Positions 1-64,000 of a DNA stretch of 64,000 nt are shown in pieces (the stretch's first letter is position 1; the number at the start of each line of letters is the position of its first letter). The position numbers were made by a program, and so were the translations under genes. The stretch is from Acidobacteriota bacterium. Its GTDB lineage: Bacteria > Acidobacteriota > Blastocatellia > UBA7656. Below the pieces are notes generated by a model. That model saw only the letters and a list, made by a program, of their open reading frames with translations. It was not told the DNA's origin and made no database searches. Where the stretch lies: contig JACQDB010000019.1 in the NCBI GenBank assembly GCA_016201275.1, positions 1-64,000 of the forward strand. The letters are read 5' to 3'.

Positions 1-62
1 AGGCTCGTCAAGCCCAGCGTCAAGAGCATCGCCAAGAGGAGAAAGCGCGCCCAAAATAGTTG
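1..62 (-). repeat. 62-bp direct repeat: 5' end of a second copy of a small secreted-protein gene
   Basis: Bases 1-62 are identical to 632-693, the leader and signal-peptide start of the small Cys-rich gene ending at 436. Identity stops abruptly at base 63. Read on the minus strand, the repeat encodes the same hydrophobic start (FLLLAMLLTLGLTSL), so the window probably cuts off a tandem paralogue lying to the left. How far the duplication extends cannot be seen. Confidence 0.75.
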
Positions 63-435
63 TCGGTTGCGGGTCGTGGAAACGCCAACGGACGCTCCCT
101 GTGTTGTTTGCTTTTTGGTCATTTTCTCTTTTCCTTTCTGATGTTTTATCCTAAACCAGAATGCGGAAACTTGGCTCGCCTCGCATCGAGAGACCGTTTT
201 GTTCTTACCTTCTCGCCGCCTTCAGTGAACCAAGGTCTTGATTCCTGGCTTTGACAGAGGATTGTGAATTCAGAGGGAGGATACGCCTCTCCTTGCTCGC
301 ATTCAACCCGCGTATATTTTCTGACATATTTTTTTGAGCCGTTGAGACAAGCGATCAGGTAGGTGGATAGTGGGATAAATCTCTCAACAATTGAATTAGG
401 AAAAGAGATTTACCCCACAATTATTGACAACCTGT
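63..435. other. intergenic, no gene supported
   Basis: No open frame here has convincing protein character. The only clear structure is the hairpin at 370-418, listed separately. Confidence 0.6.
370..418 (-). terminator. hairpin downstream of the Cys-rich gene
   Basis: 15-nt arms at 370-384 and 404-418 pair with one mismatch around a 19-nt loop, 18 nt past the stop of the minus-strand gene ending at 436. There is no strong T-run on the minus strand, so intrinsic termination is only a possible function. Confidence 0.4.
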
Positions 436-666
436 TCACTGGCAGGCCACATGGCAGGCATCATACTGTTTGCCGCAGGTTCCGCCGCCGCCCCCTGCTA
501 AACACTCGACATATGCCTGTTCACATTGCTGTTCGCAATTCGGAGCAGCAGTCTTGGGGTGAGGATTCGCCAAGTTAACCGTTTCCTGCTGCACCTTCGG
601 CGCAGGCGCTTGTGCTGAGGTTTGCGGTTGCAGGCTCGTCAAGCCCAGCGTCAAGAGCATCGCCAA
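436..666 (-). CDS. small secreted cysteine-rich protein
   Basis: A protein of about 76 residues of unknown function. A hydrophobic N-terminus (LLTLGLTSL) is followed by a likely signal-peptidase site after SAQA. A Pro/Gln/Lys-rich spacer leads to a C-terminal module with six cysteines (CEQQC, VEC, TCG, DACHVAC) interrupted by five glycines. The spacing suggests disulphides or metal binding outside the cytoplasm. The start is uncertain: TTG at 666 or ATG at 660, neither with a good Shine-Dalgarno; the hydrophobic frame stays open further upstream but offers no better start. The first part is duplicated at bases 1-62, implying a tandem paralogue. No family was recognised. Confidence 0.6.
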   Translation of the reverse strand: MAMLLTLGLTSLQPQTSAQAPAPKVQQETVNLANPHPKTAAPNCEQQCEQAYVECLAGGGGGTCGKQYDACHVACQ

Positions 667-1126
667 GAGGAGAAAGCGCGCCCAAAATAGTTGAAAATGT
701 AGCTACAGGACACCGCTTGAATTTTTGTTTCGCAACGCAGGCGCGCCTCGTATATTCAGCACCACACAGACAGTCGTTCCTACGCAGCGAAGAGGGTGAA
801 GTGGGTCGCCTGTCGAGTCGGACTTTTTTTTCACCACTACCATTTTTTTTAGTTAGCCGGAGGTCGCTTTCCTTAGCCGCGTATTGCAGGCGCGGGCAAG
901 GGCTTGAATAATCAAGCGCAATGTGGATAACTTTGAAAACGGATGACGCAGTGCGATTCGGAGCAGTCCGCCTGCACCTTCTTCATGAGGTCGCCTCTCC
1001 TTACGGCAGCGACTTCTTCGGTGTTCTCTATCGCGCCTCATCTTTACAGGCAGTTGGCTTTCCAATACAGCGTGTGAAGAATTCGCCTTGGGCTTTGCCC
1101 ATCAGACGTTGCGGGAGTAAAGAAGG
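667..1126. other. intergenic region upstream of the sigma gene, no gene supported
   Basis: Several short frames overlap here on both strands, but none has domain-like composition or a ribosome-binding site. It presumably carries the divergent promoters of the Cys-rich gene and the sigma factor; I could not place them confidently. Confidence 0.5.
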
Positions 1127-1864
1127 ATGACCGAAGCAGAACTCAATTTGTGGAGACGTTATGGCCAAGGGGACGAAACGGCGCGGCAAGAATTGATCCT
1201 GTTTTATTTGCCTCTAGCTAAATTTTGGGCCAAGCAAATCTCTCGTAGCGCTGGCTGGGCGAATGGGGAAGACCTGCGACAAGAAGCCGTCATCGGTTTA
1301 ATGAAGGCGATTGAAAAATATGATCTCCGTCGGGGTGTAGCGTTCAAAAATTTTGCCAGACCGTATATACGCGGGGCGATCTTCGACAGTTCGGAACTGA
1401 CACGCGATCTCGCTCGTCAACAGGAAGAACGCTATCGCAAGGTCAAACAGGCAGAGCCTGAGCTTATGCACACGCTGCAACGCCTGCCGACGATTGCAGA
1501 GGTTGCAGCGAAAACCGGACTGAGCGTTGAACAAATACGCAAGGCTATGGAAGCAGTAGGAATCGCCTTTGCCGCAGAGTTTCCCGCTAATCAAGATGAT
1601 GCCGCAGCCGTAGGTATGCTAATTCCCAGCCCCGAACGCGCCGCCATTCTTGACGATGCGCTCGCCGCTCTGAATCAACGCGACCAGGAGATTATCAATC
1701 TTTTCTACAGGGAAGATTTGACCGACAAGGAAATCGCCGCCAAGCTGAAGTTCACCGTCAGCAAGGTTGCAAAGCTTCGCCAGCGTGCAATCAAAAAACT
1801 CCGCGAGCGACTCGAAGTCAACAAGAGAGGTGGGCAAGATGAAGACCGACGATCTGGAAAATGA
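1127..1864 (+). CDS. RNA polymerase sigma factor, sigma-70 family, FliA/WhiG-like
   Basis: A 245-residue alternative sigma factor that would direct RNA polymerase to a specific promoter set. Region 2 is recognisable around residues 20-85 (GEDLRQEAVIGLMKAIEKYD, then FKNFARPYIRGAIFD), as in group 3 sigma factors. A region 3-like helix-turn-helix follows (LPTIAEVAAKTGLSVEQIRKA), and a region 4 helix-turn-helix closes the protein (LTDKEIAAKLKFTVSKVAKL). The length fits FliA-type sigmas rather than the ~190-residue ECF class. An AAGAAGG lies just before the ATG. The next gene, a zinc anti-sigma protein, overlaps its 3' end by 26 bp, a normal arrangement for a sigma and its inhibitor. The target regulon is unknown; no flagellar genes are in the window. 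Confidence 0.88.
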   Translation: MTEAELNLWRRYGQGDETARQELILFYLPLAKFWAKQISRSAGWANGEDLRQEAVIGLMKAIEKYDLRRGVAFKNFARPYIRGAIFDSSELTRDLARQQEERYRKVKQAEPELMHTLQRLPTIAEVAAKTGLSVEQIRKAMEAVGIAFAAEFPANQDDAAAVGMLIPSPERAAILDDALAALNQRDQEIINLFYREDLTDKEIAAKLKFTVSKVAKLRQRAIKKLRERLEVNKRGGQDEDRRSGK

Positions 1865-2510
1865 ATTGCGGAATCTCAAGTTTACGCACTTGAGTGAAGA
1901 CGAACTTGCGGCCTATTGCGATCAGGAACTCGACCCGAAGCATCGCCTCAGAGCCGAGGCGCACTTGAAGCAGTGCTTTGTTTGTGAGCAACAACTGGCG
2001 CTGTTGCGTGAAGAGAGCGCGGCCTTAACCTATAGGCAGATTGACGCCGACGATCTAGCATTGGTCGAGCGTTTGCTGAAACCGCTGCAAGCAGATCGAA
2101 AACCCACAGAGAGCCGACCGGAAGAAGCCGCTAAAGACGCGGCGACAGAGGTTCCTGTGCAGGAACGATTGACCGCTTATTTGCGGCAACTGGTCGCCAA
2201 CTGGCAACTCGCTTTTCAACAGCCCGTCATGCGTGGCCGAGAAGAACCAGGCCAGGAAGTTTGGCGATGGCAAAGCGCCGATGGCCGCTTGCAGGCACAC
2301 GCGATCATGGAAAAGAACGCCGATTTAACTATACACTTCGCGGCAAACGATATGGCGCTCGCCGGTGCGCGCCTCAAAATCAGCGTAGGCTTGATGAGTC
2401 AAGTGATCACTCTGCGCCAGGTTTCGGCTTCGCAGGTTTACGCTATGGTCGCCGTGACCTGGCAACAACGGCAAGGCAATATGGCGAATCTAGCTATCGA
2501 AATTATCTAA
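1839..2510 (+). CDS. zinc-finger anti-sigma factor partner
   Basis: A 223-residue protein probably controlling the sigma factor encoded just upstream. The N-terminal zinc-binding anti-sigma signature is His42-x3-Cys46-x2-Cys49 (AHLKQCFVC) after an acidic helix (LSEDELAAYCDQELD). No membrane segment is visible, so it should be cytosolic, unlike most ECF anti-sigmas. The C-terminal ~90 residues look like a beta-rich domain of unknown role. The ATG at 1839 was chosen because GAGAGGTGGG lies just upstream and the zinc domain follows directly; the open frame begins at 1767 inside the sigma gene. Co-translation with the sigma is likely. Confidence 0.8.
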   Translation: MKTDDLENELRNLKFTHLSEDELAAYCDQELDPKHRLRAEAHLKQCFVCEQQLALLREESAALTYRQIDADDLALVERLLKPLQADRKPTESRPEEAAKDAATEVPVQERLTAYLRQLVANWQLAFQQPVMRGREEPGQEVWRWQSADGRLQAHAIMEKNADLTIHFAANDMALAGARLKISVGLMSQVITLRQVSASQVYAMVAVTWQQRQGNMANLAIEII

Positions 2511-2584
2511 GTGAGTGGCCAAAAGTTATGTCAATCAAGATTTTATTTTAGCCTGTATTTATTAACCTTATTGACAATTATTTT

Positions 2585-2950
2585 GTCACTACCCAGCGTG
2601 GTTGAAAATTGCTGGTCGCTTCGTTTTTGCGCCGTAGATGCACAGGAGAGTAGCCCGTGGTAGGGCCACGGGAATTAATTTTTGCGCCAGAGGCGCAGAG
2701 GAAATTAGCCCGTAGTAACGCCACGGGAATTCGTTTTTGCGCCAGAGGCGCACAGGAGATTAGCCCGTGGTGAAGCCACGGGAAGGTGAAGGCGGCTTGA
2801 CGGTCGCGCTCTGGAAGAGCGCCGGAGGCTGGTGGCATCGCCTCTCCTGCACCCTTTCAGGGCGCGAAGAATTTGTTCAACTTGATGCCAGCGCCTACAG
2901 CACTGGCTACCCTCCTACACCCCTGCGGGGCAAAGAGGGATGCGTCGTTA
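2585..2950. repeat. long interspersed repeat, copy A (366 bp), MITE-like
   Basis: Nearly the same sequence recurs at 8286-8650, and a shortened inverted relative lies at 58339-58528. The ends resemble imperfect inverted repeats (GTCACTACCCAGCG on the left; the right end reads GTAACGACGCATCC on the minus strand). Inside are three ~55-bp units, each with a small hairpin (CCCGTGG / CCACGGG), then a segment with the CTGCACCCTTTCAGGGCGCG palindrome. No transposase is present. It fills most of the gap between the anti-sigma gene and ispG. Confidence 0.8.
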
Positions 2951-3289
2951 CATTATTTTTGTAAAAACTTTTGGCTACTCACTTAGAGAATAATTTGCGA
3001 TCAACTTCTATAGACAGATCGCGCCTACGGAGCTAATCAGAGTTTCAACCCTAATCCTTCAAGCGTCTCTTTATTCGCACGACAAAAAGTGACTACGATC
3101 TTCAACCGAACCGTTGTTCTCTCCCTCCTCCACACAACTGCTTCATCCCTTCACACCTTTTCCGCAACTGCCCACGCTCAGGTTATCAGATGAGGCTTGT
3201 CAGACCGCGCTTCATCTTCGCTCAGTTGCCACGCTCTACGTCAGCCGTTACAATCGTCCCTTGAAATCCCTTACCGAAGGAGCAACTGC

Positions 3290-4543
3290 TTGTCCAGCAT
3301 AACTCGAAGAAAAAGCGTCGCCGTCAATATTGATGGCATCAAAGTCGGCGGTCATCATCCCATCGTCGTGCAATCCATGACCAACACCGACACCGTTGAT
3401 GTCGCAGGCACAGCGCTGCAAATCGAACAACTCGCACGCGCCGGTTCCGAATTGGTTCGCATCACCGTCAACACCAAACAGGCCGCTGCCGCCGTGCCGC
3501 ACATCGCCGCACGCCTGGGCGAACGCGGCGTACAGGTTCCCCTCATCGGCGACTTTCATTACAACGGCCACATACTTTTGAAAGACTACCCGGAATGCGC
3601 CCGCGCACTGGCCAAGTATCGCATCAACCCCGGCAACGTAGGCCCCGGTCAACAGCACGATAAAAATTTTCAGGCGATGATTGATGTAGCCGTTGAAAAC
3701 CAGAAACCCGTCCGCATCGGCGTTAATTGGGGGTCGCTCGATCAAGGCTTGTTGACGCGCTTGATGGATGAAAACGCCGCGCTTGCTACTCCTAAAGAGG
3801 CGCGCGAAGTGATGCGCGAAGCCGTGGTTATCAGCGCCCTGGAATCCGCCGCGCTGGCCGAACAATGCGGCTTGCGCCACGACCAGATTATTTTGAGCGC
3901 CAAAGTTTCCGAGGTGCAAGACCTCGTAGCGATTTATCAAGACCTCGCCGCACGTTGCGATTATCCTTTGCATTTAGGCTTGACCGAAGCCGGTATGGGC
4001 AGCAAAGGCATTGTCGCTTCAACCGCCGCGCTTGCCGTTTTATTACAGCAAGGCATAGGCGACACCATACGCGTGTCGCTCACGCCCAGACCCAACGGCG
4101 ACCGCACCGAAGAAGTCATCGTCGCCCAACAGATTTTGCAGACTATGGGCTTTCGCAGTTTTTCGCCTTTGGTCACGGCCTGTCCGGGTTGCGGAAGAAC
4201 AACCAGTACGTTGTTTCAAGAGATGGCCGAAGACATACAAAATTACATACGCGAACAGATGCCGGTGTGGCGCGAGCAATTCATCGGCGTGGAAGAATTG
4301 AAAGTCGCGGTGATGGGGTGCATCGTCAATGGGCCGGGCGAATCGAAACACGCCAACCTGGGCATCTCGTTGCCGGGAACCGGCGAAGACCCGCGTGCGC
4401 CGGTTTATGTGGACGGGCGTATGTTCAAAACTTTGCAGGGCGCAGGCATCGTCCCCGAATTCATACGCATTCTTGATGAGTACATCGCCTCGCATTTTGC
4501 CGGCAAAGAGGCGGAGAGTAAAGCCGTGCAATTTCAGGTATAA
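3290..4543 (+). CDS. ispG: 4-hydroxy-3-methylbut-2-enyl diphosphate synthase (IspG/GcpE)
   Basis: IspG makes HMBPP from methylerythritol cyclodiphosphate in the MEP isoprenoid pathway, using a [4Fe-4S] cluster. At 417 residues it is the compact two-domain bacterial form. Visible family features are the N-terminal [17 protein letters not shown], the NPGNVG motif, and the cluster cysteines Cys298 and Cys301 (ACPGCGR) and Cys344 ([10 protein letters not shown]). The start is a TTG at 3290: GAAGGAG sits 7 nt upstream and the family N-terminus begins there. The frame is open from 3197, but that extension has no family character. dxr, another enzyme of the pathway, lies at 9803-10996 on the other strand, so the two are not co-transcribed. 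Confidence 0.96.
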
Positions 4544-4592
4544 CCCCTGAACAGAGTTGGCGCGTCGCCTATGAAGAGAAATCCGCCGCCCG

Positions 4593-5015
4593 TCATTTCG
4601 TCCGCGACAACGTGAATACGCCTGTGACATAGGCGCTGGTATAAAAGCCTATGAACTCTTTGTCGTTGGCGCGGCCAATCCAATCATAAACGCCGCCGTC
4701 TTTGGCTCCCAAATCGGTCGTGCCTTTGAAGAGTACGACCTTGCCCACCTGTCGGCCTTCCATCTTGATGGTGTATTTGTAGGGGCGACCGCAATCGCCT
4801 TCAAAGATCGCTTGCCAAACGCTGTCTTTGAATTCAACTTTGCAGGTGAGTTTTTTGCACAATTCTTTTTCGGTGCCTTCGCCCTTTGCCGGATGATAAG
4901 CCGACCACACGCCCGTCCATTCCCCGGCAATGTCTGGCGGCGGCGGCGTTTGCGCTTGCGCCAGACCTGTAAACAACATGAAGAAACTCCACATCAAGCT
5001 GCGGCGATTTACCAT
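4593..5015 (-). CDS. secreted protein of unknown function
   Basis: About 140 residues, convergent with ispG. The signal peptide runs from MVNRRSLMWSFFMLF to a likely cleavage site after AQA. The mature part is beta-rich and small (DIAGEWTGVWSAY at its start, then alternating hydrophobic strands), with three cysteines; the overall look is of lipocalin-like or DUF-type periplasmic proteins. The ATG at 5015 was preferred over an upstream start at 5054 because GGGAGGA precedes it and it begins the signal peptide. No catalytic motif is seen. Confidence 0.7.
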   Translation of the reverse strand: MVNRRSLMWSFFMLFTGLAQAQTPPPPDIAGEWTGVWSAYHPAKGEGTEKELCKKLTCKVEFKDSVWQAIFEGDCGRPYKYTIKMEGRQVGKVVLFKGTTDLGAKDGGVYDWIGRANDKEFIGFYTSAYVTGVFTLSRTK

Positions 5016-5189
5016 GACATTTGTCCTCCCGGCAGTTAAACATTCAGCTTGCAAAATATCTGTGTGATGATAAACAACTCCGAATTAATTGCAAACGGCT
5101 TCTTGTCCATACAGGCCAGCGTCTGATTCCCTGCTACGTGAAAAGTGCTGCGACTTTCTTTAATAGCATTGCCGTGCTAGTTTTGTTGC

Positions 5190-6002
5190 TTGACACTATT
5201 GAATCGGACCAAAAAGTTTGCTCTCGCCAAGTCTCGTGCGGCGCTCATCATCGCTCATCCAGGCCATGAATTACGCGTTTATCACTGGCTGACCGTAGCG
5301 CGCCCTGTGGTCTTCATCCTCACCGACGGCTCCGGTCATACAGGAAAATCCCGCCTGGCTACGACCACCCAAATTGTTGAAGCAAGCGGCTCGGCGGTTG
5401 GCAGTATCTATGGGCGGATGAGCGATAGAATGATGTACTCAGCGATTATCAACCACGAGTACAAGCGGTTTATCGCGCTGGTTGAAGAGCTTGCTCAATC
5501 CTTCATGCGCGCATCGTTTGATTATGTTGTAGGGGATGCCATCGAAGGCTATAACCCGACGCATGATGTTTGTCGCCTGTTGATTAACGCGGCGCTGGAA
5601 CTAGCCAAACCCAGATTAAACCATGCAATGCTCAACTACGAAATTCTACTGACTGGCGAGCCTGACGATTATGCTGAAGCAAGGTTTGAGAAGGCGCTTT
5701 GGCTGGAACTCAACAATGAGGCATGGCAACAGAAGCTTGCGGCAGCACGCGGTTACCCCGAACTAGCTGCGGAGGTGGACGGGATGCTCAAGCAAAGCGG
5801 CAGGGAAACGCTTCGCAGGGAATGCCTGCGTCCGGTTGAGCCTGGTTTCCCCTTTACTGCCCAAATGCCGGAGCCGCCTTATTATGAAAGGTACGGCGAG
5901 CAACGTGTCGCTGCCGGTTACTTCCAAACAGTTCTCCGTTATCGCGATCGTATGCTTCCGTTAGCGGAAGCCTTAGCGCAATATGTCAGCCGCCAACTCT
6001 GA
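5190..6002 (+). CDS. PIG-L/LmbE-like protein with altered active site
   Basis: A 270-residue protein resembling PIG-L N-acetylglucosamine deacetylases. The N-terminal strand ends in AHPGHE where the family normally has AHPDDE, then FILTDGSGH, and later YNPTHD may supply the second histidine. The usual general-base Asp is Gly and one zinc ligand Asp is His, so activity or metal binding may differ. Its TGA overlaps the ATG of the downstream glycosyltransferase (TGATG), so translation is coupled and a role in glycan or glycoconjugate assembly is likely. The start is uncertain: TTG at 5190 has no clear Shine-Dalgarno, and another TTG follows three codons later. Confidence 0.7.
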   Translation: MTLLNRTKKFALAKSRAALIIAHPGHELRVYHWLTVARPVVFILTDGSGHTGKSRLATTTQIVEASGSAVGSIYGRMSDRMMYSAIINHEYKRFIALVEELAQSFMRASFDYVVGDAIEGYNPTHDVCRLLINAALELAKPRLNHAMLNYEILLTGEPDDYAEARFEKALWLELNNEAWQQKLAAARGYPELAAEVDGMLKQSGRETLRRECLRPVEPGFPFTAQMPEPPYYERYGEQRVAAGYFQTVLRYRDRMLPLAEALAQYVSRQL

Positions 6003-7198
6003 TGGACGAATTACAAATTCTGATTACTAATAACACTCTCGCCAATCGCGCCGGAACGGAATTATATGTGCGCGATTTAGCCATCGCGCTCTTGCGTCGC
6101 GGACATAAACCAATCGCCTACAGCACGCAGCTTGGCGAGGTGGCCGAGGACTTACGGGCGGCGACAATTCCGGTGATAGATAATCTGGAGGCTCTGGCTA
6201 CGCCCCCTGATATTATTCACGGTCATCATCATCTTGACACCATGACGGCGTTGCTACGCTTTCCCAAAGTTCCGGCGATTTTTGTTTGTCATGGGTGGAT
6301 GCCTTGGGAAGAGACGCCGCCGCGCTTTCCTAGAATCCGGCGCTACGTAGCCATAGATTACACCTGCCTGGATCGCCTGCTATATGAGGAAGCCATAGCC
6401 AAAGAGCGCACCCGCGTCATCTTGAATTTCGTTGATATGGAACGCTTCAAACCGCGCTGTCGCTTGCCTGCGGTTCCCAAACGCGCCTTGATCCTGAGTA
6501 ACCAGGCCAGCGAATACACCTATATTCCGGCGGTGCGCGAAGCTTGTAAGCGCTTCGGCATTCGCCTTGATGTGGTCGGTCTAAACGCAGGAAACGCGAC
6601 GGCAAAACCGGAAGATATTCTCGGTAATTATGATCTGGTGTTCGCCAAAGGGCGCGCCGCCCTGGAAGCCTTAGCGGTTGGCGCGGCGGTCATCCTCTGC
6701 GATGCCACGGGTGCAGGGTGTATGGTAACGACTCAGGAGTTGGCGCAGCTTAGACGGTACAACTTGGGGCTTCGCACGTTAAGCAAACCGGTCAATGCGG
6801 AGATTCTGGCGCAAGAGATCGCCCGCTACGATGCCAACGATGCGGCTGAAGTTTCACAACAAATTCGCGCGCAGGCAGATATGGAGCCTGTGGTGGATAA
6901 AATCGTTTCCCTTTATGAAGAAGTCATCCTTGAGCATCACCACGCCGGACAAGCGGACTTGAATGACGAGCTACAGGCCGCGTCCAATTATTTGCGCGGG
7001 TTAGGTCCGGTGTTGAAAAATATTCATCAACTGACTGCCCGTATCCAGCAGCACGAACTGGAGAACGTGCGATTTACGAACCTTCAGCGTTCTTTAGGGT
7101 GGCGCATTCTGAATCTGTACGGGCCGGTGAAATATCGCTATGTACTGCCCCTTTACCATCGCTTGAGAAAACTTTTTAAACGAACGCCTGAAGGATGA
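6002..7198 (+). CDS. glycosyltransferase, GT4-like (GT-B fold)
   Basis: A 398-residue putative cytoplasmic glycosyltransferase. The N-terminal Rossmann half shows the acceptor-binding start (NNTLANRAGTELYVRDLA) and HGHHH. The C-terminal half carries a degenerate donor site (FAKGRAALEALAVGAAVILCD), as in GT4 enzymes. The last ~80 residues form a helical tail with a conserved-looking SLGWRILNLYGPVKYRYVLPL block, common in glycosyltransferases of surface polysaccharide clusters. It is translationally coupled to the upstream PIG-L-like gene by a 1-nt overlap. Donor and acceptor cannot be deduced. Confidence 0.82.
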   Translation: MDELQILITNNTLANRAGTELYVRDLAIALLRRGHKPIAYSTQLGEVAEDLRAATIPVIDNLEALATPPDIIHGHHHLDTMTALLRFPKVPAIFVCHGWMPWEETPPRFPRIRRYVAIDYTCLDRLLYEEAIAKERTRVILNFVDMERFKPRCRLPAVPKRALILSNQASEYTYIPAVREACKRFGIRLDVVGLNAGNATAKPEDILGNYDLVFAKGRAALEALAVGAAVILCDATGAGCMVTTQELAQLRRYNLGLRTLSKPVNAEILAQEIARYDANDAAEVSQQIRAQADMEPVVDKIVSLYEEVILEHHHAGQADLNDELQAASNYLRGLGPVLKNIHQLTARIQQHELENVRFTNLQRSLGWRILNLYGPVKYRYVLPLYHRLRKLFKRTPEG

Positions 7199-7235
7199 TA
7201 CAGTTGTCCATAGTCCCAATCTCTTGCCCTGGGGT

Positions 7236-7757
7236 TTAATTCTTCTTGTACTTCTCAATATAATTTTTTGCGAAGGCAGTTAGATGCGGCGCTTCGCGCA
7301 GCCCGACTTTTATCGCTTCGGCTTCGGCGGCTTCGACTGTCCAGCCATCGCGCAAAACGCGGCGAATCATCCAGAATGCGCCGACGCGAATCGCCGCCGT
7401 GCAATGTATAAACACAGGCAGATTCGATTTGTCGTCGGTGAGTCGCAAAAATTCTGTCACCTGTTCGTCTTGCGGATTTTGATAAGCCACAGGGATATTA
7501 AAATATTTCAAACCCAATTCCTTCGCCTTCGCTTCTTCTTCTTCGGCGCGGTGTTCGCTTGGTTGCCGCAGATTAATAATCGCTTTAATGCCTTCTTCTT
7601 TGAGCTTGGCCAGATGCTCAAGTCTAGGCTGCGCGCCGGTGCAGAACGGCTCGCTTTCACGCATGAAGTTGCGAATTGGCGGCAACTCCGCCTGCTGTGC
7701 CAACCCCGGCGCAATCAAAAAGCAAACGATAAGCAATAGAGAAAGTTGTGGTTTCAT
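7236..7757 (-). CDS. secreted DUF442/dual-specificity phosphatase-like protein
   Basis: A 173-residue protein with an N-terminal signal peptide (LSLLLIVCFLIAPGLAQ). The phosphatase-like fold is recognised from FCTGAQPRLEHLAKLKEEGI, AIINLR and the P-loop HCTAAIRVG. The loop spacing is Cys-x4-Arg, as in DUF442-type phosphatases, rather than the Cys-x5-Arg of classic tyrosine phosphatases, so activity is uncertain. It is clearly paralogous to the membrane-anchored protein at 8738-9487 (shared GAQP, GIK.II.LR, KY.NIP). The genes are divergent, separated by a repeat-rich kilobase. Substrates are unknown. Confidence 0.8.
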   Translation of the reverse strand: MKPQLSLLLIVCFLIAPGLAQQAELPPIRNFMRESEPFCTGAQPRLEHLAKLKEEGIKAIINLRQPSEHRAEEEEAKAKELGLKYFNIPVAYQNPQDEQVTEFLRLTDDKSNLPVFIHCTAAIRVGAFWMIRRVLRDGWTVEAAEAEAIKVGLREAPHLTAFAKNYIEKYKKN

Positions 7758-7874
7758 AAGCCTCGCTGAAATTCAGAAATCGAAAGACCGGGCAACGGCA
7801 GTATAGCAATTTCAAGGCGTAGCAAACCACTGCGACTGAATCAAGTAGTGTCTTAATCGTAGGCTGCGGTTGGC

Positions 7875-7991
7875 TAGCCCACGAAGTGGGCGCAAGCATA
7901 AAGCCACGGGTGTTAGCCCACGAAGTGGGCGCAAGCATAAAGCCACGGGGGTTAGCCCACGAAGTGGGCGCAAGCATAAAGCCACGGGTGT
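7875..7991. repeat. three tandem 39-bp units with hairpins
   Basis: Units begin at 7875, 7914 and 7953 and are almost identical; a partial fourth begins at 7992. Each contains the small palindrome GCCCACGAAGTGGGC followed by GCAAGCATAAAGCCACGGG. The CCACGGG end can pair with CCCGTGG in the partial unit. The array has no spacers of variable sequence. It resembles extragenic palindromic repeats rather than a CRISPR array. The same CCACGGG motif occurs in the long repeats at 2585 and 8286. Confidence 0.85.
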
Positions 7992-8022
7992 TAGCCCGTG
8001 GCTGCCAGCCCACCACACTAAT

Positions 8023-8076
8023 CTAGCCCGCGAAGCGGGTGATAGCCAATTATCTATCACCCGCTTCGCGGGCTAG
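8023..8076. repeat. perfect 23-bp inverted repeat (REP/BIME-like)
   Basis: Arms at 8023-8045 and 8054-8076 are exact reverse complements (CTAGCCCGCGAAGCGGGTGA..), separated by the 8-nt loop CCAATTAT. Each arm itself contains a small hairpin (CCCGCGAAGCGGG). This is the layout of paired REP sequences mobilised by RAYT transposases; no such transposase is in the window. Confidence 0.85.
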
Positions 8077-8285
8077 GAGGCAATTACGATTCGCACACCC
8101 AGCGCTTACGCACAAGGCTTTATGCGGTCACTCGCTTGGCGGGTTATCACCGCCCCTCACAACTGTAGGGCACTACTTTGAATCGCTTCGTCAAACGTAA
8201 AAAAATCACAACGATTGAGTGAATCTGCTGGCACAGGGTTTGACTAAATATTCAGTGATGAGGCGATATGAAATAGTGGTCAGGC

Positions 8286-8650
8286 GTCACGACCCAGCGT
8301 GGTTGAAAATTGCCGGTCGCTTCGTTTTTGCGCCGTAGATGCACAGGAAAGTAGCCCGTGGTAGTGCCACAGGAATTAATTTTTGCGCCAGCGGCGCAGC
8401 GGAAATTAGCCCGTGGTGAAGCCACAGGAATTAATTTTGCGCCAGCGGCGCAGCGGAGATTAGCCCGTGGTGAAGCCACGGGAAGGTGAAGGCGGCTTGA
8501 CGGTCGCGCTCTGGAAGAGCGCCGGAAGCTTGCCGCAATCTATCTCCTGCACCCTTTCAGGGCGCGCCGTGTTTGTTCAACTTGATGCCAAGGCCTACAG
8601 CACTGGCTAATTTCCTACCCCCTGCGGGGCAAAGAGAGCTGGGTCGTTAC
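8286..8650. repeat. long interspersed repeat, copy B (365 bp), MITE-like
   Basis: Same organisation as copy A at 2585-2950, with well-preserved ends: GTCACGACCCAGC on the left and, read on the minus strand, GTAACGACCCAGC on the right. Internal hairpin units and the CTGCACCCTTTCAGGGCGCG palindrome are present. It lies directly upstream of the phosphatase gene at 8738, so it could influence that gene's 5' leader. Confidence 0.82.
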
Positions 8651-8737
8651 GGTCAGCCACTGTTATGGAGGCCGTTTGATTTTCAGGCATACACGCCAAC
8701 ATCTGGCCGCACATCATACACGGAAAGGAGTGAGAAA

Positions 8738-9487
8738 ATGATTGCAGCAAATCCAGTCAATCATCCTTTTAGAATCTCGAAAAACGGTTTAATCAAACTG
8801 GGCATACTGGCTTTTTTCATTATCATCATTGCCCATTACCTGAGCAAAGATGACGGGCGCAGCGCTTCATTCCCAGCGAATGTAATGGCGAGCAACCAGT
8901 CAACGGCGAACGCGATTTTATTGACCTCGCCGTCTTCGTTTCCCAATATCCGCATCAAGAATTTTGGCAAGATGGACGAGGCATTTTACCGTGGCGCGCA
9001 GCCCAAGCCGAATGATTACCAAGCGCTTGCTACATTGGGCATCAAAACAATTATTGATTTACGCGACGACCCGACCCGTTATGAAAAGCCGGAGGCCGAA
9101 GCCGCTGGCATCAAGTACGTAAATATTCCTATGAGCGATAAACGCAAGCCTGCGGACGACACCATATTGGCGTTCTTCAATATCGCCAACGATCAAGCCA
9201 ATCAGCCCTTTTTTGTGCATTGTGCTGGCGGTCGTCATCGCACAGGCTTGATCGGCGCGGTCTATCGTTTCGACAAATATCATTGGGATTTCGATCAGGC
9301 TTATCAAGAGATGAAGAACTACGATTATTATTCGCGTTGGGGACACGGCGATATTAAGGACTATGTGCAGGACTATTATCAACGCGCCAAGTTCATAAAA
9401 CCGTTGGTGCCGGAAGCAGGCAGCGAAGAAGTCAAGCAAACTTCCAAACCGGTCACGATGCCACCGCCACCGAAGCCTACGGAATAA
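8738..9487 (+). CDS. membrane-anchored dual-specificity phosphatase-like protein
   Basis: A 249-residue protein with one N-terminal transmembrane segment (LGILAFFIIIIAHYL) and the catalytic domain probably outside the cytoplasm. The active-site loop is complete: HCAGGRHRTG (Cys-x5-Arg). Upstream are GAQPKPNDYQAL, a general-acid candidate in DLRDDP, and NIPMSD. A Pro-rich tail ends the protein. The ATG at 8738 follows AAGGAG with 7-nt spacing; the upstream in-frame extension lies in repeat copy B. It is a paralogue of the divergent secreted protein at 7236-7757 but keeps the classical loop. Possible role: dephosphorylation of an envelope or extracytoplasmic substrate. Confidence 0.83.
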   Translation: MIAANPVNHPFRISKNGLIKLGILAFFIIIIAHYLSKDDGRSASFPANVMASNQSTANAILLTSPSSFPNIRIKNFGKMDEAFYRGAQPKPNDYQALATLGIKTIIDLRDDPTRYEKPEAEAAGIKYVNIPMSDKRKPADDTILAFFNIANDQANQPFFVHCAGGRHRTGLIGAVYRFDKYHWDFDQAYQEMKNYDYYSRWGHGDIKDYVQDYYQRAKFIKPLVPEAGSEEVKQTSKPVTMPPPPKPTE

Positions 9488-9802
9488 GCCGCTTTCAACT
9501 TGATAGGCAGAAGCCCGATGGGTGAGCGGAACACAAGCAAGCGATAGGCATCAAGAAAATATTTCACCACCAAGCTCACGAAAAGCAGCGCAGCAAGAAC
9601 GTGGCGACCAGTTAAACCGAGGGGTTTAACACTCAGGGAATTTTTCTTCGCGCTCTTGGTGTCCTTGGCGGTGCAGAAGAATTTTCTTACCGACTATATT
9701 TCAGGCTCTTGCTTTTTTCTTTTGGCAGGCGGTAGGGATTTGGCTTCGCGCTGATCAGCCGTGATGGTCACGCGGCGGTATTTTCGCTCATGGCTTTGCC
9801 GT
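9488..9802. other. intergenic, possible gene remnant on the minus strand
   Basis: Convergent gap between the phosphatase and dxr. A minus-strand frame at about 9700-9790 ends in a Lys/Arg-rich stretch (VTITADQREAKSLPPAKRKK) that may be a short peptide or remnant; it has no start with a ribosome-binding site. Nothing else was recognised. Confidence 0.4.
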
Positions 9803-10996
9803 TTACCCAATCGTTGGCTTGCCTATCGAATGGCTGTGATGGACCAAGCCTTCGGCATAGGAACGCGCCCAGCTATCGGCTTCCAGCACCGCTTCGATAC
9901 TGGTGCAAGGCTGCTTGTCATAAGCCATCATGGTCGCTTCGATGAGGCGCGGAATATCCATGAATGGAATGGCGCGATGCAAAAAAGCAGCAACGACGAT
10001 TTCATTGGCGGCGCTCATCGCCGCAGGCATCGTGCCGCCTTCGCGCATCGCTTCGTAAGCCAAACGCAGACAAGGGAACTTCTCAAAGTCGGGCGCGAAA
10101 AATTCCAGCTTGCTCAACTTTTCAAAACTGAGCGGCGGCAATTGGGCAGGCAATCTGTCTGGATAAGTCAACGCATATTGAATCATCAAGCGCATATCGG
10201 TGACGCCTAGCTGCGCGATGATCGAGCCGTCTATCATTTCAATCATCGAATGGACGATGGATTGCGGATGCACGGCTACAGAAATTTTGTCAGCGCTGAA
10301 AGCGAACAACCAACCTGCTTCAATGACCTCCAAACCTTTGTTCATCAAGGTCGCTGAATCAATGGTAATCTTTGCGCCCATCTGCCAAGTCGGATGCGCC
10401 AAGGCTTGCTCAACCGTTGCTTGCCGCATTTCATCAATCGTCTTTTCGCGGAATGGCCCACCCGAAGCGGTTAAAATTAAACGCCTGACTTCGGCGCTGG
10501 TTTCGCCGCGCATACATTGATGCAGAGCGTTGTGTTCGCTGTCCACCGGCAACAATTCCGCACCCGCTTCCCTTGCCGCTGTGGTCATCAATTCGCCAGC
10601 CATCACCAGCGTCTCTTTGTTCGCCAGACAAACGCGCCGCCCCATTTGCAGCGCTTTGTACGTAGGCAGAAAGCCGACCGCGCCGACGGTTGCCGAAACC
10701 ACGGTGTCAACTTGCGGGTGACAAGCGACAGCGATCAATCCGGCTTCGCCGCTCATCAATTCCGGCATAGCTGTCACGCCCAAGTCGCGTAATTTTTCCT
10801 GCAACATCGGAAGGTCTTGGTCATCGGCGACCGAAACCAGTTGCGGTTGATAGCGCAGAATTTGACGGGCGAGTTCGCTCAGGCTTTTGCCGGCGGCAAG
10901 CGCGACAACTTGAAAATCATCTTTGAGATAATCAACGACCGAAAGAGTGCTTTGGCCTATGGAGCCAGTGGAACCGAGTATGCTGAGTGTCTTCAT
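9803..10996 (-). CDS. dxr: 1-deoxy-D-xylulose 5-phosphate reductoisomerase
   Basis: Dxr catalyses the committed step of the MEP pathway, DXP to MEP with NADPH and a divalent metal. The 397 residues match the family. The N-terminal Rossmann motif is SILGSTGSIGQSTL. Next come LANKETLVMAGE, the metal/substrate motif PVDSEHNALHQC, LTASGGPF, and the PTWQMGAKITIDSATLMNKG block. The catalytic-loop His-Pro-Gln (VHPQSIVHSMIE) and the C-terminal SAANEIVVAAFL are intact. The ATG at 10996 starts MKTLSILG at the family N-terminus; the upstream extension is rejected. It appears monocistronic. Confidence 0.96.
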   Translation of the reverse strand: MKTLSILGSTGSIGQSTLSVVDYLKDDFQVVALAAGKSLSELARQILRYQPQLVSVADDQDLPMLQEKLRDLGVTAMPELMSGEAGLIAVACHPQVDTVVSATVGAVGFLPTYKALQMGRRVCLANKETLVMAGELMTTAAREAGAELLPVDSEHNALHQCMRGETSAEVRRLILTASGGPFREKTIDEMRQATVEQALAHPTWQMGAKITIDSATLMNKGLEVIEAGWLFAFSADKISVAVHPQSIVHSMIEMIDGSIIAQLGVTDMRLMIQYALTYPDRLPAQLPPLSFEKLSKLEFFAPDFEKFPCLRLAYEAMREGGTMPAAMSAANEIVVAAFLHRAIPFMDIPRLIEATMMAYDKQPCTSIEAVLEADSWARSYAEGLVHHSHSIGKPTIG

Positions 10997-11305
10997 AAAA
11001 AATCGTTTCCGCTTTCTGTACGCAACAGATTGGCGACGAACCCAAATCGTAAACCGCACACGCTGATTTGCTGGGCGATGCGTTTGCAACTGCGACAGGG
11101 ATTGTAGCGCAGCAAAAGGACAAAGACCAAAGCAATTCTCTCGCCCCTTTCAGCGCCTCCTACACTTGCCAAAATGTGCTTGCACCTTTTCTATCTGGAC
11201 AGCGTGGGAGTTTCAAGGTCGCACCACCAATCACCGCACGCCGGGTTTGCGGTAGTCGCGCCCTCCTCGTTTGAATCAAAAATCATGTGGTAGGATTTTT
11301 CTATC
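10997..11305. other. divergent intergenic region
   Basis: Lies between dxr (minus) and the hydrolase gene (plus), so it must hold both promoters. No hairpin, repeat or coding remnant was recognised. Confidence 0.5.
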
Positions 11306-11947
11306 ATGGATTTACACGGCAATCTGTTTATCGAAGGCAAGGCGGGACGTTTGGAAGCCCTCTTGAAAGAACCGGAAGGCGACATTTTACGCGCCGCGAT
11401 TGTTTGTCATCCGCATCCGCTGTTTGGCGGCACCATGCATAACAAAGTTGTTTATCGCCTTGCCAAAGCCTTTCAAGATAGCGGCTTTGCGACTTTACGA
11501 TTTAATTTTCGCGGCACGCAACAAAGCGCTGGCGCGCACGATTACGGACGCGGCGAACCAGATGACGTGCGCTCGGCTATGCAGTTTATCGCAGCGCGTT
11601 ATCCGCAGGCGCAAGTGTGGGTCGCCGGTTTTTCTTTCGGCGCGGTGATGACTTTGAAAGCCGCCTGCACCGATAGCAAAGTTCACGCGCTGGTGCTGGC
11701 CGGATTGCCGGTGTCGAAATTCGGTGAGTACGATTGGCATCAAGCCGCGCTCTGCGACCAACCGAAATTGCTGGTGCAAGGCGCGAATGATGAATTCGGT
11801 TCGGTAGCGGATTTAGAGGATTTTTATCATCGCTTGAGCGGCGCGAAACAATTGAAGATCATCGCCGATGCCGATCATTTTTTTGTCGGACAATTACCAC
11901 AGCTTTACGACACGGTGCGCGACTTCATCGCCGCGTTGACCGAATGA
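11306..11947 (+). CDS. alpha/beta hydrolase
   Basis: A 213-residue cytoplasmic hydrolase without signal peptide. The fold is recognised from AAIVCHPHPLFGGTMHNKVV (oxyanion-side loop), FNFRG, and the nucleophile elbow GFSFGA (Gly-x-Ser-x-Gly). An acid in VQGANDEFG and a final His in ADADHFFVGQL complete the triad. This is the small YcjY/dienelactone-hydrolase-like type often called alpha/beta hydrolase of the CocE/NonD group. AGGA lies 9-10 nt before the ATG. It converges on the lipoprotein gene ending at 11952 with only 4 bp between them. The natural substrate is unknown. Confidence 0.87.
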   Translation: MDLHGNLFIEGKAGRLEALLKEPEGDILRAAIVCHPHPLFGGTMHNKVVYRLAKAFQDSGFATLRFNFRGTQQSAGAHDYGRGEPDDVRSAMQFIAARYPQAQVWVAGFSFGAVMTLKAACTDSKVHALVLAGLPVSKFGEYDWHQAALCDQPKLLVQGANDEFGSVADLEDFYHRLSGAKQLKIIADADHFFVGQLPQLYDTVRDFIAALTE

Positions 11948-11951
11948 ACGC

Positions 11952-12956
11952 CTATTTCGCCATCGCGTCGGTGACTTTGATCTTGCCAGCGATGATCTCT
12001 TTTTTGACGCGCTCTACATCATCGAGAACGGTTTGCGGCAGCAGCGGACGATTGTAATTATCAAGGGCATAGCCAACGCCATCGTTTTCCAAGCCGTTCA
12101 TATGCACGCCGCCAACAAACTTACCCGCTACCAAATCGCGGACGGTGTTATAAACCGCTACGTCTATGCGCTTCATCATACTGGTTAAAATGAACCCCGG
12201 CTTTACCCAGTTCTGATTGGCATCAACGCCTATGGCCAGTTTGTTGGTCTCTTCGGCAGCGTCAAAAACGCCGAGGCCGGAATTGCCTGCCGCCTGAAAA
12301 ATAATATCCGCGCCGCGTTCGATCTGCGCTTTCGCCAGTTCTTTGCCTTTGCCGGGATTATTCCACGCGCTGTCGTTAATGCCGACATAATTTTGAAAGA
12401 CCTGTATTTTCGGATTGGCATATTTCGCGCCCTCTTCATAACCGGTCTCAAATTTATGAATGAGCGGAATATCCATGCCGCCTACGAAACCTATGCGGTC
12501 CGACTTAGTGGTTTTTCCGGCGATGTAGCCAACCAGAAACGAGCCTTCCTGCTCTTTGAACAACAACGAGGCGACGTTGGGTGCTTCGATAGCGCCGTCA
12601 ATGATGGCAAAGTGTATGTTGGGATAATCTTTGGCCACCTGCATCATAATCGGCGCTTGCGCGAAGCCTACGCCGATAATCAAATCGTAACCGCGTTCGG
12701 CAAAAGCGCGCATGGAAGGTTCTATGGAAGTCGGTTCGCCGGGTTCGACATCGCGCAACTTGATAGGGAATTCCTGGGCGGCGCGCTTGACGCCTTCCCA
12801 CGCCGCAGCGTTGAACGATTTGTCATCTTTGCCGCCTATGTCAAAGACTATACCGACGCGCAGCTTGCCACTGGCAGCGTCGCTCGCACCAATTTTACAA
12901 CCCGGCAAAATCAATGCCGCGAAAATCACTGTGATCAGAAGAAGTTTTTTCATCAT
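11952..12956 (-). CDS. BMP-family ABC transporter substrate-binding lipoprotein
   Basis: A 334-residue lipoprotein with lipobox LPGC at about residue 20, so it should be attached to a membrane facing the periplasm. The family start (LRVGIVFDIGGKDDKSFNAAAWEG) and the DLIIGVGFAQ, GFVGGMDIPLIHKFE and IIFQAAGNSGLGVFDAA blocks match PnrA/TmpC/Med-like proteins, which bind purine nucleosides. The cognate permease and ATPase genes are not beside it, so they are elsewhere or the protein has a sensing role. Start: the first or second of two adjacent ATGs. Confidence 0.92.
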   Translation of the reverse strand: MMKKLLLITVIFAALILPGCKIGASDAASGKLRVGIVFDIGGKDDKSFNAAAWEGVKRAAQEFPIKLRDVEPGEPTSIEPSMRAFAERGYDLIIGVGFAQAPIMMQVAKDYPNIHFAIIDGAIEAPNVASLLFKEQEGSFLVGYIAGKTTKSDRIGFVGGMDIPLIHKFETGYEEGAKYANPKIQVFQNYVGINDSAWNNPGKGKELAKAQIERGADIIFQAAGNSGLGVFDAAEETNKLAIGVDANQNWVKPGFILTSMMKRIDVAVYNTVRDLVAGKFVGGVHMNGLENDGVGYALDNYNRPLLPQTVLDDVERVKKEIIAGKIKVTDAMAK

Positions 12957-13012
12957 ATACGCAATCCCGCCTGAGGGTGAAATTCATTTCGCTAAACCGC
13001 CGCTGTCAAACT

Positions 13013-14197
13013 TTATTTGCTCTCCATCAGGCGATTATATTTTTTCATGACGGTGCGGAGTTTGTCCTGCGGAATTGCAAAGACTTGATGATTATTTATG
13101 CCGCTCATGGTTTCGGCGGCCACCAGCGCGTTGATGATCGCCTCTTCGCTGGCTTGCACCGTCGCCTCGAACAGCGGGTTCATTCGCTCATTGGCGAGCA
13201 TGGAAAGCGGCGCGAGCGGAGTCTTTGCTGCGCCCGTATTCGCGGTTGAAAAGGCTATGAAGATGTCGCCCGAACCATCGCCCGAAACACTGCCGGTGCG
13301 CGCCACTCCCAGCGCGGCGCGGCGCGCCAGCCGTTTCAATTGATGCGCCAACAGCGGCGCATCAGTCGCCACTACGATGATGATGGAGCCGACATCCTGA
13401 TTAAACTGCGGACTGTCCGCATAAGCGATTTGATGCTCGGTGATTTCCACACCCACCGGCACACCGGCGATTCGCAATTGATTGCGCCGCCCAAAATTCG
13501 CCTGCACCAACACGCCCACGGTATAACCGCCCTGCTGGTCATCGAGCTTGCGCGAGGCCGTGCCGATGCCGCCTTTGAAACCGTAACAAATCATCCCCGT
13601 GCCGCCGCCTACGTTGCCTTCTGCGACCGCGCCGCCGCTGGCCGTCGCCAACGCCTCGAAGACATTTTTTTCTTTCACATGAAAACCGTTGATGTCATTC
13701 AAATAGCCATCATAGGTTTCCGCCACCACGGGCAACGACCACCAATACCCGTTGGCATCGGGCTTGCCGAATTTGACGCGATAAGCAATGGTCGCATCAC
13801 GCACCACGCCGACGCTGTGAGTATTGGTGAGCATCACCGGGCCTTCGAGAAAACCCGATTCTTCCAGCCAGGTCGTGCCGGTCATCTCGCCGTTGCCGTT
13901 CAAAGAAAACCACCCGCCAAACACCGGGTCATCGGTAGAGGCGTTGCCGCGTGGCAACACCGCTGTCACGCCGGTTCGCACCGGCCCCGCGCCAACCTTC
14001 AACGCGCCAGCCCCGCTGATAATGGTCGAATGCCCGACCTCTACACCTTTGACATCGGTAATCGCGTTCAAGGTTCCCGGCGTCCCGTCAAAGGGTATCC
14101 CCAAATTGCGGGCGCGCAGTTTGGTTTGCGAAAACGTATTTTGTGAAATCATCAGAATCACCAATATAACCAGTGCAGAAATTCGTCTATGCTTCAC
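13013..14197 (-). CDS. P1-family peptidase (DmpA-like aminopeptidase)
   Basis: A 394-residue self-processing aminopeptidase of the DmpA/BapA type (Ntn-like fold). It has a signal peptide (ISALVILVILMISQNTFS), so it is exported. Family landmarks are NAITDVKGVEVGHST, RTGVTAVLPRG, the GGGTGMICYGFKGGIGTASR block, and GDGSGDIFIAFSTAN, where the Ser following Gly is the expected autocleavage nucleophile that generates two chains. The GTG start at 14197 follows GGAGAGG with 5-nt spacing and begins the signal peptide. It lies 56 bp downstream of the BMP lipoprotein start on the same strand, so co-transcription is possible. Likely role: D- or beta-amino peptide turnover. Confidence 0.9.
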   Translation of the reverse strand: MKHRRISALVILVILMISQNTFSQTKLRARNLGIPFDGTPGTLNAITDVKGVEVGHSTIISGAGALKVGAGPVRTGVTAVLPRGNASTDDPVFGGWFSLNGNGEMTGTTWLEESGFLEGPVMLTNTHSVGVVRDATIAYRVKFGKPDANGYWWSLPVVAETYDGYLNDINGFHVKEKNVFEALATASGGAVAEGNVGGGTGMICYGFKGGIGTASRKLDDQQGGYTVGVLVQANFGRRNQLRIAGVPVGVEITEHQIAYADSPQFNQDVGSIIIVVATDAPLLAHQLKRLARRAALGVARTGSVSGDGSGDIFIAFSTANTGAAKTPLAPLSMLANERMNPLFEATVQASEEAIINALVAAETMSGINNHQVFAIPQDKLRTVMKKYNRLMESK

Positions 14198-14864
14198 CAG
14201 CACCTCTCCATCATTTAGCGTTTGCAGAATTCCAAAAGGTGACTCCCAGCGCACCCTTTCGCGCTGGGCAAGCGCGAGCCGTTCGTCTTTGCCAATCCCC
14301 TTGCCTTACGGAAGTTTGCTACGCGGTACGCGAAAATGAAATCGGCGCACCGAGCCGAAAGGTTCCGGGCTTCCATTGCGCCAGCCCTTGACGCAGCACA
14401 CACTCGTTGATGATGGCCGCGTCGTCTTGGCCCTTGCCTGCCGAAAACACGGCCTTGCAATTTTGCGTCACAACGATTGTCAACCAAGAAACAATCAACC
14501 AAGAAATAATCAACTGGGAAACATTCAACTGGGAAACATTCAACCGGCAAACCATCAACTGGGAAACCATCAACCGGGAAACTATAATCCATTGCCGCAT
14601 GAAGTTCAGCGCTCGCCGGATGACTACGGCAGCGACGCGGCGATGACGCGGCAAGATCGTTGGGGGGGTGAAAATCCCGCCTGCGTTTGACGTTGAATAA
14701 TAGTATGGCACGGTTCACTTGAGCATCCTTTTCTGCAAGCTTCGAGGGCGATGATTCGCGCCCACATTAAAAAACTTTTTCTCTTTTTGGGCAAGGCGAT
14801 TGGGGAAGCTTCAGGATGAACCGGATAACCCATAGCACCGGCTTGGCCTCGGTCAAGCACGCCG
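14198..14864. other. intergenic with minisatellite; open frames of doubtful status
   Basis: Contains the 15-bp array at 14482-14586, which keeps several frames open on both strands (for example 14319-14711 minus, ending TFRLGAPISFSRTA, and 14376-14690 plus). None has a ribosome-binding site or recognisable domain. A coding remnant cannot be excluded. Confidence 0.4.
14482..14586. repeat. minisatellite, seven 15-bp units
   Basis: Seven consecutive 15-bp units with consensus AAC(C/T)(A/G)(A/G)GAAAC(A/C)(A/T)TC start at 14482; two adjacent units are identical. The 15-bp period preserves reading frames and would encode pentapeptide repeats in any frame. It lies outside any confident gene. Confidence 0.9.
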
Positions 14865-15830
14865 TCAAGATTCCGAGGTGATGTGACCGAGGGCGCGTTC
14901 AAGAAGTTCGGCGCGAATCAAATAGTCGCGGGCGCGTCCGCTGTCGCCGCTGGCCAGATAGATTCCGGCAATGTTGATGCACTCTTCGGCGGCGCGTTCG
15001 ATGCGTTCACCGCGCAGATAAATATCTTTCAATTTATTGCGAATCTGTACGTCATCGGGTTTGCGTTTCAACAACTCCCGAAGTTTGGCCAACGCCTCTT
15101 CCATCCTGCCGTAAGCGATCAGCATTTCGGCTGCCGAAATATATTCGACGATGGTTTCTTCGTCTAAAGCAAGAATGGATTCCTGCGGTGACAACAAATC
15201 TTCGGCTTCATCCGCTGCGCTTTCCGTCGCCAACAGAGTTGCCGCTGATGAAGGCGCGGCCTCCGCTTTGGCGTCATCGGGAAAAGAGATGAAGATCGGT
15301 GCCAGGGCTTTGGTCAGGCGAAGCGGCTGCACTTCCGGTTCTTGCGGTTTCGCTTCTTCGCGCAGCGCCTGCAAAGCGGCTTTGGCCTGTCGGCTGTTGG
15401 CATCCACTTTGAGAGCCTTCTCGTTGGCCGCCAATGCCGCTTTCAGATTATGGTTCTGCCAGAACGCCGCTCCGGCTTCGATAAAACAATCGTGGGCTTT
15501 TTGCGTCACGCCATCACGCGCATAAAGGTCGCCCATCGTCATATAGACCTGAGCATTGAGCGGATCAAACTTGAGAATTTTGGTGAGCAAATAAATGGCG
15601 CTGTTGGTCGAGCCTTTTTTCAAGTAGCCTTCAGCGGTTTTAAAGTAATGATTGGCGGCCTCCTGCGGGCGATTGTTTTTGATGTAGAGATCGCCCAGCC
15701 CGTTGATGGCGCTGAGGTCAAAGGGGTCGGTCTCGATGACGCGACGATAGAGATTGATGGCCGAAGTCATATTGCCCTGCGTGACATACAACTCCGCCTG
15801 ACGCAAGGCTTCGAGCTTATTGAGAGACAT
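14865..15830 (-). CDS. TPR-repeat protein
   Basis: A 321-residue soluble scaffold. Tetratricopeptide repeats occupy residues ~5-150 (ALRQAELYVTQGNMTSAINL, AINGLGDLYIKNNRPQEAAN, VYMTMGDLYARDGVTQKAHD). A low-complexity acidic/Ala linker spans ~160-230, and two more TPR-like helical pairs lie at ~235-315 (EMLIAYGRMEEALAKLRELL; INIAGIYLASGDSGRARDYL). There is no signal peptide. GAGGAGAGAAT precedes the ATG. Such proteins are common in Acidobacteriota beside secretion or gliding genes, but no such neighbour is here, so the partner is unknown. Confidence 0.82.
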   Translation of the reverse strand: MSLNKLEALRQAELYVTQGNMTSAINLYRRVIETDPFDLSAINGLGDLYIKNNRPQEAANHYFKTAEGYLKKGSTNSAIYLLTKILKFDPLNAQVYMTMGDLYARDGVTQKAHDCFIEAGAAFWQNHNLKAALAANEKALKVDANSRQAKAALQALREEAKPQEPEVQPLRLTKALAPIFISFPDDAKAEAAPSSAATLLATESAADEAEDLLSPQESILALDEETIVEYISAAEMLIAYGRMEEALAKLRELLKRKPDDVQIRNKLKDIYLRGERIERAAEECINIAGIYLASGDSGRARDYLIRAELLERALGHITSES

Positions 15831-15890
15831 ATTCTCTCCTCACAATCATTCCGCTCCAAATCTTCGCATGGCCTGAAAAGGATTAAACAG

Positions 15891-16082
15891 GTATGGGAGA
15901 ACGGGGAAGTCGGTAGCGAAAAAGCGTTTTCATTAGAACATACTTACGGCGATTGCTCAACGCAGGCGCTCTATTGCAACGACCAGTTTGCGCTCGTTGC
16001 TGGCGTTGAACCGCTATGGATATTTGACGGCGACGAGTGGCAGGAAAAGGCGAGGTTTAGTTTTTCTCAAGCGGGTCTTTGA
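15891..16082 (+). pseudogene. C-terminal remnant of an unidentified gene
   Basis: In one plus-strand frame the last ~60 codons before a TGA at 16080 read like real protein (CSTQALYCNDQFALVAGVEP, LWIFDGDEWQEKARF), with good hydrophobic/polar alternation. The upstream part of the same frame is antisense to the TPR gene and looks like a shadow. This suggests a decayed or truncated gene end, possibly left by a rearrangement. The family is not recognised. Confidence 0.35.
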
Positions 16083-16403
16083 CCGGAATATCTTCGGGCT
16101 GAAGGATGACGAATCATCGTACATCACCGAGGTTTGCGCCAATAGTTGATACAACTCAAAGCGCTACAAAATTTCTTACGCCTTTTGCATAGCGCCTGCA
16201 AATCACCGCTTCGGCGACTCGTTAAACAGCCATTGCGGGGCGGCGAAGCCACCGCAGTAACAGCGCTTAGTTTCGCTCAACGGCTTCCTCGACGCGACAC
16301 GAAGCGCCAAAGCAAAAGGGCGAGTCGGCAACTCGCCCCTGCATCAATCATCAATAAACATAAGGGCGCAACCCTTCTCGCCCACGCCTGTATGCGGCTC
16401 TGC
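16083..16403. other. intergenic downstream of pckA
   Basis: No gene supported. It contains the pckA terminator hairpin at 16318-16338. Confidence 0.5.
16318..16338 (-). terminator. intrinsic terminator of pckA
   Basis: Perfect 8-bp stem GGGCGAGT / ACTCGCCC with a 5-nt loop. On the minus strand it is followed by TTTTGCTTT. It lies 66 bp past the pckA stop. Confidence 0.7.
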
Positions 16404-17972
16404 TTACTCGACCGCCGCCGCGATTTCGGGATTCAGACCAGCCCACTTCTTCATATAGTCGCGGCGCTCGGTCTTCAACTTTTCCACCATCTGTTGGTAT
16501 TCGTCCATACGCCCTTGCCGCTCGTACAATTTGCGCGGTTGCAGAATCTCTATATCATCGCCTTCGATTTCGGGAATACTTGCCGCTACCAAATAACCGA
16601 AATCGGCATCCTCTTCCCATTCGATAGTGCCTTCGGCTATGCCCTTCACGATGGCCGAGGAATGCTGTATGCGAACTTTTCTGGAGCGCTCATCGGCATC
16701 CATGCCGCCGACGCGCCCAGTATTCAGCAGATAAACATCCATAGGCGAAGACGCGAGCAACTCCCAGAAGCGATTGCCTTGCAGGGCGTGCTTCAATGGA
16801 AAGAACGGATTGGTTCCCGGCACGCGCAGAAACTTACCGGCTTCGGCAGCGCCCCCGGCAGAGGTGCCGCGAGTTTCGCCCAACATAAAATAGGCCGCCG
16901 CCTGTGTGCGATTCAACTTGGCGACGCCCGGAATGATGTTGTCATTGCGATTGAGAATCAACAGAAAATCGGCGGTCTTGATTTCACGCGCATCCATCAT
17001 GCCTTCGATGTCCTGCATACGCACGACGGCGCGTCCGTTCTGCGTATAGCTGGTGTCGTAAAAATCCACTTCCCCGTTTTCATTCTGCGACACATTTTCC
17101 AGATAAGCGTTATAGCTGGTGACCGCACCGTAAATCGTCGGCTCGTCTTTTTCATTCAAGCCGAAGGTTTTGGCGAAGCAGCCGTTTTCGGTCGCATAAA
17201 CTTTACCGCCCGGCATCAACGCTATGAAATCGTCTTGCACGGGCGAGGAGTTGTTCTGCTTGGTAAACGTCGTAGTCGTTTTACCAGTACCGGAAAGGCC
17301 AATAATCAAGCCGACTTTTTTGGCCTCGCCTACAGGGATGACCTTGCAGCCGGAATGCAAGGCGAGACCGCCGCGCTCATAGACCAGTTGATTCCACATT
17401 CGCAGACCGCCTTTTTTCGACTCGCCGAAATAGTCGCTGTTAAAGACGCGGGTGATGCCGTTGTCCAGATCAACGGCGATCAAACGCTCTGCCGGATAAT
17501 TGGGCAGCGCCAAATTCGGCGTGTAGATAACCGTCAAGCTCGGCTCGAAACTGGTCAACTCTTCGGCGGTCGCCGGGTAATAAAGATGCTGCTGCATGGC
17601 GGCGATGTTGGCGTTTGACTTTTCGATGACGAGCCGCGAGGCGACGCGGAATTCCGGGGCGTTGCCAATGTAACCATCCACGACAATCATCTCGCGGCTG
17701 CGTATGTAGTCGTTCTGCAACTTTGCAACCCGCTCGTATTCGGCGCGACTGATGGTTTGCGAATCGTGTTGCTCCGGCGTGTCGGTGACGATGTAGGTGG
17801 ATAATTTCGAGCGCGAATCAACCCGCGTTTGCGTGTTGGTGTTACGGTAGATAGTAGTGCGTGTGTTGGGCATCTCTTCCGCGAAGCCGCGCAACTCTTC
17901 GGGAGATGGATTCAGAATAATGTCCCTGGGTTCGACTGGCAACCCGTAGTATTTTGCGTGTGGTTTACTCAT
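16404..17972 (-). CDS. pckA: phosphoenolpyruvate carboxykinase (ATP)
   Basis: PckA converts oxaloacetate and ATP to PEP, CO2 and ADP, the entry to gluconeogenesis. The 522-residue length fits the ATP-dependent family. The kinase loop is GLSGTGKTTTTF, with VQDDFIALMPGGKVYATENG and ENGCFAKTFGLNEKDEPTIY following. FLLILNRNDNIIPGVAKLN and YFMLGETRGTSAGGA are also family blocks, as is the C-terminal LLNTGRVGGMDA. GTAAGGAGG precedes the ATG. The gene stands alone with its own terminator, so regulation is probably at its own promoter by carbon supply (inference). Confidence 0.96.
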   Translation of the reverse strand: MSKPHAKYYGLPVEPRDIILNPSPEELRGFAEEMPNTRTTIYRNTNTQTRVDSRSKLSTYIVTDTPEQHDSQTISRAEYERVAKLQNDYIRSREMIVVDGYIGNAPEFRVASRLVIEKSNANIAAMQQHLYYPATAEELTSFEPSLTVIYTPNLALPNYPAERLIAVDLDNGITRVFNSDYFGESKKGGLRMWNQLVYERGGLALHSGCKVIPVGEAKKVGLIIGLSGTGKTTTTFTKQNNSSPVQDDFIALMPGGKVYATENGCFAKTFGLNEKDEPTIYGAVTSYNAYLENVSQNENGEVDFYDTSYTQNGRAVVRMQDIEGMMDAREIKTADFLLILNRNDNIIPGVAKLNRTQAAAYFMLGETRGTSAGGAAEAGKFLRVPGTNPFFPLKHALQGNRFWELLASSPMDVYLLNTGRVGGMDADERSRKVRIQHSSAIVKGIAEGTIEWEEDADFGYLVAASIPEIEGDDIEILQPRKLYERQGRMDEYQQMVEKLKTERRDYMKKWAGLNPEIAAAVE

Positions 17973-18974
17973 GGATTCCTCCTTACGAAGTTCTGAGATA
18001 ACAGGATTCTATCATAGCCCACGCCTATAGGTGGGGCAACCAGCAGACCACGCCAGAGGCGTCGCAACGCTCGCGCTATGGCGTCACAACTGGCCAAGGA
18101 ATGCCATCTCAACAAGCCTTCTCAGCCGCGCCCTCGGATGCCGCAAATCATCAAGGCGCAGCGGTACTCAACCGCCGCCGCCGCCGCTGGAAATTCACGC
18201 GCCGCCTTCAGCATTATGATTTCCTGCCACTCTAGGTTGTCATCATCCAAGTGAATAGCCCAATAAAACCGGGCTTTTTTCGCGGTTTCCTCGACTCTCG
18301 CTACTCGGCGTTGCCGAGCTTCCATGTTTTTACAAATCTTTTACATTTTTTTACATCTTTTTGAAGACAAACCGCACGCTAATCTTTATTCTAAGCAGGC
18401 TTGCGATTGTGTGTATCCTGCTATGGTAGAAAGGCTGGGTAAAATCATTTCTCTCCGGATACACACAAACGCATGAAATCATCTATCACGTTCATCTTCA
18501 AAATTCACTTCTCGCTGCACGACTTTTCTTTACGCTAACCACTGCACAGGCTGTTTGCCTCTTCGTAAAATTGCACCTCGGTGACATCTTTTGCAATTTT
18601 TCACGGACTTTTCAAGACATTCATATCTCCACCGCGTACCGTATCAACAGCATTCCAAAAGTCCACGCCTGGTGTAACGTCCTCGTCGCTCACGTCTGGC
18701 GAAGCACTCGCCCGACGTGAGGGCGAGGAGAGCGTGTTGCCTCCAAGTGCTTCTGGATTGCCGCAACAAGCAAAGGCTTTGCTCGAAGTCAAAGCCCGTT
18801 CAGCCCGTGCTGAATGCCGATAGCGACACGCCTTGTGCAAGGTCTGCAGCAAGCCTTTGAACCGCGCCACTTCATCAATATGGCAAGGGACAAAGACCGG
18901 CTCTCAAGCTTTCACTTGCAGTCAAGAGGTCGCTACTCGCAACTACCATTCCCTACTCTCGAAAGGAGAAGTCT
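17973..18974. other. 1-kb non-coding leader region with inverted repeat
   Basis: Divergent region between pckA and the TonB receptor gene. Arms TTGTGTGTATCC (18407-18418) and GGATACACACAA (18457-18468) form a perfect 12-bp inverted repeat with a 38-nt spacing. A T-rich block lies at 18325-18365. A weaker palindrome with CCTCGTCGCTCACGTC-like arms lies near 18680-18732. A minus-strand frame at 18122-18325 is open but unsupported. The long leader may regulate the receptor; no known riboswitch was recognised. Confidence 0.45.
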
Positions 18975-21900
18975 ATGCAGTATCTCAGAAAAATTTCCGC
19001 GTGGTCGCCAAACCTCAAGCTGAAAAAGCTCACCAGTCTGGTGTTGACCATCGCTTTGATGGCGGCGCTCTGGTCGCCGGTCTTCGCCCAAGGCACCACT
19101 GACGGCACCATCGCTGGCACGGTCGCCGACGCCCAGGGCGCAGTAATTAGCGGCGCAAAGGTGACGGCGAAAAACACCGCTACCGGTCAACTCTTCACCG
19201 TCAACACCGCAGACAACGGCACTTTTCGCATCAACAACGTGCCGGTCGGCGCTTATGATTTGACTATTGAAATTGCCAATTTCAAAAAGTACGCCAACCC
19301 CAACGTGCAAGTGCAACTCAATCGCGTCACCGATGTCAGCGCCATACTGGAAGCGGGCGCGGTGTCCGAAACCGTCACCATCACCGCAGGCGCGGCGGCG
19401 GAGTTGGTGGAAAAAACCTCTTCGCAACTGGGCAAAAGTTTTGAAGAACGCAAGGTCATCGAATTGCCTATTGGTCTGGATGTCAACACCCTCGCATTGC
19501 TGTCGCCCAACGTCGTCACCAACGGCGCAGGCGTGGTCGGCGCGGGCGGCTCGGTGGGCGGCAATCGTCCGCGCAACAATTCTTTCACCCTCGACGGCAT
19601 AGACAATAACGATGTCAGTTTGACGGGGCCGCAAATCGCCCCGATTCAGGATGCCGTCAAAGAGTTCACTATCTTGACCAATCAATTTACGGCGGAATTC
19701 GGTCATTCATCGGCTGGTCAATTCAACACCATCACCAAGAGCGGCACCAACGATCTGCATGGCGATGCGTGGTGGTACAACATCAACAAATATTTTCGCT
19801 CGCTCGATCATCGCTTCAAAGAGCAGATCGCCGCAGGCGCGCAACCCGACCAACGCCCGCGTGATGATTTCAATCGCATAGGCGGCGACATCGGCGGCGC
19901 GATTATCAAAGACAAGCTCTTCTATTTCGGAGCCTATCAATATCAAACCAGAGGCACGGCGGGAGCCACCGCCACCGTAGGCGCACCGACTGCCGAAGGT
20001 TATGCCAGACTCTCCGCACTGCGCGGCGTCAGCCCTTTCACTCTGAATTTGTTGAAGGATCACGTAGCCCCCGCGCCCGTCGCTACTGGCAGCGTCAACG
20101 TGTTGGGCGCAACGATTCCGGTCGGGCAACTGCTGATCTTAGTGCCGGATTTTTTCAACCTGCATCAATGGCACACCAACATTGATTACAACCTCTCGCA
20201 AAACGACAGACTCTACGGGCGGTTCTTTTACGACCGTTTGCGGTCGCCGCTTTTGGGCGGCCCTGGGGCAGAATTCAACGGCACCACAGGCACCGATAAC
20301 CGCTTGTTTTCGTTGACCGAAAATCACAACTTCACGGCCAATCTGATTAACGAATTCCGCTTCGGCTATCGCCGCCAAGTGACCTCGTTCAACGTGCCGC
20401 TGACCTTCAATGATTTCCCCGGTCAATTCCCCAACATCAGCATAGACGAGTTAGGCTTGTTCGTAGGACCAAACGGCAATGCGCCACAAAGCGGCATTGC
20501 CAATGTTTATCAAGGCTCCGACACCGTTAGTTGGACGTTCGGCAAACATCAATTGAAGTTCGGCTCGGATTTCCGCGACGTGATCGCGCCCAGCGATGGT
20601 CTGCCACGCGGACGCGGCGAATATGCCTATGCCAGCCTTGAACGCTATCTGCAAGACCTCAAGCCCGACGGCTCGAATGGCGGCTTGCGCGGCATCGGCT
20701 CAGGCTTTTTCGCGGGCAATCAATGGGCGACTTATAACTTTATTCAGGACGATTTCAAATTCCGTCCCAACCTCACCTTCAACCTCGGGCTGCGTTACGA
20801 ATACACCTCGAACGCCCGCGATGCGAAGATGCAAAACCTCAATCGCATAGCCGACGTGGAAGCCAACGACCCGGTGTTGCAAAGCATACGCCAGCGCACC
20901 GGCCTTGACCTCTTCCCTGCGGGTTTGCATTTCCGCACCCCCAAGACCGATAAAAATAATTTCGCGCCGCGTGTAGGTTTCGCTTGGGCACCGGAATTCA
21001 AAGAGGGCTGGCTGCATCGCATCTTTGGTAACAATGGGCAGTCTTCAGTGCGCGGCGGTTTTGCCATCGCTCACGATGTCTTGTTCCAGAACCTGGTACT
21101 GTTGGCCTTGCCGCCGCAACTGCAATCGGAGATAGATGTCACTTCGGGCAGCGGCGGCATATACGGTACAGATGTCAGCTTCCTGCAAAACGGCGGCATT
21201 CCTGCGGGCGGCGCAGTGGACCCGGCGTTGTTCAACGATACGGCTACCGCCAGAGCCTTGACCGGCTCTTACATCTTCGACACCATCACGCCCTACACCA
21301 TGTCGTGGTCGCTGTCTTATCAAAGGGAATTTTGGAAAGACTGGTCTGTAGAGCTACGTTATCTAGGCACTCGCGGCGTGCATCTGTATGTGCAATCGCG
21401 TTTGAATGGCGGCGTGCCTCCGCGTTTCAATCTGCCGACTTATTTCAACAACAGCGAGATTCCCGACCGTGCGACCTTGAACGGTTTGCCCTCACGGCAG
21501 GATTTCTTAAATGCTCGAGGGCGACTGTTGGGAGATTTAGGCTTTGCCGGAAATTTGACGACGCATCTGCCGCAAGGCAACTCGACTTATCACGGCGGCT
21601 CGCTCAACGTGAAGCGGCGTTTGAGCAACGGCTTGTCGGTTGACGCCGCTTATACCTTCAGCAAAAACATTGATGACGGCACTAACGAACTGTTCACCAG
21701 TTTCGTCAATCCGCGTCGTCCGCAAGACAATTTCAATTTGCGAAACGACCGCGCCGAATCGGTGTTGAGTCGTCGTCATCGTTTCTCGCTGGGCTTGATT
21801 TATGAATTGCCGTTTTACAAAGGCGAACATGGATGGCTGAGTCAAGTGTTGGGCAACTGGCAGGTCAGCGCTATCTATCAGACCGAAAGCGGCCAGCGGC

Positions 21901-22439
21901 TTGACGCTTTGAGTTTCAACGATGCCAACGGCAATTTCGATAACGCCGGGGATCGCGCTGTTCTCAACCCGACCGGCGATGGTCGTCGCGGCACTGATGT
22001 CAACTGGCTGCTACGCAACGGTCAGGTGGTCGCCAGAGGCAGCGCTCCGGCAAGTCAAGTGGTCGGTTATGTGGCGCAGGATGCCAACGCCAAATTCATC
22101 TTCGCCGACACCGGCGCACGAGCAACGGCGGGACGCAATCTGTTACAAGCGGCGGGCTTGAACAATTGGGATTTGGCGTTCTTCAAACGCTTCTCGATTA
22201 CCGAGCATCAGCGCTTGGAGTTGCGCGCTGAATTGTACAACGCTTTCAATCATCCGCAATTCGTGGTGGACGACCCGTTCGCCACTGATTATGTGGATGT
22301 GCGAAGCCCGAATTTTCAGAACAAACGCCTGTTCAGCGGCAACCCGTTCGGTACGCTTCCGGCATTCGGTTTGACCACCGACCCGATAGCCGGTGGCAAC
22401 CCGCGAGTCATTCAAATGGTGTTGCGCTACCATTTTTAG
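18975..22439 (+). CDS. TonB-dependent receptor with carboxypeptidase-regulatory domain (Oar-like)
   Basis: An outer-membrane beta-barrel of 1154 residues. The N-terminus has a signal peptide ending in SPVFAQ. A CarboxypepD_reg-like beta-sandwich spans ~40-130 (GTIAGTVADAQGAVISGAKV, FRINNVPVGAYDLTI). The plug domain follows (ELPIGLDVNTLALLSPNV, NSFTLDGIDNNDVSLTGP, FNTITKSGTNDLHGDAWW). The barrel ends in the aromatic C-terminus (MVLRYHF) expected for BAM insertion. This expanded class is abundant in Acidobacteriota and is usually assigned to uptake of polymers or large ligands; the substrate is unknown. GAAAGGAG sits 8 nt before the ATG. No SusD-like partner or TonB is adjacent. Confidence 0.95.
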   Translation: MQYLRKISAWSPNLKLKKLTSLVLTIALMAALWSPVFAQGTTDGTIAGTVADAQGAVISGAKVTAKNTATGQLFTVNTADNGTFRINNVPVGAYDLTIEIANFKKYANPNVQVQLNRVTDVSAILEAGAVSETVTITAGAAAELVEKTSSQLGKSFEERKVIELPIGLDVNTLALLSPNVVTNGAGVVGAGGSVGGNRPRNNSFTLDGIDNNDVSLTGPQIAPIQDAVKEFTILTNQFTAEFGHSSAGQFNTITKSGTNDLHGDAWWYNINKYFRSLDHRFKEQIAAGAQPDQRPRDDFNRIGGDIGGAIIKDKLFYFGAYQYQTRGTAGATATVGAPTAEGYARLSALRGVSPFTLNLLKDHVAPAPVATGSVNVLGATIPVGQLLILVPDFFNLHQWHTNIDYNLSQNDRLYGRFFYDRLRSPLLGGPGAEFNGTTGTDNRLFSLTENHNFTANLINEFRFGYRRQVTSFNVPLTFNDFPGQFPNISIDELGLFVGPNGNAPQSGIANVYQGSDTVSWTFGKHQLKFGSDFRDVIAPSDGLPRGRGEYAYASLERYLQDLKPDGSNGGLRGIGSGFFAGNQWATYNFIQDDFKFRPNLTFNLGLRYEYTSNARDAKMQNLNRIADVEANDPVLQSIRQRTGLDLFPAGLHFRTPKTDKNNFAPRVGFAWAPEFKEGWLHRIFGNNGQSSVRGGFAIAHDVLFQNLVLLALPPQLQSEIDVTSGSGGIYGTDVSFLQNGGIPAGGAVDPALFNDTATARALTGSYIFDTITPYTMSWSLSYQREFWKDWSVELRYLGTRGVHLYVQSRLNGGVPPRFNLPTYFNNSEIPDRATLNGLPSRQDFLNARGRLLGDLGFAGNLTTHLPQGNSTYHGGSLNVKRRLSNGLSVDAAYTFSKNIDDGTNELFTSFVNPRRPQDNFNLRNDRAESVLSRRHRFSLGLIYELPFYKGEHGWLSQVLGNWQVSAIYQTESGQRLDALSFNDANGNFDNAGDRAVLNPTGDGRRGTDVNWLLRNGQVVARGSAPASQVVGYVAQDANAKFIFADTGARATAGRNLLQAAGLNNWDLAFFKRFSITEHQRLELRAELYNAFNHPQFVVDDPFATDYVDVRSPNFQNKRLFSGNPFGTLPAFGLTTDPIAGGNPRVIQMVLRYHF

Positions 22440-22463
22440 AATCTCGACGCGAGCGAAATGGCA

Positions 22464-22535
22464 AAGCGGTTTTGACCCTTGCAAATTCGCTCGCTGGTTG
22501 AAAGAAGTTTGGTGGCGCAAGGGTCAAAGCCGCTT
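22464..22535 (+). terminator. 19-bp inverted repeat after the TonB receptor gene
   Basis: Arms at 22464-22482 (AAGCGGTTTTGACCCTTGC) and 22517-22535 pair with a single G-U type mismatch. The structure begins 25 bp after the stop. There is no T-run, so it may stabilise the mRNA 3' end rather than terminate. The rest of the gap to lon holds another inverted repeat near 22620-22657 and a MITE. Confidence 0.5.
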
Positions 22536-22799
22536 CGGTTGCTTCAGCCCTTGACCACCAACATTGCGTGTATCATTTCGTGTAGCTTTCTTTCACGCCA
22601 CAGCGGCAGCGGGAGAACGCCGTAGCGAGTTCCGCGTTTGCGAATTCGCTACGGTTACTCGCCAAACCGTTGTGGCAATTTTTTTTCTAGCTTCCAGGAC
22701 TTTTCGACTGCGTAGGCTCGCCTATATCTTTTGAAAAACAATCATAAAAAGCCCGAAAAATAAGGGGTTTCGTGATATTCCAAAAACCTTTTGCCTCTC

Positions 22800-22901
22800 T
22801 AGGGCGTGTCTCATACATGGAGTTTCTATCCATATATTGTGTGCGATGGTTTGACTATCCACAATATATAGACGGTTGCTGGGATTTTGCGACACGCTTT
22901 A
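22800..22901. mobile_element. ~100-bp MITE, copy 1 (diverged)
   Basis: Same family as 29582-29682 and 58237-58338: TAGGGCGTGTC-like left end, internal CCATATATTGTG...GATGGT...CCACAATATAT, and right end TTTTGCGACACGCTTTA. The terminal repeats are degraded here. It is non-coding, with no transposase. Confidence 0.72.
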
Positions 22902-23042
22902 TTTAGCACGACCAAGATTGGGAATCTAAGGTGAGCGGCGCAGAGAGGTAACGCACGCGCTGCGCCGAATTTTTATGCAGCACTTTTGCCCTGCGAGTTT
23001 TCGGTAAGCGTGCGCCGCACGTCCGCTAGGGTTTTGAGCCAG

Positions 23043-25406
23043 CTACATTGCCACTTTCAAAACTTGGCGCAGCGAATCTACAAAGACGAATTCAATCTCT
23101 TTCAACAACTCTTTGGGAATCTCTTCGAGGTCGCGGCGATTGTGCTGCGGCAAAATAATCGTCGTCACGCGGGCGCGGCGCGCTGCCAGCACTTTTTCTT
23201 TAATGCCGCCGACCGGCAAAATATTGCCGCGCAAAGTGATTTCGCCGGTCATCGCTACCGAACGCTTGACGGGTTTGCCGGACAACACAGAGACCAGCGC
23301 TGTCGTTAAGGTCACGCCTGCCGAAGGGCCGTCTTTGGGAATCGCCCCTTCCGGCACATGTATGTGTATGTCGAACTTCTCGAACTTCTCCGGCGCGATG
23401 CCGTACTCTTCGGCTTTCGATTTTGCCCATGAATACGCCGCCTGCGCCGACTCTTTCATCACGCTGCCCAATTGTCCGGTCAATAACAGACCGCCTTTGC
23501 CTGCGGTCAACAAGGCTTCGATAAATAACACATCGCCGCCCGATGGCGTCCACGCTAAACCGGTAGCGACGCCGATTTGATCTTTCTTCAAAATCTCATC
23601 AGGGTAAGCTTTCGGCGGCCCTAAAAATTCCGGCAAGTTCTTTTCGTTGACTTTCACCTGCACCGTTTCGCCTTCGGCCACGCGGCGCGCTACCTTGCGG
23701 CAGACTTTGGCAATGTCGCGCTCGAATTGCCGCAATCCGGCTTCGCGGGTGTATTGCTGAATGATGCTTTTGAGCGCCGCCCGATTGAGCGACAGATGGC
23801 GCGGCGTGATGCCGTGATCGTCCATCTGTTTGGGGATGATGTGGCGACGGGCGATCTCGACTTTCTCTTCTTCGGTGTAACCGGCCAGACGAATAATTTC
23901 CATGCGGTCGCGCAAGGCCGGATGAATGGTATCCAACATATTCGCCGTCGTCATGAACATCACATTCGACAGATCGAAAGGCACGCCCAGATAATTATCA
24001 CGGAACGAGAAATTCTGTTCGGGGTCTAAAACTTCCAACAATGCCGATGACGGGTCGCCGCGAAAATCCGCGCCGACTTTATCAATCTCATCCAGAATAA
24101 TCAGCGGATTATGGGTTCCCGCCTGTTGTATGGATTGCACGATGCGACCGGGCATAGCGCCTATGTAGGTGCGACGATGACCGCGAATCTCCGCTTCATC
24201 GTGGAGGCCGCCTAAACTCAGACGCTGAAATTTGCGATTCAAAGCGCGAGCGATTGAACGCCCCAGGCTGGTCTTGCCGACGCCGGGCGGCCCGACCAAA
24301 CACAGAATCGGCCCCTTCACTTTGTCTTTCAGTTTGCGAACCGCCAGCGATTCGATGATGCGCTCTTTGACTTTTTCAAGGCCGTAGTGGTCTTCGTCCA
24401 AAATCGTCTGAGCGCGTTTCAAATCGAGATTCTCTTCCGATGATTTCGACCACGGCAACGCCACCATCACATCCAGATAGTTGCGAAGCGTAGCGGCTTC
24501 GGCGGCGTCCGGGTGCATACGTTCGAGCTTTTTGATCTGGCGTTCGACTTCCTGGCCGACCTCTTCGGGCATCGCTGCGGCGACCATCTTTTCGCGGTAT
24601 TGAGCAATCTCTTCGGCGATTTCGTTGCCTTCGCCGAGTTCGGTTTGAATGGCTTTCAATTGCTGGCGCAAATAAAACTCGCGTTGCGAGCGATCAATTT
24701 CGCCTTTCGCCTGCGAGTTGATGTCTTGCTGCACGCGCAGCACATTGATCTCTCGAATCAACAATTCATTGACGCGCAGCAGGCGTTCCGGCGGATTCAG
24801 TTTTTCCAGCACGCTTTGAGCATCGGAAACTTTCAGGTCGAGGTTGGAAGCCGCTACGTCGGCAAGGCGACCGGCATCGTCGAGGTTGGCGACAATCGCC
24901 ATGACTTCCGAAGAGATGTTTTTGCCGAGCGTGATGGCCTGTTCCAGTGACGAGCGCACATTGCGCGTCAAGGCTTCCATCTCCAATTCATCAGCAATGA
25001 TTTCCGGTTCGGGCAACGGTTTGATGTGCGCCAGTAGGTGCGGGTGATGGTCATCGAAATGGGTGATGCGGGCGCGTGACAGTCCTTGCACCAGCACGCG
25101 TATGCGCCCGTCCGGCATCTTCAGCATACGCATAATCATGGCCACGGTGCCGTAGGTGTAGAGGTCACTGCCTAAAGGTTCCTCTTTTTCCAAGTCGCGT
25201 TGCGCCGTCAACACAATCATGCGATTTTCGGCCAGCGCCTGTTCGATAGCCCGTATCGAGCGTTCGCGTTGCACGAACAGTGGCACAATCATATATGGAA
25301 AAATGACAATATCGCGGAGCGGCAACACCGGCAGCGAGTCCGGTATCTGCACCTGTTCATCCACCTGACTGATTTCTATCTCTTCACTATCAATAATCGT
25401 TGACAT
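23043..25406 (-). CDS. lon: ATP-dependent Lon protease
   Basis: Lon degrades misfolded and regulatory proteins in the cytoplasm. The 787 residues are full length. Domains in order: Lon N-terminal substrate domain (PVLPLRDIVIFPYMIVPLFV), coiled-coil segment (~190-310), AAA+ module with Walker A GPPGVGKTS and Walker B LIILDEIDKVG, then the serine-lysine protease domain with Ser695 in KDGPSAG and Lys738 in GGIKEKV. Both catalytic residues are present. No CIRCE or HAIR element was recognised upstream. It is separate from clpX/clpP and followed by no co-directional close gene. Confidence 0.97.
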   Translation of the reverse strand: MSTIIDSEEIEISQVDEQVQIPDSLPVLPLRDIVIFPYMIVPLFVQRERSIRAIEQALAENRMIVLTAQRDLEKEEPLGSDLYTYGTVAMIMRMLKMPDGRIRVLVQGLSRARITHFDDHHPHLLAHIKPLPEPEIIADELEMEALTRNVRSSLEQAITLGKNISSEVMAIVANLDDAGRLADVAASNLDLKVSDAQSVLEKLNPPERLLRVNELLIREINVLRVQQDINSQAKGEIDRSQREFYLRQQLKAIQTELGEGNEIAEEIAQYREKMVAAAMPEEVGQEVERQIKKLERMHPDAAEAATLRNYLDVMVALPWSKSSEENLDLKRAQTILDEDHYGLEKVKERIIESLAVRKLKDKVKGPILCLVGPPGVGKTSLGRSIARALNRKFQRLSLGGLHDEAEIRGHRRTYIGAMPGRIVQSIQQAGTHNPLIILDEIDKVGADFRGDPSSALLEVLDPEQNFSFRDNYLGVPFDLSNVMFMTTANMLDTIHPALRDRMEIIRLAGYTEEEKVEIARRHIIPKQMDDHGITPRHLSLNRAALKSIIQQYTREAGLRQFERDIAKVCRKVARRVAEGETVQVKVNEKNLPEFLGPPKAYPDEILKKDQIGVATGLAWTPSGGDVLFIEALLTAGKGGLLLTGQLGSVMKESAQAAYSWAKSKAEEYGIAPEKFEKFDIHIHVPEGAIPKDGPSAGVTLTTALVSVLSGKPVKRSVAMTGEITLRGNILPVGGIKEKVLAARRARVTTIILPQHNRRDLEEIPKELLKEIEFVFVDSLRQVLKVAM

Positions 25407-25980
25407 AATAAATTCAGCATTCGAAAGTTGGTTTGCCTAATTGCTTTGAGTTGTAAAACAGCTGCCTCGATAAACCCTATGAGCCTTTGCGTATTCAAGA
25501 ACATTTGCAACAACGCGGAAATTGTAACCCATCCAGATGACAAAGACCAAAGCCTGAGAACAAATCGGCAATCACGGACGAACCCTTCATCCGCGATAGC
25601 CGTCAAAAAAAAGTTTCGTCGGCGCGCTAGGGTTCGGGAAAACGATTTCTTCCGGTCTATGGCCTCTCGCCTTTTTCTTGCGGAGAGAAAATTATCGTTG
25701 CCCGGCACGTCGTTCGGGCGCGTGAACTACGCCCGAACGATGGGCGTTCGGTGGTTAAAGTTGCAGCCGAGAAATTGGAAAGATATCGCAAAGGCTTCGG
25801 GCGCGGTAATGCACAAGCAAGGCAGGGCTTGCGCCAGCCTCGGTTCAGGAAGCGGATTTTGCAAGGCAAAACCAACGGCGATGCGTTTACAGAGCAGCAG
25901 GGACCGCCGCAGTGGGTGGTCACCATGCGCCTTGAGACGGGGCGATTCGCCCAGCGTCTCGCCAGTTTTTGCCGCGTAAT
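25407..25980. other. intergenic, inverted repeat, no gene supported
   Basis: A 183-codon plus-strand frame (25428-25979) spans the gap, but its composition is not protein-like. A 10-bp inverted repeat (CGTTCGGGCG / CGCCCGAACG, 25711-25739) and a GC-rich hairpin at about 25930-25962 (minus-strand GAGACGCTGGGCGA / GCCCCGTCTC) lie just past the nrdR stop; the latter may be the nrdR terminator. Confidence 0.45.
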
Positions 25981-26442
25981 TTATTTGACCTGTTTGCGAA
26001 CCAGATGGCGCAACTCGCTCATGAATTCGGTCACGTCTTTGAAGTCCAGATAGACCGAAGCGAAGCGCACATAGGCAACCTTGTCCAACTCTTTGAGTCT
26101 TCGCATAATCATCTCGCCAATCTTTTCCGTAGAGCGTTCGCGGTCTTTGGAGTCGGCGACATATTTTTCAATCGAGTTGACGAGGTTTTCAATCTTCGCC
26201 ATCGGAATCGGGCGTTTTTCACACGCCTTCAACACGCCGGACATGATTTTATCGCGGTCAAAGGGTTCGCGTCGCCCGTCCTTCTTGACCACCATGTAAG
26301 GAATTTCGTCTATGCGTTCATAGCTGGTGAAGCGGCGTTCGCATTTTAAACATTCGCGGCGGCGGCGGATGACATCACCTTCCCGACTCTCCCGCGAATC
26401 CACAACTTTGTCTTCAAGATGAGCACAAAATGGACATTTCAT
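25981..26442 (-). CDS. nrdR: transcriptional repressor NrdR
   Basis: NrdR senses ATP/dATP and represses ribonucleotide reductase genes. The 153-residue protein has the zinc ribbon ([17 protein letters not shown] and [13 protein letters not shown]) in residues 1-45 and an ATP-cone domain in ~50-140 ([20 protein letters not shown]). Length and both domains are canonical. GGAAGC precedes the ATG. No ribonucleotide reductase gene lies nearby; the next gene upstream on the same strand is unrelated. Confidence 0.96.
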
Positions 26443-26464
26443 ATCTGCTTCCAGAAATTAAATT

Positions 26465-27583
26465 TCAGCGTTGCACAGCAGCGATTTTAGCATCCTTCTG
26501 CTCTGCGTCAGGTTCCTGCTCCTGTGGCTGATTGGGGTGATTCAGTTGTTCAACCACTTCGACCTGTCGCTCGCCTAAGCGTTTCAACTTCTCTAACGAC
26601 AGGCCGTCCTTGATAACATAGAACAAGCCGAAAACGGTCGCCGGGGCAAAGATGACCAGATGCAAAATAATGGCTACGGAGGCTGCCTTGTTGCTTTCGA
26701 CGCCTAAGAACGAAAGCGACGCCGCCGAGGCGGTGTGAAACGGGCCGGTCGCGCCGCCAGGAGTTGGCACCACCGAACCCAACATCGAAAGTCCCATAAC
26801 AAAGACCGCGCCGGTGAACGGCACAACTTTATACGGAATGCCGAAAGCACGAACCACAAGCAGATGTGCCACCGCTACCATCAACCACAACAATATGGTG
26901 TACGACACCACAATAGTCAATTCTTTGGCATCGTGCAAGACGCTTAAACTCTTCGAGATCTGCGTCAGCAGACTGAGCGTGCCTTTTTTGATTGCCGTCG
27001 GCAGCCCCTGTAGCTTTCTTTCCAGATAGGCCAACGCCGTTTCGCCGCGCCGCGCAAACACCGAAAGCCCGTAGATGCCCGCCAGCGCCGTAATCAATAA
27101 TAAGACGCCGGTGACTTTGATCCAACCGAGAATCTGCATGGCTTCGACATCGTTGGAGGTGAATTCAAAGAACACCAGATTGACGGCAAAAAAGACCACC
27201 ACCATCACCATATCGCAAACCCGCTCGACCATCACCGTCGCATAGCTGGCCGAGGGACTGATCTTTTCTTTGACCGACAGCGCCGCCGGACGCACGATCA
27301 TCTCTCCGGCTCGCCCCATGATAAAAAGCGCCGAAAAGCCGATCACCGTGGCGCGAAACAAGGCGCGCAGAGAGGTCTTGGCGAGCGGCGAAATTAAAGT
27401 TTGCCAGCGCAACACGCGGACAAAATAGGTGCCAATGAACAAGGCCAGCGCCAGTCCCAGTTGCGCCCAGTTGGCGGCGCGCACCTGTAGCCAGACCTCT
27501 TGCCAATTGAGCTTGTAGGCAAACCAATAGACAAAGAGGCCGCCGATTAATAAACTCAGAAAATTTCGCAGTTTGGCTTTCAA
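26465..27583 (-). CDS. YbhN/AglD-like integral membrane protein (UPF0104, lysylphosphatidylglycerol synthase TM region)
   Basis: A 372-residue inner-membrane protein with about eight hydrophobic segments. Family motifs include RVLRWQTLI in the first third, MGRAGEMIVRPAAL, and SMLGSVVPTPGGATGPFHTA near residue ~275. The C-terminal tail is charged and Gln/Pro/Glu-rich. The family is linked to lipid flipping or modification but lacks a defined function. The start is a TTG at 27583 with a weak GAGACG upstream; no ATG lies near the N-terminus. It lies 22 bp upstream of nrdR on the same strand, so co-transcription is likely. Confidence 0.87.
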   Translation of the reverse strand: MKAKLRNFLSLLIGGLFVYWFAYKLNWQEVWLQVRAANWAQLGLALALFIGTYFVRVLRWQTLISPLAKTSLRALFRATVIGFSALFIMGRAGEMIVRPAALSVKEKISPSASYATVMVERVCDMVMVVVFFAVNLVFFEFTSNDVEAMQILGWIKVTGVLLLITALAGIYGLSVFARRGETALAYLERKLQGLPTAIKKGTLSLLTQISKSLSVLHDAKELTIVVSYTILLWLMVAVAHLLVVRAFGIPYKVVPFTGAVFVMGLSMLGSVVPTPGGATGPFHTASAASLSFLGVESNKAASVAIILHLVIFAPATVFGLFYVIKDGLSLEKLKRLGERQVEVVEQLNHPNQPQEQEPDAEQKDAKIAAVQR

Positions 27584-27795
27584 ACGTGGCGTCTCGTTTC
27601 AACCGTAAAGTTCATTTGCAAATCGGGGATTCTAGCACAACAATAGAACTACGTCGCGCAAATTTGCGTGATTTCAGCGGCAATTTATAAATGCCGAATG
27701 CGCCGGAAAATAGAGGAACATTTTCTGTAGCCGCCTCGTTTAGCGAGACGAACGCCAGTAACGGTTCAAGAATCTGCTAGAAGAGAAGGCCATAG

Positions 27796-28383
27796 ATGGG
27801 AGCGAAATTAGCACTGATGTCTAGCGATGCTGAATGGGTTCAGCGATGTATAGAAGGCGAAGCGACCGCCTGGGCCGATGTGGTGCGCCAGTATTCGCGG
27901 CGCATTTATAATCTGGCCTATCGCTTCACGGCCAGCCATGCTGCCGCCGAAGATTTAACCCAGGAAGTGTTCATACGGGTTTATCGGTCGTTGAATCAAT
28001 ACGACGCCTCGCTCGGCGATTTATCCAACTGGCTGATGCGGCTGGCGCGCAATTTAATCATTGATGATTATCGCAAACGTCAGCGCACGCCTACGGATGC
28101 CAGCGACGACCTTGCCGATCACGAATATCATTTGCCGTCGGTGAGCGACAGTCCGCAACGAAATCTTGAACGCCAGGAACGTCGCTTACAGGTTCACGAA
28201 GCCATCAAAAAACTCTCCCCGGACTTGCGCGAGTGCGTCATCTTACGCGACATCGAAGAATTGTCTTATCAAGAGATTGTTGACTTATTAAAAATCCCCG
28301 AAGGTACAGTCAAAAGCCGCATCAATCGCGGACGCATCGAATTGGCGAAGATTTTGCGTAGGATGAAAGTGAATCCCGACTAA
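27796..28383 (+). CDS. ECF RNA polymerase sigma factor (RpoE-like)
   Basis: A 195-residue sigma with region 2 at ~10-95 (YNLAYRFTASHAAAEDLTQE, VFIRVYRSLNQYD, NLIIDDYRKRQR) and region 4 at ~130-190 (LSPDLRECVILRDIEELSYQ, EIVDLLKIPEGTVKSRINRG). It is a typical extracytoplasmic-function sigma. AGAAGAGAAGG lies upstream of the ATG. A double-zinc-finger anti-sigma gene follows 141 bp downstream, and envelope genes follow that, suggesting an envelope-stress or surface regulon. An in-frame second Met at residue 8 is an alternative start. Confidence 0.93.
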   Translation: MGAKLALMSSDAEWVQRCIEGEATAWADVVRQYSRRIYNLAYRFTASHAAAEDLTQEVFIRVYRSLNQYDASLGDLSNWLMRLARNLIIDDYRKRQRTPTDASDDLADHEYHLPSVSDSPQRNLERQERRLQVHEAIKKLSPDLRECVILRDIEELSYQEIVDLLKIPEGTVKSRINRGRIELAKILRRMKVNPD

Positions 28384-28524
28384 GGCCGTCAGCGGTCGGG
28401 ATGCCGCGCCCGGATGCAGGCGTGTTCTCAAGATAAATTGAAATGACTGACGCCAAACACCGGGCGCACGTGTCGGACGAATGGTGCAGAAGCGGAGGAT
28501 AGAGCAAGGCTCTATTGGTGAATT

Positions 28525-29322
28525 ATGAATTGCCGGAAGTTTGAAGAACAACTCAGCGAATACCTCGACGGCCAGTTGGCCAAAGACGCAGCCCGTATGG
28601 TTGCCGCCCACGCCTTGCAATGTCGGGCGTGCCGCTCGTTGATGGATGACATCAAAAGCGCGCTGTATGACGCCAAAGAATTAATGGAAGTGTCGGATGC
28701 ACTCGAAGACGTGTTGTTGAGCGTGCAGGATCAGTACGCGCCGTTAGGCTGTGCGGCCTTTGAAGCACTGATTACCGAATTTCTTGATGGCTTCGTTCCG
28801 GCCTTGACTTATCATCGTTTTGAAAACCACGCTAATGAATGCGCCGCCTGCTCCAGCCTGCTCACCGAAGTCGTGTATGCCGTCGCCGCCTGTCATTCGG
28901 TGCATACCTTTGAAGAGGTCGCGGTGCCAGCTCGTTTGCCTGAAAAACTTTTCGCCATCCTGCCCAAACGACGCGACACCTGGCGAAAACGTCTGACCAA
29001 TCATCTGACAACTACGGCCAACGCTTTGATGCCACGCGCCACGCACAGCCGCGCCTGGAGTTTTGCAACGGCGGCGACTTTCGCGGTTGCCATATTCGCT
29101 TTCCTGCTATTCGGCTTTTCCGATGACCAGAGCGTAGCGGGCATTTTCCGACAGGCGCAAGTAAAAGTCAGTCAACTGTACAGCCGCAGTTCCGACCTCT
29201 ACGCACAAAAAGAAGAGGTCGTTGCCGGACTTCACAAAGTGCGCTCGAACCTCGGCGAAGTCTGGAACACTCTGGGCGGCGAAACCGAAGGCGAAAGCGC
29301 CGCCCAGACCGCGAAACCGTAG
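28525..29322 (+). CDS. anti-sigma factor with two zf-HC2 domains and one TM
   Basis: A 265-residue single-pass membrane protein. Two tandem copies of the anti-sigma zinc module are visible: residues 1-40 (MNCRKFEEQLSEYLDGQL ... HALQCRAC) and ~75-115 (CAAFEALITEFLDGFV ... HANECAAC), each with the His-x3-Cys-x2-Cys signature. A transmembrane helix follows near 181-203 (FATAATFAVAIFAFLLFGF). The remaining ~60 residues would face the periplasm and are predicted helical. It probably sequesters the ECF sigma encoded upstream. The duplication of the zinc module is unusual. Downstream are simple repeats and two mobile relics. Confidence 0.88.
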   Translation: MNCRKFEEQLSEYLDGQLAKDAARMVAAHALQCRACRSLMDDIKSALYDAKELMEVSDALEDVLLSVQDQYAPLGCAAFEALITEFLDGFVPALTYHRFENHANECAACSSLLTEVVYAVAACHSVHTFEEVAVPARLPEKLFAILPKRRDTWRKRLTNHLTTTANALMPRATHSRAWSFATAATFAVAIFAFLLFGFSDDQSVAGIFRQAQVKVSQLYSRSSDLYAQKEEVVAGLHKVRSNLGEVWNTLGGETEGESAAQTAKP

Positions 29323-29329
29323 CGCCCTC

Positions 29330-29386
29330 AAACGGCAAACGTAAAACGTAAAACGGCAAAAGCAAAAAGTAAAACGGCAAAAGCCG
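29330..29386. repeat. irregular 7-8-bp tandem repeat (AAACGGC/AAACGT family)
   Basis: Immediately after the anti-sigma stop, short units AAACGGC, AAACGT and AAAAGC alternate for about 57 bp. It is similar in style to the 7-bp arrays at 36695, 54163 and 58533. Confidence 0.6.
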
Positions 29387-29430
29387 GTTGGCTCAGGCAG
29401 CGTCCGCTTTCTTTGATGTCGCAAAACTTG

Positions 29431-29583
29431 TAACGACCCAGCCTAGAGTGGTTTCTGTTTGAGATTACGGAAACCTCAAACCCGTTGAGCGGCGGTCTCT
29501 GACCGGCGTGCGGTCGAAGACCGCTGCTCAACGATAAGGGGTTCCGTACACACACATGAAAACCGCTCTAGGCTGGGTCGTTA
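29431..29583. mobile_element. 153-bp MITE-like element (TAACGACCCAGC family, element D)
   Basis: Terminal inverted repeats TAACGACCCAGCCTAGAG and CTCTAGGCTGGGTCGTTA bound the element. Inside is an imperfect palindrome built on GTTGAGCGGCGGTC ... GACCGCTGCTCAAC. The same terminal motif ends the long repeats at 2585, 8286 and 58339. The interior is homologous in reverse to 43891-44020. There is no coding capacity. Confidence 0.82.
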
Positions 29584-29682
29584 GAGGGTGTCGCAGAAAT
29601 GGATTTTCTGTCCATATATTGTGCGTGATGGTGTAACCACCTACAAGATATGGGCGGTTTCTGGAATTCTGTGCCACCTCTA
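29582..29682. mobile_element. ~100-bp MITE, copy 2
   Basis: Terminal repeats TAGAGGGTGTCGCAGAA (left) and TTCTGTGCCACCTCTA (right) with the shared interior CCATATATTGTGCGTGATGG. It starts in the TA that ends element D, so the two abut with a shared TA. TA-ended MITEs are typical of IS630/Tc1-mariner mobilisation; that link is an inference. Confidence 0.8.
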
Positions 29683-29894
29683 TAGTTACCAAAACTTTAG
29701 CTCAGACCGTGACGGGCGAAATCACCATGCTCCGTGCATTTCAAGAATCAAAGTGGCGACGCGATATTTTTCAATCCGGCTTTTGACTTTCAAGAAACTC
29801 TGGCGCGAAAGCGTCGTTTATCAAATTGGCAATCAACAGCAGCTACGATTAGACAGAAATTTTAAGAGAGTATTGTGAGGTTTCAATTCAAACA

Positions 29895-30641
29895 ATGTAT
29901 TGCTCGTATCATTCAACCACAATCGCCAAAGTCCAATGCGCCAATTGCGCTCGTGGGCTTTGCAACGCCTGCGACCATCGCATAAAGGGATTTCCTTACT
30001 GCCAGGACTGCATCGTTGCGGGCATTCAAAGTCTGCAAAGCGGCTATTCGCAATATCACTATTACCAAGCCAGTCATCAACCCAAACAGTCTTCAGGCAA
30101 GCCCTTTCTGGCGGCGCTGTTTGCCTTCATTCCCGGAGCCGGAGCGATTTATAACCGGCAGAACTTCAAGGCCGTGGCGCATTTCATCACCATGATTGGC
30201 TTGGTGCAACTGGGCAAGCTGCATTTTCTGGGCGGCATCTTTGAGTTGGGCAGCGTGTTGTTTTATTTCTACTCAATACTTGATGCCTATCGCACCGCCA
30301 AAGCCGTGAACGCCGGAGACAGCGCCGCCGACAATGAAGAGCAATTCAAGCGTGCGCTCATCAAGCGCGCTCCGGCTATCGGCGTCGGGTTGATTGTCGT
30401 CGGGTTGCTGGTCTTCATACGCTTGCTCAATCCGTTCACCCAGATGCTGTCGTTTGCGCGGTTGGCTCCGGTGACGTTGATTATTTTGGGCGGCTATTTG
30501 TTGACTCGATATTTCAAACAAGCGCGGGAATATCAGCCGCAGGAAAGCGAGCGGCAGGCATTTTTTCTGGTTTCGGGAAAGGCTGCCGAAGGCGACGCCT
30601 ATCGCTCGAATGAGACTTCGCGCTTTGGCAATTACAGGTAA
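29895..30641 (+). CDS. B-box-type zinc-finger membrane protein
   Basis: A 248-residue protein of unknown function. The N-terminus is a compact Cys/His module (MYCSYHSTTIAKVQCANCAR, GLCNACDH, PYCQDC) resembling B-box zinc fingers. It is followed by a Tyr/Gln-rich linker, then about four hydrophobic segments (FLAALFAFIPGAGAIYN, FELGSVLFYFYSIL, VGLIVVGLLVFIRLL, VTLIILGGYLLTRYF). A Gly-rich GAGAIYNRQNFKA loop is similar to that of TM2-type proteins. It is 5 bp upstream of the DUF4097 gene, so the two form an operon. Possibly a target or sensor in the ECF-associated envelope set. Confidence 0.75.
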   Translation: MYCSYHSTTIAKVQCANCARGLCNACDHRIKGFPYCQDCIVAGIQSLQSGYSQYHYYQASHQPKQSSGKPFLAALFAFIPGAGAIYNRQNFKAVAHFITMIGLVQLGKLHFLGGIFELGSVLFYFYSILDAYRTAKAVNAGDSAADNEEQFKRALIKRAPAIGVGLIVVGLLVFIRLLNPFTQMLSFARLAPVTLIILGGYLLTRYFKQAREYQPQESERQAFFLVSGKAAEGDAYRSNETSRFGNYR

Positions 30642-30646
30642 AAGAC

Positions 30647-32485
30647 GTGTCCCAAGCAGGCAACAAATCGCAGCGCTCCGCCTCCATCTCTGTCGTCAAA
30701 AACGGCGGCGAATTCTTTGCGCCCAACCAACGCAAGCCGAAAAAAAGCTGGTTGCCCTTCATAGGCGTTATGCTGGTGTTGGCAGGCGTGGTCTTCTTTG
30801 CCGCGACTGCGGGGATGGCTGCCGCTAAATTCCTTCTCGGTCTGTGGCCGTTATTTGCTATCCTCGCAGGGGTCGCCGGAGTCATGGGTTTTGCCGTCGA
30901 GCGCAAACCGAAATCGCCGGTCGGCGCGATGCTGCTCTTGTTTATCGGCGTACTGTTTTCCGCCGGACGCTTTCAAGGAAATCTCAACGCTCTGCAAATC
31001 TACGGACGCTACTGGATTATTCTGCTCTTCGTGTTCGCCGCCGTTGAACTGATTCGTTATTATTCGCATCGCCTGACGGAAGGGCCTGCGCCGCGTATGC
31101 TCTCGTTCGGCAAACTGCTGATGGTTTTGTTGATCGTCTCGACAGGCATCTTCGCCAACCGGCTGGCCGTCAATAATCCCAACGCGTTGGCTTCGTTGCG
31201 CCTGCCCGCCTTTTTAATTCCGGTTCGTGATTCGCTGATTGGCGAAAAATATTCTTTCACCGACGAGGCGGTGGCGCTTCCGAGCTTCAAACCCAACGCC
31301 ACACTGAGCGTCAATAACAGCTATGGCAATATTACGGTGAGCGGCGACGCGCCCGTAGCGCGAGCCTATTTAGTCAAAGAGGTCAGCGCCTGGAAACAGG
31401 ATGACGCGCAGAACGCCGCCAAGAAAATTAATCTCGTCATCACTCCTATGGCCGACGGTTCGCTCGCTATCACCACCAATCGAGACGCCGTCAATGAAGA
31501 GATTCATCACGAATTCAACACACATATTTATATTGAAGTGCCTGCCGATTTGGGTTTGGCGATCACCAACAGCTATGGCACAGTGACCGCCAATCAGATT
31601 CAAGGCGAGGTGGCGATCACTTCCAGTTACGGGCGCGTCGAGGCCGCGAATATACAGGGCAACGCTACTTTCAATCTGAAATACTCTGATGTTTCCGGCG
31701 CACATATCAAAGGCAATGTCACGATCAATGGGGCCAAAGGCGTGAAGCTTTCGGCCATAGAGGGCGCAGCCACTGTGAACGCCAAAAATTGTCCGATTGA
31801 GATGCGCCAGATGTCGGGCAACGTCAAAATTGAGTCTTCTTACGCACGCATCAACCTGCAGGACTTGCAGCAGCGCGCCATCATCAAGACGGCGCACGAC
31901 AATATCAAAATCAACAACGCCGCAGACGTAGCGATTGACGCGCCGCATACGAATGTGACCGCCACCAATTTGCGCGGCACTTTACAGATTGATTCTTCCA
32001 ACAGCACCATTCGCGCCAACAATGTCACCGGTGATTTGCTGGTTCAGGCGACGCACACGAATGTCCTGGCGGATGAAGTTCTCGGCAATGTCAAAGTCAA
32101 GACCACGCATGGCGACGTTTCGATCAAGAATTTTCATCAGGGTGTCGAAGTCGAAACCAATTACGATGATGTCATACTGGCGACCGCCACGCCGATCAAC
32201 GACGACATCGAGGTGAGCAATGACAAAGGGTCTATTAAAGTGACGCTGCCTTCGAGCAGTAATTTCCATCTGGACGCGCAGAGCCTCCAAGGCCGTGTGA
32301 AAACCCGTGGCTTCGACTCGCTGTGGCCAAGCGATGGAGAGCGTTTGAATGCCGTCATCGGCGCGAGCGGAGCGCTGTTAAAATTACGAACTTCGTATAG
32401 CGAAATCCTCGTTCAGGCAAGCGAGGCGCGTCAGACGCAATCTTCGGGAGCCGTCAAAGCGCCGTCCTCTTACAACCAAAATTAG
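30647..32485 (+). CDS. DUF4097-type beta-helical membrane protein
   Basis: A 612-residue protein with a membrane N-terminus of about five segments in residues 30-170 (IGVMLVLAGVVFFAATAGMA, FGKLLMVLLIVSTGIFA). A large extracytoplasmic region (~200-600) of short repeating strands follows: SYGNITVSG, SYGTVTANQIQGEV, SSYGRVEAANIQG and THGDVSIKNFHQGVEVET. This is the pattern of DUF4097/adhesin-like right-handed beta-helices. The TM part resembles LiaF-type toast-rack membrane proteins, suggesting an envelope-stress role. The start is GTG at 30647, 5 nt after the upstream stop. Function is inferred only. Confidence 0.83.
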   Translation: MSQAGNKSQRSASISVVKNGGEFFAPNQRKPKKSWLPFIGVMLVLAGVVFFAATAGMAAAKFLLGLWPLFAILAGVAGVMGFAVERKPKSPVGAMLLLFIGVLFSAGRFQGNLNALQIYGRYWIILLFVFAAVELIRYYSHRLTEGPAPRMLSFGKLLMVLLIVSTGIFANRLAVNNPNALASLRLPAFLIPVRDSLIGEKYSFTDEAVALPSFKPNATLSVNNSYGNITVSGDAPVARAYLVKEVSAWKQDDAQNAAKKINLVITPMADGSLAITTNRDAVNEEIHHEFNTHIYIEVPADLGLAITNSYGTVTANQIQGEVAITSSYGRVEAANIQGNATFNLKYSDVSGAHIKGNVTINGAKGVKLSAIEGAATVNAKNCPIEMRQMSGNVKIESSYARINLQDLQQRAIIKTAHDNIKINNAADVAIDAPHTNVTATNLRGTLQIDSSNSTIRANNVTGDLLVQATHTNVLADEVLGNVKVKTTHGDVSIKNFHQGVEVETNYDDVILATATPINDDIEVSNDKGSIKVTLPSSSNFHLDAQSLQGRVKTRGFDSLWPSDGERLNAVIGASGALLKLRTSYSEILVQASEARQTQSSGAVKAPSSYNQN

Positions 32486-32514
32486 CTGGAATCTATTTGA
32501 AAGGAGATTTGACT

Positions 32515-32715
32515 ATGACTTTTCTAGGGTTGGTAATTAAGACCATCGGTTCGATAGTAGCCTTTGTAATCGCGGTGAAATTGATTGCGGTTATTCTAGG
32601 GATTTTAGGCTTAGTGCTGAAGTTACTATGGCTGGCGGTTTGGGTAGGCTTGTTCCTGCTGGTCGCCTGGGCGTTGTACAAAATCTTTTCGCCACGCCAG
32701 GCGCGCCCCATTTAA
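32515..32715 (+). CDS. small hydrophobic membrane protein
   Basis: 66 residues consisting mostly of two hydrophobic segments (TIGSIVAFVIAVKLIAVILG and LLWLAVWVGLFLLVAWALY) with a basic tail. AAGGAGAT is 7 nt before the ATG, so translation is well supported; an earlier in-frame ATG at 32497 lacks a site. It lies 29 bp after the DUF4097 gene and is probably the last gene of that operon. No family was recognised. Confidence 0.72.
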   Translation: MTFLGLVIKTIGSIVAFVIAVKLIAVILGILGLVLKLLWLAVWVGLFLLVAWALYKIFSPRQARPI

Positions 32716-33094
32716 TCCATACCAAGTCGTTGTATGGATAATTTTTTTCAGCCAGTGCCAGTCGGCTGAGACCGTCTTCACCGCTTCAACTTGAAGTGTG
32801 CGACAAGCGGCTCTCATACGTTGCGTTTCAGCCGACTGGCTGTTTTATTTTCTCCAGCCTGACCGAGGGGCGCTGCGCCGCAGCAGCAAAATATTCGCCT
32901 TCGACTAATTTGTTGCAAAATTCATAAGTTCGAGTCGAACGGTTGCCTTAACCATTTCGGTGTGATAGCCTCCCCAATCTGTAAGAGCAGGCGTCCCAGC
33001 ACAATTTAATAAAATCGGTGGGAATTTTATTCTTGCGGGGACATTAGCGACATCCCAATGCTCTGAATAAATCATTAGCTCAAGGAGATGCTTA
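32716..33094. other. intergenic with 12-bp inverted repeat
   Basis: Arms CCAGTCGGCTGA (32758-32769) and TCAGCCGACTGG (32828-32839) are perfect but 58 nt apart. The right arm is followed by CTGTTTTATTTT, so a terminator for the small membrane protein operon is possible. No gene is supported. Confidence 0.5.
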
Positions 33095-33943
33095 ATGTCT
33101 GATGACAAGCGCATTCATACATTCCTAATCGCCAACGGTTCATCACAATTCAAGCAATACAGTTTCAATCGCAATCTTATTTATTATGCAGGTGGTTCTC
33201 TTTTAGCGCTGACGCTCGGCTGCGGCTACGGGATTTTCAAGGTCGTTCAATCTGGCACCGAGGCCATCAAATACACCTCGATCAAAGCTGAGAATGAAAA
33301 GCTGAAACAGGAAAACGAGACCTATCAAAACTCTTACGCCAAACTCAAAGGGCAAATCTCCTACATCGGCGATGTGTCGAAAGAGTTGGCGCGCCAGGCC
33401 AAGATGGAGCCGGGCTTTGACCTTGATAAACAACTCGGCACTGGCGGCCCGGAAACCGTAGCGGCTCTGGATAAAACCGCCGGGCAACTCGAACAACGGG
33501 TTCGCACCATCGGCGATGCGCTGCGCGCCGAACAATTGAAACTCGCAACCATACCGAGCGGCTTGCCGGTCAATGGTTATTTGACCGATGATTTCGGCGT
33601 CCGCAGCAATCCCTTCGGCGGAGAAAGCCATGAAGTCCATCAAGGCTTGGACATTGCCGCCGAGTGGGGAACTTCAGTGACGGCTACTGCTGATGGCATA
33701 GTGGTCATCGCCGGGCCGCATTCAGGATACGGCAACCTGGTTTCGATTTATCACAGCAACGGTATCACCACCCGTTTCGGGCATCTCTCAAAAATCAATG
33801 TCGAAGTTGGTCAGCGCGTCAAACGCGGCGACCTAATCGGCAACGTCGGCAGCACAGGGCGCTCGACCGGGCCGCACGTCCATTATGAAGTGCGCGAAAA
33901 CGATGTGCCGGTTGACCCGCAACGCTACGTCGCTCAAAAATAG
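33095..33943 (+). CDS. M23-family metallopeptidase (LytM domain) with coiled coil
   Basis: A 282-residue cell-envelope protein. One N-terminal TM segment (LIYYAGGSLLALTLGCGYGI) is followed by a coiled coil (~65-160, AENEKLKQENETYQNSYAKL). A complete LytM domain follows with zinc ligands in HQGLDIA (His-x3-Asp), GHLSKINV and GPHVHYEV. It either cuts peptidoglycan cross-links or activates amidases like EnvC. AAGGAGAT lies just before the ATG. A strong bidirectional terminator follows. It stands slightly apart from the DUF4097 operon. Confidence 0.92.
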   Translation: MSDDKRIHTFLIANGSSQFKQYSFNRNLIYYAGGSLLALTLGCGYGIFKVVQSGTEAIKYTSIKAENEKLKQENETYQNSYAKLKGQISYIGDVSKELARQAKMEPGFDLDKQLGTGGPETVAALDKTAGQLEQRVRTIGDALRAEQLKLATIPSGLPVNGYLTDDFGVRSNPFGGESHEVHQGLDIAAEWGTSVTATADGIVVIAGPHSGYGNLVSIYHSNGITTRFGHLSKINVEVGQRVKRGDLIGNVGSTGRSTGPHVHYEVRENDVPVDPQRYVAQK

Positions 33944-33960
33944 TCTTTCCCTGCCAAAGT

Positions 33961-34011
33961 AAAAAGCAGGCGCTTGGTGTCAATTCACAAAACACCAAGC
34001 GCCTGCTTTTT
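33961..34011. terminator. bidirectional intrinsic terminator
   Basis: Perfect 20-bp arms (AAAAAGCAGGCGCTTGGTGT and its complement) flank an 11-nt loop. A-run and T-run on both sides make it work in both directions, between the convergent M23 and zinc-ribbon genes. Confidence 0.93.
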
Positions 34012-34038
34012 TCACGGCCCTAATCGTCCGTGCTTCAT

Positions 34039-34431
34039 TCAGGAAAACAGATCCGTCAACTCGACCCAGTTGATCAGTTCCAGCATAGAGTCTTTGCCCT
34101 TACGGTCGTGCCTTACGGCGATTTTCAACACCTCATCAATTTTGTTTTTGCTCTCCAAATTCTTGCTTGCCTCATTCATGGCCGCGATGCGATGCAAATG
34201 CTCTTCGCGTTTTTTAATGAAATGTTCGGGCAGGCGCAATCCGCAATAACTGCAACTCGGACTGGCCAATGCCAGCAGCTTGCGTTGGCAATAAGGACAG
34301 GAGCGCGCATCAAAGCACATCACTTCTTCATCCAGCAGCGGCGCGCCGCAATTCTGGCACTTCACCGCGCTCACTTCACACTTCCCTTTGCAATACGAAC
34401 AGACCGCCTGACTTGGTGAATTTTTGGGCAT
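34039..34431 (-). CDS. zinc-ribbon protein of unknown function
   Basis: About 130 residues. Four Cys-x2-Cys knuckles are seen: CSYCKGKC, CQNC, CPYC and CSYC, forming two zinc ribbons. A charged helical tail follows (EEHLHRIAAMNEASKNLESK). No membrane segment is present. AGGAGGACG immediately before the ATG at 34431 decides the start; the longer frame to 34599 is rejected. Likely a nucleic-acid or protein-binding adaptor. It is divergent from the nuo operon. Confidence 0.78.
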   Translation of the reverse strand: MPKNSPSQAVCSYCKGKCEVSAVKCQNCGAPLLDEEVMCFDARSCPYCQRKLLALASPSCSYCGLRLPEHFIKKREEHLHRIAAMNEASKNLESKNKIDEVLKIAVRHDRKGKDSMLELINWVELTDLFS

Positions 34432-34592
34432 CGTCCTCCTTGTTTGGTACGACTGACAACCGACTGTAGCGATGATAATGCGCCCACCAGCCGCTCTCAA
34501 TAGTTTTCCCTTTATCATTTTATCCATCTTCCTACTCTGGCATTTCTGCCGGTTTGGTTGCGAATCAAGTAGGCGCTCAATCGTTGCCAAAC

Positions 34593-34622
34593 TTGACACT
34601 CAATTTCGCGTTGCTCTAAGAT
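34593..34622 (+). promoter_or_regulatory. candidate sigma-70 promoter of the nuo operon
   Basis: TTGACA at 34593-34598 and TAAGAT at 34617-34622 are separated by 18 bp, about 75 bp before the nuoA start. It is the only good match in this short upstream region. Confidence 0.5.
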
Positions 34623-34697
34623 GCCTAATTCTGTTTGAGGCGAATTCGTTGAGGCACGAGACCGACGATTCTGAATGCGCCTTCAGGATGTTTTAAA

Positions 34698-35096
34698 ATG
34701 GACCAAGCTCCGAGTATCAACTACATTCCGATTCTGCTGATTTTCGTCATGGCGGCGGGACTTGCCACAGTCATCATCTTTTTATCGCGCTTCGTAGGCC
34801 GCCACCGACCCACAAAAGAAAAGCTCGAACCTTATGAGTGCGGCGTCGAACCCGTAGGCAACGCCCGCGAACGGCAATCGGTCAAGTTCTATCTGGTCGC
34901 TATGGTATTCTTGCTCTTCGATATAGAGATCATCTTTCTGGTGCCCTGGGCGGTGATCTTCAAAGGCGCGTTAAATGACCCCAACTATCAGCCGCTGCGT
35001 TGGGTGCTGTACGGCGAGATGATGGTGTTTATGGTAGTGCTGCTTGCCGGATTGTTTTACGTCTGGCGCAAAGGCATACTCGATTGGAGCAAATAA
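34698..35096 (+). CDS. nuoA: NADH-quinone oxidoreductase subunit A
   Basis: A membrane-arm subunit of complex I (ND3), 132 residues with three TM helices. The conserved loop KEKLEPYECGVEP is intact, with the Cys of ND3. YLVAMVFLLFDIEIIFLVPW is the family TM2. It starts the operon nuoA-H-J-K-L-M-N; nuoB, C, D, E, F, G and I are missing here. Confidence 0.95.
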   Translation: MDQAPSINYIPILLIFVMAAGLATVIIFLSRFVGRHRPTKEKLEPYECGVEPVGNARERQSVKFYLVAMVFLLFDIEIIFLVPWAVIFKGALNDPNYQPLRWVLYGEMMVFMVVLLAGLFYVWRKGILDWSK

Positions 35097-35145
35097 GCTA
35101 ACACAAATAAGCTAATAATAGCTGCGCTGTTTTACATACCCGGTT

Positions 35146-36171
35146 ATGACAAATCTCCTTATAGAATGGCTAATCAAAATCGGCTTCATGCTCTTCATAT
35201 TGCTCACCGCCGTAGCCTATCTGACCTTTCTTGAGCGCAAGGTGATGAGTTGGATTCAATTGCGCGTCGGCCCGAATCGTGCAGGCCCATTTGGCTTGTT
35301 GCAACCTGCCGCCGATGGCTTGAAGATGCTGCTCAAAGAAGACATATTGCCAACCGCCGCGACCAAGTGGCTCTACATCACCGCTCCGGCAATCTCGGTC
35401 ATCCCGGCTTTGATGACTTTTGTGGTTATCCCTTACGGTAGCAGCATCAAGCTATTCGGGCGCAATATCGAATTGCACGTCACCAATATCAACATCGCTT
35501 TGTTGTACATTTTCGCGCTCACTTCATTAGGAGTTTACGGCATAGCCATAGCCGGTTGGTCATCGAATAACAAATACTCTTTGATGGGCGGCTTGCGTTC
35601 GAGCGCTCAAATGGTCAGCTATGAACTGGCGCTCGGCCTTTCCATCGTCGGCGTGTTGCTGTGTACAGGAACGCTCGACTTGACCAAGATCGTCGAATGG
35701 CAGGCCAGCAACTGGGGCGGTTATCGTTGGACAATTTTCCCGCAACTCTTGGGCTTTCCGATCTTCTTCATCGCCGCTTTAGCTGAAACCAATCGCACGC
35801 CTTTCGATTTACCGGAAGCTGATTCCGAACTCGTCGCCGGTTATCACACCGAATATTCTTCCATGAAATTCGCTATGTTTCAGATGGCCGAATATCTGAA
35901 TCTCATCACTTCGGTTTCCTTATCAGTGACTTTGTATTTCGGCGGCTGGTTAGGCCCCGGCGTGAAATCGTTCCCTTGGCTTGGGCCGATTTATTTCGCT
36001 ATCAAAGCTGGAATTTTTATCTTCATCATCATGTGGATTCGCTTCACGCTACCGCGCTTCCGCTATGACCAGTTGATGAAATTCGGTTGGAAGGTTTTGT
36101 TACCGTTGGCGATTCTCAACGTGATTTTGACCGGCACGGGAATCATGATTTACAAGACCTATTTTCACTAA
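35146..36171 (+). CDS. nuoH: NADH-quinone oxidoreductase subunit H
   Basis: The ND1 subunit that forms the quinone chamber, 341 residues and eight TM helices. Hallmarks: LTFLERKVMSWIQLRVGPNR, GPFGLLQPAADGLKMLLKED, and the acidic loop FFIAALAETNRTPFDLPEAD-SELVAGYHTEYSSM. Helix ends and lengths are standard. It follows nuoA by 49 bp. NuoI, normally next, is absent, and nuoJ follows after only 4 bp. Confidence 0.96.
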   Translation: MTNLLIEWLIKIGFMLFILLTAVAYLTFLERKVMSWIQLRVGPNRAGPFGLLQPAADGLKMLLKEDILPTAATKWLYITAPAISVIPALMTFVVIPYGSSIKLFGRNIELHVTNINIALLYIFALTSLGVYGIAIAGWSSNNKYSLMGGLRSSAQMVSYELALGLSIVGVLLCTGTLDLTKIVEWQASNWGGYRWTIFPQLLGFPIFFIAALAETNRTPFDLPEADSELVAGYHTEYSSMKFAMFQMAEYLNLITSVSLSVTLYFGGWLGPGVKSFPWLGPIYFAIKAGIFIFIIMWIRFTLPRFRYDQLMKFGWKVLLPLAILNVILTGTGIMIYKTYFH

Positions 36172-36175
36172 CGCT

Positions 36176-36691
36176 ATGGAAAAAGTTTTATTCATCATCT
36201 TTGCCGTTGTCGCGGTGTTGAGCGCCCTGAATATCTTACTGCAACGCAGTCCGCTCTATAGCGCGTTGTCGCTGATCGGCACGCTGGCTTCGGTGTCTGC
36301 GCTCTTTGTAATGCTCAACGCGCAGTTCATCGCGGCAATTCAAATCGTCGTTTATGCGGGCGCAATTATGGTGTTGTTTGTCTTCGTCATCATGCTGTTG
36401 AACGAACCGAAAGGCGTGCCGCACATAGACAAGCAGCGCGGCTTGCGCTTTCTGGCCATCCCTTTCGCGGGCTTGTTACTCGCCGAAGCCTTTTATGTCG
36501 TGAGTAGTGTGCAGCTACAACAACCTGCGACTTTGTCAAAAGTGGAAAATCCCGATCAGGCGTTCGGCACCACCTGGAGCATAGGCACGGCGCTTTATAC
36601 CCATTACCTGCTGCCCTTTGAAGTCACTTCCGTGTTGATTTTAATGGCAGTAGTCGGCGCAATGGTTTTAGCGCGCCGCGACGGAGATTGA
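36176..36691 (+). CDS. nuoJ: NADH-quinone oxidoreductase subunit J
   Basis: The ND6 subunit, 171 residues with five TM helices. The pi-bulge helix region FIAAIQIVVYAGAIMVLFVF is conserved. It starts 4 bp after nuoH, suggesting translational coupling. A 7-bp repeat array fills the gap to nuoK. Confidence 0.95.
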   Translation: MEKVLFIIFAVVAVLSALNILLQRSPLYSALSLIGTLASVSALFVMLNAQFIAAIQIVVYAGAIMVLFVFVIMLLNEPKGVPHIDKQRGLRFLAIPFAGLLLAEAFYVVSSVQLQQPATLSKVENPDQAFGTTWSIGTALYTHYLLPFEVTSVLILMAVVGAMVLARRDGD

Positions 36692-36694
36692 TAT

Positions 36695-36772
36695 TTAGTC
36701 CTTAGTCCTTAGTAAAAACATATAAACGACGGACTAGCAACTAAGGACTAAGGACTAAGGACTAAGGACTAA
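36695..36772. repeat. inverted 7-bp tandem repeats between nuoJ and nuoK
   Basis: About 2.5 units of TTAGTCC (36695-36713) face about 4.5 units of GGACTAA (36740-36772), so the RNA can fold into a stem of up to ~19 bp with a ~27-nt loop. Each GGACTAA repeat joint contains AAGGA. The last AAGGA (36764-36768) is 7 nt before the nuoK ATG and serves as its only visible ribosome-binding site. Confidence 0.85.
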
Positions 36773-36775
36773 CGT

Positions 36776-37078
36776 ATGATTTCCTTATCTTGGTATTTAG
36801 GACTATCGGCGCTGTTGTTCACCATAGGCGCAATCGGAGTCATCATCAAACGCAATGTCATCACGATTTTTCTCTGCATCGAGTTGATGCTCAATGCCGT
36901 GAATCTGAGTTTCGTATCGTTGTCGAGTTACTTCAAAGAGATCAGCGGACAACTGTTTGTCTTCATCGTGATGACCGTAGCGGCAGCCGAAGCGGCGGTC
37001 GGATTGGCAATCATCATTTCGATTTTCCGTAACCGCGCTTCGCTCAATGTGGATGAAGCCGACAATTTGAAAATGTAA
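36776..37078 (+). CDS. nuoK: NADH-quinone oxidoreductase subunit K
   Basis: The ND4L subunit, 100 residues with three TM helices. Conserved glutamates lie in [17 protein letters not shown] and [19 protein letters not shown], the proton-channel residues. The Shine-Dalgarno is provided by the upstream 7-bp repeat. Confidence 0.95.
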
Positions 37079-37153
37079 ATTCGTATGATGTGGTGATGAG
37101 TAAAACGTGAGACGGCGAATTCATCGCGCATCATTCGGCACTGAGAAATCAAG

Positions 37154-39334
37154 ATGCTATATACCAGACTTCTTGCGCCCATTATTTTGACCCCGTTGAT
37201 CGGCGCAATCATTTTAGGATTATTCGGCAAGCGCATGAGCGAAAAGCTGATCGGCTGGATCGCCTGCTCAAGCGTCGCCGTTTCCGCCATCTTCTCTTTT
37301 TACGCCTTCTTTCATCATTGGAACGGGATGAACCAAGGCTATCGCATTCATCAACGCCTTTTCACCTGGATCAGCGTCGGCAATTTCCGCGCTGATTTCG
37401 CGCTACTCTTAGACCCGCTGTCGGCCATCTACATCGTCTTCATTACATTCGTCGCCTTCTGGATTCATGTTTTCGCCACTGGCTACATGAAAGGCGAGAC
37501 CGGTTATTGGCGCTTCTTTGCCTACTTGAATCTGTTTATGTTTTCAATGTTGACGCTGATTTTAGGCGACAACTTTTTGTTGATGTTCGTCGGTTGGGAA
37601 GGCGTGGGTCTGTGTTCTTACTTGCTCATCGGCTACTATTTCACCAAAGGATTTGCCAGTGACGCCGCGAAAAAAGCTTTCGTCTTCAATCGCGTAGGCG
37701 ATTTCGGTTTCGCTTTGGGCGTGATGCTGTTGTTCTTGAAATCCGGCTCGATTTTTTACTTCGATGACCCGCGCGGCGTCACCAGCGCCTTCGAGTGGGC
37801 AATCAAGCAAGCCTCCGAACCGCTTTCAGCTTCGATGATTTTCGCTGGCGGTTTAACCACCATCGCGGTGTTGTTGTTCGTCGGCGCGACCGGCAAGAGC
37901 GCGCAGATTCCTTTGTTCGTTTGGTTGCCGGACGCGATGGCTGGCCCTACGCCGGTGTCTGCGCTCATACACGCGGCGACGATGGTCACGGCTGGCGTTT
38001 ACATGGTCGCACGCGCCAGTTCGATTTATATTCACGCGCCGACGGCGTTGATGATTGTGGCAATAATCGGCGCGGCTACGGCGCTGCTTGCGGCGACGAT
38101 TGGCATCGCCCAATCCGATATTAAAAAAGTGCTGGCGTATTCAACGGTGTCGCAACTCGGCTATATGTTTTTAGCTTGCGGCGTCGGCGCTTTTACGGGC
38201 GGCATCTTTCATGTTTTTACTCATGCATTTTTCAAAGCGCTGCTATTTTTAGGTTCGGGGTCGGTGATCGTCGGTATGCACCACGAACAAGATATGCGAA
38301 AGATGGGCGGCTTGAAAAAGTATATGCCGATTACGTTTTGGACAATGTTTGCCGGGTATCTGGCTATCGCTGGCATCCCGCCATTATCGGGCTTTTTCAG
38401 CAAAGACGAAATTCTCTATCGCACGTTTACGACAGATGCTTTCAACGAATCAAATTTCGGCGAGTCAATAGTGCCAATAGTATTATGGGTGGTTGGCGCG
38501 TTGACGGCATTGTTGACGGCGATTTATATGACACGCATGATGGTTATGACCTTTGGTGGCAAAGAGCGCTTCAACGACAACGCGCATCACAGCAACGGTC
38601 ACGACAAACATTCTGCGAATGACGCGCACGACAGTCACGGCAACCATCACGGCGGCACGCCACACGAGACCCCGAAAGTCATGACCACGCCTCTCGTTGT
38701 CTTGGCGCTTGGCGCAGTGGTCGTAGGTTTCCTGGGGATGCCTTCGGCGTTTGGGGTGAAAAATTATTTCGAGCATTTTCTGGAACCGTCAATTGCCAGT
38801 CTTGAAAGCACCAGACCGCAAATGCACGACGAAGCGTTGAAAGATACCGCGATGGCAAACCCAGACAAAGAGCCAAAGCCTTTGACGGAACGACAGAAAG
38901 CCGAAACGGAAATTTACAAGAAAGAGTCTGCGGCAGCAAAGCATAGCGACGGTCAATCGCCAAGCCACACCACCGAATGGGCGTTGATGGGCTTGTCCGT
39001 GTTGATTGCCATCGCCGGCATTTTCATTGGGCGGTCTTGGTTCACCAAAAATCCGTTGTGGCAACCGCCGCGCTTGCTTGAGGAGAAATATCGAGTGGAT
39101 GAACTTTACGACGCGACGATCATTCAGCCAATCAAGCAAGGCTCGACCAAGGTGCTGTGGAAATTCATTGACGTAAAAATCATAGATGGTTTCGTCAATA
39201 CGGCAGGCGCTACGGCAAAACAATTCGGCGAACTGATGCGCCATCTACAATCCGGTTTTGCGCGCAGCTATGTCGCCCTGGTCGTCCTCGGCGCATTGCT
39301 CATTCTTGGGTATTTTATTTTGAGGATTCGTTGA
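37154..39334 (+). CDS. nuoL: NADH-quinone oxidoreductase subunit L
   Basis: The distal antiporter-like ND5 subunit, 726 residues, longer than the usual 610-670. The core is canonical: FVGWEGVGLCSYLLIGYYF, GKSAQIPLFVWLPDAMAGPTPVSALIHAATMVTAG and AYSTVSQLGYMFLACGVG, with the long lateral helix region before the last TM. Extra length comes from a His/Asn/Gly-rich loop at ~477-500 (HHSNGHDKHSANDAHDSHGN) and a charged Lys/Glu stretch at ~570-610. The last TM (FARSYVALVVLGALLILGYF) is intact. A PIN gene begins 4 bp after the stop. Confidence 0.95.
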   Translation: MLYTRLLAPIILTPLIGAIILGLFGKRMSEKLIGWIACSSVAVSAIFSFYAFFHHWNGMNQGYRIHQRLFTWISVGNFRADFALLLDPLSAIYIVFITFVAFWIHVFATGYMKGETGYWRFFAYLNLFMFSMLTLILGDNFLLMFVGWEGVGLCSYLLIGYYFTKGFASDAAKKAFVFNRVGDFGFALGVMLLFLKSGSIFYFDDPRGVTSAFEWAIKQASEPLSASMIFAGGLTTIAVLLFVGATGKSAQIPLFVWLPDAMAGPTPVSALIHAATMVTAGVYMVARASSIYIHAPTALMIVAIIGAATALLAATIGIAQSDIKKVLAYSTVSQLGYMFLACGVGAFTGGIFHVFTHAFFKALLFLGSGSVIVGMHHEQDMRKMGGLKKYMPITFWTMFAGYLAIAGIPPLSGFFSKDEILYRTFTTDAFNESNFGESIVPIVLWVVGALTALLTAIYMTRMMVMTFGGKERFNDNAHHSNGHDKHSANDAHDSHGNHHGGTPHETPKVMTTPLVVLALGAVVVGFLGMPSAFGVKNYFEHFLEPSIASLESTRPQMHDEALKDTAMANPDKEPKPLTERQKAETEIYKKESAAAKHSDGQSPSHTTEWALMGLSVLIAIAGIFIGRSWFTKNPLWQPPRLLEEKYRVDELYDATIIQPIKQGSTKVLWKFIDVKIIDGFVNTAGATAKQFGELMRHLQSGFARSYVALVVLGALLILGYFILRIR

Positions 39335-39338
39335 CGAT

Positions 39339-39766
39339 GTGAATAAGCCGCAAATTGTCATTGATACAAATATTTTGATAGCTGCTTTGCTCTCACAGCG
39401 AGGCGCTTCTTATGCGCTATTTTATTGATTGATAGCGGAAAATTTGAAGTCAATCTTTCCGTCCCCCTGGTCTTGGAATATGAAGAGGTCGCAAAAAGAT
39501 TGAGTGATCAAACGAGGTTGAGTGAATCAGATATTGAAGACATACTGGATTATGTCTGTACCAATGCGATTCATAGAAAAATCTCTTATCTCTGGCGACC
39601 GCTTTTGTGCGATGCCAAAGACGATATGGTTTTGGAATTAGCAGTAGCGGGTGAATGTCAGTTTATTGTCACCTTTAACCATAGAGATTTTGCGGGTGCA
39701 GAGAATTTTGGCATTGAGGTTGTCACGCCCAAAGAATTTCTGCAAATTATAGGAGAATTGTCATGA
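39339..39766 (+). pseudogene. PIN-family toxin gene with a frameshift
   Basis: Two frames together give one PIN-domain protein. Frame 1 (GTG at 39339) reads KPQIVIDTNILIAALLSQ, the catalytic first Asp of PIN, and stops at 39426. Frame 2 (from 39425) continues LIDSGKFEVNLSVPLVLEYE through CDAKDDMVLELAVAGECQFI, with the later acidic residues. Adding one T in the TTTT run near 39421 would join them. So this is a one-base deletion, a sequencing error, or less likely programmed slippage. PIN toxins cut RNA and are neutralised by the downstream RHH protein. Confidence 0.75.
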
Positions 39767-40002
39767 CAACAATCAATGTGAGCTTGCCCGAATCTTTGCA
39801 TGAAACCGTTCGCAAATTGGTTGAAAAAGAGGGCATTTCTATCAATCAATTCATCATGCTTGCGCTTGCCGAGAAGGTGTCGGCGCTGGCGACGGAAGAT
39901 TATTTATTGGAGCGAGCCAATCGAAGCGACAAAGCAAAATTTCTGGCTGCGATGTCTAAAGTTGCCGACGTGGAACCGCCGGATGAGCGCGACAGACTTT
40001 AA
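39763..40002 (+). CDS. RHH-type antitoxin (HicB/CopG-like)
   Basis: A 79-residue protein whose N-terminal beta strand and two helices (INVSLPESLHETVRKLVEKE, ISINQFIMLALAEKV) form a ribbon-helix-helix DNA-binding fold. The C-terminal ~30 residues are charged and would wrap the toxin. The ATG overlaps the PIN stop (ATGA), so the pair is translationally coupled, toxin first. Such antitoxins usually autorepress the pair; here it sits inside the nuo operon, between nuoL and nuoM. Confidence 0.8.
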   Translation: MTTINVSLPESLHETVRKLVEKEGISINQFIMLALAEKVSALATEDYLLERANRSDKAKFLAAMSKVADVEPPDERDRL

Positions 40003-40052
40003 TAAATTAATTCTTTGAGGTAGGAAATCTCGACTTTTTCAATTGAAATAAA

Positions 40053-41660
40053 ATGGAATCATATCTGCTCACTATCATAACCATTTTGCCGCTGGTCGGA
40101 GTCCTTGCGCTTATCATCATCGGGCGCGGCGCGCCTCCGAATGAAAACAACCTGAAATGGACGGCGCTGATTTTTTCGCTCGCTACTTTTGTTATCTCCA
40201 TCGTTATGCTCATCGGCTTCAAACCGGCAGGCGGCTTGCAGTTCGATACCAACAAAGAATGGATCAGCGCCTTTCAACTGGGCGTGCGCTATCACCTAGC
40301 GGTTGATGGCTTGAGCCTGTGGCTGGTGTTGTTGACCACCTTCATCGTGCCAGTGGCGCTCATCGCTTCGTGGCATTCGATTCATTCCCGATTGCGCGAA
40401 TATCTGGTCTGCATACTGGCGCTGGAAACCGGCATGATCGGCGTTTTCGTCGCTCAGGATATGTTCCTGTTTTATCTGTTCTGGGAAGTGATGCTCGTAC
40501 CTATGTACTTATTGATAGGCGTGTGGGGCGGCGAACGGCGAATTTATGCGGCAATCAAGTTCGTCATTTACACCGTCGTCGGTTCGCTGTTGATGCTGGC
40601 AGGCATTATCGCGCTTTACTATATGCACGGCGGCGCGACCGGCAATTTCACTTTCGACATCGCCGCTATCACCAAGGATTTAGGCGCAGGCGTATTTGTC
40701 TTAACCGAAGAGCAACAGCGCTGGTTGTTCTGGGCCTTTGCGTTGGCGTTCTTAATCAAAGTGCCGCTCTTCCCTTTTCACACCTGGTTGCCGGACGCCC
40801 ACGTTGAAGCGCCCACCGCAGGCTCGGTCATACTGGCAGGCGTTCTGCTCAAGATGGGAACCTACGGCTTGATGCGTTTCAATCTGCCCATGTTCCCCAA
40901 GGCTTCGCACGCTTACGCTGCGCTGATTTGCACGCTCGCCGTCATCGGCATCATCTACGGCGCGCTTGTGGCGATGGTGCAACCGGATATGAAAAAGCTG
41001 GTCGCTTATTCATCGGTCAGCCACTTGGGTTTTGTCGTTCTCGGCATCTTCTCGTTCACCGAACAAGGGATGCAAGGGGCGCTGTATCAAATGCTCAATC
41101 ACGGCGTCTCGACCGGCGCATTGTTTATTTTGGTCGGCATGGTTTATGACCGTCGCCACACTCGCATGATTGCCGAATACGGCGGCCTCGCCAACGTCAT
41201 GCCGGTTTACTCGGCGCTGTTTTTAGTCGTCACGCTGTCGTCCATCGCGCTGCCTTTATTAAACGGCTTCGTTGGCGAATTCCTGATCCTCGTAGGCACT
41301 TTCACCTCGCAACAATTACCCTATGCCAAGGCTTTCGCATCGTTCGCCTCGTTGGGCATGATTTTATCGGCGGTCTATATGCTGTGGATGTATCAACGAG
41401 TGATTTACGGCGAAGTCAATAACGAAGAGAACAAGCGCCTGACCGACATCAACGGGCGCGAACGCCTGGTGCTTGCGCCGCTGATTATGTTGATCTTCGT
41501 GATGGGCATTTATCCAACTTATTTTCTGGCGCGCAGCAGCCACGCCATCAATGTGATTAAAAATTTCGTCAACCCAACTTCGTTCGCAAAAACTCAGGAT
41601 AATCATCAGGTGGCGCAGACTGCGGACCGTAGCGGTCAGGAAGAAAAGCCAGGCAAATAA
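40053..41660 (+). CDS. nuoM: NADH-quinone oxidoreductase subunit M
   Basis: The ND4 antiporter-like subunit, 535 residues. Family blocks: FLFYLFWEVMLVPMYLLIGVWGG (with the conserved Glu), FLIKVPLFPFHTWLPDAHVEAPTAGSVILAGVLLKMGTYG (key Lys), and AYSSVSHLGFVVLGIF. The weakly conserved tail after the last TM is Gln/Lys-rich. It follows the TA pair by 50 bp. The Shine-Dalgarno is weak. Confidence 0.96.
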   Translation: MESYLLTIITILPLVGVLALIIIGRGAPPNENNLKWTALIFSLATFVISIVMLIGFKPAGGLQFDTNKEWISAFQLGVRYHLAVDGLSLWLVLLTTFIVPVALIASWHSIHSRLREYLVCILALETGMIGVFVAQDMFLFYLFWEVMLVPMYLLIGVWGGERRIYAAIKFVIYTVVGSLLMLAGIIALYYMHGGATGNFTFDIAAITKDLGAGVFVLTEEQQRWLFWAFALAFLIKVPLFPFHTWLPDAHVEAPTAGSVILAGVLLKMGTYGLMRFNLPMFPKASHAYAALICTLAVIGIIYGALVAMVQPDMKKLVAYSSVSHLGFVVLGIFSFTEQGMQGALYQMLNHGVSTGALFILVGMVYDRRHTRMIAEYGGLANVMPVYSALFLVVTLSSIALPLLNGFVGEFLILVGTFTSQQLPYAKAFASFASLGMILSAVYMLWMYQRVIYGEVNNEENKRLTDINGRERLVLAPLIMLIFVMGIYPTYFLARSSHAINVIKNFVNPTSFAKTQDNHQVAQTADRSGQEEKPGK

Positions 41661-41703
41661 TCAAACGGAGTCAGCAAGGTTTTCAGAAATACGGTAGAAA
41701 CTC

Positions 41704-43233
41704 GTGGAAAAACTAGGAATCTCTTATCAAGCCATCTTGCCGGAAACGATTTTATCGCTTGTGGCGATTGCCATCATGATGATTGACGCTTTTGCGCGCC
41801 GCATCGAACGCAAAGTCGCAGGCGCGATCTCTTTAATCGGCCTGCTCGCAGCAGGCGCAGCCTTACTCAGTTTGTGGGGCAAGAACGGCGAAACCTCTTA
41901 CTCCGGCATGATTGTCACCGATGATTTTCGCCTCTTCTTCGGCTTGATTTTTATCCTGGTCGCCATTTTGATTCTGTTGATTTCGCTGCGCTGGGTCGAA
42001 GACGAAAAGCTGCCGAAAGGCGAATACTTCGCGCTGTTGTTGTTTGCCACCACCGGTATGCTGTTGATGTCGGCGGCCAATGATCTGGTCATGATTTTTC
42101 TAGGACTGGAGATCACTTCGATTGCAACTTATGTGCTGTGCGGGTATCGCCGCAACGATTTGCGCTCGAATGAATCGGCGGTCAAATATTTCATCCTCGG
42201 CTCCTACTCAACTGCTTTTCTGCTGTACGGCATCGCTATGCTGTACGGCGCAAGCTATCGAGCAACAGCGACGCCTGTAGCCACCACCAATTTAACTTTG
42301 CTCAAAGAGCGCATCGCCACAGGGCAAATCTATTCTTACGAAATGCTGTTTGCAGGCGCAGCCCTGATGCTGGTCGGCTTCGGTTTCAAAATCGCCGCTG
42401 CGCCGTTCCACGTCTGGTCGCCGGATGTGTACGAAGGCGCACCGACACCGATTACGGCGCTGCTTTCCACTGGCTCGAAGGCTTCGGCATTTGCCGCCTT
42501 CGCTCGTGTTTTCGTGTTGACTTTCGCCCTCGCGCCTGTCGCCATGAACTCGTCAGGCGTTCCCGGCAATTTTCAAACGACGATTACCAACGTCTTAATC
42601 GTGATGGCGATTTTGACCATGACCATAGGCAATTTCGTAGCGATGGTGCAGACCAACATCAAACGTATGCTGGCCTATTCTTCAATCGCTCATGCGGGTT
42701 ACGCGCTGGTCGGATTGGCGGCAGGCGACTGGTCTTCCGTAGCGTTTTATATGCTCGGTTATGTGGTCATCAACATCGGCGCTTTCGCCATCATTGAAGT
42801 GATTGCCAGACGCGGCGACAAACGCACCGAAATCAGCGACTACGCCGGCATAGGCTTCAAGTCGCTTGGCCTCGCAACCGCCTTGTCGCTATTTTTATTG
42901 AGTCTGGCTGGCATCCCTTTGACCGCAGGGTTTATGTCCAAACTGCTAGTCTTCAAATCGGCCTGGGCTGCTGGAGCCAACAACAAATTCTTTTACTATC
43001 TGGTGGTCATAGGCGTCATCAACAGCGCGGTGTCTTGGTACTACTATTTGCGCGTCATCGTGGCGATGTTCTTTTCCGATTCTACGGTCGAGTTCAAAGC
43101 CCCGATCATCTCGCGTTCGCTGGCAACTGGTTTGATTATTGCCATCCTCGGCACTCTTTATTTAGGCATACTGCCGGGCAATATTCTCAACGCTCTGGAA
43201 CGAGCGCGAGACCGCATCGCGATGAAAAAATGA
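41704..43233 (+). CDS. nuoN: NADH-quinone oxidoreductase subunit N
   Basis: The ND2 antiporter-like subunit, 509 residues and ~14 TM helices. Motifs: MIFLGLEITSIATYVLCGYRRND, GFGFKIAAAPFHVWSPDVYEGAPTPITALLSTGSK and MLAYSSIAHAGYALVGLA. The start is GTG at 41704 (GTG GAA AAA CTA). It is the last gene of the operon and is followed by a terminator hairpin. Confidence 0.95.
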   Translation: MEKLGISYQAILPETILSLVAIAIMMIDAFARRIERKVAGAISLIGLLAAGAALLSLWGKNGETSYSGMIVTDDFRLFFGLIFILVAILILLISLRWVEDEKLPKGEYFALLLFATTGMLLMSAANDLVMIFLGLEITSIATYVLCGYRRNDLRSNESAVKYFILGSYSTAFLLYGIAMLYGASYRATATPVATTNLTLLKERIATGQIYSYEMLFAGAALMLVGFGFKIAAAPFHVWSPDVYEGAPTPITALLSTGSKASAFAAFARVFVLTFALAPVAMNSSGVPGNFQTTITNVLIVMAILTMTIGNFVAMVQTNIKRMLAYSSIAHAGYALVGLAAGDWSSVAFYMLGYVVINIGAFAIIEVIARRGDKRTEISDYAGIGFKSLGLATALSLFLLSLAGIPLTAGFMSKLLVFKSAWAAGANNKFFYYLVVIGVINSAVSWYYYLRVIVAMFFSDSTVEFKAPIISRSLATGLIIAILGTLYLGILPGNILNALERARDRIAMKK

Positions 43234-43258
43234 GCAGATGATTTATCGAACTTTGCAG

Positions 43259-43284
43259 GGTGACGTTTCGGCGTCACCTTTTTT
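43259..43284 (+). terminator. intrinsic terminator after nuoN
   Basis: A 7-bp stem GGTGACG / CGTCACC with a 6-nt loop, followed by TTTTTT, 25 bp past the nuoN stop. Confidence 0.9.
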
Positions 43285-43315
43285 GTTTGTCCGCCTTCGA
43301 TTACAATCGAACCAC

Positions 43316-43849
43316 ATGAATAACGTCGAATCCATCAGTGAACGCCTGCCGAAATCGGCGCGTGCCGTGAAGGCCGAAGATATAGCGGCGGAAATCGAGC
43401 GCCAATTGAACGATGCCTCGATTGATGCGCTCTATCGTTTGAAAATTCTTTCGCAACGCACTCGCCAATACGAATTGAAGGCTGGCGGCAAAACCGCAAC
43501 CGTTGAGGTGCTGCATACCTTATTGGGCATTGAATTGAAGATCGGCAATCGCCGTTTGCTTTGCCCTGACCTGGCCACAGCGCGTTATCTTTCGGTGTTT
43601 GCTCGACTCGGTTGCAACGTGATTGCCATACCTTATGACATCACCCAAATCTCGCGCATCGCCGATGAACTGGAATCAAGCTGGCATCGCATGATTGTGT
43701 TGCTGGAACATCTGACCAACGGGCGCAGCGCCAGATTACAAGCAGTGGTGCTGAAAAAATTAATTCAGCAGACTCGCGCCAAGATCGAACAACTCGGCGT
43801 CGGCGCAAAGATTCCGCAATTCAACCAGAAGACCAAACAGCGGTCGTAA
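43316..43849 (+). CDS. conserved-looking hypothetical protein
   Basis: 177 residues, no signal peptide or membrane segment. Predicted mixed alpha/beta: LYRLKILSQRTRQYELKAGG looks like a strand pair, and VEVLHTLLGIELKIGNRRLL, then ARYLSVFARLGCNVIAIPYD, resemble a small alpha/beta domain. A basic helical C-terminus follows (AVVLKKLIQQTRAKIEQLGV). The ATG at 43316 begins the structured part; no good Shine-Dalgarno is present, so the start is tentative. It lies alone after the nuo terminator. No function assigned. Confidence 0.68.
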   Translation: MNNVESISERLPKSARAVKAEDIAAEIERQLNDASIDALYRLKILSQRTRQYELKAGGKTATVEVLHTLLGIELKIGNRRLLCPDLATARYLSVFARLGCNVIAIPYDITQISRIADELESSWHRMIVLLEHLTNGRSARLQAVVLKKLIQQTRAKIEQLGVGAKIPQFNQKTKQRS

Positions 43850-43890
43850 TTCGCAAGCCTGGATTTTGGGCGATGGAAAAAACATCAAGC

Positions 43891-44020
43891 GCTAGAGCGG
43901 TTTGCATAAGCGTGTGCTAAACGCCCTATCGTTGAGCGGCGGTCTTTGACCGTGCGAAGGTCTTCGACCGCCGCTCAACGGGTTTGGGGTTCAGTAATTT
44001 CAAACGAAAATCGCTCGGCG
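43891..44020. repeat. MITE-like relic related to element D (inverted)
   Basis: Reverse complement of this segment matches the interior of 29431-29583 (TTTGAAATTAC.GAA.CC, CAAACCCGTTGAGCGGCGGTC, AAACCGCTCTAG). The core is a perfect 15-bp hairpin: CGTTGAGCGGCGGTC (43930-43944) with its complement at 43966-43980. The outer CGACCCAGC ends are missing. The rest of the gap to 44279 shows nothing else. Confidence 0.75.
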
Positions 44021-44279
44021 AAATTCAAAGGGTCGCTTCACCCATAGAAATCCCCAGCGGCTTAGGCGAAGACACACCACGAATTCGTGGCAATGATTTT
44101 TCGTTGTCGGATCACGCCAATGCGATGCAAGGCTTGCTCAATGTGGGTTGGGTTTCTGTTTAGCGAATATTTTTTGCGGCGCGAAAAGCGGCGACAAACA
44201 CCTTTGTTTTCGGGCTGGTGTGAAGGGAGAGAATGATTACCTGGTCAGCAAAACTTCGACAGCGAAGGCGGCGGAAAAT

Positions 44280-45233
44280 TTATTTCCGTCTCTTGATTAA
44301 ACGAAAAGCGTATTTGGCAACTTCACCGACCTCGCCATTGGCCGCCGTAGTTTTCAAACTGATCACATAGTCCGCTTCGTGCAGAGATTTTACTGGCAAC
44401 GACCACACCGTTTGCTGTCGTTGGCCGGTGGAAGTGACGGGCAAATCAGTTTTGGTAAAAAGCTCTTGGCCGCCGACGACTTTGAGTGTGGCGGAAATTT
44501 TTTGCAGGTCGGCGCTGACAAACGGCAGCTTGAGTCTTACGATTTCGGTGTTTGCTGCCAGTTGAATTTTTTGCAAACCGCCCTCGCTTCTGACGCCATA
44601 GGGAAATAATGTGGCGATCATAACAGGGGATTGCGGATTTTGCGGCAGGGGGGCGCTCGAACTTTGCGAATCAGTTGGCGGCTTGGTCGCTTCCAAATCT
44701 TTGGCCAATTCAGCGACGCGCTGGCGTTCCTGATTGAGTTCCTCTTGTAAGACCTGAGCCTGGTGTTGATTCAAGCGGTCGCTTTGTTGAGACTGGTCAA
44801 GGTCACGGCGCAAACCAGCGCTCTCCAAAAACAGAAAGGCAAAGCCAAAGGTCAAAATCAAGGAGGCCGTCAGCGGCACCAGATAAAGCGGACGCCAGCG
44901 TAAAAAATCCAAGAGCGAAGGCTTGCGGGTCTTTTGCTCAGAAGCCTTTTTCGCGTCCTCCTGAGCAACAAGAAGTTTGACGGCGCGAATCAATTCAACG
45001 CGCTGCCGACGGTCAGGGGATTGCAGAAACAGGCTCTCAAAATTTTGGCGCTCGGCTGCCGACAACTGGCCGCAAACATAGGCATCAATCAATTCCCCTT
45101 CGACAATCTGCAATAAAGCGAAGTAATCCGGGTCGGCGAAATATTTTTCCTCGTTGCGGGTTTGTTCAGCTTCGTCCATCTGTCCGAGCAGATAACGTCG
45201 CAACGATTCTTCGTTGTACAATGTATCGTTCAT
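44280..45233 (-). CDS. single-pass anti-sigma-like membrane protein
   Basis: 317 residues. The N-terminal ~110 residues are helical and acidic (YLLGQMDEAEQTRNEEKYFA, ERQNFESLFLQSPDRRQRVE). This arrangement resembles anti-sigma domains of Acidobacteriota, but the zinc Cys/His motif is absent. A TM helix lies at ~114-137. A short coiled coil follows (LNQHQAQVLQEELNQERQRV), then a C-terminal beta domain (MIATLFPYGVRSEGGLQKIQ ... LKTTAANGEVGEVAKYAFRL) that should be periplasmic. It lies 39 bp downstream of the sigma-like gene, so it is likely its regulator. The periplasmic part could be a protease-cleavable sensor. Confidence 0.72.
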   Translation of the reverse strand: MNDTLYNEESLRRYLLGQMDEAEQTRNEEKYFADPDYFALLQIVEGELIDAYVCGQLSAAERQNFESLFLQSPDRRQRVELIRAVKLLVAQEDAKKASEQKTRKPSLLDFLRWRPLYLVPLTASLILTFGFAFLFLESAGLRRDLDQSQQSDRLNQHQAQVLQEELNQERQRVAELAKDLEATKPPTDSQSSSAPLPQNPQSPVMIATLFPYGVRSEGGLQKIQLAANTEIVRLKLPFVSADLQKISATLKVVGGQELFTKTDLPVTSTGQRQQTVWSLPVKSLHEADYVISLKTTAANGEVGEVAKYAFRLIKRRK

Positions 45234-45272
45234 GATTCTCTATTTCTTAATGCAAAAAAACCGCGATTCATT

Positions 45273-45863
45273 TCACCCGGACTCTAATTTTTTTCGACAC
45301 AATTCGACGCATCTTTCCAGTCGTCCGCGAATGCGAAACACCCGTATGCGTAAATTATTTAAGTTCAGGCCGAACTGTCTGGCGAGTTCCCGACGATTTT
45401 CAATCTTCGCTCCGGCCTCGCCCTGATAATACAGCCAGATCAATTTCCGGTCTTCCTCAGAAAGTTCCTGCAGACACGGTTCAAGGCAATCCAAGCGTTG
45501 CTCCATAAGGGAAGGCTCTGCGGCAAGGCCGCCACCCACAGGCGGGTTTGCCGTCCGATGCGGCGCTTCTAGAGAGTCCAGCGAGGTGGTCAGGCGTTCA
45601 GGATGATTGTGATATTCTTTCAAGACATTGCGCGCCACGCCGTATCCATAACTGGAAAGCGATTGAGCAGGAATGGTCTCGCCTTCCGAAAGACGACGGA
45701 TGACGCGGTTAATTGTCTCGTCGGCCAGTTCATCAGCCCGCGTACATCTGCGGGTTTCAAAAAATTTCATCAGCCGGGAACGCAATAGTTCATACTGGTG
45801 CGCGGCGCGCTCCATATCGTCGTCCAGTTTGACGAGCAGGGCGCGAAACTTTTCTTCATCCAA
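45273..45863 (-). CDS. ECF-type sigma factor of a divergent group
   Basis: 196 residues. Region 2 is weakly recognisable (YELLRSRLMKFFETRRCTRA, DELADETINRVIRRLSEGE, YGYGVARNVLKEYH). Region 4 is clearer (LEPCLQELSEEDRKLIWLYY, ELARQFGLNLNNLRIRVFRI). A linker with GLAAEPSLMEQRLD lies between. The frame starts with TTG at 45863 without a good Shine-Dalgarno; GAGGTGGAG lies ~20 nt further upstream before an in-frame ATT, so the true start is uncertain. It sits between the CHAT-TPR gene and the anti-sigma-like gene, all minus strand. Confidence 0.75.
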   Translation of the reverse strand: MDEEKFRALLVKLDDDMERAAHQYELLRSRLMKFFETRRCTRADELADETINRVIRRLSEGETIPAQSLSSYGYGVARNVLKEYHNHPERLTTSLDSLEAPHRTANPPVGGGLAAEPSLMEQRLDCLEPCLQELSEEDRKLIWLYYQGEAGAKIENRRELARQFGLNLNNLRIRVFRIRGRLERCVELCRKKLESG

Positions 45864-46088
45864 TTCCCAGCGTACCTTCTTAATACTCCACCTCGCTTCG
45901 TGTTGATTATCATCCGTCCCAGGTTCGCCAGTTTAGAATTGTGGAGGAAATAACCTGCAAAACGTGAGTGATTTTCCAATGCCCTGTACAGGCAACCCTG
46001 CGGTGGGCGCTCCTCTTTGAAATCATAGACCTTTCGAGGAGGGGCGACCACCGCAGTACAAGGTTGCACTTTATTTCGTCCACCGTCT

Positions 46089-49000
46089 TTATTGCCATTC
46101 GCCTTCCAATACGAAGGCCGCCCAGTAATAAGGGGCGCGTTTGGAAGGTTGCTGCCAAATTTTGATTTGCGCCTGTCGTAAAGCGGCAGCCGGACTTTTT
46201 CTTTCCACCAGGATGCCGCGATAAAAAGCCGCCATCAAATCCGCCGTCACTGCATCATTGACTTTCCACAAACTGGCCAGCACGCGCTTGGAACCGGCCT
46301 GCATAAAGCCGCGCGTTAAACTGATGATGCCTTCGCCGCGAAACGCTTTGCCGATGGCGGTCTGACAGGCGCTCAAGACTACCAGTTCAGCAGCCAGCTT
46401 CAGAGTCGAAATATCCTGCAAGCGCAAAAATCCGTCTTGCGGGTTTCCCTGTTCATCGAACAACGACAACACAATGCCCGATAAATAAGGGTTTTCGCTA
46501 TTGGCTATGCCGTGGGTGGCAAAATGTAAATACCGATACTGCTGCAAACTCAAGCTTTTGACTTTGGCTAGACTAGCATCAAATTCAACCGCTTTCAAAG
46601 CCTTGCCGTCATTGACCAGTTGCAAAATCATTTCGGCTTCCTCACGCGAAAACGGCAGACGTTCAAACGGCTGTTGTCTGGTGGTCGAAGTACCGCCACG
46701 GCTCTGCGCTGCACCGGCGACAGGTGGTTTGTGCGCTTTGTTCTTGAGGGAGCGTTGCACATCTGCGCGGGTGAAGATCGGGTCGGCGAACACCGCTATG
46801 GAGTTGGGCGCGGGCGGGCGAGCACCAAACTCTTTTCGTAAAGCGGCAAGCACGGCTGCCGAGGGCAGATTAATAATTTCATGCTCAACCATCAAAGGCG
46901 TGGAGTTCGCAGCCGTATGCGGTACAGGCAGCACGGCAAACGGCAGTGATTGCAACATCCCGTCGCCGACAATCAACAGGCGTTTGCCCTTGATGAAGGC
47001 GGCAACGGGACCCAACAATATGGCGCTCAAACGCGCTGCAGCAGCGCGCTCATCGGCGGCGGCATGATGCAGTTTCGCCGAATTTGCGTGGCGGCCTGCG
47101 AAGGCTGTGGCATCGGGAGCAGCGCAGGCAGTGAATACTTGCAGGGCATCTTTTTCTATGGTTACGCGCGCAGGTAAGACAAAACTTTTTACCTCTTCAG
47201 CCGTGACCAGCCAGAGATAACTGCGCGGCTCGCCTAGACGATATTCCAGCAACACGGTATCGGCGTTCAGCAGTCCTTGAATCTCTTTGAGTTGAATCGG
47301 CTGGGTGAAGATGATGGTCGAGTAATTGGGGCTGGCGGCGCGAATTTGCGCTCGTGTCTGCTCATAATCCGCCAGCCGTTCATTGAAGTCGGCATTCATC
47401 GCCGCGAGTTGATTTTCGGTGTGCGGCTTGACCAATAATTGCTCGCGCAATTTTGCCTGTTCATCAAGCTGGCGTTTCAATTCGCCTTCGCGCTGCACCA
47501 GCGTCGCATCAACGCCTCGGCGTATATCTACATTGGCTTCCAGCAAGGATTCCAGCAGGGTGCGAGCGCGCGCCCGTTCACTCCATTCCAGCGCCTGTTG
47601 AGCAAATCCGGCGGCTTCATTCTGACCCTGCTGCTGCATCAGCAAATCTATGTAGAGATCAAAACTTTTTTGTACGGTGGCAAAAAACGAGGTGCGGTGT
47701 TCCGGGCCTTTCAGATTGTCGCGCAGAGATTCGCTCAGGCGTAAAGCCTCGCCGATGTAGTGCTGCGCCAGCGCCGCCTCGGCATGGTCGCGGTACAGAC
47801 GCGCCAGATAGTAAAGCGTTTCGACTTTGCCGAACTGGTCATTCACCTGTTGATTGATGGTCAGTGCCGCTTGAAAACAGTCTCTGGCTTTCTCAAAATG
47901 GTGTCCATGAAAATAGAAATTGCCGAGGCTGTTGTGCATATAGGCTTCATACTGCAACTTTTCACATTGGCGGCTCAAGGCCAACGCTTCCGTAAAATAT
48001 TGCAGCGCTTGGTCACGCTGTCCCTGTTGCTCATAGATTCTGCCGAGGTTCTGTTTCCATAAAGCATCCACCAGTTTATCTTCGAGCAGATGATTCATTT
48101 TTTGCGCTTGGGCATAATAGGATAAAGCGGTCTGGAACTCGCCGAGGGCTTGAAAATGCTCGCCAATTTTGATCAGCAGAAGAGGCAGCGCAGGGCGCAC
48201 GCCGATCTCCTGATAGCGCGCCAAGGCTTTGCGATTATAGGCCAACGACTTTTCGGCATCGCCAAACTCTTTATAGACATATCCCAAACCGGCATAGATA
48301 CAGGCTTCCCACAATTTGTCGCCAGACCACTGAATGGTCTTCAACGTGGTGGTATAGAGATCGAGCGCCTTCTGTTTATCGCCCATCTTCATGTGCATAC
48401 CAGCGCTGGCAATGCGCGTCAGCGAGGCCCCGCGACTGTCGCCCAGCAGTTGCCACAAGGCCAGCGCTTTGGCTTCGTAGGCAAAAGATTTTTCCGTATC
48501 ATTGAGGCTGGAATAAAGGCGACAGAGATTCAATAGATTGTGCGCTTCGCCTCTGCGGTTTTGCAGTTTCTGATGCAGCGCCAGCGACAGTTTCTGATAC
48601 TCCAAAGCTTGTTTCGGATCGCGTTCAAAATGATAGTATTCGCCCAGATTGGCCAGACTTTCAGCTTCTCCCGCCGCGTCGCCAACGGTGCGGCTCAGGG
48701 TCAAAGCCTGGGTTAAATAATCTAAAGCCTTGTGCCTTTCACCCAGATACAGCGACACATAACCGCAGCCGTTCAAGGCCGCGATTTCCAATTTCGTATC
48801 CGGCGACGAACGGTTCAGCAAACGGGCGCGACTATACGCGGCAAAGGCCGCCTGCAATTCCCCAAGCGTCTGCAAGACCTCGCCCCGAGTGTTCAGCGCG
48901 GCCACAATGTTCGGCAAATTTCCAGCATTTTGCCAATAAACAATGGCTTTTTCGTAATCGCGTAGGGCTTGATATTTGGCCTCTTTCTGGCCTTTCAAGC

Positions 49001-49250
49001 GCAGCCGTTCGCCATTGGCAAAGGCTTCCTCGGCCTGGGTTGAGAATTTTTCCAGCGCAAGCGCAGAGCGCTTTGCCATCGTGGTTGCGGCTTTTTGCGA
49101 ACGTCGGGAAAGGGCTGCGGCAAACGGCTTTGGCGTTGACATCGGCACAGACCACGCCCATGCACTGAGCGCAAGCGTCAGGCAAAAAATCAGTATGGCG
49201 GCAAGTTGTATAAACGACTTCCTATGATGGCTCCGTTTCCAAGGATGCAT
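46089..49250 (-). CDS. TPR-CHAT protein (caspase-like protease), membrane-anchored
   Basis: 1053 residues. An N-terminal hydrophobic segment at ~13-33 (FIQLAAILIFCLTLALSAWA) is a signal anchor or signal peptide. About ten tetratricopeptide repeats follow at ~65-520 (ALEYQKLSLALHQKLQNRRG, ALQYFTEALALSRQCEKLQY). A helical linker spans ~530-690. The C-terminal CHAT domain (~700-1053) has the catalytic His913 (HFATHG) and Cys962 (LSACQTA), and ends with the family PYYWAAFVLEG. CHAT proteases are clan-CD relatives of caspases and separase; in TPR-CHAT pairs the TPR solenoid senses the trigger. It is on the same strand as the C11 protease, sigma and anti-sigma genes. Substrate unknown. Confidence 0.92.
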   Translation of the reverse strand: MHPWKRSHHRKSFIQLAAILIFCLTLALSAWAWSVPMSTPKPFAAALSRRSQKAATTMAKRSALALEKFSTQAEEAFANGERLRLKGQKEAKYQALRDYEKAIVYWQNAGNLPNIVAALNTRGEVLQTLGELQAAFAAYSRARLLNRSSPDTKLEIAALNGCGYVSLYLGERHKALDYLTQALTLSRTVGDAAGEAESLANLGEYYHFERDPKQALEYQKLSLALHQKLQNRRGEAHNLLNLCRLYSSLNDTEKSFAYEAKALALWQLLGDSRGASLTRIASAGMHMKMGDKQKALDLYTTTLKTIQWSGDKLWEACIYAGLGYVYKEFGDAEKSLAYNRKALARYQEIGVRPALPLLLIKIGEHFQALGEFQTALSYYAQAQKMNHLLEDKLVDALWKQNLGRIYEQQGQRDQALQYFTEALALSRQCEKLQYEAYMHNSLGNFYFHGHHFEKARDCFQAALTINQQVNDQFGKVETLYYLARLYRDHAEAALAQHYIGEALRLSESLRDNLKGPEHRTSFFATVQKSFDLYIDLLMQQQGQNEAAGFAQQALEWSERARARTLLESLLEANVDIRRGVDATLVQREGELKRQLDEQAKLREQLLVKPHTENQLAAMNADFNERLADYEQTRAQIRAASPNYSTIIFTQPIQLKEIQGLLNADTVLLEYRLGEPRSYLWLVTAEEVKSFVLPARVTIEKDALQVFTACAAPDATAFAGRHANSAKLHHAAADERAAAARLSAILLGPVAAFIKGKRLLIVGDGMLQSLPFAVLPVPHTAANSTPLMVEHEIINLPSAAVLAALRKEFGARPPAPNSIAVFADPIFTRADVQRSLKNKAHKPPVAGAAQSRGGTSTTRQQPFERLPFSREEAEMILQLVNDGKALKAVEFDASLAKVKSLSLQQYRYLHFATHGIANSENPYLSGIVLSLFDEQGNPQDGFLRLQDISTLKLAAELVVLSACQTAIGKAFRGEGIISLTRGFMQAGSKRVLASLWKVNDAVTADLMAAFYRGILVERKSPAAALRQAQIKIWQQPSKRAPYYWAAFVLEGEWQ

Positions 49251-49562
49251 GATGATGCTCTTTCTTCAAGACCTTCACCCAACCTCCAGGCGCTCCACTG
49301 TCATTCCACCAAAGTGGTTTTGGTAGAACGAACATCATAAAGCAAAGCAGGAAAAAACTCACGGTAAGCTACAGCTTTTACGTTTGCACAGGGCAAAAAA
49401 AAGCGCCCGGAGAATTGAAAACCGTGGGGTATGCGGCGGTCTTCTAATGGCGCTGTGGGCGTCTCCGGGCGGCGGCTTGTCGCTTTGTTGCCTTATTCAC
49501 TCTGTAGTTTGCGGGAAAGGAAAACGACTTGGGGGCGTGGTCTCAAATCCTCTACCGCCAAG
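49251..49562. other. intergenic between CHAT and C11 genes, no gene supported
   Basis: A few plus-strand frames overlap the C11 3' end but are shadows. A small inverted repeat ACCAAAGTGGTTTTGGT lies near 49310, upstream of the CHAT gene, and could be an operator; this is weak. Confidence 0.4.
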
Positions 49563-50972
49563 TCACTCCCCACATTCATCGCGGAAGAAGACGGTCGGAG
49601 AATTTTTCACCTTCGGCATTTTGAAGCCTTCGCCCATGCTGGCAGGCTCAACCAGACGCGAATTGAAATCGGCTATGAGGGGCGAATCCATAGGGTTTTC
49701 CACTGCCGGTCGCGGCTTGGCTTGGGGATTGCGGCTTGGTCGCGGTTCCCTTTCAGTCACTCGTAGAGCGGTGTTGAGAAAATCTCCCCAGGCGGTTTGT
49801 TTGGCGAAATCCAACTCCTGATAAAGTTGGAATTCTTCGCTCTCCTTGACCCAAGGGAAATAGATGGAAACCCCGTGCGAATGTTGAAAGCTCGCGCCAC
49901 TGTAACAGGACTGTAGAACCAATGGTGACTTCCCGTTGGTCTGGTTCGGGGTTTTGCCTGCGCTTGCATTCGTCCCGCCAATCAGACGTTTGACCTTGCG
50001 ACAGGCGCTTTTGATTTCGGCATCGCCGTCCCCTTGCTCCAACAAATCGCAAAAATCCCAGAGGTCAACATAGTCTTCGAATTTGTAGGACTGTGCTTTC
50101 CAGTGCGCTTGAATCAAGGCATCGGTGTGAGGATGCTTGCGCTTGCCTTCCTCTTCAAGCAGTTTCACATTGAGGAGCGCCGCCAGACTTTTGACGGCCT
50201 GCAAGAGCGGTTGAATGCGCGTCACATCGCAGGCCGCTAAATCGGTAGAAAGACCTGCCACTTCATAGTTGGCGTAATAAGCCGTATGCGTCTGCACCAG
50301 AAATTGCGCCAAGGCAGCCGGTTCCAGTTGCGGTTGCTGATTCAAAGCTTCTAAAACTCGAAACAGCGGCCAGCCGGTGCGTGGTTCCAAGCCTTGCGAC
50401 GCAACGAAGTAGGTCGCCTGCTGTTGCAATTCACATTGCACTTCCAAGGCATTCATCACACAGGAATCCAGGCCGATAATATCCATCGTTTTGCCGGTCT
50501 GCGACACTGTTTTCCGCAACACGTTTTGCAACTCGTCAAGGGTCAAGAAGCTCACCGGATGACGATCTTTTAACAGCACCTTGCTAATCGCTCCGCCGCC
50601 GTGTCCGGCCAGTATAAGCAGATGGTGCGCCGCTTCATATTGCTTGATTGATGCGGTAATGAAGTTCTTCAACTTATTTCCCTGTTCGGTCAGTTCCGGG
50701 TCATTCTCCTGCCCCTGTAAATTCGCCACCAACCGCCCCGAATCCATCAAGCCATCGAAACTCGACGACAAGTCTTTTTTCGGCAGTGGAATTTGATAGC
50801 GCTTGCGGTCGCCTCGACTACAGGAATCAAACTCTACGAAAACCGCCAAGGGCTTGGCGGCTCCGACTTTGAACATCTCCATCAGTGACCATACGAACTC
50901 CTCGCTGAGGTCGTTGTCACCAGCCATATAAATCATGATTGTCCAGGTTTTTGACTCTTCCATTTTCGCCAT
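49563..50972 (-). CDS. clostripain-family (C11) cysteine peptidase
   Basis: 469 residues, no signal peptide, so probably cytoplasmic. The N-terminal strand WTIMIYMAGDNDLSEEF is the family start. The catalytic dyad is His124 in LLILAGHGGG and Cys171 in IIGLDSCVMNALE, in the clan-CD order. C11 enzymes are usually arginine-specific and often self-activating. The C-terminal ~70 residues are Pro/Arg-rich and likely disordered. GGGAGAA lies 5 nt before the ATG. It is the first gene of the minus-strand block that continues into TPR-CHAT, sigma and anti-sigma-like genes. Confidence 0.9.
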   Translation of the reverse strand: MAKMEESKTWTIMIYMAGDNDLSEEFVWSLMEMFKVGAAKPLAVFVEFDSCSRGDRKRYQIPLPKKDLSSSFDGLMDSGRLVANLQGQENDPELTEQGNKLKNFITASIKQYEAAHHLLILAGHGGGAISKVLLKDRHPVSFLTLDELQNVLRKTVSQTGKTMDIIGLDSCVMNALEVQCELQQQATYFVASQGLEPRTGWPLFRVLEALNQQPQLEPAALAQFLVQTHTAYYANYEVAGLSTDLAACDVTRIQPLLQAVKSLAALLNVKLLEEEGKRKHPHTDALIQAHWKAQSYKFEDYVDLWDFCDLLEQGDGDAEIKSACRKVKRLIGGTNASAGKTPNQTNGKSPLVLQSCYSGASFQHSHGVSIYFPWVKESEEFQLYQELDFAKQTAWGDFLNTALRVTEREPRPSRNPQAKPRPAVENPMDSPLIADFNSRLVEPASMGEGFKMPKVKNSPTVFFRDECGE

Positions 50973-51174
50973 ATTCGTTCTCCCATTGGTTAAAGGTTAC
51001 AGGCAGAATCGCCTGCCAGGTCAGTCATCCCTTGCATAGGGACCAGCGTCGGCGAAGAAGGATATGCCTCTTTTTCCTGATATGCAAATCCAAGCCAAAG
51101 AATTAATCGGTTCCTGAAAAAGACCCCAACCGCAAACAAAGAAGAATTATTTTTCCGAAGGATTCACTACACCG

Positions 51175-53613
51175 TCACACTGGACGCTTAAAGCCGCGTT
51201 CGATGTCGCGCAAATCGAAGCGCATGATGATAGGTCTGCCGTGCGGACAGGTCATAGGATTTTGCGTTTTCATCAATTCGTTAATCAACCACTGCATCTT
51301 TTCATCGGTCAGCGGCATATTCACTTTGATGGCCGCTTTGCAGGCCAGCGAGGCGGCGATTTCGTCGCGTATGGTTTCAATGGTAAAGCTGCGGCGTTCG
51401 CGTTCGACTGCTGAAAGCAATTGTTGAACGATGGCCACAACATCTTTTGAGGTGATGCCCGCCGGTGCGGTTTTAATAGCAATGGTGCGCCCCGACAGTT
51501 CCATCGTCTCTATGCCTAGATGTTCCAGTTCCTCTTTGACCACTTTGAAGGCTTCGACTTCGGCGGGGGTTAAATCGAGAGTTTCGGGAATCAGCAGTGG
51601 TTGAATCTGTGTGGCGCGTGACATTCGGCCATCGCGTATCTGCTCAAACAAGATGCGCTCGTGAACGACGTGCTGATCGAAGAGCAACAAGCCTTCATCA
51701 TCGGTGGCGACGATGTAGCTGTCGCGGATTTGCCCCATCGGTTTAATGCCGTGCCAGTAGGCCGCAGGCGTTTCCTCGTGTGAAGATGGCGCGGTCGTCT
51801 CAGTTTGCGGTCCACCGATGCCAAGATCGCGCCCTGCCTGACTTGCCGTTTCGCCATCAACAAAATTGCGTAAAGTTGGCAACGCCGCTGTGTATATAGA
51901 CGGTTCAACGGCAGCCTGATGCAGTCGTGCGTCAACATCTTCATATGGCGGCTCACCAATTGCAAAAGAACTGTCAACGCTCTCAGCTTGCGAAGTCTGG
52001 CTCTGAAAAGATTCGCCTCGCGCAAATTCGCTTCGTGAAGATTCGCCTCGCGCAAATTCGTCTCGTGAAGATTCGCCTCGTAAAGATTCGTCTCGTGAAG
52101 ATTCGTCTCGCGCAAATTCGCCTCGTGAAGATTCACCCTGCGAAGATTCACCTTGTGAAGGCTTGAATTGAGAAGGCTCATCATTCAACGGTGAACCTTC
52201 GTTCAACAGCAACGTCACATGAGTAGACGACTCATCAGGCAACGGCGAACCTTCATGCATTCGCACTCCTTCAAACTGTCTCTCACTCGCCTCTTCAAAT
52301 CGTCTCTCACTTACTTCGTCAAATCCTCTCTCACTTACTTTTTCGAACTGTCTTTCACTTACTTTTTCGAACTGTCTTTCACTTACTTCGTCAAACCGTC
52401 TCTCATTCACCTCGCCACCCACAGCATTCAAGTCTTCGTTATCAGTCGCTGGTTGTGATGGCGCGGTCGGCGGCGGCGATTTTCGGGGCGTGGGCAACGC
52501 CTCCACCGGACTGAAGGTTCGCTGTGACCAGGTGGGCAGATCGCGCCAGCGCGGCGCATCAGTCTTGAGGCGCTCTTCGGCGCTTTTCACTTCGCGGTAA
52601 GTCCCAGGCAATCGCGTGATGGTTTGCGTCGCCTTCAACGACTGCGCGATGCCGTCGCGCACGAAGGCAAACAGCGCCGCTTCATGCAGAAAGCGCACTT
52701 CGGTCTTGGCCGGATGCACGTTCACATCCACTTCATCAGGCGGCACTTCGATGAACAGCACCGCTGCCGGATAGGTTCCCGAAGGCATCATCGAACGATA
52801 CGCCTCGGTCAAAGCGCGACTGATTAAAGGGTCTTTGACAAAACGACGGTTGACGAAAAGATATTGCGCGTCACGCGACGAGCGTTGCTCCTGCGGATTG
52901 GAAACGTAGCCGACGATCTTCAAGCCGTTCGCTTCGTGATTCACTTCAAGCAATTTTTTGAGCAGCCCACCGCCGAGAATTTGATAAGCGCGGTCTTTCA
53001 ATGACGCGACGTTGGCAACGCGAATCGAATCGCGCCCGTTGTTGATTAACAGAAAGGCGAGTTGCGGATTGGCCAAGGCGTAATGCTGCGCCAGATTGGT
53101 GATGTGAAAACTTTCCGTGGCATCGCTCTTCAAAAATTTGCGCCGCGCCGGAACATTGAAGAACAAATCCTTCACTTCGATTTCCGTGCCGCCCGGCCAC
53201 GCAATATCGCGCACGTTGACCAGCTTGCCGCCATGAAATTCCACTTCCGTGCCTTCCACATCGTCGTTGGTCTTGGTTCGCAAAATGAGTTTCGCCACGG
53301 CGGCTATGGAGGGCAGAGCTTCGCCGCGAAAGCCCAAGGTAGAGATGGTTTCCAAATCTTCAGCGGTTCGCAGTTTCGAGGTCGCGTGACGCTCAAAGGC
53401 GAGAATCGCGTCATCCCGCGTCATGCCTTCGCCATCGTCAATGATGCGTATGAGCCGTTTACCACCGGCTTCCACTTCGATATTGATTTTGCGCGCCGCT
53501 GCATCCAGAGCGTTTTCCAACAACTCTTTGACGACCGAAGCGGGGCGCTCGACCACTTCGCCCGCAGCGATTTTATTGGCCAGTGAATCAGGCAGGACTC
53601 TGATTTTTGACAT
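51175..53613 (-). CDS. mutL: DNA mismatch repair protein MutL, endonuclease type, expanded linker
   Basis: 812 residues; typical MutL is 600-650. The N-terminal GHKL ATPase is intact: NKIAAGEVVERPASVVKELL, DDGEGM, TLGFRGEALPSIAAV. The C-terminal domain carries the nicking-endonuclease signature DQHVVHERILFE, ACKAAIK and CPHGRP, so this MutL should nick DNA, as in Bacillus rather than E. coli. The extra length is the linker (~350-620), which holds six 8-residue repeats (ERRFDEVS-type, ~400-448) and ten to twelve 5-residue repeats (SRGES/ARDES-type, ~485-535). GAGGGGAAAT precedes the ATG. MutS is not in the window. Confidence 0.95.
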   Translation of the reverse strand: MSKIRVLPDSLANKIAAGEVVERPASVVKELLENALDAAARKINIEVEAGGKRLIRIIDDGEGMTRDDAILAFERHATSKLRTAEDLETISTLGFRGEALPSIAAVAKLILRTKTNDDVEGTEVEFHGGKLVNVRDIAWPGGTEIEVKDLFFNVPARRKFLKSDATESFHITNLAQHYALANPQLAFLLINNGRDSIRVANVASLKDRAYQILGGGLLKKLLEVNHEANGLKIVGYVSNPQEQRSSRDAQYLFVNRRFVKDPLISRALTEAYRSMMPSGTYPAAVLFIEVPPDEVDVNVHPAKTEVRFLHEAALFAFVRDGIAQSLKATQTITRLPGTYREVKSAEERLKTDAPRWRDLPTWSQRTFSPVEALPTPRKSPPPTAPSQPATDNEDLNAVGGEVNERRFDEVSERQFEKVSERQFEKVSERGFDEVSERRFEEASERQFEGVRMHEGSPLPDESSTHVTLLLNEGSPLNDEPSQFKPSQGESSQGESSRGEFARDESSRDESLRGESSRDEFARGESSRSEFARGESFQSQTSQAESVDSSFAIGEPPYEDVDARLHQAAVEPSIYTAALPTLRNFVDGETASQAGRDLGIGGPQTETTAPSSHEETPAAYWHGIKPMGQIRDSYIVATDDEGLLLFDQHVVHERILFEQIRDGRMSRATQIQPLLIPETLDLTPAEVEAFKVVKEELEHLGIETMELSGRTIAIKTAPAGITSKDVVAIVQQLLSAVERERRSFTIETIRDEIAASLACKAAIKVNMPLTDEKMQWLINELMKTQNPMTCPHGRPIIMRFDLRDIERGFKRPV
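52011..52160 (-). repeat. 15-bp minisatellite inside mutL (10 units)
   Basis: Ten units of consensus ATTCGCCTCG(C/T)G(C/A)A(A/G) on the plus strand start at 52011. In the mutL frame they encode five-residue acidic/Ser repeats. In another minus-strand frame they encode NL-based pentads (ANLHE, TNLRE) resembling pentapeptide repeats. Confidence 0.92.
52271..52414 (-). repeat. 24-bp minisatellite inside mutL (6 units)
   Basis: Six units of consensus TC(A/G)AACTGTCT(C/T)TCACTTACTT(C/T)(G/T), two of them nearly identical neighbours, encode the ERQFEKVS-type 8-residue repeats of the linker. Confidence 0.92.
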
Positions 53614-53748
53614 ACCGATTTCCCCTCTTGTCGTGCAGCCGCGATTATAACATTTCCCCTACACGAACGCTTGCGGAGTTGCCGACTCGTCAATTCATCT
53701 GCTATTAACTTTGGTGTTCAACCACCCTTAAAGGAAAAGGAAATACCG

Positions 53749-54039
53749 ATGATTCAACACGTCGTCTTAGGCAAATTCAAACCTCAAGCCGAAGCGCACG
53801 AGCGCCGCCAAGCCCTTGATGATTTACGCCAATTACCCAATAAAATCGCGGTTATACGCCGCTACGAAGTCGGTGAAGACGTGCTGCATTCGCCGCGCTC
53901 CTGGGACTTTGCGATTGTCTCGGCCTTCGATGATTGGGACGCTTTGCAAACCTATCTGCGCCACGACGATCACGTTGTTGTCGCCCAACGCTTGCAAGCT
54001 CTGTGCGAGGCCATCGCTGTCGTAGATAGCGAACAGTGA
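53749..54039 (+). CDS. Dabb-family (stress-responsive A/B barrel) protein
   Basis: 96 residues forming one ferredoxin-like alpha/beta barrel half: MIQHVVLGKFKPQA at the start, then VIRRYEVGEDVL, SWDFAIVSAFDDWDALQTYL and HDDHVVVAQRL. The Dabb fold dimerises; roles range from polyketide cyclisation to stress response, so function here is unassigned. AAAGGAAAAGGA lies before the ATG at 53749; the upstream extension is rejected. Divergent from mutL. Confidence 0.85.
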   Translation: MIQHVVLGKFKPQAEAHERRQALDDLRQLPNKIAVIRRYEVGEDVLHSPRSWDFAIVSAFDDWDALQTYLRHDDHVVVAQRLQALCEAIAVVDSEQ

Positions 54040-54162
54040 TGCGTGAATACCGAATCATGATGAATGATGAATCATGATGTAACCATGAAGGCGGTCTTCG
54101 CTTGGCCTAGATTGGCTTGCTCAACCACCTATGCACGAGCCTGCGTTTGCTACGTTGCACCA

Positions 54163-54231
54163 CTCACGCTTCACGCTTCACCATTCACGCTTCAGGTTTC
54201 ATCATTCACTATTCACGCTTCACGCGGTTCA
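54163..54231. repeat. 7-bp repeat array (TTCACGC family)
   Basis: Units such as TTCACGC, TTCACCA and TTCATCA run for about 69 bp and reach the stop codon of the DUF4440-like gene. A related run in the opposite sense (GAATCATGATGAATGATGAA) lies at about 54052-54077. Confidence 0.7.
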
Positions 54232-54690
54232 CTGCGATGAGGTGTGATCGTGAATAATTTTCCAGCCGCCGCTTTGTTTGCGAAGAATCAAGGTGAAGAG
54301 GCCGCCGGGTTCGCCGTCCTTCATCTTCAAGTGCCAATGTCCGCGCACAAAAGCGGCATTCGGGCTGAGGCTTTCGATTTGCAACTCGCTGAAATCCAAT
54401 TGCCCCATTTCGCGCCCGGCACTTTGATAGCGCTGGCGATAACGGTCAATAGTTTGTTGCCAGCCGAAGGTCTTAGTGCCGCCCGAATAAAAAGACAAGT
54501 CTGCGGATTTCCAATACGCCGCCATGAAGCCTGTCAAATCGCCGCGATTCCAGGCCGCTACCTGCTTGTCCAACAGTGCGCGAATCTCGTCCACGGCCTT
54601 TGTTGATGGGGTTTTCTGAGCCACCGCTGTGACAGCACCGCTCATCATCAACAGCAAAAACAGCCCCAGGCTGAGGTGTCGTTTCATCAT
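54229..54690 (-). CDS. exported DUF4440/SnoaL-like protein
   Basis: 153 residues with a signal peptide (LSLGLFLLLMMSGAVTAVAQ). The mature part is an NTF2-like cone: EIRALLDKQVAAWNRGDLTG, FMAAYWKSADLSFYSGGTKT, then RYRQRYQSAGREMGQLDFSE and the last strands GWKIIHDHTS. This family binds small molecules or has ketosteroid-isomerase-like folds, with no fixed function. Start: first or second of two adjacent ATGs. Confidence 0.86.
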   Translation of the reverse strand: MMKRHLSLGLFLLLMMSGAVTAVAQKTPSTKAVDEIRALLDKQVAAWNRGDLTGFMAAYWKSADLSFYSGGTKTFGWQQTIDRYRQRYQSAGREMGQLDFSELQIESLSPNAAFVRGHWHLKMKDGEPGGLFTLILRKQSGGWKIIHDHTSSQ

Positions 54691-54842
54691 GAGTTTCCCT
54701 TCACTTTCTCAAAAAAATTTCTCCTCATTGTCCTGAAAAATAGTATTGTACTCAAGCTATCGGCAACTTAATATGGTGATTGTTTGACCATGCTCCCGTT
54801 TGATCTGTTCACTCTCCCTAATCATCTTTCAGAGGCCCAAAA

Positions 54843-56624
54843 ATGAATCAACTTTCTTTGAAAGCGTGTGCGACGTTTTTTCTGCTTGCCCTCCTCCTTC
54901 TCGGTTCTTTCCCCCGCGCTCAAGCCAGCGTTTACCGCGCTGACGCTCTGCCTGCGCTCCAATTTTTGCCGGTTGCCGATGGCGACGGGTTCGTGGTCTA
55001 TGCTACCGATGAGGGCGCTCACTGCGTCGAAGCGACGACCGACGAAGAAAAGTTTTTGACTCGCGGCGACCTCAGCAACGATTTACATATTATTTCGCCG
55101 CCCAAGCTGCTAGCCGCCGATGGCTTGACGGTCACTTTGCGCGCCACCAGTCAGCTTGAGGGATTTCCCGATGCGAAGGCCGCCTTTCTGCGCGCCGCTG
55201 CGTCTTGGGAAGCAATTATCAAAAGTCCGATTACCATTATCGTGGATGTAGATTATGGCCCGAATCGTTTCGGCACGCCCTTTCCGACGGGCGTTCTCGG
55301 CTCGACCGCTTCGCAGAGCTTGCGCGACGCGACCGGCTATTCCCGCATTCGCTCGAAATTAATTACCTATGCGACCAGCGATGCCGAGAAGGCTTTGGTC
55401 AATGCCTTACCGTCCACGCAACTGCCCAGTGATTACGGCAACGCCACCAGCGTCACCGCGCCGTCGGCTTTATGGCGTGCGCTGGGAGAACTTCCGGCGG
55501 TCGCCAATCCGACGGTCGAAACAGATATAGGCGCGGTTCCTTCGGTGGGTTTCAATTCCGCTTTCAGTTATGACTTTGATCCGTCCAACGGCATAGATGC
55601 TGGCAAGTTGGATTTCCAAGCCGTAGCGACTCATGAAATCGGTCACGCGCTCGGCTTCACTTCGGTGGCGGGTTCGCAATCGGGAGCGCCCAACGCCACG
55701 ATCTGGGACTTCTTTCGCTTCCCTACCAGTTCCATCACCTTGAGCAGTTTCACGACCGCACCGCGAAACCTGCTGGCAGGCGGTGCGCCGGTCTTCTTCA
55801 ACGGCAACACGCCGCTGATGTTATCAACCGGAGCAACAAGCGCCGGTGGCGATGGTCGCCAGACCAGTCATTGGAAGGACGATCAATTGACCGGCACACA
55901 CATAGGCATCATGGATCCGACGTTGCCCGACAGCCGCAAATTTGTCATCACCGATAATGACATTGCCGCACTGGACACGATGGGCTATCAACTGAAAGCC
56001 GGTGCTAGTGGCGGTGGTGGTGGAGGCGGCGGCGGTGGCGGCGATACCGGAGCCGGAACCGCGCCTTCCACTTCACAATTTGCCGCCAGTTTGAACGGCG
56101 ATGTGTTGGCCTTGACCGGCGTGGCCGCCGACAACGAAGGCGATGTCAGACAAGCGCAAATCACTTTGCTTAACAGCGCCAATGCCGTAGTCAATACCGG
56201 CGCGCCGTTCGATGTCAATTTCGGCGTCTCTACGCAAAGCAGTTTTACGTTGAACTTCTCCAACCTGAGCGCCTATCCAACGGCTATGCAGGTGAGCCTG
56301 GTCTTCATTGACAGCAAGGGCAATCGCAGTCAAGCGGTGAGCGCCGATTTCAGCAAAGCCGATACCGGCGGTGCCAATCTGATGCGCGCCACTTTTGAAA
56401 CTTCGGAAGGCGTGCTGACGCTCAAAGGCACAGGCTTCGTGGTGGGAATGCAGATTGAAATCAATGGCGTCACCGTCACCGCTTCAAAAGTGAAGATCAA
56501 AAGCGGCGGCGCAAAAGCCGTTATCTTTGGCTCGACCAGCGCCTTGAATCTTCGCAGCGGCGCAAATCGCCTGCGGGTTCGCACCGCCGGGTTGCGTTCC
56601 AATCTTCTGGTTTTAACGCTCTGA
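54843..56624 (+). CDS. exported zinc metalloprotease (NF038122-like)
   Basis: 593 residues. A signal peptide (ACATFFLLALLLLGSFPRAQ, cleaved near AQA) exports the protein. The zincin active site is HEIGHALGF (His-x2-Glu-x2-His style), and a third ligand is likely in TSHWKDD; a Met-turn-like MDPTLP follows. DTMGYQL ends the catalytic domain. A polyglycine hinge (~390-400) leads to a C-terminal region with two beta-rich domains (FAASLNGDVLALTGVAADNE; RATFETSEGVLTLKGTGFVV), the last IPT/TIG-like. Probably secreted or on the surface. AGAGG precedes the ATG. A terminator follows. Confidence 0.87.
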   Translation: MNQLSLKACATFFLLALLLLGSFPRAQASVYRADALPALQFLPVADGDGFVVYATDEGAHCVEATTDEEKFLTRGDLSNDLHIISPPKLLAADGLTVTLRATSQLEGFPDAKAAFLRAAASWEAIIKSPITIIVDVDYGPNRFGTPFPTGVLGSTASQSLRDATGYSRIRSKLITYATSDAEKALVNALPSTQLPSDYGNATSVTAPSALWRALGELPAVANPTVETDIGAVPSVGFNSAFSYDFDPSNGIDAGKLDFQAVATHEIGHALGFTSVAGSQSGAPNATIWDFFRFPTSSITLSSFTTAPRNLLAGGAPVFFNGNTPLMLSTGATSAGGDGRQTSHWKDDQLTGTHIGIMDPTLPDSRKFVITDNDIAALDTMGYQLKAGASGGGGGGGGGGGDTGAGTAPSTSQFAASLNGDVLALTGVAADNEGDVRQAQITLLNSANAVVNTGAPFDVNFGVSTQSSFTLNFSNLSAYPTAMQVSLVFIDSKGNRSQAVSADFSKADTGGANLMRATFETSEGVLTLKGTGFVVGMQIEINGVTVTASKVKIKSGGAKAVIFGSTSALNLRSGANRLRVRTAGLRSNLLVLTL

Positions 56625-56649
56625 TAAAACCGCTGCTCTCCGCTTCATG

Positions 56650-56688
56650 AAAAAGCCTGCGTCAGACCCGAAGCGACGCAGGCTTTTT
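56650..56688 (+). terminator. intrinsic terminator of the metalloprotease gene
   Basis: Perfect 14-bp arms (AAAAAGCCTGCGTC and complement) around an 11-nt loop, ending in TTTTT, 26 bp after the stop. Confidence 0.92.
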
Positions 56689-56750
56689 CCTTGCCGCGAC
56701 ACCTTGCGTCCGCGACCTTCGCAAATTAGACTGCTTGCCGTAAACAGCGA

Positions 56751-57662
56751 ATGAGCATTCCGATCAACAATCCTGCGGCAACGCCCCCCCGACCTTGTGA
56801 ACTTTGCGGCTCTACTGACTACAAGTTTTTGTTCAACACCGAAGATAGATTAGGTCTGGCCAGAGAAGTTTTTCGCATCGTGCAATGCCGGAATTGCGGC
56901 GTCTGGCGAACCCTGCCGGACATGACGGAGGCCGAATTAGCGGCCTTTTATCCGAAGGATTATTGGGGCGGCGAACCAGCGGAAAAGTGGATACGCGCAT
57001 CGCAAGCCGACAAGACCGACTTCATCAAAAAGTGTCAACTGCAAGGTGGGCGCTTGTTGGATGTTGGCTGCGGCGCGGGCTTTTTTTTGCGCGCCCTGAA
57101 TCAACAGACCTGGCAAGCTTACGGCGTTGAACTTGGCGAACCGGCAGCCCACGCCGCGCAGCAGATTTTCGGCAACGCGCACATCTTCACAGGCACTTTG
57201 CTGGAGGCAAAATTTGCACCAGCATTTTTTGATGTGGTTACTTTCTGGTCAGCCCTCGAACACACCAACGAGCCGCACGCTCACTTGCGGGAAGCACGCC
57301 GAATTTTGCCGACCGGCGGCACCGTCATCATTCAACTTCCCAACGCCGCCAGTTATCAAGCGCGTTATTTCCGAGGCGACTGGTTCGCTCTGGACGCGCC
57401 GCGCCATCGTTATCATTTCACTTTGCCAACCCTGCAAAAGCTGTTGCACGACACCGGCTTTGAGTTTTATCGCAGCACCTTGCGCTCGCCGGTTCACAAT
57501 GTTCATGCGCTGCGGCAAAGTTTGAAAGCGCGGTGGTGGCATCAATCTACAGCGAAGCGCGCCGCCTTTTTGTTGGCTATTCCTTTCCTCAAACCTTGCG
57601 ATTTTCTGCTCTCCTCTGTGCATCAAGGCGCGACGCTCACGGTCGCCGCACGAGCCGTTTAA
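56751..57662 (+). CDS. class I SAM-dependent methyltransferase with N-terminal zinc knuckle
   Basis: 303 residues. Two Cys-x2-Cys knuckles (CELCGS, CRNCGV) form an N-terminal zinc motif, as in sugar or lipid methyltransferases of glycan clusters. The SAM motif I is LLDVGCGAGFFLRAL; motif II/IV region VVTFWSALEHTNEPHAHLRE and post-II RILPTGGTVIIQLPN follow. LDAPRHRYHFTLPTLQKLL is typical of the methyltransf_12/23 group. Start ATG at 56751 lacks a good Shine-Dalgarno. Likely acts on a surface glycan; a GT2 gene lies nearby on the opposite strand. Confidence 0.88.
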   Translation: MSIPINNPAATPPRPCELCGSTDYKFLFNTEDRLGLAREVFRIVQCRNCGVWRTLPDMTEAELAAFYPKDYWGGEPAEKWIRASQADKTDFIKKCQLQGGRLLDVGCGAGFFLRALNQQTWQAYGVELGEPAAHAAQQIFGNAHIFTGTLLEAKFAPAFFDVVTFWSALEHTNEPHAHLREARRILPTGGTVIIQLPNAASYQARYFRGDWFALDAPRHRYHFTLPTLQKLLHDTGFEFYRSTLRSPVHNVHALRQSLKARWWHQSTAKRAAFLLAIPFLKPCDFLLSSVHQGATLTVAARAV

Positions 57663-57707
57663 GTTGCCGGGAACACTTTAACGGCAGGCGGTGTCTATAT
57701 ACGCACT

Positions 57708-57950
57708 ATGAAAAAAACAGCCTTAAAAATTTTGCTCGCAGCCGTGTTGCTCGTGGTATGCAGCGGCGTGTTTTATTACGTCGGCGAGCATAGCGAACAG
57801 CCTGTAGAAGTTGAACCCAACCTGCTTTCCGATGGTAGTCCGGAATGGACAGTGTGGCACAACGCCAGCGCTGGTTTGATGTTTCTGGCGACGCCTTTAA
57901 CCCTGGCCGCCGTGATGATCTGGAGTCGCAGCCGCAACGAGGAAGAATGA
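57708..57950 (+). CDS. small two-TM membrane protein
   Basis: 80 residues: TM1 (ILLAAVLLVVCSGVFYYVG), an acidic loop, TM2 (ASAGLMFLATPLTLAAVMIW) and a charged tail RSRNEEE. Starts 45 bp after the methyltransferase, probably in the same transcript. No family recognised. Confidence 0.6.
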   Translation: MKKTALKILLAAVLLVVCSGVFYYVGEHSEQPVEVEPNLLSDGSPEWTVWHNASAGLMFLATPLTLAAVMIWSRSRNEEE

Positions 57951-58141
57951 AGTAAAAAGGCAAACGTGAAAAGCACGTCAGACAGTGCGGCAACACACTT
58001 TGCCATCGCCTGAACGCAACACGGGCTTCGGTAAACAAAAGTGGCTCATGTTGCTTTAGACTGCGAACCCGTTGCCAAAGGAATCATTATGAACTGCTTT
58101 TGCAGTCAGACAATACCTGAGCCACAAAAGTAACTATAGAG

Positions 58142-58231
58142 GCGGCACACCAAGATTCGGGAGATGAAACTTGGCAAACCGCATGAATGTTCATCGCGTC
58201 GCGGCGGTCTTACTGAATCTTGGTGTGCCGC
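58142..58231. mobile_element. 90-bp palindromic element with perfect 17-bp terminal repeats
   Basis: GCGGCACACCAAGATTC (58142-58158) and its exact complement (58215-58231) bound an unrelated ~56-bp interior. Size and ends fit a MITE. Single copy in the window. Confidence 0.7.
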
Positions 58232-58236
58232 GCATA

Positions 58237-58338
58237 TAGAGGGTGTCGCAGAAATGGAGGTTCTGTCCAGATATTGTAGGTGATGGTGTAATCATCCACA
58301 ACATATGGGCGATTGCTGGAATTCTGCGACACCCTCTA
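58237..58338. mobile_element. ~100-bp MITE, copy 3 (best preserved)
   Basis: Perfect terminal repeats TAGAGGGTGTCGCAGAA and TTCTGCGACACCCTCTA, starting and ending in TA. The interior matches 29582-29682 (GATGGTGTAA.CA.C, CAACATATGGGCG). It directly precedes the shortened long repeat. Confidence 0.88.
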
Positions 58339-58528
58339 ACTACCCAGCCCTCTTTGCCCCGCCGGGGCGTAGGAAATTAGCCAGTGCTGTAGGCACTGGA
58401 ACCACAGGCACTGGAATCATGTTTGAGGGCAAACGCGGCGCGCCCTGAAAGGGTGCAGGAGCTAGATTGCCGCCGGCCTACGGCGCAAAAACGAAGCGAC
58501 CGACAATTTTCAAACCGGCTAGGTAGTG
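58339..58528. repeat. long interspersed repeat, shortened copy C
   Basis: Reverse-oriented relative of 2585-2950 and 8286-8650. It has ACTACCCAGCC at the left and GGCTAGGTAGT at the right, and shares TTTGCCCCG..GGGG, the CGCGCCCTGAAAGGGTGCAG palindrome and GCGCAAAAACGAAGCGACCG. It has lost the CCCGTGG hairpin units. Confidence 0.75.
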
Positions 58529-58530
58529 AT

Positions 58531-59676
58531 TCACTTTCCACTTTCCACTTTCCACTTTCCACTTTTGTCATAGACGGTCACCTCTGGGCGTTGGCGCAGG
58601 GCGGCAAACAGGGCAAACACTTCGCGGTCGCTGCGACGGGCTTGCTGTTTTTCGTCGCGGCGGCGTTGGCGAATTTGCGGCAGGCGCTTGACCGCTGCGC
58701 TGACAGAGAGCAGAAAGCTGGGCTGCAAACGCAACGGCGCAAGCAACGCCAACAATGCTACCCACAACAAGTGCGAAGTCAGCAGAACGCCATCGTGCAG
58801 ATGAATCCAGTGATAGATGAGGCGATTGCGTTGCTCGATCATTCGCACACGCCGTTGATTGAGTTTGGCGATGGTCGAAGAGAGGCGATGACGCGCCAGC
58901 GAACGCGGCTCGTACACAATCGTGTAGCCGCGTTTCCAGGCGCGATAACTCAACTCGACATCCTCCCAGTAAAACGGCGACAACAAGTCCTCGAAACCGC
59001 CCACCGCTAAAAACTTCTGGCGGTCAAACATCGCCGCACCGCCGCCAGCAAACATGGAAAAAAACGGCGAATTTATTGGGCTTTTTGCATCTTCACGGGT
59101 CGCATAGCTTTGATGAACGCGAATAAAACCGCTGGCAAAAGCGCCGACTTTGCCGGTTCCGACTTCGCGCCCGCTTGTCAGATCAACCACTCGACAATGC
59201 GCCGCAAAGACCTTTTCATCGGCAAAGTTTTCCACCAGCGGCGCAATCGCATCGGCGGCGATTTCCACATCATTATTGAGCAAAAGGATTAATGGATAAC
59301 GCGCCGCTGCGATGCCTTTGTTACAGGCGGCGCTGAACCCCTTATTGATTTCATTCTTCACCCAACGCAATTCAGCACGCCAACCGCTTTCGGTCGCTAG
59401 TGGTTTGGCAACCTGCTCATTCGCGCCATCGCGGTTTGCCGCCGTGTGCAGGAATAACGATTTCAAAAATTCATCTTGAGACGGCAAACTTTTGCTCAGA
59501 CTTTCCAACCAGGCAATCGTATCATCGTGGCTGCCATCATCCACGATGAGCAGTTCGATCTGCTGGCGAGACGATTCCGCATAGCGTTGTGCTGCCGCCA
59601 ATACCGATGGCAGAAATTCTTGCAGTAGAGATAGCCCGTTCCAGGTGGGAATGACGATGCTGACATTTTCTTTCAT
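58531..59676 (-). CDS. glycosyltransferase family 2
   Basis: About 381 residues. The GT-A core is clear: VSIVIPTWNGLSLL, LLIVDDGSHDDT, NKGFSAACNKGIAAA, LLLNNDVEI (the metal-binding DxD equivalent), GGGAAMFDRQKFLAVGGFED and FYWEDVELSYRAWKRGY. The tail has one or two hydrophobic helices (LLWVALLALLAPLRL), suggesting membrane association, as in rhamnosyl-type GT2 enzymes. The last codons (KSGKWKVESGK) are encoded by the 7-bp repeat TTTCCAC at the gene's 3' end. The ATG at 59676 is preferred; a TTG at 59712 with AAGG upstream is possible. Confidence 0.9.
   Translation of the reverse strand: MKENVSIVIPTWNGLSLLQEFLPSVLAAAQRYAESSRQQIELLIVDDGSHDDTIAWLESLSKSLPSQDEFLKSLFLHTAANRDGANEQVAKPLATESGWRAELRWVKNEINKGFSAACNKGIAAARYPLILLLNNDVEIAADAIAPLVENFADEKVFAAHCRVVDLTSGREVGTGKVGAFASGFIRVHQSYATREDAKSPINSPFFSMFAGGGAAMFDRQKFLAVGGFEDLLSPFYWEDVELSYRAWKRGYTIVYEPRSLARHRLSSTIAKLNQRRVRMIEQRNRLIYHWIHLHDGVLLTSHLLWVALLALLAPLRLQPSFLLSVSAAVKRLPQIRQRRRDEKQQARRSDREVFALFAALRQRPEVTVYDKSGKWKVESGK
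58533..58566. repeat. 7-bp tandem repeat TTTCCAC overlapping the GT2 3' end
   Basis: About 4.5 units of TTTCCAC form the final codons and stop of the GT2 gene on the minus strand, adjoining repeat copy C. Confidence 0.85.
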
Positions 59677-59801
59677 CGCTACTTTCGGTGGCGCGAAGTT
59701 CGCAGTCGGCAAAGCTTGTACCTTGGTCAGCGACCGATCAGCCAGCGCCGCCGTTCAGGAAGTTGCACCCCGCGCTTGCCAACGGTTTTTTGCCGACAGC
59801 T

Positions 59802-60824
59802 TCAATGGCGGTGGCGCGCCGTTGATGCAGGGTTCGCCATCATTTCCAGACCTTCCAAATTTTCATGGCTGCCGATGACGACTAGCGCATCTTGTTCTTC
59901 GATGATGGTGTCCGCCGAGGGATTGAAAATCATCTCGCCATTCTTGCGTTTGATGGCGATGACGATGACATTGAGACTGGAGCGAATGCCGGTCTCCTGC
60001 AATGGTCGTTTGATGAAAGGCGAACCAGCGGCAATCTCCACCTGCTCCATTTCCAATTCCAGTTGTTCGGTCATGGTTGCCAGTTCGATGAAGTCGGCAA
60101 CCGCAGGGCGCAACAACATCTGCGCCATTTGATTGGCTCCGGTAATCGAAGGCGACACCACTTTGTTGGCTCCTGCCTTCAACAGCCGTTGAATCGCCGA
60201 TTCTTCGTTGGCGCGAGCGACGATGTACAAATCCTTGTTGATGTCTCTGGCGGTCAACGTAATGTATAAATTGTCGGGGTCTGAAGACACCGCGCACACC
60301 AAGCCGCGCGCCCGTTCGATGCCCGCGCCGCGCAGCACTTCATCGGTGGTCGAGTCACCCATCAACACCAGATAGCCTTGCGCCAACAATTTATCGGCGA
60401 TGGTTTCATCCATTTCGATGACCACAAAATCCTCGCCGCGATAAGCAATTTCGCGAATGATACCCGCCCCTATACGCCCCGCGCCGCAGACGATGTAATG
60501 GCCTTTGAGGTTGTTTATATCTCGAAACATTTTTCTTTTTCCGAAGGTCGAAATTAATTCCAACTGCACGACCGCCTGAGCCGCTGCGGTCAAGGCATAG
60601 CCAATGGTGCCGACGCCCAGGATAATCAGCAGCGAAGTAAAGTAGCGCCCGGCTTCGGTCATCCCGTGAGGCTCGCTGAAGCCTACGGAGGTCAGCGTAA
60701 TTAAAGTGAAGTAGAAGCACTCGAACCAGGCAAGGCCGAGAATCAGCTTGAAGCCGATGGTGCCAAAGGCCAGCAGCCCTAGAATCGCGCTGATTGCAAT
60801 TTGAAATTTCCGCCTTGGTGACAT
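59802..60824 (-). CDS. potassium channel with RCK (TrkA-N/TrkA-C) domains
   Basis: 340 residues of the MthK-like Kch type. Two TM helices flank the pore loop (FTLITLTSVGFSEP); the filter reads SVGF where TVGY is usual. A Rossmann RCK-N domain follows (YIVCGAGRIGAGIIREIAYR, VVIEMDETIADKLL, LVLMGDSTTDEVL) and an RCK-C domain ends the protein (LNVIVIAIKRKNGEMIFNPS). NAD- or Ca-type gating is likely, and the channel probably assembles as a tetramer with an octameric ring. It is close behind GT2 but not overlapping. Confidence 0.92.
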   Translation of the reverse strand: MSPRRKFQIAISAILGLLAFGTIGFKLILGLAWFECFYFTLITLTSVGFSEPHGMTEAGRYFTSLLIILGVGTIGYALTAAAQAVVQLELISTFGKRKMFRDINNLKGHYIVCGAGRIGAGIIREIAYRGEDFVVIEMDETIADKLLAQGYLVLMGDSTTDEVLRGAGIERARGLVCAVSSDPDNLYITLTARDINKDLYIVARANEESAIQRLLKAGANKVVSPSITGANQMAQMLLRPAVADFIELATMTEQLELEMEQVEIAAGSPFIKRPLQETGIRSSLNVIVIAIKRKNGEMIFNPSADTIIEEQDALVVIGSHENLEGLEMMANPASTARHRH

Positions 60825-61166
60825 AGTGCTTTGCTTGCCAATACGGCTTTCATATTAAAGGGAAAATGAAAAAGGCAAAAGCGAAATCAAAAGTTTTGCC
60901 TGCGCCAGTGCAGGCTGCACTCACGATTTCGCTTTTGCCTTTCGGTAAGGAAAAGCCCGATGCAGAAAAATCTTCAAGCGGAAGCGTCAACCAACAACCA
61001 AAGTTTGGCGCTACGAAACCCTCCCGTGAGCAGCACTCGATTCATGCCCCTGCCTTTCACCTTTTTTACTTCTGCCTTTTTCCTGTTGCCTGATAGCGGC
61101 TTGCAGAGGTGGGCGACGGGTTGAGAGGCGGTCTGTGACCGCCGCATGGCGGTCACAGACCGCCTC
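60825..61166. other. intergenic with 18-bp inverted repeat and palindrome
   Basis: AAAGGCAAAAGCGAAATC at 60871-60888 is repeated inverted at 60925-60942. A plus-strand frame of 75 codons covers it but lacks support. A second strong palindrome at 61119-61172 overlaps the stop of the next gene. Confidence 0.55.
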
Positions 61167-61172
61167 TCAACC
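61119..61172. repeat. perfect 25-bp palindrome overlapping the PDZ gene stop
   Basis: Arms at 61119-61143 and 61148-61172 (GGTTGAGAGGCGGTCTGTGA..) are exact complements with a 4-nt loop. The core motif is close to the hairpin of 29431-29583 and 43891-44020 (GTTGAGCGGCGGTC). It contains the TGA stop (61167-61169) of the twin-PDZ gene and probably acts as its transcript end. Confidence 0.88.
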
Positions 61173-62252
61173 AGGTGTCATGGTCGTGGGCCAATGAAAT
61201 TCGCTATAAATCACATTCACCGTCGGCGAAAAGAACATGGCGCGATGTTTTTTCGCTGGCAGGGCTTCGCGTTTTTCCAGTCTGACGGTGACGGTCTTCT
61301 CGTCTTTATTGCGAAGGATTTTCAACGTCAGCTGGCCTGCCGGTTTTTTCGCCAGCACCGCGAGCAGATTATGAGTGCTAACGATTTTTTGATTGTCCAC
61401 TTCCAGAATGACATCCCCAGCTTGCAATCCGGCTTTCTCGGCGGCGCTGTCTTTCTGCACCTCGGTGACCAGCACGCCTTTGCCATCTTTGACGCCGAAA
61501 TAATTGCCCAATTGCTCATTCAAGGATTCAACGGCAAGGCCCAGTCGTGTACCGCTCCAGAAATTCATGCCGCGATAATTAAAATTGAAGTTGCCGAAAT
61601 CTTTAGGCTTTGCGCTCTGGAATTTCTCTTGCAATTCCCAGCGGCGCTGCCGCATCTCTTCGGCGCGTTCGCGGCTCACTTCACTGCGCTTCAACTGTTC
61701 TTCCATCTTCTGCAACTCTTTTTCGCGCAACTTGAAAGGCTCCAGATTGCCTTGCAACAACCCTGCATTGGCGGCGCGTTTGGTCACGGTAGCCGTCAGC
61801 GTCTGCAGCGCCCCGCCGCGCATCACTTCAAAAGTCACGGTGCGCCCGGCAGGTGTTTCACCCAGCAACCGCTGCAATTCTCTGACCGTATCCACACGCC
61901 TGCCATTGAAAGAAACGATCACATCATTCTCTTTCAATCCGGCTTTTTCGGCAGGGGAACCTTCGGCGACTTTCATGACCACCGCGCCGCGTTCTTCTTT
62001 CAACTTCAAATCTTTCATGCGTTCGGCGCTCACCTCTTCCAGATACACGCCCAGATAAGCATCACTGGCAAAGGAAAACCGCAGCGGCGCTAGTTCCGGC
62101 GGCTCCACCATCGAGTGCTGGCCTTGAGATTTTTCAGCCTTTTGAGTTTTCTCTTTCGGGGGTTCTTTAGCCGTCTGCGCCGCCTGTGCCAAAGCGCTAT
62201 TGACGGTCAGCAGAAAGAGAAAAGAAAAAATCAGGTACGCTCTTTTTTGCAT
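61167..62252 (-). CDS. exported protein with two PDZ domains
   Basis: 361 residues, signal peptide (AYLIFSFLFLLTVNSALAQ). PDZ 1 at ~65-160 (YLGVYLEEVSAERMKDL, VAEGSPAEKAGLKENDVIVS, GRRVDTVRELQRLL) and PDZ 2 at ~235-335 (RLGLAVESLNEQLGNYFGV, KDSAAEKAGLQAGDVILEVD) are joined by a charged helix (~170-215, Glu/Arg/Gln-rich). No catalytic Ser-His-Asp triad of HtrA-type proteases is seen, so it is probably a periplasmic adaptor. GGAGG precedes the ATG. The 3' end is made by a palindromic repeat. Confidence 0.9.
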   Translation of the reverse strand: MQKRAYLIFSFLFLLTVNSALAQAAQTAKEPPKEKTQKAEKSQGQHSMVEPPELAPLRFSFASDAYLGVYLEEVSAERMKDLKLKEERGAVVMKVAEGSPAEKAGLKENDVIVSFNGRRVDTVRELQRLLGETPAGRTVTFEVMRGGALQTLTATVTKRAANAGLLQGNLEPFKLREKELQKMEEQLKRSEVSRERAEEMRQRRWELQEKFQSAKPKDFGNFNFNYRGMNFWSGTRLGLAVESLNEQLGNYFGVKDGKGVLVTEVQKDSAAEKAGLQAGDVILEVDNQKIVSTHNLLAVLAKKPAGQLTLKILRNKDEKTVTVRLEKREALPAKKHRAMFFSPTVNVIYSEFHWPTTMTPG

Positions 62253-62642
62253 CGCTAGTCCTCCAAGGGAAGAATTGAGATCGGCTTAGGTAACCGTTCT
62301 AGCCCACGCCAGCAACGCAAAAAAGTTCCCGAAAGGCTTGCCTGTAGGGTGGAAAAATTAAAAGGCAGGAAACAAGAATGGGCGTTACTGGACTCGAACC
62401 AGTGACCCCTGCCGTGTGAATGCAGAAAATGTCGGTTTCCCTCTGTTTCACCTCATATCGGCTTGCTGCAAAAAACACTTATTTTACGGGACATCTTCGA
62501 CAAAATGCTGCATTATATTTCAACTTATTTCCTCGCGCTAAGGTCGAAAGTGTGACCAATATGTGTGACCATTTTTGAAACCATCCCTTCCCCCAAAGCG
62601 TATTGGTACGTGACATCTCATCACACCAGGCAGGGGGAAACA
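62253..62642. other. junction between chromosome and integrated element
   Basis: Contains the tRNA-Val 3' fragment (62379-62425) and the leader of the recombinase gene. Nothing else was recognised. Confidence 0.5.
62379..62425 (-). other. tRNA-Val(CAC) 3' fragment, attachment site (att)
   Basis: Read on the minus strand, this holds the anticodon loop TTCACAC, the variable region, the complete T arm (ACTGG TTCGAGT CCAGT) and the acceptor 3' strand AACGCCC plus A. The 5' half (D arm and matching GGGCGTT) is absent, and the anticodon stem has an A where C would pair. So this is the 3' end of a Val tRNA, the classic target of tyrosine recombinases. It faces the integrase gene, consistent with attL. 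An intact tRNA is expected at the other end, beyond the window. Confidence 0.8.
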
Positions 62643-63824
62643 ATGGCAAGGCACAGAACGGGTTCGGCGGTAGCAAAGCAAGTTGAGCGTAGCGGCAAGG
62701 TAAGCACTATCTGGTATGCGCGCATCACCTGGATTGAAGGAAGCTCACGAAAGGAACGGCGCAGGAAACCGAAGCTCAACACGAAGACGGCGGCGAAGGA
62801 CTTAGCGAGAAGAATGCTTCAGGAGTTGGAACAGGAAGGCGAGCAAGCCCTTGAAGGCGCGACCATGACCTTTAATGACCTCGCCCGCTTCTTTGAAAAA
62901 CGCTACCTTGTAGAACCCGAATACGTGAATGGGCGCAAGGTGAAAGGCTATCGAAGCAAGTATGAAATAGAGTTGCGGCTTAACATCCTGAAAGAATACT
63001 TTGGAACCAAGAAACTGCGCTCTATCAAACACGCCGACGTTGATTATTTCAAATCCGTTCGCCTCAATACACCGGTGATCTTCGGTAAGAACACGCGCGG
63101 GACTGAGAAGAAAGGCAAGCCCATAGAGCGACAGCGCTCTATAGCAACCGTACATAAAGAATTGGGCTTGCTGCGGCGCGTCTTGAGTGTCGCCGTCTCG
63201 AATGGTTGGATATTAAAAAACCCCTTCTCTACCGGCACAGCGCTTATCAATCCAGGCGACGAACACCAGCGGGAGCGCATCCTGACCAAAGAGGAAGAAG
63301 AAAAGCTATTGTCAGCCTGTACGGGTTATTGGGCGCACCTCAAACCGATCATTATATGCGCGCTTGATACCGGAATGCGGCGCGGTGAAATCTTCAAACT
63401 AAAATTTTGCGACGTGGACTTTGAAAACGACATCATAAGTATTCGAGCGTTCAACACCAAGACGCTACGCGAACGACAGGTAGCCATTACTTCGCGGTTG
63501 AAAAAAGAGCTTGTAAGTTTGTTTGACAAGTCCGACAAAAACCCGGAGAGCCTTGTCTTCAATATCAGCGGCAGCACTAAGAAGGCGTTTGCAACTTTGC
63601 GGGCAAAGGTCGGGCTTTCTGACCTCCGTTTTCATGATCTCAGGCATACCAACGCCACGCGGTTAGTCTCAAAGCATTTGCCGCTGTCCGAAGTCGGGCG
63701 GATGCTGGGGCACACGCAACCGACAACAACATATCGTTATGTGAATGCGAACATTGAAACCGCAAAGCGCGCAGCAGCAATGCTTGATGAATTGAACGGT
63801 GAAGGGGAAAAGCGGAATGGATAA
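62643..63824 (+). CDS. tyrosine recombinase/integrase
   Basis: 393 residues of the phage-integrase family, probably driving insertion at the adjacent tRNA-Val site. A basic N-terminal arm-binding region (MARHRTGSAVAKQVERSGKV) precedes a core-binding SAM-like domain (~75-190, MTFNDLARFFEKRYLVEPEY). The catalytic domain shows Arg (CALDTGMRRGEIFKLKF), His-x-x-Arg (RFHDLRHTNATRLV) and His plus the nucleophile Tyr (LGHTQPTTTYRYV). The ATG at 62643 follows GGCAGGGGGA; the upstream extension is rejected. The next gene overlaps by 8 bp. Confidence 0.93.
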   Translation: MARHRTGSAVAKQVERSGKVSTIWYARITWIEGSSRKERRRKPKLNTKTAAKDLARRMLQELEQEGEQALEGATMTFNDLARFFEKRYLVEPEYVNGRKVKGYRSKYEIELRLNILKEYFGTKKLRSIKHADVDYFKSVRLNTPVIFGKNTRGTEKKGKPIERQRSIATVHKELGLLRRVLSVAVSNGWILKNPFSTGTALINPGDEHQRERILTKEEEEKLLSACTGYWAHLKPIIICALDTGMRRGEIFKLKFCDVDFENDIISIRAFNTKTLRERQVAITSRLKKELVSLFDKSDKNPESLVFNISGSTKKAFATLRAKVGLSDLRFHDLRHTNATRLVSKHLPLSEVGRMLGHTQPTTTYRYVNANIETAKRAAAMLDELNGEGEKRNG

Positions 63825-64000
63825 AGTCGGCTTGATGCACCAACTAATTCAAGAGCAGTTGACCCATGAGGAGCAGCAGGAGTTGGTAAAAAGGCTTGGG
63901 CTTGGGGATCAAGCCTTCGCGGATAAGATCATAATTCGGATACATGACACGGAAGGTGAATGTACCAAAAGCCCAAAGGCAGAGATAAGGTTGCCAGATG
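63817..64000 (+). CDS. partial gene of the integrated element, unknown function
   Basis: An open frame of 61 codons runs off the right edge. It starts with ATG at 63817 overlapping the integrase stop by 8 bp, preceded by GGTGAAGGGGAAAAGCGG. The visible part is helical and charged (LMHQLIQEQLTHEEQQELVK), then IIIRIHDTEG. Coupling to the integrase suggests an element-encoded accessory protein. Confidence 0.6.
   Translation, partial: MDKVGLMHQLIQEQLTHEEQQELVKRLGLGDQAFADKIIIRIHDTEGECTKSPKAEIRLPD

Follow-up and report, generated by a model that had tools for sequence, protein, structure and literature searches.

A tandem repeat within mutL is already known from Salmonella and E. coli, where three 6-bp units lie near the start of the gene and their copy number switches MutL on or off (PMC2955026). 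In the tolA gene of E. coli, short in-frame repeats with a period divisible by three occupy a region that connects domains, and their number, which changes via RecA-dependent recombination, differs among strains and alters stress tolerance (PMC3477136). Repeats in the open reading frames (ORFs) of Borgs, which are archaeal and extrachromosomal, likewise have unit lengths divisible by three and give rise to disordered stretches that often lie between domains (PMC9879509). A proteome-wide survey of frameshifted tandem repeats has further described how the same period persists in the other reading frames with a new composition and sometimes with structure (PMC12871928).

The mutL gene described here lies in a 64,000-nucleotide stretch of an Acidobacteriota genome (hereafter the window) and carries two tandem arrays in the linker between its folded domains. 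In contrast to the 6-bp repeat of Salmonella and E. coli mutL, these arrays are long, sit in a disordered linker, and leave the MutL frame, and presumably the protein's function, intact. Whereas copy-number variation and the resulting phenotypes have been measured in tolA, whose repeat region is helical, the mutL arrays are known from one genome and their linker is predicted to be disordered. The Borg repeats consist of near-perfect units, while those found here belong to a chromosomal repair gene and are ∼80% alike; and where the frameshift survey covered proteomes, the present case is a single one with a pentapeptide-like product. A search of the literature on MutL linkers with tandem repeats, repeats in Acidobacteria and alternative frames of pentapeptide repeats returned nothing describing such a case, although the general facts, that ORF repeats in multiples of three yield disorder and that repeats persist in shifted frames, are already described (PMC9879509; PMC12871928). 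The arrays are very probably the product of in-frame minisatellite growth in the disordered MutL linker of this lineage, with an accidental likeness to pentapeptide repeats in the +1 frame. The features concerned are as follows.

51175..53613, minus strand: mutL, encoding an endonuclease-type protein of 812 aa (Pfam matches and an uninterrupted ORF)

51766..52560, minus strand: MutL linker, residues about 352-616, between the ATPase and the C-terminal domain, disordered by prediction (AlphaFold2; poorly conserved alignment columns)

52000..52149, minus strand: 15-bp array of ten units, which the MutL frame reads as pentads E-(S/F)-(S/A)-R-(G/D) and the +1 frame as N-L-x-E-(A/T) (unit table and Tandem Repeats Finder, TRF)

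52267..52410, minus strand: 24-bp array of six units, read as the octad V-S-E-R-x-F-(D/E)-(E/K) (unit table and TRF)

51591..52184, minus strand: overlapping ORF of 197 aa in the +1 frame, with an ATG at 52184 (ORF list), judged not to be a gene

The product of mutL has the expected architecture, with a GHKL ATPase and transducer at the N-terminus and a dimerization domain at the C-terminus, as indicated by Pfam matches above cut-off (DNA_mis_repair, 131.6 bits; MutL_C, 118 bits; HATPase_c_3, 48.6 bits) and by alignment motifs. Its endonuclease motif, DQHVVHERILFE at residues 646-657, is of the DQHA(X)2E(X)4E type with V for A; D646, Q647, H648, and E652 are invariant in an alignment of 19 sequences, and a CPHGRP motif is found close to the C-terminus. 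This is the single mutL match in the entire 6.84-Mb genome, which also encodes two full-length mutS1 genes (G000:C156:550-3192 and G000:C114:20731-23244, 1008 and 891 bits), and the mismatch-repair pathway therefore looks intact. AlphaFold2, supplied with 19 sequences, assigned a pLDDT below 50 throughout residues 352-616, both arrays included, and mostly above 85 to the flanking domains.

A preliminary description of this DNA had reported six 24-bp and ten 15-bp units in the mutL linker at 52011-52414; both counts are confirmed by TRF and by the unit table, and the coordinates are correct within a few bases. TRF placed the 15-bp array at 52008-52160 (period 15, 10.2 copies, score 166) and the 24-bp array at 52265-52405 (period 24, 5.9 copies, score 156), with a better score for the former when read as a 30-bp higher-order unit (201) and a score of 188 for a 72-bp higher-order unit of the latter. 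The 30-bp repeat forms the middle of the 15-bp array and the units at both edges are more divergent, while units 2 and 3 of the 24-bp array are identical in DNA, which together is the pattern usual for growth by repeated duplication. Both arrays lie in frame within the uninterrupted mutL ORF and have MutL domains on either side, as in-frame coding minisatellites, and the tandem repeats themselves are far beyond chance. In the MutL frame, the 15-bp array scored 16.9 bits against the GETHR pentapeptide repeat (PF05671), under the curated cut-off of 22.4.

The earlier remark that unit sizes divisible by three preserve the MutL frame is correct, and the principle is general in this genome. The background was taken from stretches sampled over 1.25 Mb of the genome, in which 159 tandem-array loci were found, 11 of them with period 15. 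The period was divisible by three in 35 of the 46 arrays within ORFs of at least 250 aa vs 38 of the 92 outside (Fisher P 1e-4), and by score the two mutL arrays rank second and fourth among those 46. Array density is alike in the nearest relative (125 vs 122 per Mb), which indicates a shared propensity, the mutL arrays themselves being peculiar to the lineage.

The comparison among relatives covered seven genomes of the family in five genera, with the source genome alone in its genus. The arrays are absent from all five same-family MutLs that could be read across the linker (656-710 aa), the MutL ORF of the sixth relative (G003) being interrupted by a contig end, and on this sequence comparison they are lineage-specific. 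At 289 aa, the linker is the longest among 96 distinct MutL proteins (median 114), and the second longest is that of the nearest relative (176 aa). About 98 of these residues belong to the arrays; without them the 289 aa shrink to about 191, close to 176, so the arrays account for nearly all of the excess length over the nearest relative's linker.

In-frame growth would have begun with two unrelated short linker sequences that were amplified in tandem, presumably by slippage or unequal recombination. Expansions that kept the frame would alone have survived, leaving units of 15 and 24 bp and a linker longer by about 98 residues, and the arrays would have persisted because a linker tolerates hydrophilic, charged repeats, probably at near-neutral cost. 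The arrays may extend the reach of the MutL arms, and an effect on repair, through the tuning by variable linker length that the preliminary description had suggested, is plausible in view of published results on the linkers of E. coli and yeast MutL. So read, the gene would provide a clear example of the disordered linker of a core repair protein growing by tandem duplication.

MutL linkers elsewhere also contain arrays. TRF on 96 MutL genes, part of which had been picked for long open frames so that a slight bias is possible, found 17 arrays, spread over 12 proteins, in 31.8 kb of linker sequence vs three in 143 kb of folded domains (binomial P 2e-10), and the excess holds without the mutL of the window (15 of 18 arrays, P 4e-9). 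The linker repeats are mutually unrelated, with 42-bp units in one Desulfamplus, 24/21-bp units in another Desulfamplus, 36-bp units in Desulfobacula, and 7- or 8-bp units in others. This suggests that, compared with the folded domains of MutL, its linkers have repeatedly acquired tandem repeats in unrelated bacteria. The 42-bp array in one of these Desulfamplus linkers (L085, ORF 1369-1543; 4.2 copies) has 96% matches, and its nearly perfect units mark it as very recent; a second Desulfamplus MutL (L111), 44% identical to L085, has different arrays. Linker arrays with periods that are not multiples of three (7, 8, 14, or 16 bp) occur in Desulfobacterota and a planctomycete (MutL ORF positions L086 1107-1159, L102 1120-1241, L109 1212-1300, and L083 1097-1128). 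Counted from the array start, the shifted frame reaches a stop after 20 or 31 codons in L086 and after 71 or 80 codons in L102, so that MutL could be turned off and on as single units are lost or gained.

A further claim, compatible with an origin by in-frame growth, would be that the number of array units differs within the species, setting the reach or activity of MutL as an evolvable rheostat of mismatch repair. Linker length does matter in other MutLs: when the E. coli linker was reduced from 100 to 60 residues, incision beyond roadblocks was lost (PMC6902014), and yeast linkers that were shortened, scrambled, or lengthened impaired repair to varying degrees (PMC6393296). The strain differences in tolA (PMC3477136) and the identical second and third 24-bp units, which point to a recent duplication, speak in the same direction. 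However, the 40% shorter E. coli linker caused no mutator phenotype in vivo (PMC6902014), and the unrelated repeats used by the array-bearing linkers of unrelated bacteria fit tolerance rather than a tuned device. That the arrays are tuned in this way, as an addition to their origin, is thus considered unlikely. If linker length affects roadblock bypass on DNA, such arrays would offer natural length variants for testing.

The second part of the preliminary description concerned another reading frame, in which the 15-bp array had been noted to give NLHEA/NLRET pentads on the minus strand. These pentads are indeed present: read in the +1 frame, the mutL strand gives NLRRV NLHEA NLRET NLHET NLYEA NLHET NLREA NLHEA NLREA NLFRA and matches the Pentapeptide family PF00805 at 57.6 bits (E 8.5e-16), above the cut-off of 20.2. 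A search of the whole genome with PF00805 found matches solely in the array and in one true pentapeptide gene. A period of 15 bp, however, forces a period of five residues in all six frames, and under in-frame growth of the linker the resemblance to the A(D/N)LXX rule would be an accident, its 5-aa period following from the 15-bp period of the DNA.

How often chance produces such a match was estimated with a purpose-built pentad scoring model, for which 27 pentapeptide ORFs from this class served as the source and which was checked against Pfam on ten peptides. It was applied to 15-mers drawn at random, in frame, from this genome, each repeated perfectly and scored in the five frames other than its own. 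In this simulation, an off-frame pentapeptide score of at least 20 was obtained for about 32% of the 15-mers, and the array's own score, 58, was reached by 1.6%; linker-like 15-mers and those taken from other MutL linkers gave similar frequencies. Eight of nine random repeats with model scores of 20-72 passed the PF00805 cut-off, at 22.6 to 67.1 bits. As random 15-bp repeats also pass, the PF00805 score does not discriminate for a 15-bp array, and a Pfam pentapeptide match on such an array is weak evidence, given the large share of random 15-bp repeats that pass in some frame. Extrapolation from the genome sample gives some 60 period-15 arrays per genome, about 16 of them long, and an expectation of ∼0.2-0.6 matches of this kind per genome, which makes the match unremarkable once many windows are read. 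The pentapeptide resemblance is within chance for a repeat of such length and is most likely a by-product. What counts against a chance origin is the strict A-N-L reading, which for a single array is still roughly a 1-in-100 coincidence: among 15-mers, 1.0% have a strict A[ND]L triplet in another frame, and 5.5% a looser one.

The substitutions that separate the units bear on both frames. Ten distinct changes distinguish the 15-bp units. In the MutL frame, four of them are synonymous where 3.3 would be expected, and in the +1 frame two where 2.9 would be; as these counts are near expectation, neither frame shows constraint, and the +1 frame shows less of it than the MutL frame.

The same description had offered two origins for the pentads, a captured repeat or a by-product. 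In the former, a ∼150-bp piece of a true pentapeptide-repeat gene would have inserted out of frame into the mutL linker, by chance without a stop in the new frame, and then expanded, so that a single DNA repeat would encode a β-helix when read one way and a flexible linker when read the other. Besides the Pfam score of the +1 frame, the variation between units is in keeping with such a source, in that it retains L (CTT and TTG both encode Leu) and preserves the pentapeptide-model score to a somewhat greater extent than expected of random changes (P = 0.02, in one of several tests and resting mainly on one three-base variant). A phage contig (IMG/VR) with a true pentapeptide gene and similar codons also shows 72% identity over 108 bp, but the search pattern that retrieved it had been built from the motif, so that most of the likeness is simply imposed by encoding A-N-L-R-E with GC-rich codons. 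Between the array and the genome's one other pentapeptide gene there are only short chance matches. A 33-base motif-based pattern of the array DNA, allowing up to three mismatches, was found in none of 296 other Acidobacteriota genomes; searches with the array DNA returned only itself at better than E 0.04 in its own genome and nothing below E 0.28 in six same-family genomes, and a blastn search of plasmid and phage records was empty, which is a weak negative as the low-complexity filter was on. The +1 frame has no third-position excess, and the 24-bp array needs no pentapeptide source. With a chance-level match, no synonymous excess in the +1 frame, and no DNA source found, the by-product is favored and the captured piece of a pentapeptide gene is quite improbable. 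A match in another genome (L211), whose open frame is short and which was considered as a second out-of-frame case, is actually a pentapeptide stretch truncated by the contig end. Phage contig L315 carries at 11389-11910 a pentapeptide-repeat gene of 45-bp higher-order units, which adjoins several other tandem arrays.

If the +1 frame were translated, its product would be a small pentapeptide-repeat protein encoded over mutL; an ATG at 52184 and 197 codons free of stops are available for it. The family match, however, is confined to the array part of this ORF, and what follows the array is an out-of-frame reading of MutL that has no homologue. Relatives lack the frame, no excess of synonymous changes is seen in it, and by these comparisons it does not appear to be a real gene. 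AlphaFold2 without an alignment predicted one long helix (residues 2-89) and no β-helix, a weak indication from a single-sequence run without a true-member control. A second protein encoded over mutL is thus extremely improbable, and in-frame growth of the linker with an accidental +1 likeness is the preferred reading of the 15-bp array.

Other repeats were encountered in the window and the genome sample. A second 15-bp array in the window, at 14480-14582, is intergenic and consists of 6.9 copies of TCAACCGGGAAACAA; it is pentapeptide-like in no frame. Heptamer arrays (ACTAAGG, GTTACTG, and others) lie mostly outside genes, at 36731-36772, 54158-54225, and 58532-58565 of the window and at many places in the genome sample; their frequency is about 29 per Mb in this genome, compared with 47 per Mb in a relative (G001) and none in 0.2 Mb of another genome of the family (G004). 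Repeats of 39-66 bp with palindromic cores (GCGCCAGAGGCGC; CCCCCCGACGGCAGTCGGGGG), mostly intergenic, are found at 2624-2784, 7875-7997, and 8346-8484 of the window and at L186, L188, and other loci; they recur across the genome sample and appear REP-like. An 867-aa gene of the same genome (L148 2175-3300) contains an in-frame repeat of 255 bp in 4.4 copies.
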